Assembly (NCBI RefSeq): GCF_016820655.1
Contig: NZ_WSFT01000019.1
Location: forward strand, 1-64,000
DNA: 64,000 nt
DNA from: Anaeromonas frigoriresistens
GTDB lineage: Bacteria > Bacillota > Clostridia > Tissierellales > SIT17
Reading direction: 5' to 3'
Part shown: piece after piece, positions 1-64,000 of the stretch
Numbering within the stretch: the stretch's first letter is position 1
How the letters are laid out: each line of letters opens with the position of its first letter
The notes under the pieces: generated by a model
Told to the model about the DNA's origin: nothing
What the model saw: the letters and a program-made list of their open reading frames with translations, nothing else
Database searches by the model: none
Program-made: the position numbers and the translations under genes

Positions 1-84
1 TGTTTTACAACTAAAAGTTGTCATTTTAACTTTACACTGTTCAATTTTCAAAGACCAAATTGTGGTGTGCCGTTACCGGCGACT
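1..84 (-). promoter_or_regulatory. 5' leader of an rRNA operon lying off the left edge
   Basis: On the minus strand this stretch follows three tandem promoters. It contains a boxA-like element at 46-58 (TGGTCTTTGAAAA, the TCTTTGAAAA form usual ahead of Firmicute 16S genes) and a small hairpin at 7-21 (ACAACT, loop AAA, AGTTGT). The 16S gene itself is not in the window, so the assignment rests on leader and promoter architecture. The position directly downstream of lysS also matches the lysS-rrn order of Bacillus. Confidence 0.75.
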
Positions 85-90
85 TTTAAT

Positions 91-119
91 ACTATATCAA
101 ATCTTTCGATGCTTGTCAA
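91..119 (-). promoter_or_regulatory. rRNA promoter P1 (sigma-A)
   Basis: The minus strand reads TTGACA (114-119), a 17-bp spacer, and TATAGT (91-96), followed by ATTAAAAGTCG. The same -10 and start region recur in the two promoters upstream. Tandem near-consensus promoters are typical of rRNA operons. The G eight bases after the -10 would suit a GTP-initiated, growth-rate-controlled start, which is inference. Confidence 0.85.
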
Positions 120-181
120 CATCTTTTTTAAAAAGTTTTTGATGTTTGTCGAATTCGTTAACTTCTAAAGCGACTCTTAGT

Positions 182-210
182 ACTATATCAAAGTTACTTG
201 TACTTGTCAA
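182..210 (-). promoter_or_regulatory. rRNA promoter P2 (sigma-A)
   Basis: The minus strand reads TTGACA (205-210), 17 bp, TATAGT (182-187), then ACTAAGAGTCG. It lies 91 bp upstream of P1 and shares its -10, spacing and downstream GTCG. Confidence 0.85.
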
Positions 211-255
211 TAGCTTTTTAAAAGTTTTTATTTGTTCTTAGGGACGACTTTTAAT

Positions 256-284
256 ACTATAACAAATTATAGATTAAAGGTCAA
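256..284 (-). promoter_or_regulatory. rRNA promoter P3 (sigma-A)
   Basis: The minus strand reads TTGACC (279-284), 17 bp, TATAGT (256-261), then ATTAAAAGTCG, identical to P1 after the -10. It lies 74 bp upstream of P2. The -35 has one mismatch, so it may be the weakest of the three. Confidence 0.8.
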
Positions 285-442
285 TAACTTTTATATGGCA
301 ATTAGTTCCATATCATCTTGTTCCATATATATACCCAATAGTAATGCATTTAATTCAGATCTTTATTGTATAATGTTAATTATAAAGGATCTACCCCTCC
401 ATACTCCTTCTATTAATTTTATATTTAGAACATCTTTTTTAA
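285..442. other. A+T-rich gap, nothing recognised
   Basis: Between promoter P3 and the lysS terminator there is no gene, RNA or repeat that I can support. A short plus-strand open frame crosses it and the promoters but has no coding character. Confidence 0.6.
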
Positions 443-479
443 AATAAAAGCATATCAGCTAAGCTGATATGCTTTTATT
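443..479 (-). terminator. lysS terminator
   Basis: A long near-perfect palindrome (AAAAGCATATCAGC paired with GCTGATATGCTTTT, 3-nt loop) lies directly after the lysS stop. On the minus strand it is followed by TTATTTTAAAAAAG. It separates lysS from the rRNA promoters. Confidence 0.9.
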
Positions 480-482
480 AAT

Positions 483-1958
483 TTATTCAATTGGTTTCAT
501 TGTTGGAAATAATAATACGTCTCTTATAGATGATTTGTTTGTTAATATCATTATAAGTCTATCTATACCTATTCCCAATCCACCTGTAGGTGGTAATCCT
601 ACCTCTAATGCATTTACAAAGTCTAAATCCATCATATGGGCCTCTTCGTCTCCAGCTTCCCTTTGCTCTAATTGTGCATCAAATCTTTCTTTTTGATCAA
701 TAGGATCATTTAATTCAGAGAATGCATTTGCAATCTCCCAAGTATTAATGAAAGCTTCAAATCTATTAGTTTTTCTAGGATCTTCTGGATTACGTTTAGC
801 AAGGGGAGATACTTCTACTGGATGATGAGTTATGAACGTTGGTTGTATTAAATGCTCTTCGCAATACTCTTCAAACAATTCATTTATTATATGTCCTCTA
901 GTCATACCAGGTTTAATTTCTATCCCTTTTTCTTTACCAGCTTTTATAGCTTCCTCATCAGTATTTATTTCTTCGAAATCTACCCTGGCATATTTCTTAA
1001 CTGCCTCTTCCATAGACAATCTATTCCATGGCGGTGTTAGATCAAGTTCAATACCCTGATACTCAATTTTAGTTGTTCCAAGAGCTTTTTCTGCTGCAAA
1101 AGCAACTACATTTTCTGTAATTTCCATCATATCTTTATAATCTGCATAGGCTTCATATAACTCTACTGCAGTATACTCTGGATTGTGCTTTATAGACATA
1201 CCTTCATTTCTAAACATTCTTCCCATCTCATACACTTTATCAAATCCACCAACTATTAACCTTTTAAGGTATAATTCATTAGCTATTCTTAAATACATAT
1301 CGATGTCCAGTGTGTTATGATGGGTGATAAAAGGTCTAGCTGATGCTCCTCCAGCTATAGTATTAAGTATAGGTGTTTCTACTTCTAAGTACCCTCTATT
1401 ATCTAAATATTCTTTTATAGCCTTCATTATTTTAGATCTAAGCATAAAAGTTTCTTTTACATCAGGGTTGACAATTAAGTCAGTATACCTCTGTCTATAT
1501 CTTAAATCTTGATCTTTAAGACCGTGCCATTTATCTGGTAATATCTGAAGAGACTTAGAAAGTAAATCTATCTTTTTAGCTCTAATGGATACTTCTCCCA
1601 TTTTAGTTTTAAAAACTTCTCCTTCTAACCCTATGATATCACCAATATCATAAGTTTTTAAAAGTTCATACTCTTCTTCACCTATGAGATCCTTTTTAGC
1701 AAACATTTGAATTCTACCTTCACTATCTTGTATATCATAGAATCCAACCTTACCTTGGCCTCTTCTACTCATAATTCTTCCAGCAAGAACTACTGATTTC
1801 CCTTCCATTTCATCAAAGTTATCAATTATAGTTTTACTATGATGAGTGGGTTCATACTTTTCAATTTTAAAAGGATCTTTACCCATTTCCTTTAATTTTT
1901 GTAATTTATCTCTTCTTATTTGGAGTAGTTCACTAAGGTTATTTCCCTCATTACTCAT
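483..1958 (-). CDS. lysS: Lysyl-tRNA synthetase, class II
   Basis: This enzyme charges tRNA-Lys with lysine using ATP, in the cytoplasm. The 491 residues match the usual class II LysRS length. An N-terminal OB-fold anticodon-binding domain (about residues 55-150) precedes the class II core: motif 1 in the region ending YLEVETPIL, motif 2 around FRNEG and HNPEYTAVE, and motif 3 at GLGIGIDRL near the C terminus. The ATG start is preceded by GGAGGTG 8-11 bases upstream. It follows greA by 23 bp and probably shares its promoter. It ends at a strong terminator before the rRNA promoters, the same neighbourhood as in Bacillus. Confidence 0.98.
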
Positions 1959-1981
1959 CCTTTGAATGCACCTCCGTATTT

Positions 1982-2461
1982 TTATCTACTTATTTCTAAT
2001 ACCTTGTATTTAATAACACCGTCAGGAACTTGTACCTCAACCATGTCATCAACTTTCTTTCCTAGTAAAGCATCTCCTACTGGAGATTCATTTGAAATTT
2101 TTCCTTCATAAGGATCTGCCTCAGCAGAACCCACTATAGAGTACACTACTTCTTCATCATACTCTAGATCTAAAACTTTTACTTTTGAACCTACACCTAC
2201 AGACTCTATTGAAATATCTTCATCATCAATTACTCTAGCATTTCTTACCATATTCTCTAGCTTGAAGATTCTTTCTTCTACTTGTGCCTGCTCATTTTTA
2301 GCTTCATCATACTCAGAATTCTCACTAATATCACCAAAAGCTATAGCAGTTTTAATTCTTTCTGCTACTTCTTTACGTCTTACTGTTTTTAGTTGCTCTA
2401 ATTCAGATTCTATTTTTTTTAACCCCTCGACTGTTAAAACAACTTCTTTGTTATGTGCCAT
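1982..2461 (-). CDS. greA: Transcription elongation factor GreA
   Basis: GreA enters the secondary channel of RNA polymerase and stimulates cleavage of backtracked RNA. The 159 residues have the two expected parts: an N-terminal antiparallel coiled coil with the acidic tip [13 protein letters not shown] (about residues 43-55, holding the Asp/Glu pair that acts at the polymerase active site), and a C-terminal FKBP-like domain ending in [18 protein letters not shown]-containing ribosome site precedes the ATG. A consensus sigma-A promoter lies about 70 bp upstream, so greA and lysS likely form one transcript. Confidence 0.97.
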
Positions 2462-2527
2462 TAACTCCCTCTCTCCTTCTTACTCTATTTTAATTACTTC
2501 TCTATTCCTTTTACATATATGTTCAAT

Positions 2528-2556
2528 ATTATAATTTAGTAATCTTATTATGTCAA
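2528..2556 (-). promoter_or_regulatory. Consensus sigma-A promoter of greA-lysS
   Basis: The minus strand reads TTGACA (2551-2556), exactly 17 bp, TATAAT (2528-2533). Both hexamers are perfect consensus, so strong constitutive expression is expected. Confidence 0.88.
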
Positions 2557-2572
2557 GACTAATTACAATATC

Positions 2573-3514
2573 CTATTTAACTGTTAGATACTTGGTTTTC
2601 ATAGAATATTTATCACAAAATTCTTTTATACTATAAAGATTTTTCCCTACCCTTAATCGTCTAAAATCTCTTTCAGCAAATTTGTTATTATAAGAATAAA
2701 TAATTGATGGTATTTCTTTTATTTCATCCATTCTTATATTAGTGTTCTTTATTATTCCTGAGTTATTAAAGGTAAAATCATCTATTACTATGCCCTTTTT
2801 ATTATCATAGGATATATTATTATATATATTGAAAATGATACTTTTCTGTTTTACCCATTTTTTAAATTTTATATCATCTTTAAAGTTAATAATTATATCA
2901 AATCTATTAATTTTAGATATATCTGAAATTATTCCTATTGCTAATCCTGTATCATTCATTACTTTATTAATTATTTTATTACCTAGTTCCTCATTCTCAG
3001 TATATATAGATATGAATTTTACATCAGATGAAAATTTGTGTAGTATGCAATCTATATCCCCTTCAACTTTTGGAATGATTAATAGTTCTATTTCCATATT
3101 AAATTCGTCTATATTTGCTAGGATTCTTTTCAAAACTAAGGGTATAGTTTGTACTTTTATCTCTTTGGATCTATCTGTAGCTATCAATATTTCCTTATCT
3201 ATTAGTTTCTTCGTTAATGATAGGTTGTAGTTTTTTTCAAAAATTATACTATTTATTTTTTTAATAGGTAATTTATTTTCTAAAGATTCTTCAATTCTAT
3301 ATAATAATTCTTCTTCCCCTAAATTCTCTATTGTTGTTAATCCAACACTATATCCAATTGTCTCATCCTTCACTTTAAACTCATTTACTATATTTCCATA
3401 TAATTTACTATCAATATTTTTAAATATAAATTCAGGAATATGTTTATAAAACTTTTTAGTTCTTAATTCATCATTGTAAGTTCTCGCAGATATAATATAA
3501 ATAAATCCCTCCAT
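2573..3514 (-). CDS. Conserved-looking protein of unknown function
   Basis: I do not recognise the family. The 313-residue protein is lysine- and isoleucine-rich, with no signal peptide or clear membrane segment. Alternating beta-strand-like and helical stretches (IELLIIPKVEGDID, KFISIYTENEE, DIIINFKDD, KGIVIDDFTF) suggest an alpha/beta fold, possibly Rossmann-like. The start is set at an internal ATG with GGGGTGA six bases upstream, rather than the GTG nine bases earlier. It lies between dusB and greA on the same strand, 91 bp after dusB and 17 bp before the greA promoter. Dinucleotide or nucleic-acid binding would be speculation. Confidence 0.75.
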   Translation of the reverse strand: MEGFIYIISARTYNDELRTKKFYKHIPEFIFKNIDSKLYGNIVNEFKVKDETIGYSVGLTTIENLGEEELLYRIEESLENKLPIKKINSIIFEKNYNLSLTKKLIDKEILIATDRSKEIKVQTIPLVLKRILANIDEFNMEIELLIIPKVEGDIDCILHKFSSDVKFISIYTENEELGNKIINKVMNDTGLAIGIISDISKINRFDIIINFKDDIKFKKWVKQKSIIFNIYNNISYDNKKGIVIDDFTFNNSGIIKNTNIRMDEIKEIPSIIYSYNNKFAERDFRRLRVGKNLYSIKEFCDKYSMKTKYLTVK

Positions 3515-3605
3515 ATAAATCACCCCAAATATTTTACAGTGTAATTAACTGTATAAGGTATTATATGAAAGGATTGATATCTCTATTCTTCAAAATAAAG
3601 TATAG

Positions 3606-4577
3606 TTACTTAATTGAAGTAATATAATCATTTAATAAGGATATTATTTTATCCTTGCTGTTCATAGTATTTAACTTACCTCTAATAGAAGTTGAATTAT
3701 GCATACCTTTTATATACCACCCTATATGTTTTCTTATTTCTTTTACTGCTATTTCTTCACCCTTATGTTGACATAACAAATTAAGATGATTTATACACAT
3801 ATTTATTTTCTCTTCATCACTAGGTTCTGGTATTAGTATATCTTCATTCAGTAATTTAATTGTTCTATTAAAAATCCACGGATTTCCTCTAGCACCTCTT
3901 CCTATCATAACTCCATCACAGTTTGTGTGATCAATCATTCTTTTAGCATCCTCTGGACTAAATATATCTCCATTTCCTATCACAGGAATATTTACAGCTT
4001 TTTTTACTTCTTTTATAATATCCCAGTTAGCTTCCCCAGAATAAAATTGTTCTCTAGTTCTTCCATGAACAGCTACTAAATCAGCACCGCTCTCTTCGAT
4101 AATTTTTGCTATATGAACTGCATTAATATTATTTTCATCCCATCCAGTCCTTATTTTAACGGTTACAGGTTTTCTAGACACCATTACAACCTTAGAAACA
4201 ATTTTTTTAATTAATTCTGGTTTTTTTAAAAGTGCACTACCATCTCCATTTTTAACTATTTTCGGAGTAGGACATCCCATGTTTATATCTATTATATCAA
4301 TGTCTTGTCTATTGTTTAATTTATCTTCCACTACTTTAGCCATTATATCAGCATCAGAACCAAAGATTTGAAGTGATACTGGCCTTTCTTTATCTTCTAT
4401 TTTCATTAATTTTTCTGTTTTTTTATCTCCGTAATATAACCCTTTGGCACTTACCATCTCAGTATATATAAGTCCTGTATTTTGTTCTTTACACAAAATC
4501 CTAAAGGATAAATCTGTTACTCCTGCCATAGGGGCAAGAAATACATTATTATCTAATTTTACATTCCCAATTTTCAT
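3606..4577 (-). CDS. dusB: tRNA-dihydrouridine synthase (DusB type)
   Basis: This FMN- and NADPH-dependent enzyme reduces specific uridines in tRNA to dihydrouridine. The 323 residues open with the FMN-barrel signature FLAPMAGVTDLSFR. The catalytic-cysteine motif is MGCPTPK (about residues 100-106), the substrate segment is KIRTGWDE, and GNGDI and GVMIGRGARGNPW bind phosphate. A C-terminal helical tRNA-binding domain follows. The start has AGAGGTG upstream. The neighbours coaX and lysS repeat the Bacillus yacF neighbourhood. A terminator stands just upstream, so expression depends on read-through or a local promoter. Confidence 0.95.
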   Translation of the reverse strand: MKIGNVKLDNNVFLAPMAGVTDLSFRILCKEQNTGLIYTEMVSAKGLYYGDKKTEKLMKIEDKERPVSLQIFGSDADIMAKVVEDKLNNRQDIDIIDINMGCPTPKIVKNGDGSALLKKPELIKKIVSKVVMVSRKPVTVKIRTGWDENNINAVHIAKIIEESGADLVAVHGRTREQFYSGEANWDIIKEVKKAVNIPVIGNGDIFSPEDAKRMIDHTNCDGVMIGRGARGNPWIFNRTIKLLNEDILIPEPSDEEKINMCINHLNLLCQHKGEEIAVKEIRKHIGWYIKGMHNSTSIRGKLNTMNSKDKIISLLNDYITSIK

Positions 4578-4591
4578 TTTTTCACCTCTTT

Positions 4592-4622
4592 ATCAAAAAA
4601 CAAGCTCGACTTTAAGTCGAGC
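4592..4622 (-). terminator. coaX terminator
   Basis: A GC-rich stem GCTCGAC/GTCGAGC (4604-4610 with 4616-4622, 5-nt loop) begins right after the coaX stop. On the minus strand it is followed by TTGTTTTTT. The dusB ribosome site begins immediately beyond. Confidence 0.85.
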
Positions 4623-5399
4623 CTATATAGTATCCTTATTCAATTCATATATTATTCTTAGTCCTTCAAGGGTAAGAAGTTTGTCTATATTGTTAATATT
4701 TTTTGTCTCGGAAGCTATCATTGTTGATAATCCACCTGTAGCTATTACCTTAGCATTTTCTAATCCATATTCATTTTTCATTCTATCTATAATGTAATCA
4801 ACTAATCCTACATAACCATATATGATACCAGATTGCATACTATTTACTGTGTTTCTGCATATAACTTTCTCAGGCTTTCTTAATTCTACTTTAGGTAATT
4901 TTGCTGCCCTTTGAAAAAGAGCTTCACTAGATATTTTTATCCCGGGAGATATAACCCCACCTAAGTAATCTCCACCTTCTGAAATTGCACAGAATGTTGT
5001 AGCAGTACCAAAGTCAACTATTATTATAGGCCCTCCATATTTCTGATATGCTGAAACAGCATTTACTATTCTGTCTGCTCCAACTTCTCTTGGATTATCA
5101 TAGATTATATTCATACCGGTTTTTATACCAGGACCAACTACTAAAGCTTCTTTTTTACAATATTTAATACTCATTGACTGTAGCGAATACATTAATGGGG
5201 GTACAACTGAAGAAATTATAACAGCATCTACTTCGTCTAACTTATAACCGTTATAAGTAAATAACCTATCTATTAGCATACCATATTCATCAGAGGTTTT
5301 ATTTTTATCCGTAGAAACCCTCCAAGACTTCAGAAGCTGCTTTTCTTCATATATACCTAATACAATATTCGTATTTCCTACATCAATTACTAAAATCAT
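4623..5399 (-). CDS. coaX: Type III pantothenate kinase
   Basis: CoaX phosphorylates pantothenate, the first step of coenzyme A synthesis, and is not feedback-inhibited by CoA. At 258 residues it begins [11 protein letters not shown], the phosphate-binding loop of the ASKHA fold. [23 protein letters not shown] and GGVISPGIK follow, all hallmarks of type III kinases. The ATG at 5399 is chosen because AAGGTGA precedes it and known CoaX proteins start here; an in-frame ATG 30 bp upstream lacks a ribosome site and overlaps the ECF gene. It lies 22 bp after an ECF S-component gene, which suggests a pantothenate uptake and activation unit. Confidence 0.95.
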
Positions 5400-5421
5400 T
5401 TCTGTCACCTTCTCTTCTATT

Positions 5422-6183
5422 TTAACCATTCTTCTTTATCCCCATTACTACACCACTTACTATTATCATTGCAACTATAACCTCTGGTATACCATTAGCT
5501 ACTCCAATAGCTAATATAGCCTTTCCAATGAATCTTGTATCTCCACCGATTAATGAAACAAACCTCTCTCCATAAAGCAAATATATCATTAATAATACTC
5601 CTATAGTATTAGTCAATGTTCCTACTGCTGCCGAAACTACTATCTCTACTGAATCTCCCTTGAATTTTTTGAAAGAATAGTATCCTACAAAAATAGTCAT
5701 TAATACAAGAAGAATGTTAAACATCATAGTTTTACTATATAGTTGGTTTCCAGATTGTAACCCATTAATTAGATTATTCCCTAAATATGCTAATGTAGAT
5801 ATCCATATTAGTGATAATGTAATTATTGAAGACTTTTTCCCCATCTTTTTGAATAAAGAATAGGAGTAATAGGCAGTAATACCTATTAATACTCTTGGTA
5901 GTATAGATACTAGAGGATTATAAAATAGTGGTGATAATACTGTAGGAGCAGTTATCGCTCTTATAATACTAAATATCCCAAAAATTAATCCTACTAAAGC
6001 ACCTACTATAGGTCCTTCGATTATAGCTCCAATAATAACAGGTATATGCATTATTGTAGCATTGGCTGGTCCTACTGGTATAAAACCAATAGGTGTTAAT
6101 CCTAAAATTGCAGATATGCCTCCAAGCATACCGATAATCGCCAATCTCCTAGTAGAGATAGACTTTTTACTTTTCTTATTCAT
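5422..6183 (-). CDS. ECF transporter S component, probable pantothenate uptake
   Basis: The 253-residue membrane protein has about six hydrophobic helices. Its N terminus ([17 protein letters not shown], then [16 protein letters not shown]) is typical of substrate-binding S components of energy-coupling-factor vitamin transporters. Such proteins capture the vitamin and use shared EcfA/A'/T modules, which are not encoded here. The substrate is inferred from the coupling to coaX, so pantothenate is most likely and another vitamin is possible. SD GGGAGGT precedes the ATG. The roughly 95-nt leader carries two matched hairpins that could regulate it. Confidence 0.85.
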
Positions 6184-6200
6184 TTTACATACCTCCCGCT

Positions 6201-6271
6201 CTAGTTCCTCAAAGGATACTAGTCGTATTTTTTTGTTTTTTTACCTTGTCCAGTACCCTAAGGGTTACCAG
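6201..6271 (-). ncRNA. Twin bulged-A hairpin leader, candidate regulatory RNA
   Basis: Hairpin 1 (6250-6271) and hairpin 2 (6201-6222) are each exactly 22 nt and share one pattern on the minus strand: CURGU, a bulged A, WCCY, a 3-nt UUR loop, then RGGW and ACURG. Pairs differ between the copies but remain paired (C-G to U-A, A-U to U-A, G-U to A-U), which is internal covariation. A 27-nt A-rich linker separates them. Hairpin 2 ends just before the GGGAGGT ribosome site. From memory this resembles the pan motif found ahead of pantothenate genes; I cannot confirm that without a covariance-model search. Confidence 0.6.
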
Positions 6272-6287
6272 CTTCATAACAATATTT

Positions 6288-6316
6288 ATTTTAGCAGTTT
6301 TATTAAAAACTATCAA
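6288..6316 (-). promoter_or_regulatory. Sigma-A promoter of the ECF-coaX transcript
   Basis: The minus strand reads TTGATA (6311-6316), 17 bp, TAAAAT (6288-6293), just beyond the birA stop. The predicted start near 6281 lies about 10 nt before hairpin 1, so the RNA would begin with the two-hairpin leader. Confidence 0.7.
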
Positions 6317-6322
6317 CAATAA

Positions 6323-7306
6323 TTAAATATATCCTTTAATTCCTCTAATAGAAATTTCCCCAGATATTATTTCTTTAATATTTCCATCATCATACTTAAC
6401 AATTAAATGACCATCATCATTAATATCAATTGCTACTGCTTCTTCTATATTATCTCCCTTTATCACTCTTACTCTTTTATGTAATAATGCTGAGCTTTCC
6501 TTACAGATATCAATTGATTTTTTGATAGATCTAGTATTAATAAAATCTTTATATAGATATTCAAAATTATTTATTACATTTGAAACTAGATTAACTCTAT
6601 CTATAACTTGTTTTTTTTCTATCCTTAAAGAAGTTCCTACCTCCCTAAGATCTTCTGGGAAATCTCCCTCTTCTAAGTTAACATTTATGCCTATACCTAC
6701 TACTATATAATTTACTCTATTTATTTCTCCACTCATCTCAGTCAAGATACCACAGGTCTTTTTACCTTTAATAACTATATCATTGGGCCATTTAATTTTA
6801 TTTTTTATCCCTATTTCTTCTATAGCTTTAGACACTGAGGCAGCACCTATTTGAGTTACTTTGGAGGCTTCAGTTGGTGATATATCTGGTTTAAGAATTA
6901 TAGACATCCATATACCTTTTCCTTTTGGGGACGTCCAATTTCTGCCTAGCCTTCCTTTTCCTTTTAATTGCTCTTCAGAAATTATTGTTGTTCCTTCTTC
7001 TACTTCTAAAGCTATTTTTTTAGCTTCCATATTTGTAGAATCAACAGAAGAATAGTGGATAATATTTCTACCTATATATTCAGTATTTAGTTCTTCATCT
7101 ATTAGATTAGGTTCTAAGATGTCAGGAGATTGTAACAGTCTATAACCTTTTCTAGATACAGACTGAATGATATATCCATCTTCTTTTAATTTTGATATAT
7201 ACTTCCACACTGCAGTCCTAGATACCTTCAATCTATCACTAATTTCTTGACCTGATATGAAGCTTTCTTTATTATCTTTTAATATGTCTATAATCTTCTC
7301 TCTCAC
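6323..7306 (-). CDS. birA: Biotin-protein ligase / biotin repressor BirA
   Basis: BirA attaches biotin to carrier lysines and, in the bifunctional form, represses biotin genes. The 327 residues start with a winged helix-turn-helix (ISGQEISDRLKVSRTAVWKYI, about residues 17-38), so this is the repressor-type enzyme. The ligase core contains GRLGRNW, KGIWMSIIL and KWPNDIV, and a C-terminal SH3-like domain follows. A GTG start has AGGGGGAA upstream. It lies close to the biotin-dependent decarboxylase cluster, whose carrier protein is its expected substrate. A gene for a YtxH-family protein stands between them. Confidence 0.96.
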   Translation of the reverse strand: MREKIIDILKDNKESFISGQEISDRLKVSRTAVWKYISKLKEDGYIIQSVSRKGYRLLQSPDILEPNLIDEELNTEYIGRNIIHYSSVDSTNMEAKKIALEVEEGTTIISEEQLKGKGRLGRNWTSPKGKGIWMSIILKPDISPTEASKVTQIGAASVSKAIEEIGIKNKIKWPNDIVIKGKKTCGILTEMSGEINRVNYIVVGIGINVNLEEGDFPEDLREVGTSLRIEKKQVIDRVNLVSNVINNFEYLYKDFINTRSIKKSIDICKESSALLHKRVRVIKGDNIEEAVAIDINDDGHLIVKYDDGNIKEIISGEISIRGIKGYI

Positions 7307-7318
7307 ATTATTCCCCCT

Positions 7319-7348
7319 GACTAGCCTTGAAATTTTATCGGCCTAGTC
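7319..7348 (-). other. Hairpin between the ytxH-like gene and birA
   Basis: GACTAG(G)CC pairs with GGCTAGTC with one bulged G across a 13-nt loop. It overlaps the upstream stop codon and ends directly before the birA ribosome site. There is no T-run, so it looks more like an RNA-processing or translational element than a terminator. Confidence 0.45.
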
Positions 7349-7618
7349 CAAATCAACATCTTCTATATACTTTTCGTTTACAAATACTTCTCCATTTTCA
7401 GAAATATTATCATTTTCAATATTTATATAATTTACATTGTCTTCAGTCTTAATACTTTCTGCAATATCTCTTAATTTATCAGATGCCTTGAATAGATTAT
7501 CTTTTAATTTCTCTCTGTTTTCTTTTCCATTTTCAGGAGATAATAGTAATGCCGCTGCCCCTCCTATTAATAAACCTAGCGTTAGACCTTTTACTCCTGA
7601 TCCTTTTTCTTTACTCAT
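7343..7618 (-). CDS. YtxH-family small membrane-associated protein
   Basis: The 91-residue protein begins with a short charged N terminus and one glycine/alanine/leucine-rich hydrophobic segment (GLTLGLLIGGAAALLLSPENG, about residues 10-30). A lysine-rich amphipathic helix and an acidic tail follow. GLLIGGAAALLLSPENGKENREKL is the YtxH (gas-vesicle GvpP-like) signature. Its function is unknown; homologues are general-stress proteins in Bacillus. The start was moved to the ATG at 7618, which has AGAGGTGATC upstream, from an ATG 51 bp earlier without one. Confidence 0.8.
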   Translation of the reverse strand: MSKEKGSGVKGLTLGLLIGGAAALLLSPENGKENREKLKDNLFKASDKLRDIAESIKTEDNVNYINIENDNISENGEVFVNEKYIEDVDLD

Positions 7619-7646
7619 GAGATCACCTCTTAATTTTTTTATATAT

Positions 7647-7677
7647 ATTATATCATTTAATTTACCCAAATTATCAA
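7647..7677 (-). promoter_or_regulatory. Possible promoter of ytxH-birA
   Basis: The minus strand reads TTGATA (7672-7677) and TATAAT (7647-7652), but the spacer is 19 bp. A shifted -10, GATATA, would give 17 bp. The position after the decarboxylase terminator suits a start for ytxH and birA. Confidence 0.4.
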
Positions 7678-7697
7678 GTTAAAAATCATAATAAATA

Positions 7698-7721
7698 AAG
7701 TCGGTCTAAAAAGACCGACTT
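7698..7721 (-). terminator. Terminator of the decarboxylase cluster
   Basis: AAGTCGGTCT pairs with AGACCGACTT around an AAAA loop, right after the stop of the beta-subunit gene. The minus strand continues TTATTTATTATG, a modest U-tract. Confidence 0.8.
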
Positions 7722-7724
7722 AGT

Positions 7725-8852
7725 TTATCCAAAGAACATTAATAGTAATCCTGCTGCTACGGCTGAACCAATAACTCCAGCTACATTTGGTCCCATAGCA
7801 TGCATAAGTAAGAAGTTTGAAGGATTCTCTTTTTGCCCAACCTTTTGAGCAACCCTCGCTGCCATTGGTACTGCCGATACTCCTGCTGCACCAATAAGAG
7901 GATTGATTTTCCCTCCACTTAACTTATACATTAGTCTTCCAAATAACACTCCCGTTGCTGTCCCAACAGAGAAAGCTACAAGTCCCAATGCAATGATACT
8001 TAATGTTTGAGTTGTTAAGAATAATTCTGCTTCCGCTTTTGCTCCAACTGTTATTCCCAATAATATAGTTACAATATACATTAGTGAATTTTGAGTAGTT
8101 TCTGCAAGTTTTGGAACTACTCCAGATTCTCTTATAAGATTACCAAGCATTAACATACCGATCAAAGCTGCTGCTGATGGTAATAATAGTATTGTAAATA
8201 AAGCAACTACTATTGGAAATACTACCTTCTCAGTTTTAGATACATGTCTTAATTGTTCCATTTTAACTTGTCTTTGCTCTTTAGTAGTTAAAGCCTTCAT
8301 TATTGGTGGTTGAATTATAGGCACTAAAGCCATATAAGAATAAGCTGCAATAGCAATAGGTCCTAATAAGTCTGGAGCCAGTTTAGATGTTAAGAATAAA
8401 GCTGTAGGACCATCTGCTCCTCCTATAATGGCTGTTGCTGCTGCTTCTGCCCCCGAGAAGCTAACAAAGGGTAATTTGTCTAATAATATCGCTCCTATAA
8501 ATGTAAAGAAAATACCAAACTGTGCTGCTGCACCTAATAATATACTTTTAGGATTAGCTATCAATGGACCGAAATCTGTTCCTGCTCCTACGCATAAGAA
8601 AATTAGTGGTGGGTATATCCCTTTATCGGTTCCTTGATATAGATAATATAGTAATCCACCATCTTCCATAAGCCCGGCTTCTGGCATATTAACAAGTAAC
8701 ATACCAAAGGCAATAGGAATTAATAAATATGGCTCGTACCCTTTTTTTACAGCTAGGTATATAAATACCAAGGCTATAATTATCATTATAAATTCTCCAC
8801 CTGTCATAGATGCAAAGCCGGTACTTTCCCAAAACTTCTGTAAAATATCCAT
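7725..8852 (-). CDS. Sodium-pumping decarboxylase beta subunit
   Basis: This is the integral membrane subunit (OadB/MmdB/GcdB family) that removes CO2 from carboxybiotin and couples this to export of Na+. The 375-residue protein is almost entirely hydrophobic helices. It carries the conserved DFGPL segment (about residues 93-97) and GGADGPT (about 143-149), each with an aspartate implicated in Na+ transport in this family. Near the end come AAGVSAVPMAARVAQ and HAMGPNVAGVIGSA. It is last in the cluster after the biotin carrier and OadG-type genes and ends at a terminator. Confidence 0.95.
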   Translation of the reverse strand: MDILQKFWESTGFASMTGGEFIMIIIALVFIYLAVKKGYEPYLLIPIAFGMLLVNMPEAGLMEDGGLLYYLYQGTDKGIYPPLIFLCVGAGTDFGPLIANPKSILLGAAAQFGIFFTFIGAILLDKLPFVSFSGAEAAATAIIGGADGPTALFLTSKLAPDLLGPIAIAAYSYMALVPIIQPPIMKALTTKEQRQVKMEQLRHVSKTEKVVFPIVVALFTILLLPSAAALIGMLMLGNLIRESGVVPKLAETTQNSLMYIVTILLGITVGAKAEAELFLTTQTLSIIALGLVAFSVGTATGVLFGRLMYKLSGGKINPLIGAAGVSAVPMAARVAQKVGQKENPSNFLLMHAMGPNVAGVIGSAVAAGLLLMFFG

Positions 8853-8884
8853 GTAGAGTTACCTTCCTTTCTCAATTAGTAAAA

Positions 8885-9295
8885 TTATTCTAAGGATATT
8901 AATGGATCTCCTGAGTTAACTGCTGCTCCCTTAGAAGTATTAATTGCTGCAACTTTACCGGCTCTTGGTGCCATTATCTCATTCTCCATTTTCATTGCTT
9001 CAAGAATTAATAATACATCACCTTCTGCTACTGTGTCTCCTTCATTTACCTTTATATCAAATACAGATCCTGGCATTGGTGCACTTATTGTCTCTGCACC
9101 TTGAGGTACAGCTTTAGGTGCCGGTTGAGAAGGTTTCTCTTCTTTTTTAGGTTGAGGTTTTGGTTGAGCTTTTGGTGCTGGTTTTTTAACCTCTGTAGTA
9201 ACTTGCTTAGGTCTACTAACTTCAGAACTTGCTCCTACTTCTTCAACTTCAACTTCATAAGTATTACCATTAACAGTTATATTATATTTTTTCAT
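8885..9295 (-). CDS. Biotin carrier protein of the decarboxylase
   Basis: This 136-residue protein carries biotin between the carboxyltransferase and the membrane subunit. A short N-terminal beta region is followed by a proline/alanine/lysine-rich flexible linker (about residues 28-68). A biotinyl domain follows with EAMKMENE, where Lys102 is the biotinylation site. The layout matches MmdC/GcdC gamma subunits. It sits between the OadG-type and beta-subunit genes; BirA is encoded 1.6 kb downstream. Confidence 0.95.
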   Translation of the reverse strand: MKKYNITVNGNTYEVEVEEVGASSEVSRPKQVTTEVKKPAPKAQPKPQPKKEEKPSQPAPKAVPQGAETISAPMPGSVFDIKVNEGDTVAEGDVLLILEAMKMENEIMAPRAGKVAAINTSKGAAVNSGDPLISLE

Positions 9296-9309
9296 ACCTA
9301 ATATCCTCC

Positions 9310-9690
9310 TTAACGTCTATTAAAGTTATTGTGTATACCTTCTTGTCTTCCTGCTACTGCCCACGCTGGCGAATTCTGAGGAACTCTTCTTATATTTCTT
9401 ATATATATATTTTCTACAGATTCTCCCGTCTGAGCAGCTATAGCTGAGGCAATAACTGCAACTATCTCCTCATCATTATCTACTAGCTCTTCAGTACTGT
9501 CTACTACTGCATTGTCACTAATTGGAGGTACTTCCTTTTTAACTGGAACTTTTTTCTCTTCTTTATAAAATACAGATTTAAACCCTGCTAATATAAAGGA
9601 TATAACCAACAATGTAACAAATACTATTGCCATACTAAATAGTGTTATAAATATAGCTTCTCCAAGACTTATTCCATCTTGTAAATTCAT
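9310..9690 (-). CDS. OadG-family small subunit of the decarboxylase
   Basis: The 126 residues comprise one N-terminal transmembrane helix (about 10-34), a charged acidic linker, and a conserved C-terminal region with IVAVIASAIAAQ and NSPAWAVAGRQ. This is the layout of OadG/MmdD (gamma or delta) subunits, which tether and assemble the complex. It follows the alpha-subunit gene by 27 bp. Confidence 0.9.
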   Translation of the reverse strand: MNLQDGISLGEAIFITLFSMAIVFVTLLVISFILAGFKSVFYKEEKKVPVKKEVPPISDNAVVDSTEELVDNDEEIVAVIASAIAAQTGESVENIYIRNIRRVPQNSPAWAVAGRQEGIHNNFNRR

Positions 9691-9717
9691 CTAATCTCAC
9701 CTCTCTAACTATTAAGC

Positions 9718-11265
9718 TTATAATGGAAGGTTACCGTGCTTTTTAGCAGGTCTTTCTTCCCTCTTACTTGATAACATATCAAAAGCACTAATAATTCTTG
9801 GTCTAGTTAATTGAGGCTCTATTACATCATCCACATAACCTCTAGATGCAGCTATATATGGATTCGCTACGGTATCTCTGTACTCTTTTATCTTTTCACT
9901 TCTTGTTTGTAATGCATCATCAGAAGCTTTTATTTCTTTTCTAAATATTATATTAGCAGCTCCTTCTGGACCCATTACAGCAACTTCTGCTGTTGGCCAT
10001 GCTAATACTACATCAGCCTTAAGGTGTCTTGAGCACATTGCAATATAAGCTCCACCATAAGCTTTTCTTAAGATTACAGTTACTTTAGGTACTGTAGCTT
10101 CTGAATATGCATATAACATTTTAGCCCCATGTCTAATTATTCCACCATATTCTTGACCAGTTCCTGGTAAGAATCCCGGAACATCTACTAATGTAAGTAA
10201 TGGTATATTAAAGGAATCACAAGTTCTTATAAATCTAGCTGACTTATCTGAAGCATTGATATCTAAACATCCTGCCAATACCTTAGGCTGATTAGCAATT
10301 ACACCTACTGATCTTCCATTTAACCTCATAAATCCTGTTAAGATATTTTGAGCATAATAAGGTTGTACCTCTAAAAACTCTCCATCATCCGCTAATGTAG
10401 ATATAATTTCTTTCATATCATAAGGTTTATTTGGATTATCCGGTACTATTTCATTTAACTTTTCATCCATTCTATTTATAGCATCTTCTGTATCAAAAAC
10501 TGGTGCATCCTCTAAATTATTAGAAGGTAAATAGCTTAATAATAACTTTATACTATCAAGAGTTTCTTCTTCTGAATTATATATAAAGTGAGCCACACCA
10601 CTAGTCCTATTATGTGTCATCGCTCCACCTAATTCTTCAGCTGAAACTTCTTCTCCAGTTACTGTCTTTATTACCTGTGGTCCTGTTATAAACATTTTAC
10701 TCGTATTGTCAACCATGAATATAAAGTCTGTTAATGCTGGAGAATATACCGCTCCACCGGCACATGGTCCCATTATAACTGAGATTTGGGGAATTACACC
10801 GGAAGCTATTGTATTGTTATAGAATATATCACCATATCCTGATAGCGCATCTACACCCTCTTGTATTCTTGCCCCACCGGAATCATTTATTCCGATTAAT
10901 GGCGCTCCTACCTTCATTGCCATTTCTTGAACTTTAACTATTTTTGCTGCATGCATTTCCCCTAGGGATCCACCTATTACAGTAAAGTCTTGAGCAAAGA
11001 CATATATTAATCTTCCATCTACTGTACCATAACCAGTTACTACACCTTCTCCAGGAACTTTTTTCTTTTCCATACCAAAGTTAGTACATCTGTGCTCAAC
11101 AAAAGTATCTATTTCAATGAAACTTCCCTCATCTAATAAATACTCGATTCTTTCTCTTGCTGTCATTTTACCTCTACCGTGTTGTTTCTTTATACTTTCC
11201 TCACCACCACCAAGCTTTACACTTGACTTTAATTGTCGTAATTCTTCTAATTTGTTATTGGACAT
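9718..11265 (-). CDS. mmdA: Methylmalonyl-CoA decarboxylase alpha subunit (carboxyltransferase)
   Basis: The 515-residue protein moves the carboxyl group of (S)-methylmalonyl-CoA to biotin. Two crotonase-fold halves are visible: the N half with SGGARIQEG and [13 protein letters not shown] (acyl-CoA oxyanion hole), the C half with [13 protein letters not shown] and [11 protein letters not shown]. The sequence alone could be a propionyl-CoA carboxylase beta chain. There is no biotin carboxylase gene, whereas membrane beta and OadG-type subunits are present, so the decarboxylase role fits better. It follows mce by 34 bp. Confidence 0.92.
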
Positions 11266-11299
11266 CTATTAATCCTCCTTCTTAGCTGATTAATAATAA

Positions 11300-11701
11300 T
11301 TAATCTCTTTGACAAAGTTCTACTAATACCCCATGAGTACTTTTAGGATGTAAAAAAGCTATCTTTGCTCCTCCAGCACCATATCTTGGTTTTTCATCAA
11401 TCATTCTTATTCCTTTAGCCTTCATTTCTTCTATAGCTTTTTCAATGTCATCTACTCTATAGGCAATATGTTGTACTCCTTCGCCCTTCTTTTCGATATA
11501 TCTTGCTATAGGTCCTTCTTTATCAGTGGACTCTAATAGTTCCATTTCTGTATCTCCAATAGGTAAGAAGGCTACTTTTACCTTTTGCTCTTCAACTACT
11601 TCTGTACCTTGTAAATCCATACCTAAAACATCGGTATAAAATTTTAAAGTTTCATCTAAATCTTTAACAGCTATACCTATATGGTCTACTTTTTTTACCA
11701 T
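11300..11701 (-). CDS. mce: Methylmalonyl-CoA epimerase
   Basis: This enzyme interconverts (R)- and (S)-methylmalonyl-CoA, linking the mutase product to the decarboxylase substrate. The 133 residues form two glyoxalase/VOC beta-alpha-beta modules. The metal ligands are visible as VDHIGIAV (His), EGVQHIAYRV (His) and GVLVELCQ (Glu). The SD GGGAGGG precedes the ATG. It lies between meaB and mmdA, exactly where the pathway needs it. Confidence 0.96.
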   Translation of the reverse strand: MVKKVDHIGIAVKDLDETLKFYTDVLGMDLQGTEVVEEQKVKVAFLPIGDTEMELLESTDKEGPIARYIEKKGEGVQHIAYRVDDIEKAIEEMKAKGIRMIDEKPRYGAGGAKIAFLHPKSTHGVLVELCQRD

Positions 11702-11715
11702 TCCATACCCTCCCT

Positions 11716-12645
11716 CTAAACAATAGCTTTAAATAATTTATCCTTAGCACTATAAGGATCAATCTCTTTATTATAAACATTTTTAAGGACATTATCCAAT
11801 AGTTTATAAATATCTTTATCATTAAAGATCCTTGATTTAATCTCATCTTCTATTAAAGTAATTATTTCTGAGCGAATTCTCTCAGTTCTTTTTTCCTCTA
11901 ATTTCCCCGATAAAACCAAGTATTCTTTATGTCTATTTATTTCCTCTATAAGCTCTAGTATACCTTTATTCTTATTAGCTATAACATTAAGGATTGATGG
12001 TTTGTTTTCATTGTTACCCATTTCCACCATCATTCTAATTTCTGCAGTAGTTCTTTCAGCTCCATCTAGATCACTTTTATTTACAGCGAATATGTCGGCT
12101 ATTTCCATGATGCCGGCTTTGATAGCTTGTATATCATCTCCTAACCCAGGTACCATAACCATGACTACAGTATCAGCCGTCCTTACAATATCCACCTCAG
12201 ATTGACCTACTCCTACAGTTTCTACAAATATATAATCACACCCAAAAGCATCAAAAGCTTTTATTCCTCCATGGGTAGCTTTTGATAGTCCTCCTAAATG
12301 TCCCCTTGTTCCCATACTTCTTATAAATACATTAGGATCTGTAGATAATTCATTCATTCTTATTCTGTCTCCAAGAATAGAACCTCCACTAAAAGGACTA
12401 GTGGGATCAATAGCAATGATCCCCACTTTTTTGCCCTGATTGCTTAAGTCTTTACTTAATCTATAGGTTAGAGTACTTTTACCTCCACCAGGAGGTCCTG
12501 TAATTCCAACTACATGTGCTTTACCGGTGTGCTTATATATTTCTTTTAAAATATCTACCGCTTCGTCTTCATTATTCTCGATTTTAGTAATTATTCTTGC
12601 ACAAGCTCTTTTATCACCTTGAAGCAATTTATTGATTAGTTCCAA
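11716..12645 (-). CDS. meaB: MeaB, G-protein chaperone of methylmalonyl-CoA mutase
   Basis: MeaB uses GTP to load and protect adenosylcobalamin in methylmalonyl-CoA mutase. It shows Walker A GPPGGGKST (about residues 50-58), switch-like AIDPTSPFSGGSILGDRIRM, VETVGVGQSEVD and NKSD for guanine recognition, plus a C-terminal dimerisation arm. The TTG at 12645 is preferred because AGGTGGTG lies seven bases upstream and the protein then begins MELINKLLQGD, as usual for the family. The GTG 12 bp earlier overlaps that ribosome site. It directly follows the B12-binding subunit gene. Confidence 0.94.
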   Translation of the reverse strand: MELINKLLQGDKRACARIITKIENNEDEAVDILKEIYKHTGKAHVVGITGPPGGGKSTLTYRLSKDLSNQGKKVGIIAIDPTSPFSGGSILGDRIRMNELSTDPNVFIRSMGTRGHLGGLSKATHGGIKAFDAFGCDYIFVETVGVGQSEVDIVRTADTVVMVMVPGLGDDIQAIKAGIMEIADIFAVNKSDLDGAERTTAEIRMMVEMGNNENKPSILNVIANKNKGILELIEEINRHKEYLVLSGKLEEKRTERIRSEIITLIEDEIKSRIFNDKDIYKLLDNVLKNVYNKEIDPYSAKDKLFKAIV

Positions 12646-12666
12646 ATTTAGCACCACCTAGTATTT

Positions 12667-13062
12667 CTACTTTTTTAAATTGTTCTTTATAAAATCAATA
12701 GTCACAGTAGTAGGAGTTCCTGGTGTAAACACTTCTTCAATACCAGCTTCTTTTAACCCTGGGATATCATCCTCTGGGATAACTCCACCTCCTATGATAA
12801 GTATATCTTCAATACCTTCTTCCTTAAGAAGATTTACTACCTTTGGAAACAAGTGATTATGGGCTCCAGATAATATACTCATTGCAACTACATCCACATC
12901 TTCCTGTATAGCCGCTGAAACTATTTGTTCTGGAGTTTGTCTAAGACCAGTATATATTACCTCCATACCTGCATCTCTAAGAGCTCTAGCTATAACCTTA
13001 GCTCCTCTGTCATGACCATCTAATCCCGGCTTAGCAACTAACACTCTAATCGGTCTATCCAT
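12667..13062 (-). CDS. Methylmalonyl-CoA mutase, B12-binding small subunit
   Basis: The 131-residue protein is a free-standing cobalamin-binding domain. DGHDRG (about residues 15-20) supplies the histidine that replaces the lower axial ligand of B12, followed by SILSGAHNH and IIGGGVIP, which contact the nucleotide tail. It pairs with the large subunit encoded just upstream. The ATG at 13062 has GAGGAGG seven bases upstream; an ATG 21 bp earlier has none. Confidence 0.95.
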
Positions 13063-13087
13063 TAAAACTCCTCCTCTATCCATTTAT

Positions 13088-14767
13088 CTATAACATTACT
13101 GCTTGTTCATATTCACCAAATACTTCTCTCATTACTCCACAAATTTCTCCTAAAGTAGCATATTCTTTTACCGCGTCTATTATATATGGAATTACATTTT
13201 CGTCGCTTTCACAGGCTGTTCTTAAAGCATTTAACTTATTAGAAACTCCCCTGTTATCTCTTTCCTCTTTAAGCTTTTCTATTTTTTGTTTTTGCATTTC
13301 TCCTACTGCAGGATCTACCTTTAATAAATCACTTTGAACTTCTTTCTCGGATTGGAACTTATTCATTCCAACTACAATAGTTTCTCCTGATTCCATTTCC
13401 TTCTGATATCTATATGCTGCATCCATTATTTCCTTTTGAATGTATCCCATATCGATAGCCTTAGGAGCTCCACCTATCTCATCTATCTTTTTGATATATT
13501 CCATAGCTTTTTCTTCTATTTCATCTGTCTTAGCTTCCACATAGTAGGATCCTGCTAATGGATCTATTGTATTTGTAACTCCACTTTCATGAGCTACTAT
13601 CTGTTGTGTTCTTAAAGCAGTTCTTACTGATTTTTCTGAAGGTAATGCTAATGCTTCATCCTTAGAGTTTGTATGTAATGATTGAGTTCCTCCAAGAACA
13701 GCTGCTAATGTTTGAATAGCTACACGAACTACATTATTCTCTGGTTGTTGAGCTGTTAATGTTGATCCACCAGTTTGAGTATGGAATTTAAGCATCATAG
13801 ATTTTGGATTTTTAGCTCCAAATCTATCTTTCATTATTCTAGCCCATAATCTTCTTGCTGCTCTATATTTAGAAACTTCTTCTAATAAATCATTATGAGC
13901 ATTAAAGAAGAAAGATAATCTCGGTGCAAAAGAATCTACATCTAGTCCAGCTTTAATTGCAGCCTCTACATATGCTATACCATCTGCTATTGTAAAACCT
14001 ACTTCTTGAGCTGCTGTAGAACCAGCTTCTCTTATGTGATATCCAGAAATACTTATTGTATTCCATTTTGGAACACTTTTTGAACAATATTCAAATATAT
14101 TAGTTATTAATCTCATTGATGGTTCAGTAGGGAATATATAAGTACCACGGGCAATATATTCTTTCAAAATATCATTTTGAATAGTTCCTCTTAGCTTATC
14201 TTGTGATACCCCCTGTTTTTCTGCAACTGCAATATACATGGCTAATAAAACTGCTGCAGGAGCATTTATCGTCATCGACGTACTTACTTTATCTAAAGGT
14301 ATTCCTTCAAATAATAACTCCATATCTTTTAATGAGTCTATTGCAACTCCAACTTTTCCTACTTCACCTTCAGCTAAAGGGTGATTAGAATCGTATCCTA
14401 TTTGAGTAGGTAAATCAAATGCTACAGAAAGTCCTGTTGATCCTTGTTCTACAAGGTATTTATATCTTTTATTTGATTCTGCAGCAGTAGCAAATCCTGC
14501 ATACATTCTCATTGTCCATAATCTTCCTCTATACATAGTAGGTTGAACTCCTCTAGTATATGGAAAATGTCCCGGATATCCTAAGTCTTCTTCATAATCT
14601 AATTCTTCAATATTTTCAGGCGTATATATCCTGTCAACCTTTAATCCTGAGCCAGTGGTGAATTCTTCTTTTCTTTCTGGGAATCTTGAGATAGCTTTAT
14701 CTACAGTAGTTTCTTCCCATTCTTTAGTTGAAGCTTTAATTTGTTTCATTTTTTCATCTTTAATCAC
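13088..14767 (-). CDS. Methylmalonyl-CoA mutase large subunit
   Basis: This is the catalytic TIM-barrel subunit that converts succinyl-CoA and (R)-methylmalonyl-CoA with adenosylcobalamin. At 559 residues it lacks the B12 domain, which is encoded separately. The substrate-specificity residues are those of methylmalonyl-CoA mutase: Tyr89 in MRMYAGF and Arg207 in EYIARGTY. From family knowledge, isobutyryl-CoA mutase has Phe and Gln there. The GTG start has AGGAGG seven bases upstream. The 219-bp gap before it (14768-14986) holds no convincing promoter and no cobalamin-riboswitch core that I can see. Confidence 0.94.
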
Positions 14768-14986
14768 AATTAGGCCTCCTTTATTAAGAGCTAAAAACTA
14801 ATTAAGAAAATGTTTTCCTTTCATAAATCCTCTCTTATTCATAATAACATAATACTACTCTATTTCTTAGGATTAATTTAAAAACATTTCTAAAATTTAA
14901 TCAATGCTATTTTCTATAATTTAATTTCTACATTAATTTATATCACACCTTCAATAGATGCTAATGTTAAAGTTTTTTAATATTCT

Positions 14987-16486
14987 TTATTTTTTCATTG
15001 TTCCACTATCTAAAAATTTCTTATGCCAAGACAGTGACTTATCTATACTATGAGGAGTATGCTTAGAGGCACAAATTTCATAAGATCCATTTAAGTATTC
15101 TAATAATTGCTCTTTATACTCAGGATGGGCACAATTGTCTATAATTTCTATAGCTCTTTCCTTTGGACTCAGACCTCTTAAATCAGCTACTCCTTGCTCA
15201 GTAACAATTACATGAACATCATGTTCTGTATGGTCATGGTGAGATACCATAGGTACAATGCTAGATACGTCTCCATTTTTAGCTATAGATTGAGTGGTAA
15301 ATATAGATAAATATGCATTTCTAGTAAAGTCTCCAGATCCTCCTATACCATTCATCATTTTACTTCCCATTATATTTGTAGAATTAACGTTCCCATATAT
15401 ATCCACCTCAATGGCAGTATTCATTGCTATAATTCCTAATCGTCTTATCACTTCAGGATTATTGCTTATTTCTTGTGGTCTTAATAATACTCTATCCTTA
15501 TATTTATCAAAATTCTCATAAAAATCATCTAACCTCTCAGGGGATACTGTTAAAGAAGTTCCCGATGCAAAGGTTACTTTTCCAGAATCTAATAAATCTA
15601 ATGCAGAATCTTGAATAACTTCTGAGTATATCGTTAAATTTTCAAAGTTTGAATCTACTAACCCCCCTAGAACAGCATTAGCTACACTTCCTACCCCTGA
15701 TTGTAAGGGTAATAAATTTTCAGGTAGTCTTTCTTTTTCTACTTCTTTTTCTAAAAATTTTATTAAATGCTTTGCCATCTGTTTTGATATATCATCTATG
15801 GGAGCTACTGGTCTAGTTTTATCCTTTATATCAGATATAACTATCGCTACTATTTTATCAGGATCACAAGGGATATAATCTGTCCCAATTCTTTCATTAG
15901 TTTTAGTTAAAGGAATTGGTTTTCTATTTGGTGGATTTTCTGGACTATATATATCGTGAACTCCTTCTAATGATAATGGCTGACTAGTATTTATCTCTAC
16001 TATAACTTTATCTGCCTTTTCAACAAAAACATTTGAATTCCCTATTGAAGTAGATGGTATTATTCCTCCATCTTCCCTGATAGCTACAGCTTCTACTAAA
16101 GCTATATCAATATTGCCAAAAAAACCAGATTTAACCCATTGAGGTACATGACTTAAGTGCATGTCTGCATATTGGATACTCCCATCATTAATTCCATTCC
16201 TAGAATTCTTATTTGTTTGATAAGGATATCTTCTCTTAAGCACACCTGCTCGGGACAAAGCTCCGTCCAATTCATCTCCTACAGATGCTCCGGTGATAAT
16301 AGTTAATCCTAAATCTTCTCCCTTTTCTCCCCTTTCTGCCAATGCTAAGGGAACAGATTTCGGGTATCCCGCTGGGGTAAATCCACTGGCACCGACTACC
16401 ATGTCTTTTTTAAAGAATTTAGCTGCTTCCTTTGCTTCCATAATTCTATCTTTAAGGATTTCACAACGCAATCTATTTTCTATCAA
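14987..16486 (-). CDS. Succinyl-CoA:acetate CoA-transferase (Cat1/AarC type)
   Basis: The 499-residue protein belongs to the acetyl-CoA hydrolase/transferase family. Its motifs include SGVGSVANAVLGGL, the catalytic glutamate Glu289 in IYSEVIQDS, and HHDHTEHDVHVIVTEQG. Length and motifs match the Cat1/Ach1/AarC branch, which moves CoA between succinate and acetate or propionate. Beside the mutase, it would activate succinate with CoA from propionyl- or acetyl-CoA. The TTG start follows GGGGGA by six to seven bases. It lies 21 bp after the DUF3870 gene. Confidence 0.92.
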   Translation of the reverse strand: MIENRLRCEILKDRIMEAKEAAKFFKKDMVVGASGFTPAGYPKSVPLALAERGEKGEDLGLTIITGASVGDELDGALSRAGVLKRRYPYQTNKNSRNGINDGSIQYADMHLSHVPQWVKSGFFGNIDIALVEAVAIREDGGIIPSTSIGNSNVFVEKADKVIVEINTSQPLSLEGVHDIYSPENPPNRKPIPLTKTNERIGTDYIPCDPDKIVAIVISDIKDKTRPVAPIDDISKQMAKHLIKFLEKEVEKERLPENLLPLQSGVGSVANAVLGGLVDSNFENLTIYSEVIQDSALDLLDSGKVTFASGTSLTVSPERLDDFYENFDKYKDRVLLRPQEISNNPEVIRRLGIIAMNTAIEVDIYGNVNSTNIMGSKMMNGIGGSGDFTRNAYLSIFTTQSIAKNGDVSSIVPMVSHHDHTEHDVHVIVTEQGVADLRGLSPKERAIEIIDNCAHPEYKEQLLEYLNGSYEICASKHTPHSIDKSLSWHKKFLDSGTMKK

Positions 16487-16507
16487 CTTATTTCCCCCTT
16501 CAGTTTT

Positions 16508-16825
16508 TTATAAATCTCCTCTTATTTTTTTATAATTCTTATAACAAATTTTAATAGCTGTTAATATTGCTTTTTTTGCTGATCCAAAATAATGATGTCT
16601 AAATTTATTCTCAATATGCTCTATATTATTTAACTTCTCTCCTACTAGTAATTCTTTAACGAAAGTTCTAGCAAGGTATGTAGATAAAGTAGGTTCAGCA
16701 TCTAATATCTCACTAGTTTCTCTATTTACAGTCATCCCTAATGCTACCACTCCATATAATTCCCTTGCTGTTATTCCTTCTGGCAATTTTGCATATCCTG
16801 TCAAAAATATTTCATTCTTTTTCAA
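16508..16825 (-). CDS. DUF3870-family protein
   Basis: I recognise the DUF3870 pattern: FLTGYAKLPEGITARELYGVV at the start, a middle with LDAEPTLSTYLARTFVKELLVG, and the end HYFGSAKKAILTAIKICYKNY. Function is unknown. The 105 residues are a compact alpha/beta protein without a signal or membrane segment. The TTG at 16825 is preferred over a GTG 9 bp upstream because GGAG lies eight bases before it. It is coupled to the CoA-transferase gene (21 bp) and follows the transporter gene by 50 bp, so a role in acyl-CoA or carboxylate handling is plausible. Confidence 0.75.
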   Translation of the reverse strand: MKKNEIFLTGYAKLPEGITARELYGVVALGMTVNRETSEILDAEPTLSTYLARTFVKELLVGEKLNNIEHIENKFRHHYFGSAKKAILTAIKICYKNYKKIRGDL

Positions 16826-16875
16826 AATATCCACTCCAATTTAATGCTTTTATTTATATTTTAACAGAATAAAAG

Positions 16876-18261
16876 CTACATGGGTAATTTGTGAAGAATA
16901 ATTGTAAATAATACCATACCAAGTAATGCAAAGGGATAGGTAGCTCCATAACCAGCTGCCGGTTCATCAGTTCCTGCAGCTTCTATTGCTGCTCCTAATC
17001 CTGGTGTAGATGTCATACCTCCACATATTGCTCCTGATAACATAAGCCAATTCAACTTAAATACATATCTTCCTATAAAGAATCCTATAAGCATACCTAC
17101 AACACCTACTACTACTGATACTAATGCTAAATATGCTCCCGCAGTTGAACTCACAACAGAATTAATAACTGTAAACCCATACCTAAGTCCAACTATCCCA
17201 AGGAAAAATGCTAATGATAATTGTCTTACAACACTAAGAATCTTACTATCCATTCTAAAATGTAGAGAACCTATTTTACCGATATATCCTAATACTAAAG
17301 ATCCTATAAGTACACCCCCAGTAGAACCTAAACTAAAATCTCCTAATAGTCCAAGAGGAATAGTTATTTGTCCTATAGTATAACCAAATAGACAAGCCAC
17401 AGTAAAAGCAATCAAATCAAAGCTAACAGTATTTATTTCTTTTATATTTGCTGACTTTCTAGCAGCAGCCATTTCTGCTCTATATAATTCTCTTTCCTTT
17501 TCTACATCTATTCTAAATATATTAGGAAAGAAATTAACTGCAAGTATAACTATAAGAACACCAAAAGGATATCCAATTGCATGACCCGTACCAATCCCTG
17601 CTTCTGCATTTTTGATAAATTCCTTCTTTTGTTCTGTAGTTAGTTGAAAATCTGATTCAGTACTTACTTCTGTAGCTATTCCTAGTTCTTTAGCTATTTT
17701 TTTCTTTTCATTATCATTCATTTCATTAAATGACTCAATCTTTTCAGTAGCATGATCAGTAGCAGTTTCTATAGCTGCTGCTAATCCAGGAGAACTAGTT
17801 AATGCTCCCGTATATACCCCTGCAACTTCATAAGGGTCTGAATCCTCACTTAAAAGTGTCATTGCATATGTCGCTCCTGCGGATATACAAGTAATCACAA
17901 TGCCTAATAAAATAAACTTTGCACCATATTTCTTAATAACAACATTCATATCCTTTGCTGCTAATAAGCCTACTGCTGCTACAAATAATATTAAAAACAA
18001 GCTAAAAAAGTTTTTAGGAATTACTCCTACTGATAACATGCTTTGAGCTGAACTATATCCTATAGAACTTTCAGAAAAACCATTTGCATATTTGGTTATT
18101 ATCCATCCAATAATTATTCCTGTAAACAAAGTTCCTGACACCCCAAAGTTAAATCTTCCAAATTTAATTTTCCCAAAGAGGAGTCCAGTAAATACAGCCA
18201 AAAACATTAATATAAAAGGATTGGTTATCCATCCTACAAAGTTGAAAAATTGATAATTCAC
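16876..18261 (-). CDS. AspT/YidE/YbjL-family membrane transporter
   Basis: This protein of about 461 residues has ten or more hydrophobic helices in two related halves. Each half carries the family signature: GALTSSPGLAAAIE (about residue 150) and GGMTSTPGLGAAIE (about residue 425). A soluble acidic loop lies between (about 170-245). The family includes the aspartate:alanine exchanger AspT and uncharacterised YidE/YbjL proteins. The substrate cannot be read here; its place ahead of the CoA-transferase suggests dicarboxylate or propionate exchange. GTG at 18261 has GGGGG at ideal distance; an ATG six bases earlier abuts it. A perfect SD at about 18303-18313 has no useful start after it. Confidence 0.85.
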   Translation of the reverse strand: MNYQFFNFVGWITNPFILMFLAVFTGLLFGKIKFGRFNFGVSGTLFTGIIIGWIITKYANGFSESSIGYSSAQSMLSVGVIPKNFFSLFLILFVAAVGLLAAKDMNVVIKKYGAKFILLGIVITCISAGATYAMTLLSEDSDPYEVAGVYTGALTSSPGLAAAIETATDHATEKIESFNEMNDNEKKKIAKELGIATEVSTESDFQLTTEQKKEFIKNAEAGIGTGHAIGYPFGVLIVILAVNFFPNIFRIDVEKERELYRAEMAAARKSANIKEINTVSFDLIAFTVACLFGYTIGQITIPLGLLGDFSLGSTGGVLIGSLVLGYIGKIGSLHFRMDSKILSVVRQLSLAFFLGIVGLRYGFTVINSVVSSTAGAYLALVSVVVGVVGMLIGFFIGRYVFKLNWLMLSGAICGGMTSTPGLGAAIEAAGTDEPAAGYGATYPFALLGMVLFTIILHKLPM

Positions 18262-18343
18262 ACTCATTCCCCCTTTTTTATTTGCAATATAAGGACTTAA
18301 TAAGTCACCTCCTTTAGATATTTTTTTAACAAAGTTTAATGAC

Positions 18344-18392
18344 AATAAAAAAGCACAGTAAGACTAAGGTATACACCATAGACTACCGTGCT
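18344..18392 (-). terminator. Terminator or attenuator in the transporter leader
   Basis: On the minus strand a long imperfect stem (AGCACGGTAGTCTA... with ...CTTACTGTGCT, 18352-18392) is followed by TTTTTTATTG. It lies downstream of the promoter at 18476-18504 and upstream of the transporter gene, so transcripts from that promoter must read through it. That is the geometry of an attenuator. It could also simply terminate transcripts from the thioesterase gene. Confidence 0.65.
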
Positions 18393-18475
18393 ATAGTCAT
18401 TTTTTGATAAAATTTTGTTTTATCACCATAACTATATGGTATCTTTATTAAATTTTCTTAACTTCTATATATTTA

Positions 18476-18504
18476 ATTATAATAAATAATTAGGTATAAA
18501 TCAA
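18476..18504 (-). promoter_or_regulatory. Sigma-A promoter of the transporter leader
   Basis: The minus strand reads TTGATT (18499-18504), 17 bp, TATAAT (18476-18481). The predicted leader of roughly 200 nt contains small hairpins (ACCATA with TATGGT near 18425-18440; GATAAAA with TTTTATC near 18405-18425) and the attenuator-like stem. These elements fill the 322-bp gap 18262-18583. Confidence 0.7.
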
Positions 18505-18583
18505 GTAAAATTTCTTACTGATCTATTTAATCTGTTACTTATGTATTGTTCGACATTCATATACATTTCCCGGGAAATTACGA

Positions 18584-18967
18584 CTACTTTAGTTTGTCTA
18601 AGAACTTTTTCACATTAATAATATATCTTGTATGAGTTCCTTCTCCTATTTTCTTGTCTTCATCATATGCTGTAACATTGAAATATAATTTTTTACCCTC
18701 TATTTTTGTAAGTATAGCTTCTGCACTTACTCTTTTACCTAAGGGGGTTGCCGATATATGATCTACATTAACATTGATACCAACAGTAGAGTATTCTTCG
18801 CCTAATGCTTCCTCTACTGAGTTTAAAGCGGCATTTTCCATTAACCCAATCATCATTGGTGTAGCATATACATATATGCTCCCACTTCCGAATTTTGCAG
18901 CAGTGTTTTCTTCTACAACTATATCCTCAGATTCACCTTTCATATTTAATTCTAAATTAAATTCCAT
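18584..18967 (-). CDS. FlK-like hotdog-fold thioesterase
   Basis: The 127-residue single-domain hotdog protein resembles fluoroacetyl-CoA thioesterase FlK. Thr36, Glu44 and His70 (YATPMMIGLMENAAL, then VNVDHISATPLG) keep exactly the spacing of the Thr42/Glu50/His76 triad of FlK. Fluoroacetate itself is unlikely to be the substrate; related clostridial proteins probably hydrolyse other short acyl-CoAs. The ATG at 18967 has GAGGAG eight bases upstream. It lies alone between the ftsH terminator and the transporter promoter. Confidence 0.85.
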   Translation of the reverse strand: MEFNLELNMKGESEDIVVEENTAAKFGSGSIYVYATPMMIGLMENAALNSVEEALGEEYSTVGINVNVDHISATPLGKRVSAEAILTKIEGKKLYFNVTAYDEDKKIGEGTHTRYIINVKKFLDKLK

Positions 18968-19029
18968 ATCATCACTCCTCATGTGTTTTAATATATATAT
19001 TATAACCTAATTTTAATTATAAGAAAAAG

Positions 19030-19057
19030 AAAAAATGGTCACCTAGGTGACCATTTT
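19030..19057 (-). terminator. ftsH terminator
   Basis: A perfect palindrome AAAATGGTCACC/GGTGACCATTTT lies just after the ftsH stop. The minus strand continues TTTTCTTTTTCTT. Confidence 0.9.
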
Positions 19058-19062
19058 ATATA

Positions 19063-20916
19063 TTACTTTTCATTATTATCTATATCTTCATTATTTGAAG
19101 TCTTATCTAAATCAATTTTGTCAAAAATATTATTAAATTCTTTCTCGTTTAATGTTTCTTGTTCTAATAATTTTTGAGCCACTTCATGAAGTTTATCTAT
19201 ATTTTTAGTAAGCAATTGCTCTGCTTGTGTATAAGCTACCTCTATTATTCTCTTCATTTCATGATCTATTTCTGCTGCAACTTCTTCACTATAATCTTTG
19301 CTTCTTCCTATATCCCTTCCTAGGAAAACTTCACTATCATCTTTTCCATAGGTCATAGGTCCAAGCTTATCACTCATACCATAGTGAGTCACCATATCTC
19401 TAGCTATTTTAGTAGCTCTTTCGATATCATTCGATGCTCCAGTGCTTATATCATTAAGAATTAATTTTTCAGCAACTCTACCACCAAGTAACTCTACTAT
19501 TTTTTCTTCCATCTCTGTTTTTGACATATAGCTTCTATCTTCTTTTGGAAGACTCATAGTGAATCCTCCTGCTCTACCTCTAGGCATTATAGTAACCATA
19601 TGAACAGGATCAGTATTTGGTAGTAATTTCCCTACAACTGCATGACCAGCTTCATGATAAGCAGTAAGTTTATTTTCCTTCTCACTTCTTACTCTACTAC
19701 GCTTTTCTGGTCCAGCAATAACTTTAGTGATTGCTTCCTCTAATACATGCATAGGTATTTCTTTTAAATCTTCTCTAGCAGATAATAAAGCTGCTTCATT
19801 CATTAAGTTCTCTAAATCTGCTGGTGTGAATCCTATAGTTCTTCTAGCAATAACATTTAAATCCACATTTGATGCTAAAGGCTTGCCCTTAGAATGTATC
19901 TTTAGAATAGCTTCTCTACCATTTATATCAGGAACTCCAACTTGGACCTGTCTATCAAATCTACCGGGTCTTAATAAAGCTGGATCTAATATATCTGGTC
20001 TATTAGTTGCTGCTATTATTATAATCCCTTCATTAATTCCAAATCCATCCATCTCAACAAGTAATTGATTTAAAGTCTGTTCTCTTTCATCATGACCACC
20101 ACCTAGGCCTGCACCTCTTCTTCTACCAACTGCATCTATTTCATCAATAAATACAATACACGGAGAACTTTTCTTTGCTTGTTCAAATAAGTCTCTAACT
20201 CTTGATGCTCCAACTCCAACAAACATTTCAACAAAGTCAGATCCACTTATACTAAAGAAAGGTACACCTGCTTCACCAGAAACAGCCTTAGAAAGGTAAG
20301 TTTTACCTGTTCCTGGAGGTCCTACCATTAAGACTCCTTTAGGTATTCTAGCTCCTAGATGCATAAATTTCTTTGGACTTTTCAGGAAATCCACTATTTC
20401 AACTAATTCCTCTTTTTCTTCATCTAAACCTGCTACATCGTCAAAAGTGATTTTATTCTTTGGATCTTCCTTATGCAATTTAGCTTTACTTTTCCCAAAG
20501 GACATTACTCTTCCTCCGCCACCTTGAGATTGTTGCATAAATACAAACCAAAACACTACAAATATTAAAACCATAAATATAGTAGGTAATGCACTAATAA
20601 ACCATGGTGTTCCTGGATCAGGTTCACCTTCTATCTCTAAACCTTCATCTAAACTCTCTAATTCATCTTTATATTCTTTTTCTACATCAGGGATATATGA
20701 AGTGAATTTTGTATTATCTTCATCATCAAATGTTCCCTCAACTTTATTTTCTATAATAGTTATTTCTTTTATATTCTTGTCTGCTATCTCTTGCCTCAAG
20801 TCTGTATAGCTTAGCTCAACTATATTATTTTGCCCCGTATATAGTAATTGTACTATAAATATTATAACTACAAATATAAGCAAATAAGCGCTTATACCTC
20901 TAAAAAACTTCCTCAA
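19063..20916 (-). CDS. ftsH: ATP-dependent zinc metalloprotease FtsH
   Basis: FtsH is a membrane-anchored hexameric AAA+ protease that degrades damaged membrane proteins and regulators. The 617 residues have two transmembrane helices (about 10-27 and 105-127) flanking a small extracytoplasmic domain. The AAA module has Walker A GPPGTGKT (199-206), Walker B IVFIDEID and pore segment MFVGVG. The protease domain has the zinc site HEAGH (421-425). The TTG start has AGGAGG seven bases upstream. It follows hpt as in Bacillus, and a possible promoter lies in the 77-bp gap. Confidence 0.98.
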
Positions 20917-20956
20917 AAATGCTCCTCCTTCCGATTAACAAAACTAGTATTAAACT

Positions 20957-20985
20957 ATTCTAACATATTTGAAAATAAAATACAA
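20957..20985 (-). promoter_or_regulatory. Possible sigma-A promoter of ftsH
   Basis: The minus strand reads TTGTAT (20980-20985), 17 bp, TAGAAT (20957-20962), between hpt and ftsH. Both hexamers are imperfect, so this is moderate evidence. Confidence 0.45.
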
Positions 20986-20993
20986 TAATAGGT

Positions 20994-21533
20994 CTAGCTA
21001 AGGTATATTTCCTCTTTAAGTATACCTATATATGGTAGGTTTCTATATTTCTCTGCAAAGTCTAACCCATATCCTACAAGAAAAGCATCAGGCACGATAA
21101 ATCCCACATATTTTACCTCCATATCTACATTTCTTCCTTCAGGTTTATCTAATAATGAACAAATCTCCACACTTTTTGGAGATCTAGATTTTAATATTTT
21201 CATTAGATAATTAAGAGTTAATCCACTATCGATTATATCTTCTACTATCAATATGTTCTTACCCTCAATGCTAGAATCTAAATCTTTAATTATTTTAACT
21301 ACTCCTGAAGAGGTAGTTTGGTTTCCATAGCTAGATACATCCATGAAATCTATTTCGATAGGTATTTCAATATTCTTTATTAATTCCGTCATAAACATTA
21401 CTGCACCTTTTAAGATACATATGACCGTAAGACTCTCGCCTTCATAGTCTTTAGATATTTGCTTTCCTAACTTCATAACTTTATTTTTTAATTGTTCTTC
21501 ATTAATTAAAACTTCTCTTATATCTTCTTTCAT
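20994..21533 (-). CDS. hpt: Hypoxanthine phosphoribosyltransferase
   Basis: This purine-salvage enzyme joins hypoxanthine (or guanine) to PRPP. The 179 residues show the type I PRTase fold with the PRPP loop VEDIIDSGLTL, the flexible-loop region SSYGNQT, and VGYGLDFAEKYRNLPYIG near the C terminus for base binding. An ATG follows a G-rich ribosome site. It lies 10 bp after tilS, keeping the tilS-hpt-ftsH order general in Firmicutes. Confidence 0.97.
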   Translation of the reverse strand: MKEDIREVLINEEQLKNKVMKLGKQISKDYEGESLTVICILKGAVMFMTELIKNIEIPIEIDFMDVSSYGNQTTSSGVVKIIKDLDSSIEGKNILIVEDIIDSGLTLNYLMKILKSRSPKSVEICSLLDKPEGRNVDMEVKYVGFIVPDAFLVGYGLDFAEKYRNLPYIGILKEEIYLS

Positions 21534-21543
21534 CAGTGTCCCC

Positions 21544-22923
21544 CTATTTATTAATTGAAATTTTTAATACTTTTTTTGTGCTTTTATCTATTTTATAATC
21601 TTCGCTTATTCTGTGACCTACTACCCATAAAATTCCATGTTTATCATAAATCAATGGGGTACTATCTCTTTCATCTCTAGGTATTTTTTCATCTATAAAA
21701 TAATCCTTTAATTTTTTAGTGCCTTTCATGCCTAGAGGCTTAAATCTATCCCCTGATTCTCTATTTTTAATAAATAAGTCGCCTTCTATTTTATCATAAT
21801 CAAAATATTTAATAAACATATCTTTTGATTTTATATTCTCAATATTATTTTCAATTATCTCAAACCTTATATCTAAATCTAATTCCGATATATAATTTGA
21901 ATTATTCAAATCTAGTATAGAGTCTATTTTTGATATATCTTTTTCCTTTTTTGTTTGTAAAATCAGCTTGTCATAACTTATGTAAGCTTCAACATTGTTA
22001 GATATTGTTATTTTTTTGCCTGTAGTATTATTTGTGGCAATATTTATTATTGATTGTATATGCACTTCTTCTACTCCTTTTAAATGCCCTATTACCTGTT
22101 CAATAGATAGTCTAATAAGCCTATATTGGATAGCTTTATGAATCTTCATTAGATCTTTAGTATTTATTTGTACATTATTACTAGTAATTTTTACAATATT
22201 TCTGAATATATCATTAGTATAATCATTTATAAAATTCGAATCCCTCTCCATGATCCACGAGGTTCTATAGAGGGTATCTATAATAGAAGGATTATAATCC
22301 TTCTCTATCATTGGAATGAGATTTAATCTAATACTATTTCTTCTATAAATATCCATTTTATTAGTTTTATCTATTCTTACAGATATTTTATTATCCTCAA
22401 TATATTTCTCTATATCATCTCTTGCTATATCTAATACTGGTCTTATTATATCATTGTTTTTATAATCCATTCCTTTGAGTCCATCTATTCCAGTACCTCT
22501 TATAAATCTCATTAATAATGTTTCAGCTTGATCGTTTCTATTATGGGCTACAGCTATACTGCCTTTACCATATTTAGCTAATGTTTTTCTAAAAAATCTA
22601 TATCTTAATTCTCTTCCGGCCTCCTCAGATGTTAGATTATTTTCCTTTGCATATTGATCCATATCAACCTTTATAGAGTAAAATGGTATATTTAAATCTT
22701 TACATGTATTTTTTACAAACTCTTCATCTTGATCAGATTCTATACCTCTTACTCCGTGATTTACATGACAAACAATTATATTAAAATCTTCTATCTTTTG
22801 TATCTCATATAATATTGATAATAAAAACATGGAGTCTGGTCCTCCAGATACCCCTACTATCACACTATCATTTTTATTAATTAGATTTTTTTCTTTGATT
22901 GTTTTTAATACTTTTTTATACAT
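21544..22923 (-). CDS. tilS: tRNA(Ile)-lysidine synthase
   Basis: TilS converts C34 of tRNA-Ile(CAU) to lysidine so that it reads AUA, which matters in an A+T-rich genome. The 459 residues begin with the N-type ATP pyrophosphatase loop GVSGGPDSM (24-32), followed by HVNHGVRG and AVAHNRNDQAETLLMR. A central linker and the C-terminal TilS domain (GDRFKPLGMKGTKKLKDYFID) complete the full-length bacterial form. It follows the kinase gene by 12 bp and precedes hpt by 10 bp. Confidence 0.97.
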   Translation of the reverse strand: MYKKVLKTIKEKNLINKNDSVIVGVSGGPDSMFLLSILYEIQKIEDFNIIVCHVNHGVRGIESDQDEEFVKNTCKDLNIPFYSIKVDMDQYAKENNLTSEEAGRELRYRFFRKTLAKYGKGSIAVAHNRNDQAETLLMRFIRGTGIDGLKGMDYKNNDIIRPVLDIARDDIEKYIEDNKISVRIDKTNKMDIYRRNSIRLNLIPMIEKDYNPSIIDTLYRTSWIMERDSNFINDYTNDIFRNIVKITSNNVQINTKDLMKIHKAIQYRLIRLSIEQVIGHLKGVEEVHIQSIINIATNNTTGKKITISNNVEAYISYDKLILQTKKEKDISKIDSILDLNNSNYISELDLDIRFEIIENNIENIKSKDMFIKYFDYDKIEGDLFIKNRESGDRFKPLGMKGTKKLKDYFIDEKIPRDERDSTPLIYDKHGILWVVGHRISEDYKIDKSTKKVLKISINK

Positions 22924-22935
22924 GTCCTCACCCTA

Positions 22936-23826
22936 TCATTTAAAAATATACATTTTGACTGTAAAAATAATAAAAAATATGAACATACCTATACTACCCC
23001 AATATAAAGCGTCTATCCAGTTTGAACAATACTTACTCTTACTAAACATATTTTTTTGAATAATTTTCTTAACTGTATATTTATATTTCTCTATATTATA
23101 GTCACCTATTAATCCATTAATTAGCAACTTTTTTATACCATCATTAAAGTCAGAAGTCTTTATTTTATATATTATATCTTGAATACTATTTGTCAATGGA
23201 TTAAATTCTTTATTATATAAGAGAGAAATAAGAATCATATTAATAGAAAATATCAAACTTTTATCATCATAATATGGTTTATCCCTCCAACAATGAATAT
23301 TATATGTAGGAGTATATTCTTTTATAGATTGTCCTATCTTTGATACCCCTCCAAAATCAATAACCCTTATACTCATATTGATTCTGTCTACTAGAATATT
23401 CTCTAACTTAATGTCCCAATATATATATCCAGAGTCATATATCTGTTGAAATATTTCAGTAATTATTAGAATTATTGATAAAGTCTTCTTAATACTTATA
23501 TTGTTTAATAGATATTTTTTTAACGATATACCTTCTATATATTCCATGATTATGAAATGTATATTTTTGCCCTGTATATATCCATCATCTAACTCGTAAG
23601 CTTTAGGTATAGCACTTATATATGAAAATTTATTAAGCATCTTATATTCTTTGGTAAGAGATATAAGGTCTTCAGAAGATTTTAAGGCGAATTTCTCACC
23701 TCTTTTATTCACTACCTTATACACATATCCAACGCTACCTTGACCTATGCAATTCTCTACATAGTAGATATTTTTATTCCATTTTCCTTTTACAACATCT
23801 ATATATTTCATTTCAGTCTGCCTCAT
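22936..23826 (-). CDS. yabT: YabT-like membrane-anchored Ser/Thr protein kinase
   Basis: This is a Hanks-type kinase of 296 residues with glycine loop GQGSVGYVYK, catalytic lysine in FALKSS, catalytic loop YWDIKLENIL (a Trp-Asp in place of His/Tyr-Arg-Asp) and metal-binding VIDFGG. One transmembrane helix (about 270-290) ends the protein, with only about five residues beyond it. Bacillus YabT, in the same place beside tilS, is a DNA-activated sporulation kinase that phosphorylates RecA. That function is inferred here by position and layout. The start is uncertain: the ATG lacks a good ribosome site, and one 15 bp downstream has only weak AGG. Confidence 0.88.
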   Translation of the reverse strand: MRQTEMKYIDVVKGKWNKNIYYVENCIGQGSVGYVYKVVNKRGEKFALKSSEDLISLTKEYKMLNKFSYISAIPKAYELDDGYIQGKNIHFIIMEYIEGISLKKYLLNNISIKKTLSIILIITEIFQQIYDSGYIYWDIKLENILVDRINMSIRVIDFGGVSKIGQSIKEYTPTYNIHCWRDKPYYDDKSLIFSINMILISLLYNKEFNPLTNSIQDIIYKIKTSDFNDGIKKLLINGLIGDYNIEKYKYTVKKIIQKNMFSKSKYCSNWIDALYWGSIGMFIFFIIFTVKMYIFK

Positions 23827-23839
23827 TTTACATAAAATA

Positions 23840-23864
23840 AGGATTTAGGAAAAACCTAAATCCT
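23840..23864 (-). terminator. yabS terminator
   Basis: AGGATTTAGG pairs with CCTAAATCCT around a 5-nt A loop, overlapping the yabS stop. The U-tract on the minus strand (TATTTTATG) is short, so read-through into the kinase gene is likely. Confidence 0.7.
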
Positions 23865-24561
23865 ATAGTACTAAACAGCTTTCTAATTTTCCGTCTAATA
23901 TCTGAAGTGCTCCTTCTAAAGCTTCAGCAGTAGGAGTCATCCCAGAAGTAGTTATAATACTTAAACTCTCTTTTAATAAGCTTATATCTTCAGTAAAGTC
24001 ACAAATTAATTTATAATTTTCTCTTTCTATATGCGGAAATGCTATTACGGCTATTTCACTTTTTCCTTCTCTAGAATTTAGTATATTAAGTAAGCTCAAA
24101 ATACTTTTTTTTGCTATATTTATTTTATTTGTCATGCTCTTACTTGTATCTAATAGAATAATACATTTCAAATTAATAGTATCTGATAAGTTATCCATTA
24201 AATCCATAATTTTTTCTCTAGAATTAGGGTTCAAATCATTAACTTCAGTATTAATTATAGATTTCAATTCTTTATTAACTGCTGTTTGTATAGTTTGATA
24301 AATTGATTTCTGAGTTACCATCTGCATTGTTTGTTGGAGTTTGCTTAATTCTGTTAATTCACATACCCCTCTACCTATTTTTGCTATTTGTTCCACCTCA
24401 TATTTAGATTTTTGACTGCTATTTTCACCAATGATACCTATTGTGCTTATGGTTATACCTTGCTCCGATATCATATTAGCAATTTCAATAGGATCTCCTT
24501 CACCATTTGATTCTCCATCGGTCACTAATATTATTTGTTTGAATAAAACTTCTTTTTCCAA
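23863..24561 (-). CDS. yabS: YabS-like von Willebrand factor A domain protein
   Basis: The 232-residue protein appears to hold two vWA-related parts. The N-terminal part keeps the later half of one (IILVTDGESN, then GITISTIGI). The C-terminal part has the metal-site residues LDTSKSM (DxSxS) and TSGMTPTAEAL of a second. No signal peptide is seen. Bacillus yabS sits in the same place, between spoIIE and yabT, and is uncharacterised; a link with the adjacent kinase in sporulation is inference. The TTG start follows GGGGG by eight bases. Confidence 0.82.
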   Translation of the reverse strand: MEKEVLFKQIILVTDGESNGEGDPIEIANMISEQGITISTIGIIGENSSQKSKYEVEQIAKIGRGVCELTELSKLQQTMQMVTQKSIYQTIQTAVNKELKSIINTEVNDLNPNSREKIMDLMDNLSDTINLKCIILLDTSKSMTNKINIAKKSILSLLNILNSREGKSEIAVIAFPHIERENYKLICDFTEDISLLKESLSIITTSGMTPTAEALEGALQILDGKLESCLVL

Positions 24562-24619
24562 TTCTTCTACCCCCTATCGCTATTTACTTTTGATTATTAC
24601 CAATAGGGATTTATCTATA

Positions 24620-24648
24620 CAAAAAAGATAAGGCTAAAAACCTTATCT
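24620..24648 (-). terminator. spoIIE terminator
   Basis: AGATAAGG pairs with CCTTATCT around a 7-nt loop and overlaps the spoIIE stop. The minus strand continues TTTTTTGTATAG, a good U-tract. Confidence 0.85.
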
Positions 24649-27027
24649 CTTTTTCCATACTTTAGTAACTAAAACGGTCATATCATCTTTGTTATTTTCC
24701 TCTGATATATTTATTGATTCATCTAATATTTCATCAGCTATTATTTGGGGATTTCCATTATTTATATTGTTTATAATATTTGACATCCAACTTTCTTTAT
24801 CATCAGAAGATGCATTAGAGTCTAGGATTCCATCAGACATCATTATTATAAAATCTCCATCCTCTATATTACTTTCATAAATATTAAAATCTACTTCTTT
24901 AAGTATCCCTACTGGTAAAGTATTAGAATTAATTATTTCTACTCGATCTTTCTTTTTTATAAATGTAGGGGCTGATCCTATTTTTATAAACTGAGCATTT
25001 CCTTTATATAAATCTAAAACTGACATATCTATTGTAGTAAAAACTTCTTCACTGGATTTTAGTACTAATATGGAATTTATAGTTCTTAAAGCTAATTCTT
25101 TATCATAGCCTGCTTCTAAAAATTTTTCTAAGAGATTAATAGCTACACTACTTTCTTCTTTAGCCTTTTCTCCTCTTCCCATTCCATCACTAAGTACTGC
25201 ATAGTAATTATTTTGTCTCTCCCCAAAGGTATAGCTATCCCCAGATATATAATTATTATTATCATGATATCTTGCTACCTTTGTAACTGAATTATATCTG
25301 TTAGATTTAATTAACTTGAATTTAACTCCTTTTCCATAATCTAAATCACTAGTAGAAAACCTATCCCTAATTAATCGGTAACCTACTACCTCAGAGGCTA
25401 TTGCTATCACTTTTTCTATCATCCTTTCTTTGTTATATGTAATATTTAAATCAATATATATTTCAAATTTACCATCTTGAGATTCTGTTACAGTTATCTC
25501 CTTTGTAGGTATATCTTCTTTTTTTAACTCGCTATATATTGCTCTCTCTACCTCTTCCTTAAATCTTATTTCTGTATATATCTCTTTTGCTAAGTCTTTA
25601 ATTATACTACTAACTCCATCTAATTGCTGAGATACTAATTGTCTACTTTCTAATATTTTCTTTTCCCATTTATAATTCAATTTATATATATTAAATATTT
25701 GGTTCATGGTTTCTATTAATTTTTCAGGTTTGATGCATCTTTTATCTAATAATTGTGGTAAATCATCTTCCGTTACATATCCTTTATTTTCTAGTTTATT
25801 TATAAGGTTAAATACTGAATGGTAGGTATTATAAAAGTCATTCTCCCAGCAAACCCTATGCATAGAACAATTTATACAAGTCTTAGATGCAATAGAATCC
25901 ATAAACTTAGTTGTATCGTTTTCTTCTAATATTTTTTCTCTTTCTGATACCTTCTTAAATATATCTGATAACTCTTTAAAAACTGTAGAAAATTCTTTTA
26001 GTCTTCTAAATGTCATATCTTTTATCCTATTGCTATATACATCTTCTATCAAATATCCTCTATTACTTCCTACAATGATTCTATTTCCAAATTTAGATAT
26101 ATAATTTGATAATAACAAGAAGATTATAGATGCTAAAATCATTTCTTTAAATCCTATAATTTCTTGTGATAACCCATTTATATAAAAAGACATAATAACA
26201 TTTCCTAAGGCAAAACCTATTATTATTCCAATCCTACCTATATCTTTAAATACGCCCGATAAAAGTCCAGCTATAGCATAAATTGATATAATGTATGGCA
26301 TGTCCACCTGGGACATAGAACTTATTAATCCAATATTAACCCCTATAACAGTCCCCATAGTAATTCCTCGAGTATAAGAGAAAAATAATATAAGAAAAAC
26401 GCCTACAATATCCATTATAGATAAGCCTAAAAGAGAAATCTCTCCTATTCCAGCTACTCCCACCGAGATCATTATAACCGCAGATATCATCTCTTCGTTA
26501 GTAAACAGTCTATCTTTACTGGATTCAAGGGCATTTATACTATAAGTAAATATAAATGTTAATGCGAATACAGCAATCCCTTCAAATAAATAAATCATTA
26601 AATCATACATATAAAAATTGGTTCCTAATAAAATAACTGATCTAAATAACACCAATACAGAAGCAGATATTATAGAAATACTCATATTTGATTTATTATG
26701 TCTTAATACATTTATAATAAAATATATTAAAATCATAGGTATTATATATTGATAACTATTTACTCCATGTATGCTGACCATACCAAACATTGCTGCTATT
26801 AATACAGATATTTTAGATTTTTTCTTTGTAGCATAAGAAGAAATGAATGCTATACCAAAAGGTGTTAAATTATCCATTATAGATGCTCTAGCTATAAAAA
26901 AGGCTATTAAAAATAATATTATATTTTCATGAGTGATACTCCTTTTATGAATGTTTTCTATTAGCAGTCCCGATGCCCACCTCCGCCTTTTTTTATGTCT
27001 TAGGTTATTCAATTCAGTATTTATCAT
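24643..27027 (-). CDS. spoIIE: Stage II sporulation protein E, serine phosphatase
   Basis: SpoIIE dephosphorylates SpoIIAA at the asymmetric septum, which activates sigma-F in the forespore. The protein has about ten N-terminal transmembrane helices (roughly residues 35-300), a central region with a cysteine cluster (KTCINCSMHRVCWEND), and a C-terminal PP2C phosphatase domain with SDGMGRGEKA and MMSDGILD. The ATG at 27027 has GGTGGT six bases upstream and gives 794 residues; an earlier ATG would overlap the promoter. The Spo0A-type promoter upstream fits early-sporulation control. Confidence 0.96.
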   Translation of the reverse strand: MINTELNNLRHKKRRRWASGLLIENIHKRSITHENIILFLIAFFIARASIMDNLTPFGIAFISSYATKKKSKISVLIAAMFGMVSIHGVNSYQYIIPMILIYFIINVLRHNKSNMSISIISASVLVLFRSVILLGTNFYMYDLMIYLFEGIAVFALTFIFTYSINALESSKDRLFTNEEMISAVIMISVGVAGIGEISLLGLSIMDIVGVFLILFFSYTRGITMGTVIGVNIGLISSMSQVDMPYIISIYAIAGLLSGVFKDIGRIGIIIGFALGNVIMSFYINGLSQEIIGFKEMILASIIFLLLSNYISKFGNRIIVGSNRGYLIEDVYSNRIKDMTFRRLKEFSTVFKELSDIFKKVSEREKILEENDTTKFMDSIASKTCINCSMHRVCWENDFYNTYHSVFNLINKLENKGYVTEDDLPQLLDKRCIKPEKLIETMNQIFNIYKLNYKWEKKILESRQLVSQQLDGVSSIIKDLAKEIYTEIRFKEEVERAIYSELKKEDIPTKEITVTESQDGKFEIYIDLNITYNKERMIEKVIAIASEVVGYRLIRDRFSTSDLDYGKGVKFKLIKSNRYNSVTKVARYHDNNNYISGDSYTFGERQNNYYAVLSDGMGRGEKAKEESSVAINLLEKFLEAGYDKELALRTINSILVLKSSEEVFTTIDMSVLDLYKGNAQFIKIGSAPTFIKKKDRVEIINSNTLPVGILKEVDFNIYESNIEDGDFIIMMSDGILDSNASSDDKESWMSNIINNINNGNPQIIADEILDESINISEENNKDDMTVLVTKVWKKR

Positions 27028-27062
27028 TAGAAACCACCATCCCTTTGTGTGATGTGTAGTTA

Positions 27063-27110
27063 ATTGTATCAGAGGATAAATGAAATATTTGTCAATTAGG
27101 GTTGTCCAAT
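27063..27110 (-). promoter_or_regulatory. spoIIE promoter with 21-bp spacing and 0A-box-like sites
   Basis: The minus strand reads TTGACA (27090-27095), 21 bp, TACAAT (27063-27068). Bacillus spoIIE is known to have a sigma-A promoter with just this over-long 21-bp spacing that needs Spo0A~P. The plus strand has TTTGTCAAT (27088-27096), overlapping the -35, and GTTGTCCAAT (27101-27110), both close to the 0A box TTTGTCGAA. The rest of the gap 27028-27329 shows only an A+T-rich region ahead of the MFS gene. Confidence 0.75.
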
Positions 27111-27329
27111 CTAAAAAAATTTCTGACATATAACTCTGTAAAAATATAAAATACTCCATTTTTTTAATAATAATTTGTTATAAATATCTAATTGATGCTC
27201 TAATTATAAACATTCTACAAATTTTATAGTTATTATATATTTAAAACAACAATATACTAATATAAAAAAATTATGATAAAATGTATTTTACAGAGTTTTT
27301 CGAAATCTTTTTTAAGGGGGTATGACAAA

Positions 27330-28574
27330 ATGAATTTGTCGAAGGAATTAAAAGGATATATTGGTTTACCTAGAAGTATCTATGTACTATTTTTTGCTCG
27401 GATTATAAATAGTTTAGGTGCATTTGTATTTCCATTTTTGGCTATATTTCTAACTAAGAATATAGGTCTAGGAGAAAAGGCCTCAGGATATATAGTATTT
27501 GCCTCTGCCCTATCTTACATACCAGGTTCGCTTTTAGGAGGTTTTTTATCTGATAGAATAGGTAGAAAAAAAATCATGATCGTATTTCAAGGATTAGCAG
27601 CATTATGTTTTATTCCTTGTGCTTTTCTAGGTAATTCATTAATAATACCTGGTCTATTAATTCTAGCTGGTGTTTTTAGTGGAGCAGCTCAACCTGCCAA
27701 TAGTGCAATGGTAGCAGATCTAACTAATACAACCAATAGAAAAAGTGCTTTTTCTCTTTTATATCTAGGAATAAATGTTGGCTTTGCCTTTGGTCCATTA
27801 ATTGCTGGTTTTCTTTATAAGAACTATATAGAATGGATTTTTTTAGGGGATGCTATAACAACCATTCTTTCTTTGATTTTAGTAGTGATTTTTGTAGAAG
27901 AATCTATACCTTCGAAAGATGAAATAGAAAAAGGTAAAGAATTAAATTCCGATGAAAGAACGGAAGATGGTAACTTATTAGAAGTATTTATGAGACGTCC
28001 CGCTTTACTAGCATTTGCTTTAGTTTCCACAATATATTCCTTCGTATTTGCTCAACATGCCTTCGCACTCCCCCTGCAAATAGATAACATCTATGGAGAT
28101 GTAGGAACAAAAATATTTGGAACTTTAATGACAACCAATGCAGTAGTGGTACTTCTTATGACTTTATTTTTAACAAGTATAACAAAAAAATTAAAACCAA
28201 TATTAAATATTGTAATTGCTGGTTTAATGTGTTTTATAGGTTTTGGTATGATTTACTTCATAAAAAGTGTTCCTCTTTTTATAATTTCTACTGGTATATG
28301 GACATTAGGAGAGATATTGCAAGTTACTAACTCTGGAATATATATTGCTAATCATGCCCCCATGAGTCATAGGGGTAGATTCAATGCCGTACTTCCTATT
28401 ATAACAGGCTCTGGATGGGCATTAAGCCCCTTAATAATGGGAGGATTTATAGAAAATAATGGTGTAAAAGCTGTATGGCCTATTACAGCATTACTTGCTA
28501 TCATTGGATCTTCACTAATGTTTGTTTTATATTTAAAAGAAAAAAAATATGATAATAAACGGACAACTATATAA
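27330..28574 (+). CDS. MFS transporter, probable drug or solute efflux
   Basis: The 414-residue protein has about 12 transmembrane helices and the major-facilitator motif A GGFLSDRIGRKK after helix 2. A motif-C-like segment (GINVGFAFGPLIAGFLY) lies in helix 5, as in drug:H+ antiporters of the DHA1 type. The substrate is unknown. The ATG at 27330 follows GGGGG by nine to ten bases; an upstream in-frame ATG lacks a site. It is one of only two plus-strand genes and interrupts the yabR-spoIIE order, so it is probably an insertion. It converges on yabR at a shared terminator. Confidence 0.88.
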   Translation: MNLSKELKGYIGLPRSIYVLFFARIINSLGAFVFPFLAIFLTKNIGLGEKASGYIVFASALSYIPGSLLGGFLSDRIGRKKIMIVFQGLAALCFIPCAFLGNSLIIPGLLILAGVFSGAAQPANSAMVADLTNTTNRKSAFSLLYLGINVGFAFGPLIAGFLYKNYIEWIFLGDAITTILSLILVVIFVEESIPSKDEIEKGKELNSDERTEDGNLLEVFMRRPALLAFALVSTIYSFVFAQHAFALPLQIDNIYGDVGTKIFGTLMTTNAVVVLLMTLFLTSITKKLKPILNIVIAGLMCFIGFGMIYFIKSVPLFIISTGIWTLGEILQVTNSGIYIANHAPMSHRGRFNAVLPIITGSGWALSPLIMGGFIENNGVKAVWPITALLAIIGSSLMFVLYLKEKKYDNKRTTI

Positions 28575-28596
28575 GTTGCCCGTTTATTATCATATT
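28546..28596 (-). terminator. Convergent terminator between the MFS gene and yabR
   Basis: Two 23-nt arms (28546-28568 and 28574-28596, one mismatch) flank a 5-nt loop. The hairpin overlaps the MFS stop codon. A run TTTTTTTTCTTTT follows it on the minus strand, so it terminates yabR transcripts well. The plus side lacks a U-tract. Confidence 0.8.
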
Positions 28597-28656
28597 TAAA
28601 AATTGATATAATTATTCCAAGCCATAAAAAAACGGTATTTACTGGTTAAATCTAGA

Positions 28657-29058
28657 TTATTTTATACCTTTAGAACCCATACCTTTTTTTGAATCTCTTG
28701 ATTTAATCTGGTCTTGTCTCTCAGTGCTATCTTTTAAGAACTTTGAAAGTTTGTCTTCAAAAGACATTCTTTTCATCTTATGGTCCTCTTTATTTGACCA
28801 ATCAATTTCAGCAGGTTTATTTGTTTTAGGTTTAGCTTGTCTAATAGATAAACTAATCTTTCCTTTTTCTACAGATAATACTTTAACCTTAACCTTTTGA
28901 TTCTTTTTAAGGTAATTATTGATGTCTTTAACGTAATCATCAGAAACTTCAGAAATGTGTACTAATCCTGTTTCTCCTTCTGGTAGTTGAATAAATGCAC
29001 CAAAATTAGTTATTCCAGTTACAGTTCCTTCAACTACATTTCCTACTTTAACGGGCAT
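28657..29058 (-). CDS. yabR: S1-domain RNA-binding protein (YabR-like)
   Basis: The 133-residue protein has one S1 domain (residues 3-72) with the typical GTVTGITNFGAFI and GLVHISE, then a basic tail (KKGMGSKGIK). Single-S1 proteins of this type associate with RNA or ribosomes. Bacillus yabR has the same position between divIC and spoIIE, and the physiological role is unsettled. The ATG has GGAGG about 13 bases upstream. It lies 87 bp after divIC. Confidence 0.9.
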   Translation of the reverse strand: MPVKVGNVVEGTVTGITNFGAFIQLPEGETGLVHISEVSDDYVKDINNYLKKNQKVKVKVLSVEKGKISLSIRQAKPKTNKPAEIDWSNKEDHKMKRMSFEDKLSKFLKDSTERQDQIKSRDSKKGMGSKGIK

Positions 29059-29145
29059 AAATATAATACTCCTCCTTTTAAAATATAACTATTAATCTAC
29101 TAAAGTATATATTAAGATTAATTATATGTCAATATAAGTGATTGT

Positions 29146-29535
29146 TTAAGGGTTATCTTTAAAAATATTATTTACTTTTTTCTTATCTATATATATTATT
29201 TCATTAGGCTTAACCATATAAAGTTCTTCTCTTGCCATATTCTCTATATATTCTATTATACTTTCATACTCTTTAATTTGTTCCTCATTATCAAGGGACT
29301 CTATATATTTAATAGGATCTTTAGATGAAGATATCTTGTTTAAGTATTCAGCTTTCTTAGTATTATCTTCTATGTACTTATCCAAAGTTTCCTTTTGTTT
29401 TTCTTTTTCTTGAATTTTAGCTTGAATTTTATTTATTTCAAACTCTTGTCTTATAAAGATACTACCTAAATAAATTGCTAAGCCAAGCATTACAATATAT
29501 TTGATTTTAAATTTTTTTCTCTTCTTTTTTTTCAT
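29146..29535 (-). CDS. divIC: Septum formation initiator, DivIC/FtsB family
   Basis: The 129-residue bitopic protein has a lysine-rich cytoplasmic start, one transmembrane helix (about 13-29), a coiled coil (about 32-68), and a C-terminal region with ENMAREELYMVKPNEIIYI, the conserved DivIC/FtsB end. It is a scaffold of the division complex with FtsL and DivIB. It sits between yabQ and yabR as in Bacillus. The ATG has GAAGGTC upstream. The 129-bp gap before it may hold a weak promoter (TTTAAA, 17 bp, TATAAT). Confidence 0.9.
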   Translation of the reverse strand: MKKKKRKKFKIKYIVMLGLAIYLGSIFIRQEFEINKIQAKIQEKEKQKETLDKYIEDNTKKAEYLNKISSSKDPIKYIESLDNEEQIKEYESIIEYIENMAREELYMVKPNEIIYIDKKKVNNIFKDNP

Positions 29536-29664
29536 GACCTTCGTCCTCTATTCTATTAATTTAAAATCTTTTTACCTTTATAATTATATTATATGTTAAA
29601 CCTTCCATTTTTTAAAGGTATAAAATATAGAACTTTGTCCCTGTTTTTTAAGTTTTTTAAGAAA

Positions 29665-30174
29665 CTATTTTTTCTTAATTAAATTTTTCAACTGTTTTTT
29701 ATAATCTTTTGTGATTATTCCTGGAATTTTAAAATATCTTCTTGCTTTTTTATACCCTCTTCTTCCCTTATTAAAAATTTTATTTGTTGGTTTTGATAAT
29801 AGCTTAATAACTATTCTTATCGGATAAAGAACAATATATACTATTTTTTTTATTAAATTAATAATTTTTCCAAATATATAATTTAAAATTTTGATTATAA
29901 TATCACTTAATAGTTTTCTATAAAGAAAAAAACCTATAATAAAACCTAAAAAAATATACCATCTTAATTGTGCCCAATTACTATAGAACAATAATACTAG
30001 AGTAGTTATTGATATTATTATCCAAAATATGGTGTCTTCTATAAAAGTAGCAACTTTCTTAGGTTGACAATAGTATCTAAATATTCTATATAGGTCATAA
30101 ATAAATCCTATTATAAGACCTCCATATAACGTTGTAAGAAATACATGAAATTGATTTGATACTAAATTTTCCAT
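29665..30174 (-). CDS. yabQ: Spore cortex biosynthesis protein YabQ
   Basis: YabQ is a sporulation membrane protein needed for cortex formation in Bacillus. The 169 residues have about three to four transmembrane helices in the first 90, with FLTTLYGGLIIGFIYDLYRIFRY characteristic of the family. A long very basic C-terminal tail follows. The ATG at 30174 has GGGGGAG just upstream and removes a spurious 11-residue extension. Upstream it is separated from yabP by a terminator-like hairpin. Confidence 0.9.
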   Translation of the reverse strand: MENLVSNQFHVFLTTLYGGLIIGFIYDLYRIFRYYCQPKKVATFIEDTIFWIIISITTLVLLFYSNWAQLRWYIFLGFIIGFFLYRKLLSDIIIKILNYIFGKIINLIKKIVYIVLYPIRIVIKLLSKPTNKIFNKGRRGYKKARRYFKIPGIITKDYKKQLKNLIKKK

Positions 30175-30216
30175 AATACTCCCCCAATTAAAAACAATAA
30201 AAACCAATCAAAAATT

Positions 30217-30242
30217 AAACCAATGGTTAAAACCATCGGTTT
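30217..30242 (-). terminator. yabP terminator
   Basis: AAACC.ATGGT pairs with ACCAT.GGTTT (one mismatch, short loop), overlapping the yabP stop. The minus strand continues AATTTTTGATTGG. It may attenuate expression of yabQ. Confidence 0.7.
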
Positions 30243-30519
30243 ATTTAAACATTTTACCTAAAAACCCATTACCTTTGGAACTAGAAGAAGATTTATTACT
30301 ATATATTAGAGATTCGATCATACCTTCTATTTTTACATTCCCATCCTCCAAATTTAGTTTGCTTATATTTAAAGATTCTCCTTTAATGACCAAGGAACCT
30401 CTTGCCGTGTCAACAATAATTTGATTTTCATTAAAACTCTCTACATGTTCTACTCCTGAAATACTTAATCTTTCTCTATCTTCTAGAATGAGATTTTGTG
30501 ATTTAATTTTATCTTCCAT
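30241..30519 (-). CDS. yabP: Sporulation protein YabP
   Basis: The 92-residue YabP/YqfC-family protein has a small all-beta pattern (LSISGVEHVESFNENQIIV, then GSLVIKGESLNI) and a serine/glycine/lysine-rich tail. In Bacillus the gene is sigma-E controlled and paired with yabQ. I could not find a convincing sigma-E promoter. The ATG at 30519 has GGGAGGGG upstream; an ATG 15 bp earlier overlaps that site. Confidence 0.9.
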   Translation of the reverse strand: MEDKIKSQNLILEDRERLSISGVEHVESFNENQIIVDTARGSLVIKGESLNISKLNLEDGNVKIEGMIESLIYSNKSSSSSKGNGFLGKMFK

Positions 30520-30587
30520 AATATCCCCTCCCATTATTCCCTATGTATTAACATATGAAAATCTTTTATATATTATTACATAAAAAC

Positions 30588-30615
30588 ATCCAATAAATCT
30601 GATGATTTATTGGAT
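30588..30615 (-). terminator. rqcP terminator
   Basis: A perfect 12-bp stem ATCCAATAAATC/GATTTATTGGAT with a 4-nt loop lies after the rqcP stop. The minus strand continues GTTTTTATG. Confidence 0.85.
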
Positions 30616-30619
30616 CTTT

Positions 30620-30862
30620 TTATGTAATAACTTTATACATTTCTTGGGATTTGTCTTTAGGAGCATGTTCTAATAATTCTAATACTTCAATTTTCATAGT
30701 ATTATTACCAAAGTTTATTTCAACTTTATCTCCTTCAATTACCTCTGTTCCTGCTTTAGCTTCTTTATCATTTACAAATACTCTTCCAGTGTCACAGGCT
30801 TCTTTGGCAACTGTTCTACGTTTTATTATCCTTGAATTCTTTAGGAATTTATCTACTCTCAT
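30620..30862 (-). CDS. rqcP: RqcP (YabO), S4-domain ribosome quality-control factor
   Basis: The 80-residue protein is a single S4 RNA-binding domain (MRVDKFLKNSRIIKRRTVAKEAC, then GRVFVNDKEAK and GDKVEI). The Bacillus protein at this locus, YabO/RqcP, works with RqcH to add C-terminal alanine tails on stalled 50S subunits. The ATG at 30862 follows GGGGAGGA; the ATG 15 bp upstream does not. HU lies upstream and yabP downstream. Confidence 0.92.
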   Translation of the reverse strand: MRVDKFLKNSRIIKRRTVAKEACDTGRVFVNDKEAKAGTEVIEGDKVEINFGNNTMKIEVLELLEHAPKDKSQEMYKVIT

Positions 30863-30887
30863 GATATTCCTCCCCAATTTAATGATT

Positions 30888-30922
30888 AAAGAAAAATCAG
30901 GTCAAAGACCTGATTTTTCTTT
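30888..30922 (-). terminator. HU gene terminator
   Basis: A 16-bp perfect stem (AAAGAAAAATCAGGTC with GACCTGATTTTTCTTT, loop AAA) follows the HU stop. A U-rich descending arm serves as the tract on the minus strand. Confidence 0.88.
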
Positions 30923-30936
30923 TTCATAAATATTAA

Positions 30937-31215
30937 TTACTTATTAACAGACTCTTTTAAAGTCTTTCCAGCTTTAAATACTGGAGCTTTTGATGCTGGT
31001 ATTTGAATCTTCTCTTTAGGATTTCTTGGATTTCTTCCCTCTCTAGCTTTTCTTTCTCTAACTTCGAAAGTTCCAAAACCAACTAATTGAACTTTTTCTT
31101 CTTTAACTAAAGCTTCCTCAACGCTATTCATGAATGCATTTAATGCACCTTCTGCGTCCTTCTTAGTTAAACCACTTTTCTCTGCCATACTTGTAATTAA
31201 TTCTGCTTTGTTCAT
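30937..31215 (-). CDS. hup: DNA-binding protein HU
   Basis: The 92-residue histone-like protein has the HU/IHF helical body (MNKAELITSMAEKSGLTKK) and the beta-arm signature GFGTFEVRERKAREGRNP with the intercalating-proline region. It binds and bends DNA as a dimer. The ATG at 31215 is preceded by AAGGAGGA; an ATG 45 bp upstream has no site and would be atypical. It lies between mazG and rqcP, a common clostridial arrangement that differs from Bacillus. Confidence 0.97.
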   Translation of the reverse strand: MNKAELITSMAEKSGLTKKDAEGALNAFMNSVEEALVKEEKVQLVGFGTFEVRERKAREGRNPRNPKEKIQIPASKAPVFKAGKTLKESVNK

Positions 31216-31311
31216 TAATAATTCCTCCTTATATTTCATTAAGTATTTAATATTATGCAATCCATTTTATGGAAAATAGATTTCAAACATCTTCTTCCAT
31301 TTTGATGGATT

Positions 31312-31332
31312 AAAAAATGCTTTAAATAGCAT
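31312..31332 (-). terminator. Weak mazG terminator
   Basis: ATGCT/AGCAT with a 6-nt loop, followed on the minus strand by TTTTTTAATCC. The stem is only 5 bp but the U-tract is good. Confidence 0.5.
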
Positions 31333-31362
31333 ATTCTAGTTTTTTTGTGAAATTCCTTCTTT

Positions 31363-32841
31363 TTATGAATAATTTTTGTCTTTTTTTGTGTTTTTTAAGT
31401 ATTTAGCCCTATTCCACAGCAAATCCATTTCTTTTAAAGACATTTCTTCCATTTGTTTCCCAATGTTTTTGCTGCTATCTTCTATATACTTAAATCTTTG
31501 TATAAACTTATTTATTGTATTATTTAGAGCTGTTTCTGGATTAATATTTAAAAACCTACCATAGTTCACTAAAGCAAATAATACATCTCCAAATTCCTCT
31601 TCTATTTCATCTACTTTATTATTATCTATAGCCTCTTTAAGTTCATCTATTTCTTCTTCTACCTTTTTATAAGCATCTTCCTTATTATCCCAATCAAAAC
31701 CTACTTTAGATGCTTTTTTTTGAACTTTATAAGATTTTAATAATGAAGGCAATCCTTTTGGTATATCTATCATACTTTCAGTAGGACTTGTTATATTTTT
31801 AGATTTATTCTTCATATAATCCCAATTTTCATTGGCTTGCTTTATATCTTTAGCTTGAAAATCTTCAAAAACATGGGGATGTCTATATATTAATTTTTTT
31901 GAAATTGATGTTATAACATTCCATATGTTAAAATATCCCTCTTCTCGGGCTATTTGACTATGAAATACTACTTGTAATAATAAATCGCCTAGTTCTTCTT
32001 CTAATAAAGACATATCATCTTTATCTATTGCATCCACAACCTCATAGGCTTCTTCTATAGCATATTCCCTTAAAGACTGATGACTTTGCTTAATATCCCA
32101 TAGACAACCCTTCTCACTTCTTAATGTTTCCATTATATCTACAAGATTATTCATATCATAGATATTTTTTTCTGTTTCATTACATGGAATATACACAACA
32201 GTCATATGATTATACTCTTTAATCCTATCTAATTGGTATAAGGGTATACTTTTTATACCTCCAACATCTTCGAAATCATTTATTACTTTTATAGGATATT
32301 CATCAGTATATATTTCTTCTAAATATATTTTTACTTCCGATGCAATAAGCTGGTCATATACTTGAGTAATTATAAAATCACTATTGATATCTATATCTGT
32401 AGATTTAATATCTAGACTATCAACTAACTTGATACCATTTTTCATTGATTTACCCAATACATTATATACAGCTTCTAACATTCCCGAATTATCAATTATT
32501 CGTACCTGGACTCCTAATTTATCTTTACCATCTAATAATATCTCTGTAACCTTGTCAGATAAAGTAGGACTACCAGGAGCACAATAATTAATAGTAGAGT
32601 ATTCTTTAGACTTTTGAACTAAGTCATTCACTATGTATTCATATACATCTTCAAAACTTTCTAAATCTTGATATATGCTGTCATAGCTTTCATAATATAT
32701 ATTATTGTTTTTTAAATACTCTATAATAGGACTTTTTTCTGTTCTAAAAAAATTTTTATATTTTTTTATTGATTCTATACTATGAAGGGTCATCCTGTTA
32801 GTATCTCCAAATCCCAATCCTATAATATTTATTATAGCCAT
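31363..32841 (-). CDS. mazG: MazG-family pyrophosphohydrolase with tetrapyrrole-methylase domain (YabN)
   Basis: The 492-residue fusion has an N-terminal SAM-dependent tetrapyrrole-methylase-like domain (GLGFGD at the start, APGSPTLSD loop, to about residue 215). MazG units follow, the first with EEAYEVVDAI and EEELGDLL, the second with EEEIDELKEAI and EEEFGDVLFAL, the EExxE-type magnesium sites. MazG hydrolyses house-cleaning NTPs; the fusion is the Bacillus YabN type and the methylase role is unknown. The ATG at 32841 has GGGGAGGG upstream. Confidence 0.95.
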   Translation of the reverse strand: MAIINIIGLGFGDTNRMTLHSIESIKKYKNFFRTEKSPIIEYLKNNNIYYESYDSIYQDLESFEDVYEYIVNDLVQKSKEYSTINYCAPGSPTLSDKVTEILLDGKDKLGVQVRIIDNSGMLEAVYNVLGKSMKNGIKLVDSLDIKSTDIDINSDFIITQVYDQLIASEVKIYLEEIYTDEYPIKVINDFEDVGGIKSIPLYQLDRIKEYNHMTVVYIPCNETEKNIYDMNNLVDIMETLRSEKGCLWDIKQSHQSLREYAIEEAYEVVDAIDKDDMSLLEEELGDLLLQVVFHSQIAREEGYFNIWNVITSISKKLIYRHPHVFEDFQAKDIKQANENWDYMKNKSKNITSPTESMIDIPKGLPSLLKSYKVQKKASKVGFDWDNKEDAYKKVEEEIDELKEAIDNNKVDEIEEEFGDVLFALVNYGRFLNINPETALNNTINKFIQRFKYIEDSSKNIGKQMEEMSLKEMDLLWNRAKYLKNTKKDKNYS

Positions 32842-32874
32842 AACATCCCTCCCCATCCTAATTAATATAAAATT

Positions 32875-34473
32875 CTAATCTAATAAATGTATTCTTTTTA
32901 AAATAGGTATTATTTGCTCATGGTAAGGTAAAAAAGATAAATATCTTTCTTCTATACCAATAAACTTAAATATTAGGATACTATATACTAATACCCCAAT
33001 TACTACAGATATAGCAATTGATAGTATATTCTTTACATCCTGTAGAATAATATACTTAGTTATAAAAACTATATAACCCATTATTATTGATGATATTAGT
33101 GGCTTTAGAATAAGTTTTTGTATATCAATCTCTATATTAGTATATTGCTTGATTGCAATAAAATCAAGGATTACTATAATAATATAGAAAATTATTGTAC
33201 TAATAACTGACCCATACATCGCAATCATTCTATAACTTAATAATATATAAGTCAAAATTAATTTAAATACTCCCGAAATCATTATGTTTCTTATTGGTAT
33301 ATGAACCTTTCCTAAGCCGTTTAGATATACATTCATACATTGGGTTACCATAATAAAAATAACACTTATTGACGATATTGACAGGAGCTTTGATGTTAAC
33401 TCTATGTCATTAGTAGATGTAGAAAATAGCAACTGTATAATTGGCTTAGATAATACCCATATACCCAAAGAAGAGGGTAATCCAATCAATATTATAATAA
33501 ATAAAGAAGATTTAATTGTTTTATTTAAATCTTCTTTATTTTTATTTGTCATATATTCTGAAATAACTGGTAATAAACTGGTGGATAAAGATATAGAAAA
33601 AATTAAAGGAAAGTTAAGTACTATTCTTCCTAAAGCTATTTGTCCAATTAAATCCGCTGCATCCTCCTTTAAAAAGCCTAAAGTTAATAGTCTCCTAGTT
33701 ATCATAGCCTTTTCTATAAAACTTATTAGAGGCATCGCTATGGCTCCTAAAGATAGAGGCACAGATATTTTTAATATTTCCATTATGATAGCTTTATTAG
33801 TTTCTGATTCATCCTTTTCTGATCTTATATACCTATGATCTCTTTTTTTTCTATGAAAAACATATACAATTGCCATATATAATAATGCTGAAAATGCAGC
33901 AATAGATACCCCTAAAGATACCCCTCCAGAAGCAATATCTATTCCTTTAGTTATGAAGATCCAACCTAATAACAATCCAGAGAATATCCTAAATACTTGT
34001 TCTATTATTTGGGAAACAGCTGTATGAATCATATTATTGTGACCTTGAAAATATCCTCTAAAAGAAGACATTATTGGTACAAAGAGTAATCCTGGAGCTA
34101 GAGCTATAATCGAGTAATACACATTATCATTTTTTAAAAATTTAGTTAATAAGTCTCCACTAATAAACAATAAAATTGATAAAATTAAGCCAACTATTGT
34201 TCCTATTAATAAAGCTATTTCAAAAACCCTCTTTGCACCATAATAATCATTCTTTGCTAACCTCTCAGATACTAATTTAGCAATAGCAATATTTATCCCA
34301 GAGGTAGAAAGTCCAATAAACAGATTATATATATCATTGGCTATCGTAGCATATCCAATCCCTACAGTAGTTAGTATGCGACTTAAAGGTATTCTATAAA
34401 ATACTCCCAATACTTTTATAATAATATTAGATAAGCTTAAAATTACAGCTCCTTTTATGAACTTGTTTTTCAT
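32875..34473 (-). CDS. SpoVB/YabM-like lipid flippase, paralogue 1
   Basis: The 532-residue protein has 14 predicted transmembrane helices of the MATE-related polysaccharide-transport (MurJ/SpoVB) superfamily. The family stretch FRGYFQGHNNM after helix 4 and GLGKVHIPIRN near residue 395 are clear. Such proteins flip lipid-linked wall or cortex precursors. It is paralogous to the gene immediately upstream (same length, shared YRIP, ISTSGI/ALSTAGI, LAPGLLF and IPIRN segments). GGAGG precedes the ATG. Which of the two serves the spore cortex cannot be told. Confidence 0.9.
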   Translation of the reverse strand: MKNKFIKGAVILSLSNIIIKVLGVFYRIPLSRILTTVGIGYATIANDIYNLFIGLSTSGINIAIAKLVSERLAKNDYYGAKRVFEIALLIGTIVGLILSILLFISGDLLTKFLKNDNVYYSIIALAPGLLFVPIMSSFRGYFQGHNNMIHTAVSQIIEQVFRIFSGLLLGWIFITKGIDIASGGVSLGVSIAAFSALLYMAIVYVFHRKKRDHRYIRSEKDESETNKAIIMEILKISVPLSLGAIAMPLISFIEKAMITRRLLTLGFLKEDAADLIGQIALGRIVLNFPLIFSISLSTSLLPVISEYMTNKNKEDLNKTIKSSLFIIILIGLPSSLGIWVLSKPIIQLLFSTSTNDIELTSKLLSISSISVIFIMVTQCMNVYLNGLGKVHIPIRNIMISGVFKLILTYILLSYRMIAMYGSVISTIIFYIIIVILDFIAIKQYTNIEIDIQKLILKPLISSIIMGYIVFITKYIILQDVKNILSIAISVVIGVLVYSILIFKFIGIEERYLSFLPYHEQIIPILKRIHLLD

Positions 34474-34527
34474 TTGATTGCCTCCATATATTATTATATC
34501 CTTAATAGCCTACAATACACAAAGAAA

Positions 34528-34552
34528 AAACAGCTGAGAATATCAGCTGTTT
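34528..34552 (-). terminator. Terminator between the two spoVB paralogues
   Basis: AAACAGCTGA pairs with TCAGCTGTTT around a 5-nt loop, overlapping the upstream gene's stop. The minus strand continues TTTCTTTG. Confidence 0.85.
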
Positions 34553-36167
34553 ACTTTCTTAATAGACCAATTCTTCTTAATTTTATTGATAATTTATTTC
34601 CACCGGGAAGTAATTCAAAGTCTCTACTAGTTATTGCTCCAGTCATTAATAGAGCCAATCCATAACTTATACCACCAAATCCAATAGCTACTAATGTAGC
34701 TAGTTTATTTCCAATCATTGAGTTAGTTATATTATATGAAAACCATACTATAATAGTCATAATAGCTACTGATGCTATAGGTTTGATTACCATATTTATT
34801 ATATTAAATTTAATTTTAGTATATCGTTTAACAGCAATAAAATTCAAAATAGCTGCTATAGAATAGGCGGTTATAGTACTTATAGCTGCTCCTTTAATAC
34901 CTATTTCTGGAATTCCAGTTAGAACGTATACAATAACTACTTTCACTAATGCACCAATGATAAGGTTCCTGACTGGTATAAATGGTTTACCCATACCTTG
35001 TAATATTGCAGTTAATGATTGAACAAGGGTCAAGAATATTACACTAAAAGCTAATACTTGCAGTATTGATCCCGCACTTTCTTGTACTTCAATAGGATTG
35101 CTAAAATACAACAGTTTTACTATAGGATTAGCTAATACGAAAAGTCCCATGGCAGCGGGTAATCCTATCAGTAAAGTAACCCTAAATCCAGATGTGGTTG
35201 TTTTTCTTATTTCCCTAAAATCCCTTCGAGCAAATGCAGTAGAGATAGCTGGTACTAAACTAGCAGCTATTGCCACTGAAAAAACTTGAGGGAAGTTTAT
35301 CAAAGTTTGGGCCATACCTGTAAGTTGACCATATAAGCCAGAGGCTTCCACTTCAGTATATCCTATATCCTGCAAACGTCTCATTACAATAGCTACATCT
35401 ATCGTTCCAAATAAGGGAATAACAGAAGCTCCGATAGTTATGGGTATAGCTATCGACAAGATGTCCTTTATTATTTTGTTTGTACTTTCTTTATCAAATC
35501 TTGGAGATTTTCTTATCTCTCTTCTTATTTTTCTTCTTCTTTTAAAATATATATATAATATAGTTATAGTCCCTAAAAGTGCTCCTGCTGAGGCTCCAAA
35601 GGATGCCCCTCCTGCCGCCATAGGAAGTCCTTTATCTAATTTTAGTAAAACAGATACTAATATCAATCCCACACTTACACGAGATAACTGCTCAATTACC
35701 TGTGATACTGCTGTAGGAGTCATATCCTGTCTGCCTTGAAAATATCCTCTAAATGCAGACATTATAGGTGTAAATAAAAGTGCTGGTGCAAGAGCTAACA
35801 TCGCATAATATGAATTTGAATTACCTACTTTATCAGCAATAAACTTTGCTCCAATAAATACAAAAGATGAAGTTAATATTCCACCAATTGCAAGGCCTAT
35901 AAATGAGATTTTAAATACTCTTTGAGCCCCTCTATAATCTCCTAATGCATTCTTTTCTGATACTATTTTTGCTATAGCTACAGGTATTCCTGCTGTAGAT
36001 AATGCAAACATTAAAGTATACAATGGGTATGCTGATTGATAATATCCCATACCCGTATCACCAATCATATTTGCTATAGGTATTCTATATATTGCTCCTA
36101 ATATTTTTACTATGAAGCCTGCTATACCTAATATCGCAGCTCCTTTTAAGAAATTACTCTTACTCAT
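34551..36167 (-). CDS. spoVB: SpoVB/YabM-like lipid flippase, paralogue 2
   Basis: The 538-residue, 14-helix flippase of the SpoVB family shows KGAAILGIAGFIVKILGAIYRIP at the start, FRGYFQGRQDM after helix 4, GMGKPFIPVRN near residue 400, and a basic C terminus. It stands in the position of Bacillus yabM, next to spoVT. I judge it the more typical SpoVB-like copy because the other has a more divergent N-terminal third, but that is a weak call. SD GGAGG precedes the ATG. Confidence 0.9.
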   Translation of the reverse strand: MSKSNFLKGAAILGIAGFIVKILGAIYRIPIANMIGDTGMGYYQSAYPLYTLMFALSTAGIPVAIAKIVSEKNALGDYRGAQRVFKISFIGLAIGGILTSSFVFIGAKFIADKVGNSNSYYAMLALAPALLFTPIMSAFRGYFQGRQDMTPTAVSQVIEQLSRVSVGLILVSVLLKLDKGLPMAAGGASFGASAGALLGTITILYIYFKRRRKIRREIRKSPRFDKESTNKIIKDILSIAIPITIGASVIPLFGTIDVAIVMRRLQDIGYTEVEASGLYGQLTGMAQTLINFPQVFSVAIAASLVPAISTAFARRDFREIRKTTTSGFRVTLLIGLPAAMGLFVLANPIVKLLYFSNPIEVQESAGSILQVLAFSVIFLTLVQSLTAILQGMGKPFIPVRNLIIGALVKVVIVYVLTGIPEIGIKGAAISTITAYSIAAILNFIAVKRYTKIKFNIINMVIKPIASVAIMTIIVWFSYNITNSMIGNKLATLVAIGFGGISYGLALLMTGAITSRDFELLPGGNKLSIKLRRIGLLRK

Positions 36168-36296
36168 TTACCTTTTACCTCCTAGGTTGATTATCTAATG
36201 TTAAAAATCAATACTTAGATTATATCAGAAACTTTATAGGACTAAAAGATATATATTAATTTGGTAAGAATAATATACTCTTTATTATTTCATAGT

Positions 36297-36323
36297 AAAA
36301 AACCTACCATTGGATAGGTAGGT
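36297..36323 (-). terminator. spoVT terminator
   Basis: ACCTACC pairs with GGTAGGT (36302-36308 with 36317-36323), followed on the minus strand by TTTTTTACTATG. Confidence 0.85.
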
Positions 36324-36329
36324 AAATAA

Positions 36330-36881
36330 TTATTGTTCCATTTGTTTTGATAGGAAGCTAGATGCTGTTTCAACTAATTTAACCTCTATTTCTCCCATTT
36401 CTGAATCAGAATCTTTGGATAACATAATCACAGAACCTATTGGATCTCCTTGAGTTACAATAGGAGCTATTACCTGAGTAGAATAATCTTCAGGATTGTA
36501 TTCTTCTACAGTTATTCTAATAGGTTTCGTCTTCCCTTCTGTCAAATAAATCTCTCTTCCTTCTATTAATTTCTCTAATTCGGGACTGACTCTTTTATTT
36601 AAATATTCTTTTTTTGACCCTCCAGCTATTGCTACTACATTATCTCTATCACATATTATTGTCATATGTCCTGTAGTTTGATTTAATGATTCCGCATATT
36701 CTGTGGCAAATTCATTTAACTCTCCAATAGGTGAATATTTCTTTAATATTACTTCTCCTTCTCTGTCAGTAAATATTTCTAATGGGTCCCCTTCTCTAAT
36801 TCTCAAAGTTCTTCTTATTTCTTTTGGTATCACTACTCTTCCTAGGTCATCTATTCTTCTAACTATTCCTGTTGCTTTCAT
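36330..36881 (-). CDS. spoVT: Stage V sporulation protein T
   Basis: SpoVT is a forespore transcription regulator. The 183 residues consist of an N-terminal AbrB swapped-hairpin domain (GIVRRIDDLGRVVIPKEIRR, about residues 4-23, and EGDPLEIF) and a C-terminal GAF-like sensor domain with GHMTIICDRDNVVAIAGG. The length matches SpoVT rather than AbrB. The ATG has GGGAGGT upstream, and it lies between spoVB and prsA-mfd. A candidate sigma-G promoter lies in the gap upstream. Confidence 0.96.
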   Translation of the reverse strand: MKATGIVRRIDDLGRVVIPKEIRRTLRIREGDPLEIFTDREGEVILKKYSPIGELNEFATEYAESLNQTTGHMTIICDRDNVVAIAGGSKKEYLNKRVSPELEKLIEGREIYLTEGKTKPIRITVEEYNPEDYSTQVIAPIVTQGDPIGSVIMLSKDSDSEMGEIEVKLVETASSFLSKQMEQ

Positions 36882-36922
36882 ATTCTACCTCCCTATGAAA
36901 ATACTTATGTTTATGTTGGTTT

Positions 36923-36952
36923 TATTATTTTACTTTTTACCATTATTTATAC
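36923..36952 (-). promoter_or_regulatory. Candidate sigma-G promoter of spoVT
   Basis: The minus strand reads GTATA (36948-36952), 18 bp, AATAATA (36923-36929). This fits sigma-G (GHATR, 18, CATNHTA) with one mismatch in the -10. spoVT is sigma-G controlled in Bacillus. The A+T-rich context makes chance matches likely. Confidence 0.35.
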
Positions 36953-37023
36953 ATGATTGTTAATTTATTCTGTAAAGTCTTGATTTAGCTAATTTTAATA
37001 TTTATTCTAACTGCACATAATAA

Positions 37024-37046
37024 AAAGACTACCAAAGGTAGTCTTT
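37024..37046 (-). terminator. prsA terminator
   Basis: A perfect stem AAAGACTACC/GGTAGTCTTT with loop AAA lies shortly after the prsA stop. The minus strand ends with TTATTATG. Confidence 0.85.
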
Positions 37047-37058
37047 GTATATATATTA

Positions 37059-38099
37059 TTAATTATCCTCTTCTGTCTCTGGAGAATCATCTGTTGTATT
37101 CTCTGTTTCCTCTGTATTCTCTGTTTCTTCTCCATCTTGCGATTCATTATTTTTTTCTTCTGTAGTTTTTTTGTCAAGCTCTAAAAGAATCTCTATCTCA
37201 GCATTATCTATTAATTCTTGAGCCTTCTCATTAAACTGTGCATTTTGTAAATTATCAATAATTTCTTCTTTATTAGCTTCAAAACCAGTCTTCTTATCTA
37301 TTAATTTAATTATATGGAAACCATGTTGAGTCTGTACTATATCGCTTACTTCACCTTCTTCTAAACTAAAAGCTGCTTCTTCAAATTCAGGAACCATTTG
37401 CCCTTTTGCAAAGAATCCTAAATCTCCTCCATTCGCTCCACTTCCATCTTCTGAGTATTCTTTAGCTAATTCAGCAAAATCTTCTCCAGATTCTAGCTTT
37501 TCTTTGACTTCTTTGGCTTTCTCCTCATCTTTTACTAGAATATGACTAGCTTGAACTTTATCATACATCACTTTATTCTGTTCGTATTCCTCCTTAGCTT
37601 TTTCTTCGTCTATGTCTACTATCTTTTCTACAAGGGCTGAAATTATCATTCCCTTTTTGTACATTTCTTCAAAATATTCTTCTGAGATACCCATATTTTC
37701 TAAGTATTCTTTAAATCTATCAGTATTATCATCAGTATCTTTATATTGTTTTAGTTCTTTCTCTACTTCTTTATCCTTAACTTCTATATCTAATTCTTCT
37801 GCTTTTTGTAATAAAACTTCTTGATTTATTAAATCTTGTAATGAATTTTCCATTAATTGTTGTTCATATGTCATTCCTTCTGATGCTTCTGTTTCCCACA
37901 TTTCTGGTGCAACATATCCACTAAGTTCTGCTTCTTTCTTTCTATAATCTACATATTTATCTAATTCACTTTTACTAATTTCTTCACCATTTACTTTAGC
38001 TACTGCTTCTCCCTTTGATTCATTACAACCAGAAAGAAAAACTGAAGTAGTTAATAGTAATATCATTATTAAAACAATTCCCTTATTCCACTTATTCAA
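37059..38099 (-). CDS. prsA: Foldase lipoprotein, parvulin-type peptidyl-prolyl isomerase
   Basis: This secreted lipoprotein chaperone helps exported proteins fold outside the membrane. The N terminus has a hydrophobic signal ending in the lipobox LSGC, then SurA-like N-terminal helices. A rotamase domain follows (ASHILVKDEEKAKEV to TQHGFHIIKL, about residues 180-270), then an acidic Glu/Asp/Thr-rich tail. The TTG at 38099 is preferred, nine bases after AGGAG. An ATG nine bases earlier abuts that site, and the ATG at 38126 has none. It sits between mfd and spoVT. Confidence 0.9.
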   Translation of the reverse strand: MNKWNKGIVLIMILLLTTSVFLSGCNESKGEAVAKVNGEEISKSELDKYVDYRKKEAELSGYVAPEMWETEASEGMTYEQQLMENSLQDLINQEVLLQKAEELDIEVKDKEVEKELKQYKDTDDNTDRFKEYLENMGISEEYFEEMYKKGMIISALVEKIVDIDEEKAKEEYEQNKVMYDKVQASHILVKDEEKAKEVKEKLESGEDFAELAKEYSEDGSGANGGDLGFFAKGQMVPEFEEAAFSLEEGEVSDIVQTQHGFHIIKLIDKKTGFEANKEEIIDNLQNAQFNEKAQELIDNAEIEILLELDKKTTEEKNNESQDGEETENTEETENTTDDSPETEEDN

Positions 38100-38143
38100 A
38101 TTTACCATCTCCTCTGAATTTAACATCTTAGTTACAATATAGT

Positions 38144-38172
38144 ATTATATCTCAACTTATTACTTATTTAAA
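38144..38172 (-). promoter_or_regulatory. Possible sigma-A promoter of prsA
   Basis: The minus strand reads TTTAAA (38167-38172), 17 bp, TATAAT (38144-38149), overlapping the end of mfd. The -10 is perfect; the -35 matches four of six. Confidence 0.5.
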
Positions 38173-41100
38173 CTCTGAATTTTTTCAAGTATTTCTTCAA
38201 GTACTGTTAATACTTTATCTTGAGCATAATTATTAAGTTTATATTTCAGCGCTGGGGTTTTAGAAAGATCAAAAGTCATGTTTCTTCCAAAATTATCGTA
38301 CAATGCATTAATTATTTCAGGAGTTATTCGATTGACTCTATCAAACTCAAGTACAAGAATATCATTCTTTTGTGAAATATTTGTGAACATTAATTTATTA
38401 GCTAAAGATTTTATATATCCTATCCTTAATAAATTATCTACTGCTCTTGGTATATCGCCATATCTATCGATTATTTCTTCTAATAAATCACTATATTCAT
38501 CCTTGCTTTCTATAGATGAGATTCTCTTATACATTTGAATTTTGTGCTCACCATTTGCAATATATTTATTTGGAATATATCCATCAACATTTACTTCTAT
38601 CGTGGTCTCTACCTTTTCTACTTCTACTTCACCTTTTAATTTCCTTACAGTCTCTTCCAAGTATTTCACATATAAGTCATATCCTATGGCTGTCATGTGA
38701 CCATGTTGTTCTGCACCCAAAAGATTACCTGCTCCTCGTATCTCTAAATCTCTCATAGCGATTTTAAATCCAGATCCGAATTCCGTAAATTCTTTTATAG
38801 CCTTAAGTCTTTTTTCTGCTACCTCAGATAATACCTTATCTTTCTCATAAGTAAAATATGAAAAGGCTATTCTGTTTGACCTACCAACTCTTCCTCTTAA
38901 TTGATATAGTTGAGAAAGTCCCATTTTATCTGCATCATGAATGATCATCGTATTAACATTAGATATATCTAGTCCTGTTTCTATTATAGTAGTACATACT
39001 AATACATCATGCTCTCCATTCATAAAATCAAGCATAACTTTTTCAAGTTCCCTCTCACTCATTTGACCATGTCCTACAGTTATTCTTGCCTCTGGAACTA
39101 ACTCTTTAAGTTTAGCTGCCATTCTCTTAATACCTTTTACTCTATTAAATACAAAATACACTTGACCATTTCTATTAATCTCTTTTATTATCGCTTCTCT
39201 AACCATATTTTCGTTATATTCTACCACATAGGTCTGTACTGGATACCTTTCCTCAGGAGGCTCTTCAATCACAGACATATCCCTTGCTCCTATCAATGCC
39301 ATGTGTAAGGTTCTAGGTATAGGGGTTGCAGTTAATGTTAATACATCTACTGATTCCTTAATTTGCTTTATAGACTCTTTATGCTTCACTCCAAACCTCT
39401 GTTCTTCATCAACTATTAATATTCCTAAATCTTTAAATTTAACATCTTTAGATAATAGCCTATGGGTTCCAACAATTATATCAATATTTCCACTTTTAAT
39501 TTCTGATATTATTTTCTTTTGTTGATTTGGAGTTCTAAATCTGCTTAACATTTCTGCATTTATAGGGAAATCACTAAAGCGTTCTATAATAGTATTATAA
39601 TGTTGTTGAGCTAAAATTGTAGTGGGTACTAATATAGCTACCTGTTTACCATCTAACGTAGCTTTAAAAGCAGCTCTTAATGCTACTTCCGTCTTGCCAT
39701 ATCCTACATCTCCACATAGTAATCTATCCATAGGTCTCATTTTTTCCATATCTTCTTTGATATCTTCAATACATTTTAATTGATCATCAGTTTCTTCATA
39801 AGGAAAGGTATCTTCAAATTGTTTTTGCCATGGTTGATCCTTAGAATAGGAATATCCTTTTACAGTGCTTCTTTTTGCATATAGCTGCAACAAATCCATT
39901 GCCATATCTTCTATAGCTTTCTTAACCTTGTTTTTAGTTCTAGACCATTCTCCACTACCTAGTTTACTTACTTTTGGTTTTCCTGCATCTGCACCAATAT
40001 ATTTTTGTATTAAATCCATTTGATCAACAGGTATATAGAGTCTATCCTGACCTGAATATTTCACGGTTAGATAATCTTTTTTTACTCCTTGAACATTTAA
40101 CTGCTCCATACCAACATATTTACCTATACCATGACTTTCATGCACGACAAAATCTCCTACTTTTAATTCTCTGAAGGAAGATATCTTTTTCTGATTTTTT
40201 TTACTCTTAGTTTTCCGTTTTCTTTTTATGGTACCGAATACTTCTTTATCACTAATAATAATATATTTAATCCGAGGATACTCAAACCCAGCAGATATAG
40301 TTCCTGGTACAATAATCACTTGACCTGATTTAATGTCAACATTACTATTTCGAGAGTATAGGCAGTCTATTCCTAACTCCATCAAATTATGAGCAAGTCT
40401 TTTGCCTCTTTCTTCAATTCCAGATAATATTACAATCTTATATCCTTTATACTTTAAATCTTTTAATTCATTTTTAAGGATATCTAGTTTATTATGAAAA
40501 GCTTGAACACCTTTAGTTAGAATATTGATTATTTTTTTAGGCTTAAAATCAGGATTATTCTTTAGTAATCCTGTTACTGTTACTATTCTCTTCTCATTAA
40601 GTATTTCTATCATATCGTCATAAGGAAAATATATATTATGATGAGATTTCAATACCTCTCCTGAGCTATATAGTTCTCTATATTTTTCTATGAAATCCTT
40701 ATTTAAACTGTCTACGTTCTCATGAATTCTTGTAGGTTCATCTACTAAGGTAACTACATCATCTCCAAAGTACTCTATTACGTTTGACAAGTCATCAACC
40801 ATATAAGGCAAAATTACATCTACATTCTCAATAGTTAGATTATTCTGTATTCTTTCTGTGTAATGACTAAACTTATCTTCAACTCGTTCACTTGCCTTCG
40901 TATCTTCAGACTTTTTAAAGTTTTTAATTGTTTTATTCAATTCTCTTTTTATCTCTTGAACCATACTAATTTTTGATGATTCTTGAATAAATATCTCCTT
41001 AGCAGGGGTTATTCGAGCTATATCATAATTTTCAATAGATCTTTGGTCTTTTATATCAAAGGTTCTTATAGAATCAACTTCATTATCAAAAAGCTCTATT

Positions 41101-41675
41101 CTATAAGGGTTATCATTAGTTATTGGAAAAAAGTCGATAATTCCTCCCCTTACACTAAATTGTCCATGTCCTTCAATCATATCTACTCGCTCATACCCTT
41201 GTATGACTAAAGCTTTTATTATATCTTCTAATAGAATTTCTTCTCCAAATTTTATTTCTTTTTTATATTTCTCAAATAATTTTTTATTCATTACTCTATT
41301 CAATATAGATTCAATAGAAGCAACTACTATAACCTTTTCTTTATTGATAAGTCTATCTAATACCTTTAGACGTTGATTGGAAATATCATGACTGACTGCA
41401 TCAAAATCATAAAATACCATCTGTCTAGCAGGATAAATCTCTGAACTTTTTTGATCAAATAATGTTAAATCTTCTAGAATTGATTTAGCTCTTAATTCAT
41501 CATAGGTTATAATCAGCACTTGATTATTGGTATCTTCTTTTATAGCATAGGCTATATGAGATATGTTCTCTTTAGAAAGACCATGAAGAGATATAGGAGA
41601 AATTTTTTCTTCTAATCCTTTAATTATCTGATTATACGAAGGAAGATTTTTAAGTTGATCTGTAAATATATTCAC
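38160..41675 (-). CDS. mfd: Transcription-repair coupling factor Mfd
   Basis: Mfd removes stalled RNA polymerase from damaged DNA and recruits UvrA. The full-length protein (about 1171 residues) shows the UvrB-like N-terminal module and a CarD-like RNA-polymerase interaction domain (FRELKVGDFVVHESHGIGKY, about residues 500-520). Next comes the RecG-like translocase with Walker A GDVGYGKTEVAL, box DEEQRFGV and LRGRVGRS, then the C-terminal TRCF domain. The GTG at 41675 is chosen because AAGGAG lies eight bases upstream. It sits between pth and prsA, as in Bacillus. Confidence 0.98.
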   Translation of the reverse strand: MNIFTDQLKNLPSYNQIIKGLEEKISPISLHGLSKENISHIAYAIKEDTNNQVLIITYDELRAKSILEDLTLFDQKSSEIYPARQMVFYDFDAVSHDISNQRLKVLDRLINKEKVIVVASIESILNRVMNKKLFEKYKKEIKFGEEILLEDIIKALVIQGYERVDMIEGHGQFSVRGGIIDFFPITNDNPYRIELFDNEVDSIRTFDIKDQRSIENYDIARITPAKEIFIQESSKISMVQEIKRELNKTIKNFKKSEDTKASERVEDKFSHYTERIQNNLTIENVDVILPYMVDDLSNVIEYFGDDVVTLVDEPTRIHENVDSLNKDFIEKYRELYSSGEVLKSHHNIYFPYDDMIEILNEKRIVTVTGLLKNNPDFKPKKIINILTKGVQAFHNKLDILKNELKDLKYKGYKIVILSGIEERGKRLAHNLMELGIDCLYSRNSNVDIKSGQVIIVPGTISAGFEYPRIKYIIISDKEVFGTIKRKRKTKSKKNQKKISSFRELKVGDFVVHESHGIGKYVGMEQLNVQGVKKDYLTVKYSGQDRLYIPVDQMDLIQKYIGADAGKPKVSKLGSGEWSRTKNKVKKAIEDMAMDLLQLYAKRSTVKGYSYSKDQPWQKQFEDTFPYEETDDQLKCIEDIKEDMEKMRPMDRLLCGDVGYGKTEVALRAAFKATLDGKQVAILVPTTILAQQHYNTIIERFSDFPINAEMLSRFRTPNQQKKIISEIKSGNIDIIVGTHRLLSKDVKFKDLGILIVDEEQRFGVKHKESIKQIKESVDVLTLTATPIPRTLHMALIGARDMSVIEEPPEERYPVQTYVVEYNENMVREAIIKEINRNGQVYFVFNRVKGIKRMAAKLKELVPEARITVGHGQMSERELEKVMLDFMNGEHDVLVCTTIIETGLDISNVNTMIIHDADKMGLSQLYQLRGRVGRSNRIAFSYFTYEKDKVLSEVAEKRLKAIKEFTEFGSGFKIAMRDLEIRGAGNLLGAEQHGHMTAIGYDLYVKYLEETVRKLKGEVEVEKVETTIEVNVDGYIPNKYIANGEHKIQMYKRISSIESKDEYSDLLEEIIDRYGDIPRAVDNLLRIGYIKSLANKLMFTNISQKNDILVLEFDRVNRITPEIINALYDNFGRNMTFDLSKTPALKYKLNNYAQDKVLTVLEEILEKIQSLNK

Positions 41676-41704
41676 ACTATCAGCTCCTTGCAAAAACACC
41701 TATA

Positions 41705-41726
41705 GCCCAGGACCGAAGTCCTGGGC
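41705..41726 (-). terminator. Hairpin between pth and mfd
   Basis: GCCCAGGAC pairs with GTCCTGGGC; on the minus strand the loop is the stable UUCG tetraloop. The tract that follows (TATAGGTGTTTTTG) is displaced by eight bases, so termination may be partial. Confidence 0.65.
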
Positions 41727-41748
41727 ATATTAGTTACTTTATTTCTTA

Positions 41749-42309
41749 TTAACCATTATACATATTCATGGCTTTATCTATATCTGTTTTAATAATTTCT
41801 TCTACCGATTTAGCAGCCTTAAGGATAATATCGTCAACTTTTTCCCTATCCTCTTTATTAAAGCCCCCTAAAACATGATCTACTAGATCTCTATTTTCTT
41901 GAGGTTTTCCTATACCTATTCTTACTCTAGGAAAATTATCATCTTTTAAATGATATATTATGGATCTCATTCCATTATGACTACCTGCACTACCTTTTTT
42001 TCTAATTCTTAAAGATCCTATATCAATATCAATATCATCATATAAAACTATAATATTTTTAATAGGTATCTTATAATATTCTACTAATGATTTAACTGAA
42101 ACTCCACTATTATTCATATATGTTTGAGGTTTTACTAATATTACTTTTTCTCCACTTAGGTTAAATTCTCCATAAATAGCTTGATGTTTTATTTTAATTA
42201 CTTTAACATTATTTCTTTGGGCTAAGCAATCAATAGCGTCAAACCCTACATTATGTTTTGTATAATTATATTTTTTGCCTGGATTTCCCAATCCTATTAC
42301 AGCATACAA
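41749..42309 (-). CDS. pth: Peptidyl-tRNA hydrolase
   Basis: Pth releases peptides from prematurely dropped peptidyl-tRNA. At 186 residues it has VIGLGNPGKKYNYTKHNVGF with the catalytic histidine near residue 20, VKPQTYMNNSG, and LYDDIDIDIGSLRIRKKGSAGSHNG. The TTG at 42309 is preferred: GAGGAG lies nine bases upstream and the protein then begins MYAVIGLGNPG, as is usual. A TTG nine bases earlier directly abuts the ribosome site. It lies 21 bp after prs. Confidence 0.96.
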   Translation of the reverse strand: MYAVIGLGNPGKKYNYTKHNVGFDAIDCLAQRNNVKVIKIKHQAIYGEFNLSGEKVILVKPQTYMNNSGVSVKSLVEYYKIPIKNIIVLYDDIDIDIGSLRIRKKGSAGSHNGMRSIIYHLKDDNFPRVRIGIGKPQENRDLVDHVLGGFNKEDREKVDDIILKAAKSVEEIIKTDIDKAMNMYNG

Positions 42310-42330
42310 AATATCCAACTCCTCAAAATA

Positions 42331-43278
42331 TTAATCAAACAGCTTACTCACTGATTGATTCTCATAAATTCTCTTAATCGCTTCTCCAAATAATGGAGCT
42401 ACAGATACTGTTTCAATTTTATCAATCTGTTTTTCTTGGGATAAAGGTAATGTATCTGTTATTATTAGTTTCTCTATAACAGAACCTTCTATTCTCTCTA
42501 TTGCTGGTCCAGACAATACTGCATGAGTACATGCTGCATACACATTTTTTGCTCCAAAATCTTTCAACACTTTAGCTGCTTTAGTCATAGATCCAGCAGT
42601 ATCTATAATATCATCTACTATTATTACATCTTTGCCTTTTACATCACCTATAATATTCATTACTTCAGATACATTGGCTTTAGGTCTTCTTTTTTCTATA
42701 ATAGCTATAGGTAAATCTAGTATACTGGCAAAATTTCTAGCCCTTCTTACTCCACCAATGTCTGGAGATACCACAACAGTTTCTTTACTTATTTTATCTT
42801 CAAAGTGTCTCGCTAAAATAGGCACTCCTAATAAATGATCTACTGGTATATCAAAATATCCTTGAATTTGAGTAGCATGTAAATCCATAGTAACCACTCT
42901 ATCTGCCCCTGCTGTAGATACTAGATCCGCCACAAGTTTTGAAGTGATTGGATCTCTTGCCTTTACCTTTCTATCTTGTCTAGCATATCCATAATAAGGA
43001 ATCACCGCATTGATTCTGCCTGCTGATGCTCTTTTTAATGCATCTATCATTATTAATAACTCCATTAAATTCTCATTAACTGGAGGACATGTAGGTTGAA
43101 TTACAAATACATCTGCACCCCTCACAGTTTCATTAATATTTACAGATATTTCTCCATCACTAAATGTACCTACATGTGAATCTCCTAAAGGTACTCCAAC
43201 TTCATCACAGATTTTTTGAGCTAATTCTTTATTAGAATTACCTGAAAAAATCTTTATGTCTCTTCCCATAATATACAT
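42331..43278 (-). CDS. prs: Ribose-phosphate pyrophosphokinase
   Basis: Prs makes PRPP from ribose-5-phosphate and ATP for nucleotide, His and Trp synthesis. The 315 residues show the class I features: [11 protein letters not shown] metal/ATP region, [13 protein letters not shown], and the PRPP loop [14 protein letters not shown]. The first ATG has AGGAGG eight bases upstream. It follows glmU by 20 bp in the glmU-prs-pth order universal among these bacteria. Confidence 0.98.
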
Positions 43279-43298
43279 ATCCTTATCCTCCTAGATTT

Positions 43299-44675
43299 CT
43301 ATTTATTTTTCTTGTTAAAAACCCAACCCTGTTTATTTATTTGTCTAGCTCTAGCTATTGACAAATCTCCCTCTTTTACTTCATGGGTAATCGTTGATCC
43401 AGCTGCTATATATCCACTATCCCTAACCTCTACTGGTGCTACTAGGTTAGAATTACTTCCAATAAAAGCATTGTTTCCTACAGTTGTTCTATACTTCTTC
43501 TCTCCATCATAGTTAACAAATACTACTCCACAGCCTATATTAACATTCTCTCCTATATCAGCATCACCAATATACGCTAAATGAGAAGCCTTTGAATTAT
43601 CTCCTACTGTGGAATTTTTAACCTCAACAAAATCTCCTATTTTAACAGAGTTGCCAATAATACTTTTAGGTCTTAAATATGCATAGGGACCTATTTTAGT
43701 ATCTTTCCCTACTTTACTTTCTGTTAATGTAGAAGATTTTATGGAAACTCTATCTCCTATGGTACTATCTGTAATATTGCTATCACCTTCAATAATACAA
43801 TTTTTACCAATTTCAGTATTGCCTTTTATAATAGCTCCAGGGTATATTATAGTGTCTCTTCCTATTTTAACACCCTTTTCAATATAAGTATTATCTGGAT
43901 TTATAAATGTAACTCCCTGAAGCATATGATAGTTATTTATTCTACTTCTCATTATTTTTTCAGCTTCAGCTAATTGTACCTTTGAATTGACTCCAGATAT
44001 TTCTAAATTATTTTTAAGGATGTAGCCTCCTACTTTATATCCTTTATTACTTAAGATTTCTATTGCGTCAGTTACATAATACTCATTTTGAGAATTATCA
44101 TTAGTTAAATTTTCTAATGCTTCTTTTAAAGCTTTCCCTTTAAACAGAAACATTCCAGAATTAATCTCTTTAATTTTTAATTCCTCTTCCGAAGCATCTT
44201 TATGTTCTACTATACCTATTATATCTCCTGCTTCATTTCTTTTTATTCTTCCATATCCAGTAGAATCTTCAAACTCTGCTGTTAGAACTACTCCATCTAG
44301 ATTATTCTTCGTACCATATTCTACTAATTCTTTTAAAGTATTTCCTTCTATTAAAGGAGTGTCCCCAGTTAATATTAGTACTTGATCTTTATCAGATATA
44401 TAGTCCTTCGCCTGCATTACTGCATATCCAGTGCCATAGGGAACATCATCTCCTATAGGTTGAGATACATACTCCACATCATCAGCCTTTACTGAATCAA
44501 TCACCTTTTCTTTCCCATGTCCTACAATTAAAATATTCTTTTCACAAGAAGCTGTTCTCGCTGCATCTATAACATGATTAACCATAGATTTACCACACAC
44601 TTCATGAGCTGCCTTTGGTATGTTGGATTTCATCCTGGACCCTTCGCCAGCTGCTAATATAACAGAAAGTATCAT
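43299..44675 (-). CDS. glmU: Bifunctional UDP-GlcNAc pyrophosphorylase / GlcN-1-P acetyltransferase
   Basis: GlmU makes UDP-GlcNAc for wall synthesis. The N-terminal uridylyltransferase half starts with LAAGEGSRMKS and continues with GTGYAV and GDTPLI. The C-terminal half is a left-handed beta-helix of hexapeptide repeats (IGKNCIIEGDSNITDS and on) with HLAYIGDADIG for the acetyl-transfer site. 458 residues is the normal length. The ATG has AGAGGTG upstream. The upstream gap carries inverted repeats. Confidence 0.98.
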   Translation of the reverse strand: MILSVILAAGEGSRMKSNIPKAAHEVCGKSMVNHVIDAARTASCEKNILIVGHGKEKVIDSVKADDVEYVSQPIGDDVPYGTGYAVMQAKDYISDKDQVLILTGDTPLIEGNTLKELVEYGTKNNLDGVVLTAEFEDSTGYGRIKRNEAGDIIGIVEHKDASEEELKIKEINSGMFLFKGKALKEALENLTNDNSQNEYYVTDAIEILSNKGYKVGGYILKNNLEISGVNSKVQLAEAEKIMRSRINNYHMLQGVTFINPDNTYIEKGVKIGRDTIIYPGAIIKGNTEIGKNCIIEGDSNITDSTIGDRVSIKSSTLTESKVGKDTKIGPYAYLRPKSIIGNSVKIGDFVEVKNSTVGDNSKASHLAYIGDADIGENVNIGCGVVFVNYDGEKKYRTTVGNNAFIGSNSNLVAPVEVRDSGYIAAGSTITHEVKEGDLSIARARQINKQGWVFNKKNK

Positions 44676-44719
44676 TTAAACACCTCTACTTAAATTATTT
44701 AAATTTGAATGTATACAAT

Positions 44720-44755
44720 ATTACAGATATTATTTCCATATATAATATCTGTAAT
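44720..44755. repeat. 13-bp inverted repeat in the glmU leader
   Basis: ATTACAGATATTA (44720-44732) and TAATATCTGTAAT (44743-44755) are perfect arms around a 10-nt spacer, 45 bp before the glmU start. No U-tract follows on either strand. It may be an operator or an RNA hairpin. Confidence 0.6.
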
Positions 44756-44824
44756 CCTTTATTAATTTAGTTAACATTTCGTTATAATTAGAGTCTACTA
44801 TTTTCTACTTATTTTTTCTTTTAT

Positions 44825-44833
44825 ATTATAACA
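44825..44833 (-). promoter_or_regulatory. Possible extended -10 promoter of glmU
   Basis: The minus strand reads TGTTATAAT, an extended -10 with perfect TATAAT but no good -35. It is the best candidate in the gap 44676-44985 for a separate start of glmU after the spoVG terminator. Confidence 0.35.
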
Positions 44834-44866
44834 GAAAGATATATGATTTTATAGGGTTATAAGTAT

Positions 44867-44930
44867 TATTACATATTATTTTTATATATTTATAACCTTA
44901 ATGATAATTATATAAAAATAATATGTAATA
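44867..44930. repeat. 22-bp perfect A+T inverted repeat
   Basis: Arms at 44867-44888 and 44909-44930 are perfect 22-bp inverted copies (one begins TATTACATATTATTTTT) around a 20-nt spacer. They abut the spoVG terminator. Only two G/C pairs lie in the arms, so a cruciform or a long A/U hairpin is possible. Confidence 0.7.
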
Positions 44931-44931
44931 A

Positions 44932-44963
44932 AAAATACCCCTGATTTAACTCAAAGGTATTTT
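44932..44963 (-). terminator. spoVG terminator
   Basis: AAAATACC pairs with GGTATTTT, with TGA/TCA inside the loop, followed on the minus strand by TTATTACAT. It lies just after the spoVG stop. Confidence 0.75.
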
Positions 44964-44985
44964 GGTGGTATTCTAGAGAAAGAAT

Positions 44986-45264
44986 CTATGCAAGTTCCTC
45001 TGCTTCCATTTGCAATTGGTTTTCATATTCCGCAAAAACTGCATCTTGAATTTTAGACCTAGTATCTGAATTAATAGGATGAGCAATATCTCTAAACTCA
45101 CCATCAGCCATTTTACGGCTAGGCATAGCTATAAAAAGACCATTTAATCCTTCTATTATTTTTATATCATGAACTACAAACTCATTATCAAAAGTAACAG
45201 ATACTATAGCTTTCATCTTTCCTTCCTCATTAATCTTTCTAACTCTTACGTCAGTTACATTCAT
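44986..45264 (-). CDS. spoVG: SpoVG, small nucleic-acid-binding regulator
   Basis: SpoVG is a conserved 92-residue DNA/RNA-binding regulator affecting sporulation, septation and virulence genes in various Firmicutes. The sequence shows the family pattern [44 protein letters not shown] and [16 protein letters not shown]. The ATG at 45264 has AAGGTGGTGA upstream; a longer frame would overlap the promoter leader. The sigma-H-type promoter upstream matches its control in Bacillus. Confidence 0.97.
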
Positions 45265-45320
45265 GCTCTCACCACCTTCCCCCAACACAATCGATGATAT
45301 TCAAAACTATTCTATAGGTA

Positions 45321-45347
45321 ATATTCTCTATATATTTATGAATTCCT
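45321..45347 (-). promoter_or_regulatory. Sigma-H promoter of spoVG
   Basis: The minus strand reads AGGAATT (45341-45347), 14 bp, GAATAT (45321-45326). As I recall it, Bacillus spoVG has AGGATTT, 14 bp, GAATTG, so elements and spacing coincide. This suggests early stationary or sporulation induction through sigma-H. Confidence 0.7.
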
Positions 45348-45396
45348 TCTTTTTTGATAAACTTTTATTAAGTTTTTTTAACACTTATTAAAAATC

Positions 45397-46215
45397 CTAA
45401 AAGATATCATTGTTAGGGGTAAGTCTTATTTCATTATTTAAATCGTTTATACTTTCTAAGTTAAGAAGGGCAGTATATTCTTTTATTAATTTTTCTTTTG
45501 GCTCAGGTGTAGATATCAAAACACCAGTACCTACAACTTCTGCATTAAATTCATTCATCATATCTTTTATACCTCTTGCTGTTCCCCCAGCTTTCATAAA
45601 ATCATCAATAATTAAAACCTTTGAATTCTCTTTAAGAGCTTTTCTAGATAATGACATGGTTTGAATTTTCCTTGTAGATCCTGTAACATAATTTATACTT
45701 ACTGTAGGACCTTCTGTAACTTTTAAGTTTCTTCTTATTATTACTAATGGAACATTTAATACCTTCGCTGTCATCATTGCTAATGGTATACCCTTAGTCT
45801 CTACTGTAACCACATAATCAATATTTTCATCCCAATATTTAGTAGCAAATATTCTTCCGATTCTATAGGAAACATTTGGAGAATAGAGTAAATCTGTCAT
45901 ATACATAAATCCTCCAGTAATAATTCTATCGTTATCACGAAGCTTTAAGCTGATATCATTTAAAAACTTTTCTGCTTCTTCTTTTGATATAGTAGGAATA
46001 AATTTAACTCCTCCACTTGCTCCTGAAATTGTTATTATCTTTCCTAATTTTAGATCTTGGACTAATTCTTTAACTATCATAATATCTTCACTTATACTAG
46101 ATTTAGCAGTACCAAACATCTCTGTAAAATAATTATAAGTAAATACATGGTTTGTTTTTTCAGTTAATATGTTCATTATAGCCGCTACTCTTTCTTTTCT
46201 ATTAAATTTCTTCAC
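45397..46215 (-). CDS. purR: PurR-type purine operon repressor
   Basis: The 272-residue protein is the Bacillus-type PurR: an N-terminal winged helix (FNRKERVAAIMNILTE, about residues 4-70) fused to a phosphoribosyltransferase-like domain with the PRPP loop VLIIDDFMKAGGTARG. PRPP relieves its repression of purine genes. The GTG at 46215 has GGAGGG six bases upstream, and the protein then starts as PurR proteins do. It is divergent from murC and upstream of spoVG. I found no PurBox (CCGAAC) in the window. Confidence 0.94.
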   Translation of the reverse strand: MKKFNRKERVAAIMNILTEKTNHVFTYNYFTEMFGTAKSSISEDIMIVKELVQDLKLGKIITISGASGGVKFIPTISKEEAEKFLNDISLKLRDNDRIITGGFMYMTDLLYSPNVSYRIGRIFATKYWDENIDYVVTVETKGIPLAMMTAKVLNVPLVIIRRNLKVTEGPTVSINYVTGSTRKIQTMSLSRKALKENSKVLIIDDFMKAGGTARGIKDMMNEFNAEVVGTGVLISTPEPKEKLIKEYTALLNLESINDLNNEIRLTPNNDIF

Positions 46216-46313
46216 TAATTTCCCTCCTAATACGAATGATACCTTTATTACATACCATTTTATTCGTTTTTTTATCATTTATCAACAATAATCTATTTTT
46301 CATTTTATATCCC

Positions 46314-46352
46314 CTAAGATTATGGTATAATCATCACAGTGACTAATCTTAG
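46314..46352. repeat. 9-bp dyad around a -10-like TATAAT between purR and murC
   Basis: CTAAGATTA (46314-46322) and TAATCTTAG (46344-46352) form perfect arms with 21 nt between them. A plus-strand TATAAT lies at 46326-46331 within the spacer. The arrangement looks like an operator over a promoter, but no clear -35 is present and the protein is unknown. Confidence 0.5.
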
Positions 46353-46503
46353 TAACATTGTGTTAGTAGTACTAATTTAAAGTGTATATATAAGTAAAGA
46401 TTATAATTACCTTTATAGTCATGTTAAATATCTTTTATGAATAAAATAATTAATGAATAATTTGGAAATAATATGAATTATATAAGTCAGGGAGGAAACA
46501 ACC

Positions 46504-47892
46504 ATGTTAAATTTTAATATTGATAAATCAGAATATAAAAATGTTCACTTTATTGGAATAGGCGGAATTAGTATGAGCGGATTAGCTGAAATTTTACTGA
46601 ATAAAGGCTATAAGGTAACAGGCTCTGATATGAACGACTCCAAACTAATACATAAACTGAATAAAAAAGGAGCTAATATACGTATAGGTCATGAGGCTCA
46701 AAATGTTATAGGATCAGACTTAGTAGTATATACTTCAGCTATAAATGAAAATAACCCCGAGTATAAATATGCAATTGATAATAATGTACCATTAATGGAT
46801 AGAGCTACATTTCTAGGGGAGTTAATGAAAGCTTATAAGGACTCTATAGCTGTAGCTGGAACCCATGGAAAAACAACCACTACAGGAATGATAGCATCTA
46901 TACTAAATCATTCCGAGTTAAATTCCACTATACTTTTAGGCGGAGAATTAGATAGTATTGGGGGTAATGTGAAGATTGGTGGTACTGAACTATTATTAAC
47001 AGAAGCCTGTGAATATAGAGGGAATTTTTTGAAATTCTACCCTACTATTGGTATAATCCTAAATATTGATGAAGACCATTTAGATTTTTTCAATGGAATC
47101 GATGATATAAAAGATACTTTTAAGAAATTCATCGATATAATACCTGATTCTGGTTATGTAATAGTGAATGGAGAAGACGAAAATATTAACTCTCTAATAG
47201 AAAAAAATAAAAAGAACTTCATAACATTTGGTCTTGCTAACTCTAATAATTATTATGCTAATAATATTGAATATACGGATAAAGGATATCCTTCTTACGA
47301 CTTATATATCAATGAAGATTATATAGACAGAATTAACCTTAATGTAGTAGGAAAACATAATATATATAATTCACTATCAGCTATAGCTTCTTCAAATATC
47401 GCCGGAGTAAAAATAGAAAGTATAAAATCTGGTTTAGAAATATATAAGGGTACTCATAGAAGATTTGAAGATAAAGGTATAATTAAGGGGATACAAGTAG
47501 TAGATGATTATGCCCATCATCCTACTGAAATAAAAGCAACTTTAGAGTCAGTAGGAAAAAAATATAATAAAGTATGGTGCATTTTTCAACCCCATACATA
47601 CACTAGAACAAAATCATTACTAAAAGAATTTAGCCAGTCCTTTACCGGAGCTGACGAGGTAATAGTTACAGACATTTATGCAGCTAGAGAAAAGGATACA
47701 GGTCTAGTTCATTCAAAGGATTTAGTTACAGAGATTGCAAATAATAATATTAATAGCAAATATATTAAAACTTTTGAAGAAGTAATAGATTATCTAGAAA
47801 AAAATGTGGATAAAGGTGATATCCTTATCACAATGGGTGCTGGTGATGTGTATAAAATTGGGGATATGTTTAAAGAAAAATTTATTTTATAA
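46504..47892 (+). CDS. murC: UDP-N-acetylmuramate-L-alanine ligase
   Basis: MurC adds L-alanine to UDP-MurNAc, the first peptide step of peptidoglycan. The 462 residues begin HFIGIGGISMSGLAEIL (UDP-substrate loop), with ATP loop GTHGKTTTTGM (about residues 120-130), EACEYRGNFL, DEDHLDFF, and DDYAHHPTEI plus FQPHTYTRT in the C-terminal domain. GGGAGG precedes the ATG. It is one of two plus-strand genes and is monocistronic, ending at a terminator shared with the LCP gene. Confidence 0.98.
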   Translation: MLNFNIDKSEYKNVHFIGIGGISMSGLAEILLNKGYKVTGSDMNDSKLIHKLNKKGANIRIGHEAQNVIGSDLVVYTSAINENNPEYKYAIDNNVPLMDRATFLGELMKAYKDSIAVAGTHGKTTTTGMIASILNHSELNSTILLGGELDSIGGNVKIGGTELLLTEACEYRGNFLKFYPTIGIILNIDEDHLDFFNGIDDIKDTFKKFIDIIPDSGYVIVNGEDENINSLIEKNKKNFITFGLANSNNYYANNIEYTDKGYPSYDLYINEDYIDRINLNVVGKHNIYNSLSAIASSNIAGVKIESIKSGLEIYKGTHRRFEDKGIIKGIQVVDDYAHHPTEIKATLESVGKKYNKVWCIFQPHTYTRTKSLLKEFSQSFTGADEVIVTDIYAAREKDTGLVHSKDLVTEIANNNINSKYIKTFEEVIDYLEKNVDKGDILITMGAGDVYKIGDMFKEKFIL

Positions 47893-47966
47893 AAAGTTAT
47901 AAAAATAGGTTTAAAAATTTTTGATTTGGTTATAAATATACTATACCTTAGTCCCCACTCCCCCAT

Positions 47967-47999
47967 AAAAAAGGACTTCCAATTTGGGAGCCTTTTTTT
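47967..47999. terminator. Bidirectional terminator between murC and the LCP gene
   Basis: AAAAAAGG.CTTCC pairs with GGGAG.CCTTTTTT. A T-run follows on the plus strand and an A-run precedes it, so it can serve both converging genes. Confidence 0.8.
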
Positions 48000-48007
48000 A
48001 ATTTATA

Positions 48008-49006
48008 TTATTCATTTTTATTTTCTTCCAACTCACTTACTCCATATATTTCTTCCATAAGTTCCCTAGTCTTTTCTGAATCATGAGAAAAATAAGATAG
48101 GGTCCAGCCATCAAATGTCATTGATTCTGCTTCACCTGGAAGTACATGGGTATTTACATCTTCCATATTCATCCCTATTGCCTTTGTAGCATTAGAAGTT
48201 ATCTGGAACACACTCATATCTGTTTTTACCTCTTTTGCAGCAGTTAATGCCACCTTTGGCAAATTAAATCCTAAAGCTTTTTTAAGGGCTGCTTTTATAA
48301 ATTTCTGCTGAGCTTGAACTCTTCCTATATCTCCATTAGAATAACCTTTTCTAAACCTTAAAAAACCTACAGATTCTGATCCATCTAATACTTGGGTTCC
48401 TTTTTTAAGAACTCTCATTTCTTTTCTTCCATCTGAATGGAAATACTCATATTTCATATTTTGAGGTACATCCATTTCCACTCCACCTAAAGAGTCTACT
48501 ATATTTTCAACTCCATCATATGATATGGTAGCATAATGATCTATAGGAACTCCTAATATTTCTTGAATAGCATCCATTGTTTTCTCAGCAGCTACATTAT
48601 GTCCCTCTTTTAAGCTCCTAATATAAACTGCATTAAGTTTCCTATGATCTGCCGAATTATACCCTTCATCATGATAGTATGTATCCCTAGGTACAGATAT
48701 CATATCTACACTTTTAGTATTTGGATCAAAACTTGCAAATACCAGAGTATCACTTCTTCCTTCCTTCTCTACTCCAATTAATAATACATTTACTCTATCA
48801 CTATTTGCTATCGCTTTTTCAAAGGGTGGTAATTTTTCTATTTCTTCTTCTGATAGATTTTTCATTGGATGTTCATCTCTTCCATCATCAGCTTCTGCAG
48901 TTGGATCAAATACTTTAAAATAAGTATACAATCCTGCACCTATCATCAATGAAAAACATAGAAAAGCAATTGAAAAAACTTTTAAAAAATATTTCATATT
49001 TATCAT
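48008..49006 (-). CDS. LytR-CpsA-Psr family wall-polymer ligase
   Basis: LCP proteins transfer lipid-linked glycopolymers such as teichoic acids to peptidoglycan. The 332 residues have a short cytoplasmic end, one transmembrane helix (about 7-27) and an extracellular LCP domain with VNVLLIGVE, SDTLVFASFDP, MISVPRDTYY, KLNAVY and FLRFRKGYSNGDIGR. The ATG at 49006 is chosen with AAGGAG close upstream; one nine bases downstream is equally possible. It follows the hydrolase gene, across a terminator. Confidence 0.93.
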   Translation of the reverse strand: MINMKYFLKVFSIAFLCFSLMIGAGLYTYFKVFDPTAEADDGRDEHPMKNLSEEEIEKLPPFEKAIANSDRVNVLLIGVEKEGRSDTLVFASFDPNTKSVDMISVPRDTYYHDEGYNSADHRKLNAVYIRSLKEGHNVAAEKTMDAIQEILGVPIDHYATISYDGVENIVDSLGGVEMDVPQNMKYEYFHSDGRKEMRVLKKGTQVLDGSESVGFLRFRKGYSNGDIGRVQAQQKFIKAALKKALGFNLPKVALTAAKEVKTDMSVFQITSNATKAIGMNMEDVNTHVLPGEAESMTFDGWTLSYFSHDSEKTRELMEEIYGVSELEENKNE

Positions 49007-49191
49007 CTTCTCCTTAATATCAAACATATAAAATAAAATTTCCATATACCAGTTTTCTTCCAATATCAATTTAGTCATCATAAAATATATTTAAATTATA
49101 CCATATATATGAAAATATAATATTAAAATATAAATACATTTTTTATTACAAGATAAAATTATATCATTTTTATTTTAATCAATCAAACAAT

Positions 49192-49233
49192 AAAAATAAG
49201 TTAGATGTCTTTAAAGACATCTAACTTATTTTT
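49192..49233 (-). terminator. Hydrolase gene terminator
   Basis: A perfect 19-bp stem (AAAAATAAGTTAGATGTCT and its complement, 4-nt loop) overlaps the last codons of the hydrolase gene. The minus strand ends in ATTTTTATTG. Confidence 0.88.
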
Positions 49234-50039
49234 ATTTCTTTATTATATACCTTAATAAATCCCAATACTAGAGCTAGGAATTCATATGGTTTTTCATACA
49301 TTGAAGCATGACCTGCTTCTTTTATAACTGCAAATCGTGAATCTTTTATCTTATCATGAATTTTCTGTTGATATTTAATTGGCGTAATAATATCCTCTTC
49401 TGATCCAATTATTAAAGTGGGAACTTTTATATTTTCCAATTCTTCTGTTACGTTTAAATCTTCTGCACTTAATGTAAGTCGTATAAATCCTTCATACCAT
49501 TCTTTCGTGAAAGCTTGTCTAAATAACTCTTCTCTTTTTCTTAACCACTCTATATTTTCTTCATAAAATTCTGTAGAATATATAACAGGAATAGTAGTTT
49601 TAAAGAAGTTTGATCCATTACAAGTTTTAGCAGCATTTATCCATGACTTTCCAATATCTTTTAAGTTGTGATTTGTATAGCTAGTGGTATTAGCTAATGT
49701 CAAAGAATTTAATCGTTCTTGATATTTTAATGAAAATTTCATAGCTACTTCTCCACCATAGGATATACCAACCATATGAACCTTATTAATATCTAAATAA
49801 TCTAATAATCCTACTAATGTTTCTACATGAATATCTTGATTATAATCTATATGTGATTTATCTGACTGCCCTTGATCAATAAAATCTAATAATATTAACT
49901 TGTTGTTTTCTGCTAATACATCTACAAAACCTTGCCAACTAGTCGTACTCATCATTATTCCATTTAAAATAATTAAGGGTTCTCCCTCTCCATGAACTTC
50001 GTAATATATATTTTTATCATTAATTAATATTTTAGCCAA
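49221..50039 (-). CDS. Alpha/beta-fold hydrolase
   Basis: The 272-residue alpha/beta hydrolase has nucleophile elbow GISYGGE (about residues 95-101), the acidic residue in GSEEDIITP and histidine in EAGHASMYE, a complete Ser-Asp-His triad. The oxyanion region is LNGIMMSTTSW. No signal peptide is present. The substrate is unknown: carboxylester, carbon-carbon-bond or acyl-CoA-derived substrates are all possible. It is the last gene of the sigma-54 transcript with the FabH-like enzyme and CoA-transferase, 12 bp behind the latter, which suggests a step in the same acyl-CoA pathway. Confidence 0.85.
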   Translation of the reverse strand: MAKILINDKNIYYEVHGEGEPLIILNGIMMSTTSWQGFVDVLAENNKLILLDFIDQGQSDKSHIDYNQDIHVETLVGLLDYLDINKVHMVGISYGGEVAMKFSLKYQERLNSLTLANTTSYTNHNLKDIGKSWINAAKTCNGSNFFKTTIPVIYSTEFYEENIEWLRKREELFRQAFTKEWYEGFIRLTLSAEDLNVTEELENIKVPTLIIGSEEDIITPIKYQQKIHDKIKDSRFAVIKEAGHASMYEKPYEFLALVLGFIKVYNKEIKIS

Positions 50040-50051
50040 TGTACTACCTCC

Positions 50052-51371
50052 TTACCAGATCATAAGTTCCTTTGCTTGTTGTTTAAGCTCTTCTCTAAAA
50101 TCAGGGTGAGCTATATTTATTAACCTTTCTACTCTTTCTAAAACATTAGTACCTCTTAGGCTAGCTACTCCATACTCTGTTACTACATAATCCACATCAT
50201 TTCTAGATAAGGATACTATAGAACCTTGATCTAATCGTGGTACAATTTTAGATATTCTCTTTCTTTCATCTCCATTACCGACTCTTATATTGGCAGTAGA
50301 ATATAAAGCTATTATTGATTTCCCTTCATCAGAATTTTGAGCTCCAATAGCAGTATCAGCTTGCCCTCCTGTGCCACTAAATTGCCTATGACCTATTGCT
50401 TCCGATGCACATTGTCCAGTCAAGTCAATCTGTAATGTGGTATTTATTGATACCATTTTATAGTTTTGTCCAATTATGTAGGGATCATTAACCCATTTTC
50501 CTCTCATTATCATTACAGCAGGATTATCATCAATAAAATCATACAATTTTTTACTTCCCAATGCAAAAGTAGCTACCATTTTGCCAGGCATTAATGTCTT
50601 ATTTCTTCCAGTTATAACTCCAGCATTATATAAGTCAACCATACCATCAGTAAACATCTCAGTATGAATACCTAGATCCTGTTTATCTACCAACTCAGCA
50701 GCAACAGCATTTGGAATGCCTCCAATCCCTAACTGTATTGTGGAGCCATCTTCTACTAAATCAGCGATATATTTACCTATCTTTCTATCTTTATCACTAG
50801 ATAATGCTATAGGAAGCTCTGTCACATCATAATCCACTTCCACAAAGTAATCTACTTCATCTATATGTATAATTGTATCACCAAAAGTTCTTGGCATATT
50901 TGGATTTATTTCTAATATTACTATATTAGCATTTTCTATCATTTCTCTTTCATATGTAGCGCTTAGAGATAAGGATATATATCCATGTTTATCTACTGAA
51001 GAACAAGTCCCCATATATATATCAGGCTTTCTATGATCAAGTCTTTTAACTGCAGATAAATGTAGATGATTTGGAATAAAAGATACATTACCATTTTTAT
51101 GTGCTTTTCTTATGGGAGGACTATAGAACCATCCATCCATATGAAAATGTCCTTTATTAGTTGGATCTACAAAGTAATCATAGGCTCCCATAGGTAAACA
51201 TGTAGCCACATTAACCCCTTCTACCCTGTCCCTAATCGTATGTAGCTTCTCTAAAATTCTTTTAGGTTCTGCTGCAGCGAGTCCCGATACTATATTTTGA
51301 TTTGATTTAACTTTTTCTAATGCTTCATCTACAGTAATAACTTTTTTTCTATATACTCCATTTATGTTCAT
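50052..51371 (-). CDS. Acetyl-CoA hydrolase/transferase-family CoA-transferase (Cat2-like)
   Basis: The 439-residue CoA-transferase has the catalytic glutamate Glu238 in IHTEMFTDGMVDL, GIGGIPNAV, and the C-terminal block GQCASEAIGHRQFSGTGGQAD. This pattern belongs to the 4-hydroxybutyrate/butyryl-CoA:acetate CoA-transferase branch, distinct from the Cat1-type protein encoded at 15-16.5 kb. The exact acid is unknown. It lies 25 bp after the FabH-like gene and 12 bp before the hydrolase, all downstream of a sigma-54 promoter. Confidence 0.88.
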   Translation of the reverse strand: MNINGVYRKKVITVDEALEKVKSNQNIVSGLAAAEPKRILEKLHTIRDRVEGVNVATCLPMGAYDYFVDPTNKGHFHMDGWFYSPPIRKAHKNGNVSFIPNHLHLSAVKRLDHRKPDIYMGTCSSVDKHGYISLSLSATYEREMIENANIVILEINPNMPRTFGDTIIHIDEVDYFVEVDYDVTELPIALSSDKDRKIGKYIADLVEDGSTIQLGIGGIPNAVAAELVDKQDLGIHTEMFTDGMVDLYNAGVITGRNKTLMPGKMVATFALGSKKLYDFIDDNPAVMIMRGKWVNDPYIIGQNYKMVSINTTLQIDLTGQCASEAIGHRQFSGTGGQADTAIGAQNSDEGKSIIALYSTANIRVGNGDERKRISKIVPRLDQGSIVSLSRNDVDYVVTEYGVASLRGTNVLERVERLINIAHPDFREELKQQAKELMIW

Positions 51372-51396
51372 ATTATAATCCTCCTTTTATGCTTAA

Positions 51397-52416
51397 TTAT
51401 CCCCAACGGATAACGTTTGCCGCCCATGCATATCCTATTCCTGCGGATATCATAGAAATTATAGTACCATCTTTAACTTTACCTTTCTCAAGGGCAAGAT
51501 ATAAAGATAGGATTTGATCTACTTGACCCATATGGCCATAATCACTTAAATATACACTTTGCTCTTCATTAAGCCCTAGCTTATCTAACATGAATTTATG
51601 CATGGACTTTTTAAAGTGTAATACAGCCAGATACCCAAGTTCACTTTTAGAAACATTTGACTTCTCAAAGGCTTTGTCTATACATTCAAACCAATTCTTC
51701 ATAGAAACTTCATTTAATTTATCTTTCATATGCTGAGGATTCATAAGTCTTAAAGATTTATATGCTTCATCGATATTATTTGAATTAATAGGATTAATTG
51801 TACCTCCAATTTCAACCCCTGCATCTCTAGCCATAGAACCATCTGATTTAATATGACTTCCTAATAAAAGATTCTTGTCATAATTTTTCTTTAGAATAAT
51901 TGCGCCTCCTCCAGCTGATAAGTTATACATCATAGACATATTAGGATCTGTATAGTCTACAAAATCCCCATTTCTATATCCCCCTACTACCATAGCTGTT
52001 TTAATACCTTCATCTGCTATCATCATATCTTTAGCTATTTTAAGTGCAGCAACTGTAGAGCAACATCTTTGTTGAATATCTATAGCCCATGCATTTTTAG
52101 CACCAATCTTTTCTTGAATATATATTCCAGAAGTAGTTAAAGGATACTCCTTCCACTCTTCTCCCATACAAAGAATAAGATCAATCTCTTCTGGATCTAT
52201 TCCAGTATTCTTAATTGCATCCAATCCTGCTTTTACTCCCATCTCCTGGGTTCCATCCTCTGGCCCAGGTATTGGTTTTTCTATTATACCTAATTTTTCT
52301 TTTACTGCTTCTTCTGTCCAATTGCCATTGGTAGCATCAGCTATATCTTTAGCTGTCATTTTTGTTTCAGGTATATATATTCCCATTCCTACTATTCCTA
52401 CATTAGGTCTATTCAT
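51397..52416 (-). CDS. FabH-like 3-oxoacyl synthase-fold enzyme with altered triad
   Basis: The 339-residue thiolase-fold protein resembles beta-ketoacyl-ACP synthase III. Cys118 (DIQQRCCST) and His267 (LHFKKSMH) line up with the FabH catalytic Cys and His. The third position, normally Asn in YGNTS, is His295 in DYGHMG. Such a Cys-His-His set and the catabolic neighbours argue against routine fatty-acid initiation. It may condense or cleave a beta-keto acyl-CoA. The ATG at 52416 has AAGGAGG upstream; the longer frame would overlap the sigma-54 promoter. Confidence 0.82.
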   Translation of the reverse strand: MNRPNVGIVGMGIYIPETKMTAKDIADATNGNWTEEAVKEKLGIIEKPIPGPEDGTQEMGVKAGLDAIKNTGIDPEEIDLILCMGEEWKEYPLTTSGIYIQEKIGAKNAWAIDIQQRCCSTVAALKIAKDMMIADEGIKTAMVVGGYRNGDFVDYTDPNMSMMYNLSAGGGAIILKKNYDKNLLLGSHIKSDGSMARDAGVEIGGTINPINSNNIDEAYKSLRLMNPQHMKDKLNEVSMKNWFECIDKAFEKSNVSKSELGYLAVLHFKKSMHKFMLDKLGLNEEQSVYLSDYGHMGQVDQILSLYLALEKGKVKDGTIISMISAGIGYAWAANVIRWG

Positions 52417-52453
52417 ATGAATCCTCCTTATACTTAACCTTTTAGTTATATAT

Positions 52454-52469
52454 TGCATAAATTATGCCA
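52454..52469 (-). promoter_or_regulatory. Sigma-54 promoter of the FabH-like operon
   Basis: The minus strand reads TGGCATA, 4 nt, ATGCA, matching TGGCACG-N4-TTGCW with GG and GC at the correct spacing. It lies 38 bp before the start codon. It is one of three such sites in this region. Confidence 0.75.
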
Positions 52470-52561
52470 ACACATACCAATTACAACTCCTGTGATTTAG
52501 CCATTTATAGAAGATTACCCTAGACCTTGTAAGAGAGCTTTTTTTAATTTGTGCAATATTC

Positions 52562-52576
52562 AGACAAAATGTGTCT
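52562..52576. promoter_or_regulatory. Inverted repeat, candidate activator site
   Basis: AGACA-N5-TGTCT is centred about 100 bp upstream of the sigma-54 promoter, a normal enhancer distance. TGTCTAAT at its edge recurs upstream of the livH promoter. Binding by the local activator is inference. Confidence 0.4.
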
Positions 52577-52649
52577 AATGGTAGATTATAGTTATTGTAC
52601 TTAAATCATACATGTTTGTTATTAAGACATTGTTTTTACATATATTAGT

Positions 52650-52678
52650 AAAAGAGCTTACCTTTGGTAAGCTCTTTT
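52650..52678 (-). terminator. livK terminator
   Basis: A 13-bp stem AAAAGAGCTTACC/GGTAAGCTCTTTT with loop TTT follows the livK stop, with a U-rich descending arm on the minus strand. It separates the transporter operon from the FabH-like operon. Confidence 0.88.
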
Positions 52679-52698
52679 AAAAAGGGGTACTACTAAAT

Positions 52699-53928
52699 TT
52701 ATTTAAATTCCATAAAATCTGTCATCTGCTCAAATATATATGTACCATCAGATTCTGAAACTTTACTTACTGACATTTGAGTAACACCTTCTCTAACTCC
52801 TTCAGAGTAAGATATTTCAGCAGCTAAACCATCAGTATAATTAAGTCCATTCATTGCTTCAATATATCCATCCCAACTCAATTTATCTCCTGCTTTTTCA
52901 AGCCCTGCTACAAATGTCTCTCCTGCTACCCAACCAGCCATTGTATAAGCATTAATAGGAGTATCTGGGAAGTGTTTTGCCATTGCATCATTTAATGGTT
53001 GCAGAGATTCTTCTGTAACTTCAAGCCATCCCATTACATGAAGATTATTGATTGCATTAGGTGCACCTGGAGCAGCTACTGCTAAGAATGATGCATCCGC
53101 GTTAGAGTAAGTAGTTAATGTATCTACATCAGTCATACCTAAGTTTTCCATTCCTTTAAGTATCCCTGCTGTTCCTGTACTTAACCCATAAAGTATTATT
53201 AAATCAGGTTCTTGCTCTTTAGCTTTCTGAATAGGTACAGTAAAGTCTGTATCAGCTCCACCAAAAGCTACTTCTGCTTTTAATCTACTATCTTCTCCAA
53301 GTTCCTTTAATCCATCTTTAAATCCATCTAATCCATCATTACCTACATCATCATTTTGATACATTATTACTATATTTTTTGCATCAAATTCTTCAACAGC
53401 AAACTTAGACATTAATTTACCTTCATACAAATAGTTAGGTTGAACTGGGAAGAAATTCTCTCCAGCTTTAGTTAAAGATACCGCTCCTGAACCAAAGTAT
53501 ACAGAAGGTATACCTTCTTCTTTAACTATTTCTTGTGATGCTACCACACCAGGAGTTCCTAAATGACCCACTATAGCAAATACTTCTTCATCAAATATCA
53601 ATGACTCTACAGCTTGAACCGATTTATCTGGCTTGAACTCATCATCTTTTTTAATTAATTCAATCTTTCTTCCATTAACTCCACCATCTTCATTAATGGT
53701 CTTAAAGTAAGATTCCATTCCAGCCACATATGGAGCTCCTATAAATGATAATGCTCCTGATTGTACTGCTACAGTACCTATTTTTATTGAATCTTCTGTA
53801 ATACCTTGAGCTAATTCAACTTCTGTTGAACCTTCTGATGAAGTATCTTCTGATTCCCCATCTCCACAGGCTACCATAGAAATAGATAAAACTAAAATTA
53901 ACATTAATGATATTAACCTTTTAAACAT
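52699..53928 (-). CDS. livK: Branched-chain-amino-acid-type ABC substrate-binding lipoprotein
   Basis: The 409-residue protein has a lipoprotein signal (lipobox MVACG, cysteine about residue 21), an acidic serine-rich linker, then a type I periplasmic binding fold of the Leu/Ile/Val family (IKIGTVAVQSGALSFIG, EEVFAIVGHLGTPGV, NIVIMYQNDDVGNDG). It captures the substrate outside the cell for LivHMGF. The family also binds amides, urea and short acids, so leucine, isoleucine or valine is only the default guess. It is last in the operon and ends at a terminator. Confidence 0.9.
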   Translation of the reverse strand: MFKRLISLMLILVLSISMVACGDGESEDTSSEGSTEVELAQGITEDSIKIGTVAVQSGALSFIGAPYVAGMESYFKTINEDGGVNGRKIELIKKDDEFKPDKSVQAVESLIFDEEVFAIVGHLGTPGVVASQEIVKEEGIPSVYFGSGAVSLTKAGENFFPVQPNYLYEGKLMSKFAVEEFDAKNIVIMYQNDDVGNDGLDGFKDGLKELGEDSRLKAEVAFGGADTDFTVPIQKAKEQEPDLIILYGLSTGTAGILKGMENLGMTDVDTLTTYSNADASFLAVAAPGAPNAINNLHVMGWLEVTEESLQPLNDAMAKHFPDTPINAYTMAGWVAGETFVAGLEKAGDKLSWDGYIEAMNGLNYTDGLAAEISYSEGVREGVTQMSVSKVSESDGTYIFEQMTDFMEFK

Positions 53929-53973
53929 TATAATTCCTCCTCTTTTCTATTTATCTATTAAAGGGATTTCCCC

Positions 53974-54681
53974 TTAATTCCCACCTAAATAAGCTTTCTT
54001 TATATCGCTATTTCCCAATAATTCTTTAGCACTTCCCTCTGATACAACTTTTCCTGTTTCTAATATATATCCATAATCTGCTATCGATAGAGCTTGATAA
54101 GCATTTTGTTCTACTAAAAGAATAGTAGTACCTTCTTTATTTATCTCTTCAATAATCCTAAAAATATCTCTAACTATAAGGGGAGCTAACCCTAAAGATG
54201 GTTCATCTAAAAGAAGTAACTTAGGCTTTGCCATTAACGCTCTTCCTATAGCTAACATTTGTTGCTCTCCTCCGGAAAGAGTCCCAGCATATTGCTTTTT
54301 CCTTTCTTTTAATCTAGGAAAATAATCGTAAACTTTATCTAATGTTTTTGCTATATTCTCTTTATCTTTACGAGTGTATGCTCCAGCCTTTAAATTTTCT
54401 TCAACAGTGAACTGAGGAAATATTTGTCTTCCTTCAGGAGATTGAATTATACCCATTGACACTATCTTTTCAGGAGGATAAATTAATAAATTTTCTCCAT
54501 TAAATGTTACTGATCCTTTTACAGGATTTAGTAGGCCTGAAATAACTTTCAGTGTAGAAGTTTTACCAGCTCCATTTGCTCCTAATAATGTTACAATCTT
54601 CCCTTCTTCAATATTTATAGAAAAATCTTTAAGTGCATGTATGAATCCATAATAAGCATCTATATTTTCTATTTTAAGCAT
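53974..54681 (-). CDS. livF: ABC transporter ATP-binding protein LivF
   Basis: The 235-residue ATPase has Walker A GANGAGKT, signature LSGGEQQ, Walker B LLLLDEPSLGLAP and a switch histidine-region variant (LLVEQNAYQALS) typical of LivF. It works with LivG on the membrane permeases LivH and LivM. Its start overlaps the LivG stop by one base (translational coupling). Confidence 0.94.
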   Translation of the reverse strand: MLKIENIDAYYGFIHALKDFSINIEEGKIVTLLGANGAGKTSTLKVISGLLNPVKGSVTFNGENLLIYPPEKIVSMGIIQSPEGRQIFPQFTVEENLKAGAYTRKDKENIAKTLDKVYDYFPRLKERKKQYAGTLSGGEQQMLAIGRALMAKPKLLLLDEPSLGLAPLIVRDIFRIIEEINKEGTTILLVEQNAYQALSIADYGYILETGKVVSEGSAKELLGNSDIKKAYLGGN

Positions 54682-55460
54682 TAGGCTTCTTCACCTCCTA
54701 AGTATGCTTTTTGAACTTCTATATTTTCTTGAATTTCTAAAGGGGATCCTTCTGCTATCTTTTTTCCAAAATTAATAACACATATTTTTTCACAAACTTC
54801 CATTACTAGACTCATATCATGCTCTACTAATAAAATAGTAATGTTTAATTCATCCCTTATACGTTTTATTAATTTTGCTAATTCTTCAGTTTCACTATGA
54901 TTCATACCGGCAGCTGGTTCATCTAGAATTATTAACTTAGGCTCTGATACCAATGTTCTTCCTAGCTCTATAAGTTTTTGTATTCCATAGGGCTGAGATG
55001 CGGCCAGGTGATTTTCTAATCCTGTAAGTCCTAGAAATTCGATAATTTTCATTACTTTATCTTTTACTCGCTCTTCTTCTTTTTTTACTCCAGGAAGTCT
55101 AAGACCTTCTGTAAATATATTCCCTTTGGTCTTAGAATGAAGACCAATCAAAATATTGTCTAATACAGTCATCGTTTTTACTAACTCAACATTTTGAAAA
55201 GTTCTAACTAAACCTTTTTCTATTACTTGATAGGTTTTATACTCTAGTAAATTATGCTCTTTAGTATCATTTCTAAATATAATTTCTCCTTCATCTGGGG
55301 TGTAAAATCTACTAATGCAATTAAATACAGTTGTTTTCCCCGCACCGTTAGGACCAATCAATCCATAAATACTATTTTGTTTCACTTCAAAACTCAGACT
55401 ATCTACTGCCTTAAGTCCCCCAAAACTGATAGATAAATCTTTTACGGTTAATATATTCAT
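54681..55460 (-). CDS. livG: ABC transporter ATP-binding protein LivG
   Basis: The 259-residue ATPase has Walker A GPNGAGKTT, the LivG-specific segment VRTFQNVELVKTMTVLDN, a degenerate signature at QPYGIQKL instead of LSGGQ, Walker B LIILDEPAAGMN and LLVEHDM. The degenerate signature is common in LivG-like subunits, where LivF carries the canonical one. It lies 10 bp after livM and overlaps livF by one base. Confidence 0.94.
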   Translation of the reverse strand: MNILTVKDLSISFGGLKAVDSLSFEVKQNSIYGLIGPNGAGKTTVFNCISRFYTPDEGEIIFRNDTKEHNLLEYKTYQVIEKGLVRTFQNVELVKTMTVLDNILIGLHSKTKGNIFTEGLRLPGVKKEEERVKDKVMKIIEFLGLTGLENHLAASQPYGIQKLIELGRTLVSEPKLIILDEPAAGMNHSETEELAKLIKRIRDELNITILLVEHDMSLVMEVCEKICVINFGKKIAEGSPLEIQENIEVQKAYLGGEEA

Positions 55461-55470
55461 GTCATTCCTC

Positions 55471-56484
55471 CTATACTACTTCTTGGTCTTCTAACTTTTT
55501 ATTTCTTCGTGTTTTCTTTACTAAAGGTTTAATTTTATATGTGATCCTGGATAGGCCATGAGGTATGAACATAATTACTAATATCAGTGCTACGCCTGTT
55601 AATATCATTGAGAAATTTCTTATCTCCCCTATGAGAGGTATCTCTTTTAATATTTCAGGAATCACCGTTATAAAAGCAGCACCTAACACACTACCCAATA
55701 TACTTGCTAGACCTCCTATTACTACCATAGCTAATAAATTAAGAGATAACTCTACACCCCATTGGTTTGGTTCTACAAACCTTATTAAATGTATATAAAG
55801 TCCTCCCGCAATGCCAGCATAAAATGCACTTAAAGAAAATGCTATTAACTTATACTTAAAAAGACTAATTCCCATGGCTTGAGCTGCATGCTCACTATCT
55901 CTCATTGCTATTAATCCTCTACCTATTTTAGACCTTATTAAGTTATATGAGAATATAGATAATAACACTAAAATAACTAGTGAGAAAATATAAAAAGACT
56001 CTCTACTTCTTAAACTTATACCAAATAAATTTATAGCCTTAGCATTCATTCCTGAAAAACCATTTGTAAATCCTGTCCATTCTTTAAATACTTGCTGTAT
56101 GGTTACCCCAAAACCTAATGTTGCTATAGCTAAATAATGTCCTTCTAAACGTAAAGCTATCAAGCCTAAAATTAACCCTATGGCTAACGGCACTATTCCT
56201 GCTAATAGTATACCTAAAATATATTCTAAACCTCCCATATCAGGCAAGGTATTGGTTATGTATGCAGATACGTAAGCACCTAACCCCATAAAAGCTGCAT
56301 GACCCAAAGATATCTGTCCTGCATATCCTAAAAGTATATTAAATCCTAGGGCCGCAATAGAGTAAATTACCACTGTATTTATCATTGTCATGGTAGATCT
56401 GCCAAACCCTAATAAGAAAGGTAATATTGCTAAAATTAATATTATTCCACTATAGATTAAAATTTGTTTTTTCGATAGATTCAC
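55471..56484 (-). CDS. livM: ABC transporter permease LivM
   Basis: The 337-residue permease has about nine transmembrane helices. Family segments are LLGYAGQISLGHAAFMGLGAY, LEGHYLAIATLGFG, RDSEHAAQAMGISLFKYKL and VVIGGLASILGSVLGAAF. The GTG start has GAAGGTG upstream. It is two bases downstream of livH, forming the membrane channel with it. Confidence 0.94.
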   Translation of the reverse strand: MNLSKKQILIYSGIILILAILPFLLGFGRSTMTMINTVVIYSIAALGFNILLGYAGQISLGHAAFMGLGAYVSAYITNTLPDMGGLEYILGILLAGIVPLAIGLILGLIALRLEGHYLAIATLGFGVTIQQVFKEWTGFTNGFSGMNAKAINLFGISLRSRESFYIFSLVILVLLSIFSYNLIRSKIGRGLIAMRDSEHAAQAMGISLFKYKLIAFSLSAFYAGIAGGLYIHLIRFVEPNQWGVELSLNLLAMVVIGGLASILGSVLGAAFITVIPEILKEIPLIGEIRNFSMILTGVALILVIMFIPHGLSRITYKIKPLVKKTRRNKKLEDQEVV

Positions 56485-56486
56485 TT

Positions 56487-57362
56487 TTACACCTTCTTTC
56501 TATGGGTTTTACCAAATATTCCTGTAGGTTTAACTATAAGTGTAACTATTAGAAGTCCATATACGATAACCGTTTTCCAAGTTAGAGATATATACATTCC
56601 TACTAAATTATCTAGAATACCAATTATTAAACCTCCTATAACAGGCCCATGAAAGGATCCAAATCCTCCTAAAACTGCTGCAATGAATGACTTAAGATGA
56701 ACTTCAGCCATCATTGTAGTAGATACATTTGTAGTAGGAGCCATTAAAATTCCTGCTATTGCTCCCAATATTGTAGCTATAATCCAAGACATTGAATATA
56801 CCTTAAATACTGGTATCCCCATTAATCTAGCAGTTTTTTCATTTTGAGCTGTAGCTCTTATTGCAATCCCTACCTTAGTTTTATTAATCATATAAAATAA
56901 CCCTGCCATGATTACTAAAGTAATTGCAATAATAAAAAGAGCATTAGGTTGAACAACGACTCCTGCTGCATCTATACTATCTGCTGAAATTGCTTGTCTA
57001 AAGTAATAAGAGTCTATACCAAAAATAGCTGATGCTAATCCTCCTATTATCATTATCAATCCTAGGGTTATTATCATTTTACTTACTAAAGATGCATCTG
57101 ATGCTGGTCTTATAAAGATCCTTTCTACTATAAAACCAAATAATAATGCAAATATTAGTGCTCCTATTACCGCTAATGGATAGGAAAGTCCCAACCCATC
57201 AAACAATGTAAATGCAACAAATGTGGAGAACATCGCCATTTCTCCTTGGGCAAAGTTAATAACATCTGAAGTTCTAAATATTAATACTAATCCTAATGCA
57301 GCTAAAGCATACAAACTTCCCGTTTCTAGTCCAGCCATTATATTCTGAAAAAATATTGCCAT
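56487..57362 (-). CDS. livH: ABC transporter permease LivH
   Basis: The 291-residue permease has about eight transmembrane helices with FRTSDVINFAQGEMAMF near the N terminus and LGGFGSFHGPVIGGLIIG towards the C terminus, the LivH patterns. The ATG at 57362 has GAGGAGG upstream; the ATG 15 bp earlier overlaps that site. It is the first gene of the operon and lies about 100 bp after a sigma-54 promoter. Confidence 0.94.
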   Translation of the reverse strand: MAIFFQNIMAGLETGSLYALAALGLVLIFRTSDVINFAQGEMAMFSTFVAFTLFDGLGLSYPLAVIGALIFALLFGFIVERIFIRPASDASLVSKMIITLGLIMIIGGLASAIFGIDSYYFRQAISADSIDAAGVVVQPNALFIIAITLVIMAGLFYMINKTKVGIAIRATAQNEKTARLMGIPVFKVYSMSWIIATILGAIAGILMAPTTNVSTTMMAEVHLKSFIAAVLGGFGSFHGPVIGGLIIGILDNLVGMYISLTWKTVIVYGLLIVTLIVKPTGIFGKTHRKKV

Positions 57363-57464
57363 CTTATACCTCCTCATGTAATTATTCGAGAACTAAATTT
57401 AATTTTAAAAAAACGTTTTCTTAATAACATTTTTATATAATAGATTTTTTATAATATATGATAT

Positions 57465-57480
57465 TGCAATTACCATGCCA
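57465..57480 (-). promoter_or_regulatory. Sigma-54 promoter of livHMGFK
   Basis: The minus strand reads TGGCATG, 4 nt, TTGCA, a near-perfect -24/-12 element. The 331-bp gap 57363-57693 also holds the regulator's terminator, a cre-like AAAACGTTTT at 57409-57418 and a short direct repeat. Confidence 0.85.
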
Positions 57481-57584
57481 TTACATCATCAAATTATATT
57501 GTGCTGTAAAATTACACAAACACATGCCATATTTAATCTTTATTAATTTATTCATTCATAAGACCTTTAGAACTTTAGATATAA

Positions 57585-57627
57585 AAAAAGATAGAATTGT
57601 CTAATTTTAAGACAATTCTATCTTTTT
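57585..57627 (-). terminator. Terminator of the sigma-54 activator gene, possible activator site
   Basis: An 18-bp perfect stem (AAAAAGATAGAATTGTCT and its complement, 7-nt loop) lies after the regulator stop, with a U-rich arm on the minus strand. Its loop end, TGTCT-N7-AGACA, sits about 120 bp upstream of the livH sigma-54 promoter and resembles the inverted repeat ahead of the FabH-like operon. Confidence 0.85.
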
Positions 57628-57667
57628 CTATTAATCAATGGTATATAACTAACTATTTGGTAATGTA

Positions 57668-57694
57668 GTATTTTCATACACTGTATTTTCATAC
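57668..57694. repeat. Direct repeat of GTATTTTCATAC
   Basis: Two identical 12-mers (57668-57679 and 57683-57694) are offset by 15 nt. Each is itself a GTAT-N4-ATAC dyad, and the pair is bounded by TGTAG/CTACA. They touch the regulator's stop codon. Function unknown. Confidence 0.5.
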
Positions 57695-59082
57695 TACACT
57701 TTAATACTATATCTTTCAATCTTATCATACAGACTAGACCTGCTTATGTTAAGTAACTTAGCAGTCTTTAACTTGTTTCCATTTGTATATTTTAATACGG
57801 AAGTTATTGCATTTTTTTCTGCTTCTTCTATTATATCTTTCATGGATTTTATAGGTCCAGAGGATTTGCTTTTCTTATTTTCCATTAAATATTCAGGTAG
57901 ATATGAAGGTTGTATAGTATCACAATCTGTTAAATTTACAGCTCTCTCTAAAACGTTTTCAAGCTCTCGTACATTTCCAGGCCAAGAATGCATTTTTAAA
58001 TATTCCATAGTTTTAGGTGAGATATTATTAACATATTTACCTAACTGCTTGGATATTTTCTTTAATAATAAACTTGACAAATCATCAATATCATCACATC
58101 TTTCCCTTAGTGGAGGTATTTCTATAGTCATTACATTAAGTCTATAATATAAATCTTCTCTAAATTTCCCTTCTTCTACTAATTCCTTTAAATCATGATT
58201 TGTAGCTGCTATAACTCTTACGTCAATCTTTTTTGTTTTATTACTTCCAACCTTTTCTATTTCTCTTTCTTGTAATACCCTTAATAATTTAGATTGCATA
58301 TTTAGTGGCATATCTCCTATTTCATCTAAAAAAATACTTCCTCCGTTAGCTAATTCGAATTTACCTATCTTTCCACCTTTTTTTGCTCCAGTAAATGCCC
58401 CTTCTTCATAACCAAATAATTCAGACTCTAACAGATCAGCAGGTATAGCTGCACAGTTGACTTTTACAAAGGGAGCTAAATGACGAGAGCTATCATTATG
58501 TATTGAATGAGCATACAACTCCTTACCCGTTCCACTTTCTCCTAATATAAGAACATTAGAATTAGTCATAGCAACTTTTTTACCTATGTTTTTGATTTTA
58601 GACATCTTTCCATTATTCCCTATTATATTCTCCCAGGAATACTTTGCACCAGAAAGCTCCTTTAGTCGTTTTTTATAATGATCAAGCTCTGTTTCTAAGA
58701 GCTTATTCTTCTCAATAATATGCATAAACTCTTTCATATCTTCAAATAAAATCATACCAAATCCATAACTGACTTTATCCTTTTCATCAAGTACTGGAAT
58801 CCTATGTACTATCGCAGTATGACCATTTTCAAATTTATGCTTCCAAGCTATTTCAGCTTTTTTTGTTTGAAACACGTAAGGAAATCGACTATTTCTATCT
58901 ACTTCTTGGACTTTCTTACCTAATATTTCCTCCTTTTCATATCCTAAAAAATTAGCAAAGACTTTATTAATCATCCTTACCTTTGTGTCTTCATCTATTA
59001 ATATAATCGGAACTGTTATAGGATCAAAAATTTTTTCCATAGTGGAAATTAAATAATCATTTAACTCTAACTCTTTAGTCAA
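57694..59082 (-). CDS. PAS-domain sigma-54-dependent transcription activator
   Basis: The 462-residue enhancer-binding protein has an N-terminal PAS domain (about residues 13-115; [16 protein letters not shown]) for sensing and a central AAA+ domain with Walker A GESGTGKE (181-188), sigma-54 contact GAFTGA (228-233) and Walker [14 protein letters not shown]-terminal Fis-type helix-turn-helix follows ([19 protein letters not shown]). The signal is unknown, perhaps an acyl-CoA or amino acid. The TTG start has a G-rich site upstream. Three -24/-12 promoters in the next genes on either side are its likely targets. Confidence 0.94.
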
Positions 59083-59242
59083 AATCCCGCCCCCCTAATT
59101 ATGAAATTACAAATTATGTTTATTATATATTAACACAATATTATTAAAATTCATAATTCTTAAATTTCTACACAAAAAGAAAAAGTTCTGTATTTATTTG
59201 GCATTTAGAAAATCAGATGAATTAGCTTAACAACACAATAAG

Positions 59243-59272
59243 AAAAGCATTCGTGTATACACGAATGCTTTT
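59243..59272 (-). terminator. thl terminator
   Basis: A perfect palindrome AAAAGCATTCGTGT.ACACGAATGCTTTT follows the thiolase stop, with a U-rich arm and TCTTATTG on the minus strand. Confidence 0.88.
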
Positions 59273-59282
59273 AAAAAATAAA

Positions 59283-60461
59283 TTATCTTTCAACTATTAA
59301 TGAGGTACCTTGGCCTCCACCAATACATAATGTTGCAAGACCTGTCTTAGAATCTCTCTTCATCATTTCATATAATAATGTAATAAGAATTCTAGCTCCA
59401 CTTGCTCCAACCGGGTGACCAATCGCAATTGCTCCACCATTAACATTTACTTTTTCAGGATCGATTCCTAAGTCTTTAACTACTGCTAAGGATTGAGCTG
59501 CAAATGCCTCATTTGCTTCTATTAAGTCAATATCTTCTATACTCATATTAGCTCTTTCTAATGCAATCTTAGTTGCAGGTACTGGACCATATCCCATAAT
59601 TCTTGGGTCTAATGCTGCAGAACCATAAGATTTAATAGTAGCTATTGGCTTGATGCCAAGCTCTTCAGCTTTTTCTTTAGACATTAGAACAAGCATTGCT
59701 GCTCCATCATTGATTCCTGATGCATTACCAGCTGTTACAGTACCATCTTTTTTGAATGCTGGTCTAAGTTTAGCTAATTTTTCAGAAGTAATTCCATGCT
59801 TGATATATTCATCATCTTCTACAACTATTGGATCCCCTTTTCTTTGAGGAATTTCTACTGGAACTATCTCATCTTTGAATCTTCCCTCTTTTTGAGCTTT
59901 CTCTGCTCTATTTTGACTTCTAGCTGCAAATTCATCTTGATCATCTCTCGTTAATTTCCATTGATCTGCAATATTTTCTGCAGTTATTCCCATATGAATA
60001 TCGTGGAATGCATCAGATAACGCATCATGAATCATACTATCTATTATTTGTCCATGACCCATTCTTTGTCCCCATCTACCTTTGGGTAATAAATATGGAG
60101 CGTTACTCATACTTTCTGTTCCTCCTGCAAGGATAACATCGGCATCACCTAGCATGATAAATTGTGCTGCCATACTTACTGTTCTAAGTCCTGATCCACA
60201 AAGTTTATTTATTGTCATAGCTGGAGTAGTTTCTGGTATTCCTGCATTAATGGCAACCTGTCTTGCTGGATTTTGACCTAATCCTGCTGATAGAATGTTT
60301 CCTATAAGAACATCTTCCACCATTTCTGGTTTAACTCCTGCTCTTTTCATTGCTTCTTTAGCTGCTACAACCCCTAAATCTATTGCTGATAATTTTGATA
60401 ATGTTCCTCCAAATGATCCAACCGGTGTTCTAGCGGCACCTACTATTACTACATCTCTCAT
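59283..60461 (-). CDS. thlA: Acetyl-CoA acetyltransferase (thiolase)
   Basis: This enzyme condenses two acetyl-CoA to acetoacetyl-CoA or runs in reverse. The 392-residue biosynthetic-type thiolase has the acyl-enzyme cysteine Cys88 in [22 protein letters not shown] (catalytic histidine) and the second cysteine in [16 protein letters not shown] precedes the ATG. It follows hbd and crt, making the C4 acyl-CoA module. A hairpin upstream may lower read-through, and no separate promoter is clear. Confidence 0.96.
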
Positions 60462-60557
60462 TTATAATTCCTCCTTAAATTTTATTATTAATATATACTT
60501 TTACAACTCAGTCTATTCAGACTAAGTTAATACTTTAACAATATCTCTATACAACAA

Positions 60558-60579
60558 GAACCCTGTATTTACAGGGTTC
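60558..60579 (-). terminator. Hairpin between hbd and thl
   Basis: GAACCCTGT pairs with ACAGGGTTC around a 4-nt loop just after the hbd stop. The following TTGTTGTATAG is a poor U-tract, so partial termination or RNA stabilisation is likely. A second small dyad AGTCT-ATTC-AGACT lies at 60510-60523. Confidence 0.6.
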
Positions 60580-60593
60580 ATAATTAATTCATA

Positions 60594-61439
60594 TTATTTG
60601 CTATAGTCATAGAATCCTTTTTTAGTCTTTCTACCTAATAATCCACCTCTAACCATCTTTCTTAATAATGGATGTGGTCTATATTTAGTATCAGCAAACT
60701 CTTCATAAAGAATTTCCATAATTGCTAAACATACATCTAGACCAATTAAATCTCCTAAAGCTAAAGGTCCTATTGGATGATTTGCACCCAACTTCATAGA
60801 TTCATCAATATCTTCTGCTGAAGCAACTCCATCAGCTAATATTCCAACAGCTTCGTTAATCATTGGAACTAATATTCTATTTACTACAAATCCTGGTGCT
60901 TCCTCTACTTCTACAGGAGTCTTTCCTAATTCTTTAGTCATTTCAACAATTTTTTCTTTTGTTTCTTCTGATGTTGCAATACCCTTAATGATCTCTACAA
61001 GTTTCATAACTGGTACTGGATTAAAGAAGTGCATACCAATAACTTTATCCGGTCTATTTGTAGCACTAGCAATTTCAGTAATAGATAAGGATGATGTGTT
61101 AGAAGCTAATATTGTATCTTCTTTACAAATTTCATCTAACTCTTTAAATATCTTTTTCTTGATATCCATGTTCTCTATCGCTGCTTCAACTATAATATCA
61201 GAATCCTTAATATCATCATTTGATAATGTTCCAGAAACTCTTGAAAGGATTTCTTCTTTTTTATCAGAAGTTATTTTTTCTTTCTTTACTAATCTATCTA
61301 AATTTTTAGATATAGTATTAATACCTCTTTCGATATTTTCTTGTGCTATTTCCTTTAATACAACTTCATGTCCTGCTTGAGCAAAAGCTTGAGCTATTCC
61401 TGCTCCCATTGTTCCTGCTCCTATAATACATGCTTTCAT
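60594..61439 (-). CDS. hbd: 3-Hydroxybutyryl-CoA dehydrogenase
   Basis: Hbd interconverts acetoacetyl-CoA and 3-hydroxybutyryl-CoA with NAD(P)H. The 281 residues show the Rossmann loop [11 protein letters not shown] at the start, [28 protein letters not shown] with the catalytic histidine, and [18 protein letters not shown] for the dimerising C domain. AGGAGG precedes the ATG. It follows crt by 28 bp. Confidence 0.97.
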
Positions 61440-61467
61440 TAATATACCTCCTATTATTAAATTAATA

Positions 61468-62247
61468 TTATTTGTTTTTGAAATCTGGTTTTCTTTTTTC
61501 AGAGAAAGCTGTCATTCCTTCAGTTTGGTCTTCAGTTGCAAAACATAATGCAAATAGATCTTTCTCTATCTCCATACCTGTTTCTACATCAGTTTCTATT
61601 CCTCTATTTATAGCCATCTTAGAATATCTTACAGCTAATTGAGCTTTAGATGATATCTTCTTAGCTAATTTCATTGTTTCATCCATTAATTCTTCAGGGT
61701 TTACTACTTTATTTACTAGCCCTATTCTTTCTGCTTCTTTAGCATCTATTACATCACCAGTAAAAATTAGTTCTTTAGCTTTAGCTGAACCAACTAATCG
61801 TGGTAATCTTTGTGTACCTGCAAAACCAGGTGTAATTCCTAAGCCAACTTCTGGTTGACCAAACTTAGCTTTTTCAGATGCGATTCTCATATCACATGCC
61901 ATAGAAAGTTCACATCCACCACCTAGAGCAAATCCATTAACTGCTGCAATAACTGGCTTTTCTATCATTTCAATCTTTCTAAATAATTCAATACCAACTT
62001 TTGCAAAATCTCTAGCTTCATTAGCAGTTTTTTCTTTCATTTCTAAAATATCTGCTCCTGCTACAAAAGCCTTACCTTCTCCTGATAAAATAATAACGTT
62101 TACATCTTGGTCAGACTTTAATTCTTCTATTGCTTTATCAAGCTCTAATAATACTTCAGTGTTTAGTGCATTTAATGCTTTAGGTCTATTGATTTTAAGA
62201 ATTGCTATCTTATCTTCTTTTTGTAGTGTTAAACTATTAAATTCCAC
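61468..62247 (-). CDS. crt: Enoyl-CoA hydratase (crotonase)
   Basis: Crt hydrates crotonyl-CoA to 3-hydroxybutyryl-CoA or reverses this. The 259 residues keep both catalytic glutamates (Glu113 in [11 protein letters not shown] and Glu133 in [11 protein letters not shown]) and the oxyanion segment [11 protein letters not shown]. The GTG start has AAGGAGGGA upstream. It is the first gene after a sigma-54 promoter and heads crt-hbd-thl. No acyl-CoA dehydrogenase or electron-transfer flavoprotein gene is in the window. Confidence 0.96.
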
Positions 62248-62283
62248 ACTATCCCTCCTTCACATTCTATATATATTTTATAT

Positions 62284-62299
62284 TGCAAATAGCATGCCA
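62284..62299 (-). promoter_or_regulatory. Sigma-54 promoter of crt-hbd-(thl)
   Basis: The minus strand reads TGGCATG, 4 nt, TTGCA, identical in both conserved blocks to the livH promoter. It lies 37 bp before the crt start. A perfect 12-bp palindrome TACAAGCTTGTA (62306-62317) stands just upstream of the -24 element. Confidence 0.85.
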
Positions 62300-62373
62300 A
62301 ACTTATACAAGCTTGTAAATCGCTATTTTCTCACCTATAAATATAATACCCAATATCTATACAAAATAATTTC

Positions 62374-62389
62374 GTCTGTTTTCTCGGAC
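62374..62389. promoter_or_regulatory. Inverted repeat upstream of the crt promoter, candidate activator site
   Basis: GTCTG-N6-CGGAC lies about 85 bp upstream of the -24/-12 element. It partly resembles the TGTCT/AGACA dyads ahead of the other two sigma-54 operons. A GTGTATA/TATACAC dyad lies further upstream (about 62391-62412). The opuC-type gene ends at 62498 without an obvious terminator. Confidence 0.35.
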
Positions 62390-62497
62390 ATGTGTATAAA
62401 AAAATATACACTAAGTTTTTATTACCTTAATGTATATACCCTAGTCTATTATAGAATAACTTTTCACTATATTTTTTCTAATTACAATCTAATACTT

Positions 62498-63589
62498 TTA
62501 GTTAGCTTTATTTATCATGCTGTTATAGGCCTCATTTGCTTTAAAAACACCCATATATTTATTTTTATTATTTGTTACGGGTAACATAGTATTTCCTGTT
62601 CTAAACTGCATCTCCAAAGCTTCCATTATAGTTTTATCTTCGTTTATAGATTCCATAGGAATAATATTGTTTTCATCAAATACAGGTTGACTTTTCATAT
62701 CATAAACTCCAATATACTTATTTTTTTCGTCAATTACAGGTATATATTCTATTTCTTTATAATTTATTTGTTTTAATATATCCTTGTCTTCATTGATTTT
62801 GATAACAGGATAGACTTTATTTATTGCTCCTTTAACCCCAGTTACTCCTACATAGGAAGTAAAACTTTTAATGCCAAAAAATTTATTAAGATAGTTATTT
62901 TCTTGATTAAAGAATATATCTTCTCTACTTCCTGCAGTAATAAGCTTGCCTTCTTTTAATAATACAATTCTATTTCCAAGCTTCATTGCTTCATGAATAT
63001 CATGGGTAACAAACACTATTGTTTTATTTAGTTTTTTATGTATCATTATAAGCTCATCTTGAAGTTTCTTTCTGGTAATCTCATCAATAGCTCCAAATGG
63101 CTCATCCATAAGGATTATAGGAGGATCTGCAGCTAAAGCCCTTGCTACTCCCACCCTCTGTTGTTGGCCACCACTTAATTCTCTAGGGTATTTGCTAAGA
63201 TGATCTTTATTAAGCCCTACCAACTCTATTAGTTCTTCTGCCCTTTTCTTTCTGTTAGTTTTATCTATCCCTTTAATCTTAAGTACATAAGTTATATTAT
63301 CTTGTATACTAAGGTGAGGAAATAAACCAACTTGTTGGATTACATAGCCTATTTTTCTTCTTAACTCTATTTTATTCCACTTAGATAGTTCTTTGCCTTC
63401 AACATATATCTCTCCAGCAGAAGGTTCTATTAGCCCATTAATAAATTTAAGAGTAGTGGTTTTCCCACAACCAGAAGGACCTATAAGTGTTACAAAGTCT
63501 CCTTCATTTATTTGAAGATTAAGATCATCTACAGCTAATTTTCCATCTCCATAATCCTTAGAAATATTTTTAAATTCTACAATTGCCAC
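62498..63589 (-). CDS. Glycine betaine/carnitine/choline-type ABC ATPase (OpuCA-like)
   Basis: The 363-residue ATPase has Walker A GPSGCGKTT, signature LSGGQQQR, Walker B IILMDEPFGAID and switch VTHDIHEA. A C-terminal pair of CBS-like repeats follows (from about residue 240: IEYIPVIDEKNKYIGVYD and MLPVTNNKNKYMGVF), which in OpuA/OpuC sense ionic strength or cyclic nucleotides. It energises uptake of quaternary-ammonium osmolytes or related solutes. The GTG start overlaps the upstream stop by one base. Confidence 0.92.
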   Translation of the reverse strand: MAIVEFKNISKDYGDGKLAVDDLNLQINEGDFVTLIGPSGCGKTTTLKFINGLIEPSAGEIYVEGKELSKWNKIELRRKIGYVIQQVGLFPHLSIQDNITYVLKIKGIDKTNRKKRAEELIELVGLNKDHLSKYPRELSGGQQQRVGVARALAADPPIILMDEPFGAIDEITRKKLQDELIMIHKKLNKTIVFVTHDIHEAMKLGNRIVLLKEGKLITAGSREDIFFNQENNYLNKFFGIKSFTSYVGVTGVKGAINKVYPVIKINEDKDILKQINYKEIEYIPVIDEKNKYIGVYDMKSQPVFDENNIIPMESINEDKTIMEALEMQFRTGNTMLPVTNNKNKYMGVFKANEAYNSMINKAN

Positions 63590-64000
63590 TATAATAACCC
63601 CTTCTCTTTAAGGAATTCTTCAGCTACATCTTTAGGCTCTTCATTTTTTCCCTCTACTTTATTATTTAACTTTCTTATTTCCTCTTCACTTATTTGTCCA
63701 CCTAATTTATTAAGTACTTCTTTTAATTCTGGATATTTATCTAAGGTTTCTTTCCTTACTATAGTTGTAGCATAGTAAGATGGAAAGAAATTCTTATCAT
63801 CTTCTAATACTTTTAGTTTGTATTCATCTAATAAGCCATCTGTAGAAAAAGCATTTATTACATCTACTTCTTTTGATTCTATAGCCTTATACTTTAAACC
63901 TATGTCCATTTCTTTAGTATTCTTAAAGTTTAATCCATATTCTTCTACTAATTCATTATAACCATCATCTCTTTCATAGAAATCATACTCAGCACCAAAG
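63589..64000 (-). CDS. Substrate-binding domain of the OpuC-type transporter, 3' part
   Basis: The open frame continues past the right edge, so the real start is outside; an internal ATG at 63909 is not the start. The visible residues (at least 137) are the C-terminal lobe of an OpuAC/ProX-type binding domain (DIGLKYKAIESKEVDVINAFSTDG, then PSYYATTIVR, and the ending AEEFLKEKGLL). It may be a free lipoprotein or the C-terminal half of a permease fusion; the window cannot tell. It is translationally coupled to the ATPase gene. Confidence 0.85.
   Translation of the reverse strand, partial: FGAEYDFYERDDGYNELVEEYGLNFKNTKEMDIGLKYKAIESKEVDVINAFSTDGLLDEYKLKVLEDDKNFFPSYYATTIVRKETLDKYPELKEVLNKLGGQISEEEIRKLNNKVEGKNEEPKDVAEEFLKEKGLL

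Follow-up and report, generated by a model that had tools for sequence, protein, structure and literature searches.

In PyrR-type leaders, a small hairpin that is bound by a protein shifts the balance between terminator and antiterminator. The pan motif (RF01749) consists of stems in tandem, each bearing two conserved bulged As, and of a GG-rich strand after the second stem; it belongs to the pantothenate/CoA pathway. The motif was described in 2010, with no ligand or protein known according to the accessible text of that report (Weinberg et al., PMC2864571), and the accessible parts of four papers place pan RNAs before panB-type operons or list them without a gene (PMC2864571, PMC4342826, PMC5670726, PMC4634765). 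The regulons named in the accessible part of a regulon-based gut vitamin reconstruction include none for B5 (PMC6593275). The NAD+-I riboswitch has two similar small domains, the second of which lies over the ribosome site, and serves cofactor-supply genes, as stated in the accessible part of its description (PMC10043782).

Here we describe a leader in a stretch of 64,000 nucleotides of Anaeromonas frigoriresistens DNA (contig NZ_WSFT01000019.1, positions 1 to 64,000; hereafter the window). The leader shares with the pan motif the tandem stems, the bulged As, the pathway and the GG-rich strand. It differs from the motif in that it scores under the Rfam cut-off, that it precedes the genes of an ECF transporter S component (ECF S) and of type III pantothenate kinase (coaX) in a host with no PanB or PanC match, that the strand after its second hairpin is the Shine-Dalgarno (SD) sequence with no terminator-like site predicted, and that some of its relatives carry a single hairpin. 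Its likeness to the NAD+-I riboswitch is one of working; the sequences were compared through Rfam only, and in a cmscan of the entire window no Rfam family reached its gathering threshold. PyrR-type attenuator leaders may be regarded as analogous to the terminator-bearing RF01749 loci, whereas no PyrR family match is listed for the window leader. We consider it quite probable that the leader is a divergent, translation-type variant of pan, in which hairpins occupied by a factor would turn ECF S and coaX OFF.

The leader and its operon in the window

The locus lies on the minus strand, in the order birA, promoter-like site, hairpin 1, hairpin 2, SD, ECF S, coaX and dusB. Its features are as follows.

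6323..7306, minus strand: birA, biotin-protein ligase/repressor, directly upstream (PF03099, HTH_11, BPL_C)
6288..6316, minus strand: predicted promoter-like site, TTGATA-17-TAAAAT; a TG precedes the -10 element (10/12 matches)
6189..6274, minus strand: whole pan-type leader RNA element, as matched by our covariance model R1 (R1 62.4 bits; Rfam pan 28.5 bits)
6248..6272, minus strand: hairpin 1 of the leader, with bulged As at 6266 and 6249; covariation in 63 leaders
6197..6225, minus strand: hairpin 2, next to the SD, with bulged As at 6217 and 6200; covariation in 87 leaders
6192..6197, minus strand: SD GGGAGG, the putative switching strand
5422..6183, minus strand: ECF transporter S component, of the pantothenate (PanT/PanU) type by similarity (PF12822, 7.5e-29)
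4623..5429, minus strand: coaX, type III pantothenate kinase (PF03309, 6.6e-82; NF009847, 437 bits with a cut-off of 381)

Both hairpins have a five-pair core, with one bulged A above the core on the 5' side and a second below it on the 3' side; the bulged As of each hairpin are on opposite strands and five pairs apart. Hairpin 1 is composed of the outer pair G6272-C6248, the core CUGGU/ACUGG, the 5' bulged A6266, the apical pairs ACCC/GGGU with the loop UUA, and the 3' bulged A6249. In hairpin 2, the outer pairs C6225-G6197 and G6224-C6198 and the facing A6223 and G6199 are followed by the core CUAGU/ACUAG, the 5' bulged A6217, the apical pairs UCCU/AGGA with the loop UUG, and the 3' bulged A6200. 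The outer stem beneath the 3' bulge has one pair in hairpin 1 and two in hairpin 2. An earlier note on this DNA, made from the sequence, had described twin 22-nt hairpins with a single bulged A each. The twins are real, with cores of 22 nt each as claimed, whereas the single bulge is wrong: each hairpin has two bulged As, of which only the 5' one had been seen. Among the compensatory changes proposed between the twins, one pair holds (A-U to U-A), and two others are merely wobble changes.

The hairpins end at the ribosome site, as had been claimed. Specifically, the outer pair of hairpin 2 already takes in the first SD base, a G, and no other SD base is paired there. The ECF S start codon is the ATG at 6183-6181 (minus strand). 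The predicted promoter would place the transcript start approximately 9-10 nt ahead of hairpin 1, in agreement with the approximately 10 nt given earlier; the promoter-like site is not above chance in its region, where one was found and shuffles would give 1.8. The leader region of the window had no predicted terminator-like site.

The only solved relatives of the ECF S protein at E values up to 1 were 4rfs_S (3e-15) and 6zg3_C (9e-9), both of which are PanT according to the accessible part of an eLife 2020 paper (PMC7755397). Because these relatives are PanT chains and coaX is next, similarity indicates that the operon most likely encodes pantothenate uptake and type III pantothenate kinase, which is the target that the earlier note had proposed. 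Named relatives of the ECF S gene are mostly from Tissierellia and Clostridia. PanB and PanC had no match in the host genome, which is 99% complete.

Conservation and covariation of the hairpins

The window alone is weak evidence and does not exclude hairpins arisen by chance. Its leader had a fold z of -1.89, and 11 of 200 shuffles were equally stable. A loose two-bulge descriptor gave three matches in the leader, one of them spurious, and on 1000 shuffles it gave at least two matches in 238 and three in 34. The hairpins are considered significant because of the covariation and the promoter pattern in relatives, and chance hairpins are ruled out by that covariation.

Homologues of ECF S were found in 126 of the 150 genomes of the window's order. 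We read the leaders of the 90 best of these 126 matches (down to G035), the window's included; G123 and 35 weaker matches were left out. A descriptor requiring As in the bulges found an SD-adjacent hairpin before the pantothenate-type ECF S in all 90 leaders. With a descriptor allowing any base in the bulges, the hairpin was found in 88 of the 90, and both bulges were A in 87 of the 88. The gene next after ECF S was coaX in 89 of the 90 loci. Hairpin 1 was accepted in 63 leaders and not accepted in 27; the finder gave 72, and nine false calls (L003, L004, L039, L043, L071, L074, L077, L080, and L084) were removed on visual inspection ahead of alignment A2. The count of 63 tandem leaders is too low; L006, for example, has a variant hairpin 1. 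Of the 63 leaders, 59 have a TTGNNN-15..19-TANNNT promoter pattern upstream of hairpin 1, compared with 17% of letter shuffles.

Hairpin 2 was aligned in 87 sequences (alignment A1; rows L036, L039, and L041 were left out), and a GGAGG-type SD begins 3-4 nt past the 3' bulged A in all 87. The covariation score of hairpin 2 was 0.336, compared with 0.163 after shuffling, and that of hairpin 1 in 63 sequences was 0.506, compared with 0.254. None of 500 shuffles reached either value, and both scores dropped when the partners were slid. In hairpin 2, 91.7% of the cells were paired and 10 of 11 pairs were changed on both sides somewhere; pair 3/34 does not form in 50 of the 80 distinct sequences. 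Weaker measures were reached more often by shuffles, namely further pair types in hairpin 2 (43/500) and pairs changed on both sides in hairpin 1 (21/500).

The unconstrained minimum-energy fold of the window leader pairs the 3' arm of hairpin 1 with the 5' arm of hairpin 2 (-19.6 kcal/mol, compared with -16.5 kcal/mol for the two-hairpin fold). This arm-swapped choice is common to just 3 of the 63 tandem leaders; minimum-free-energy folds give both hairpins in 47 of them. It was rejected as a conserved structure because the swapped pairing lacks covariation. The cross pairs of one arrangement filled 431 of 441 cells, compared with a mean of 428.6 when species were shuffled, and those of the other filled 339 of 441. 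The pairs within each hairpin filled 438 of 441 cells, compared with 388.9 (hairpin 1) and 426.5 (hairpin 2) in species-shuffled sets.

In L003 and L004, which are from the window's own genus, the 3' half of hairpin 1 is missing and hairpin 2 is intact, and leaders L074-L090 have hairpin 2 only. The earlier note had named homologous leaders lacking a hairpin or covariation as evidence against its proposal; leaders of the first kind do exist, and the covariation is strong. The relatives without hairpin 1 indicate that the invariant element is the ribosome-site hairpin, not the pair, and that the twin is not essential.

Relation to pan RNAs and the genes behind them

RF01749 aligned to the window leader over model positions 1-92 at 28.5 bits. 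As this is under the gathering score of 36.2, we class the leader as a pan variant rather than an ordinary member. An RF01749 search of the host genome gave no match, probably owing to filters or the E-value, and a small-region scan found it. When 20 loci including the window's were scanned, 10 of the 19 orthologous leaders passed the cut-off, with a best score of 49.1 bits. The Rfam check proposed in the earlier note was thus negative for the window itself and positive for about half of its orthologues. Of the features by which a pan RNA is recognised, both bulged As are present in hairpins 1 and 2, and the usual tandem layout is present in the window as in 63 of the 90 leaders; the genes behind the element are ECF S and coaX, not panB, panC or panD.

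The covariance model R1 was built from 53 ECF S leaders including the window's (alignment A3: 38 of the 63 tandem leaders and 15 from L201-L280, with row L262 visibly misaligned); its training set held neither Clostridium-type nor synthesis-type leaders. In the host genome, the single R1 match was the window leader itself, a member of the training set, at 62.4 bits. R1 matched 13 of the 30 best RF01749 loci at E<=0.001 (for example L096 at 7e-6, L091 at 1e-5, and L112 at 1e-5), 12 of which precede synthesis genes; in the remaining 17, R1 was weaker, displaced or without match. All eight untrained Clostridium-type leaders that were tried were recognised (E 1e-3 to 5e-8). Among 398 genomes of the phylum, R1 matched 48, of which 37 had no RF01749 match, and RF01749 matched 164, picking up some uptake-type leaders and missing many. 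All 29 R1 matches fetched from other genomes stand directly before an ECF S gene (L282 among them is in the training set), and in G272, G287, and G504 the R1 place is also a synthesis-type RF01749 place. At the Rfam gathering threshold, no pan RNA was found in 20 other ECF S loci; R1 matched nine of these, the eight Clostridium-type leaders and L223. The ECF S leader L245 (Allofustis) gave no R1 match.

The earlier note had suggested a search with a new covariance model as a check, and R1 matches ECF S leaders in genomes across the phylum. The comparison with the pan motif made in that note is borne out by the full-length RF01749 alignment, by the orthologous leaders over the cut-off and by the R1 matches to RF01749 loci, and on these model scores the resemblance looks like homology.

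The Clostridium-type ECF S leaders (L247-L250, L252, L253, L255, L256, L259, L266, L267, L279, and L280) have a distinct version of the element, GUCGGUAUUC..GAAACCGAAC and then AAUUAUAUCC..GGAAUAAGAACGGAGG. No coaX was found in the fetched DNA of these loci, and the eight tested stay below the Rfam cut-off. Genome G506 (L114, L121, and L290) has four pan-type elements, two found by RF01749 and two by R1. Leader L283 of genome G191 (98% complete) matched R1 at 67.5 bits before ECF S, and no CoaX match was found in that genome.

We classified 90 RF01749 places, chosen among those matched in the phylum, by tblastn and checked 20 of the first genes in Pfam. The first gene after the element was DUF2520/Rossmann-like in 48 (within L095-L180), mostly before panB or panC, and panB in 19, panC in 7 and panD in 1. 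Eight loci were of the uptake type (BioY before ECF S/coaX in 4, birA before ECF S in 2, and ECF S in 2). An SBF/PanS-like transporter stood before panC in three (L130 and L147 by Pfam, L132 by length and order only), an OPT-family transporter was first in two (L125 by Pfam, L128 by length and order only), and an amidohydrolase preceded birA in one. In the last locus (L122), no recognised pantothenate gene was found directly behind a pan RNA over the cut-off. The DUF2520/Rossmann-like protein is a good candidate for the ketopantoate reductase of these bacteria. BioY, of the biotin transporter family, is located between the pan RNA and ECF S/coaX in L123, L135, L178, and L179, and in these operons the uptake of biotin may be connected to the CoA signal. 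The substrate of the pan-led OPT transporter may be a peptide or vitamer that contains pantothenate.

Among 20 synthesis-gene loci examined in the window's order, 11 carry a pan RNA over the cut-off. Synthesis locus and ECF S operon of one genome both have a pan RNA in several cases, for example in the pairs L183/L010, L184/L011, L192/L008, and L195/L007. As pan RNAs are found at synthesis loci and at ECF S and coaX operons, one RNA type marks synthesis, uptake and kinase, which suggests that one RNA signal controls both making and importing the CoA precursor.

The layout behind the element was analysed in 101 RF01749 loci, comprising the 90 classified places and the 11 synthesis-operon loci over the cut-off; the end of the Rfam match was used for every locus. 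A terminator-like stem with a T run was found within 150 nt after the element in 82 of the 101 loci, compared with 9.1% of dinucleotide shuffles. The rule found no terminator in 19, several of which (for example L096, L099, and L118) show a stem that it missed. In the 82 loci, pairing between the 3'-terminal 12 nt of hairpin 2 and the 5' arm of the locus's own terminator had a mean energy of -8.15 kcal/mol, compared with -6.56 (SD 0.21) when arms were swapped between loci and -5.09 (SD 0.24) when letters were shuffled. A stricter, hairpin-based version kept 61 of the 101 loci, with a terminator in 50, and gave -7.01, compared with -5.76 (SD 0.27) for swapped arms. Locus by locus, the longest contiguous pairing was mostly not significant against letter-shuffled segments (p<=0.05 in 20% of 79 loci). 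Our reading of these sequences is that the strand after hairpin 2 would be an antiterminator competing with the outer stem of hairpin 2, which it overlaps by just 2-3 nt or so. In the window leader and the orthologous leaders, the counterpart strand reads CGGGAGG or CGGAGG and constitutes the SD.

Proposed mechanism, alternatives and significance

In the proposed mechanism, an mRNA would start at the predicted promoter just upstream, approximately 10 nt before hairpin 1. When CoA or its precursors are plentiful, a factor would recognise the hairpins with their double bulged As. In the stabilised hairpin 2, the first SD base would be held in the outer stem and the bound structure would lie against the ribosome site, so that translation of ECF S would be OFF and that of coaX OFF by coupling. 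When CoA is short, the hairpin would open, and uptake and phosphorylation would rise. Both layouts could follow the same logic, in which occupation of hairpin 2 takes the strand, be it SD or antiterminator, and turns the gene OFF. The direction of control, the signal, the factor and the activity of the promoter are the parts of this mechanism that we infer. The modelled openness of the SD without any factor had a mean of 0.60 in the 63 leaders and was 0.90 in the window, indicating that hairpin 2 alone hides little; we take this as the unbound state, which would be mostly ON.

The genomes narrow down the signal. PanC had no match in 69 of the 90 leader genomes, which, together with the host lacking PanB and PanC matches, makes pantoate and beta-alanine poor candidates; the signal is probably pantothenate or a later compound, up to CoA. 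The bound factor is most likely a dimeric RNA-binding protein, with a CoA-pathway metabolite as the alternative.

Under this alternative, the tandem hairpins would be a riboswitch with CoA, dephospho-CoA, 4'-phosphopantetheine or pantothenate as its direct ligand, and hairpin 2 would mask the SD. We regard it as possible, if somewhat doubtful. It would account for the conserved bulged As (87/88) and closing pairs, for one element that feeds two expression platforms, and for regulated genes that cover synthesis, uptake and kinase. Moreover, the NAD+-I riboswitch likewise has two similar aptamers, the second overlapping the ribosome-binding site (PMC10043782), and no CoA riboswitch had been validated as of two sources, as far as their accessible parts state (PMC9971707, PMC10043782). 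However, an aptamer of approximately 25 nt with two bulges would be very small, leaders L074-L090 have a single hairpin, and Weinberg et al. (2010) took the tandem layout to favour a dimeric protein, according to the accessible text (PMC2864571). A bolder and rather unlikely proposal is that pan is the missing class of CoA-sensing riboswitch, each double-bulged hairpin being a minimal half-aptamer for a part of CoA or 4'-phosphopantetheine and the tandem copies giving specificity. If this were true, the strand after hairpin 2 would be the antiterminator in synthesis operons and the SD in uptake/kinase operons, and a single metabolite-sensing RNA would set de novo synthesis, import and a feedback-insensitive kinase across the phylum.

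Messenger RNAs can be protected by hairpins at their 5' ends, and minimum-free-energy folds form both hairpins in most tandem leaders (47/63). The hairpins could then be unregulated and set only mRNA stability or a constitutive strength of translation. This is improbable in view of the conservation of unpaired As and loop-proximal pairs, the tie to one pathway across a phylum, and the attenuator-like architecture of the RF01749 loci.

Autoregulation by CoaX, in which the dimeric type III kinase would bind the pan hairpins and repress its own supply chain, appears very improbable. The coaX gene is often behind the element, and CoaX is encoded in 156 of 160 RF01749-positive genomes (160 of the 164 positives), compared with 63 of 77 negatives (of approximately 231). 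The Fisher p value of this co-occurrence, 5e-5, is uncorrected for phylogeny and confounded by ancestry, and the contrast is blurred by the eight of the 77 negatives that are R1-positive. CoaX is common anyway, some ECF S leaders have no coaX found nearby, and none was found in the RF01749-positive genomes G244 and G310 (97% and 99% complete). The strong R1 leader of G191, a genome with no CoaX match, further argues against CoaX as the general binder.

That the repeats are DNA operator sites for a repressor such as the neighbour-encoded BirA is disfavoured and hardly credible: birA is directly upstream in the window and also occurs in the pan operons L105, L124, L148, L151, and L162, but the pairs vary through G-U forms, the element is downstream of the predicted promoter, its strand-specific coupling to SD or antiterminator fits RNA, and it is not obvious what bulges on opposite strands would do in a DNA site.

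The preferred reading, a translation-type pan variant bound by a factor, builds on an RNA kind that is already known. As far as the literature searched shows, three features are new: the association with coaX and a PanT-type importer, a layout that would mask the SD, and the form with a single hairpin; no paper tying pan to an ECF transporter or coaX was found in this search, in which subscription journals were thinly covered and supplements excluded. Also new is our proposal that one strand serves both expression platforms. This would be one structural rule for two platforms, contained in a short, testable leader of 86 nt.

The location of a pan RNA before an importer and a kinase, in a host without PanB or PanC matches, points to pantothenate or a later CoA step as the signal. 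The variant would extend the pan family to leaders missed by the Rfam genome scan (37 of the 48 R1-positive genomes) and would help to find vitamin-B5 importers. Type III kinases are not feedback-inhibited by CoA, according to the accessible part of a review (PMC12570885), and control of importer and kinase at the level of their expression would fill this gap. The finding would also bear on the control of CoA in cells with a CoA-insensitive kinase, and on the noted lack of a CoA riboswitch.
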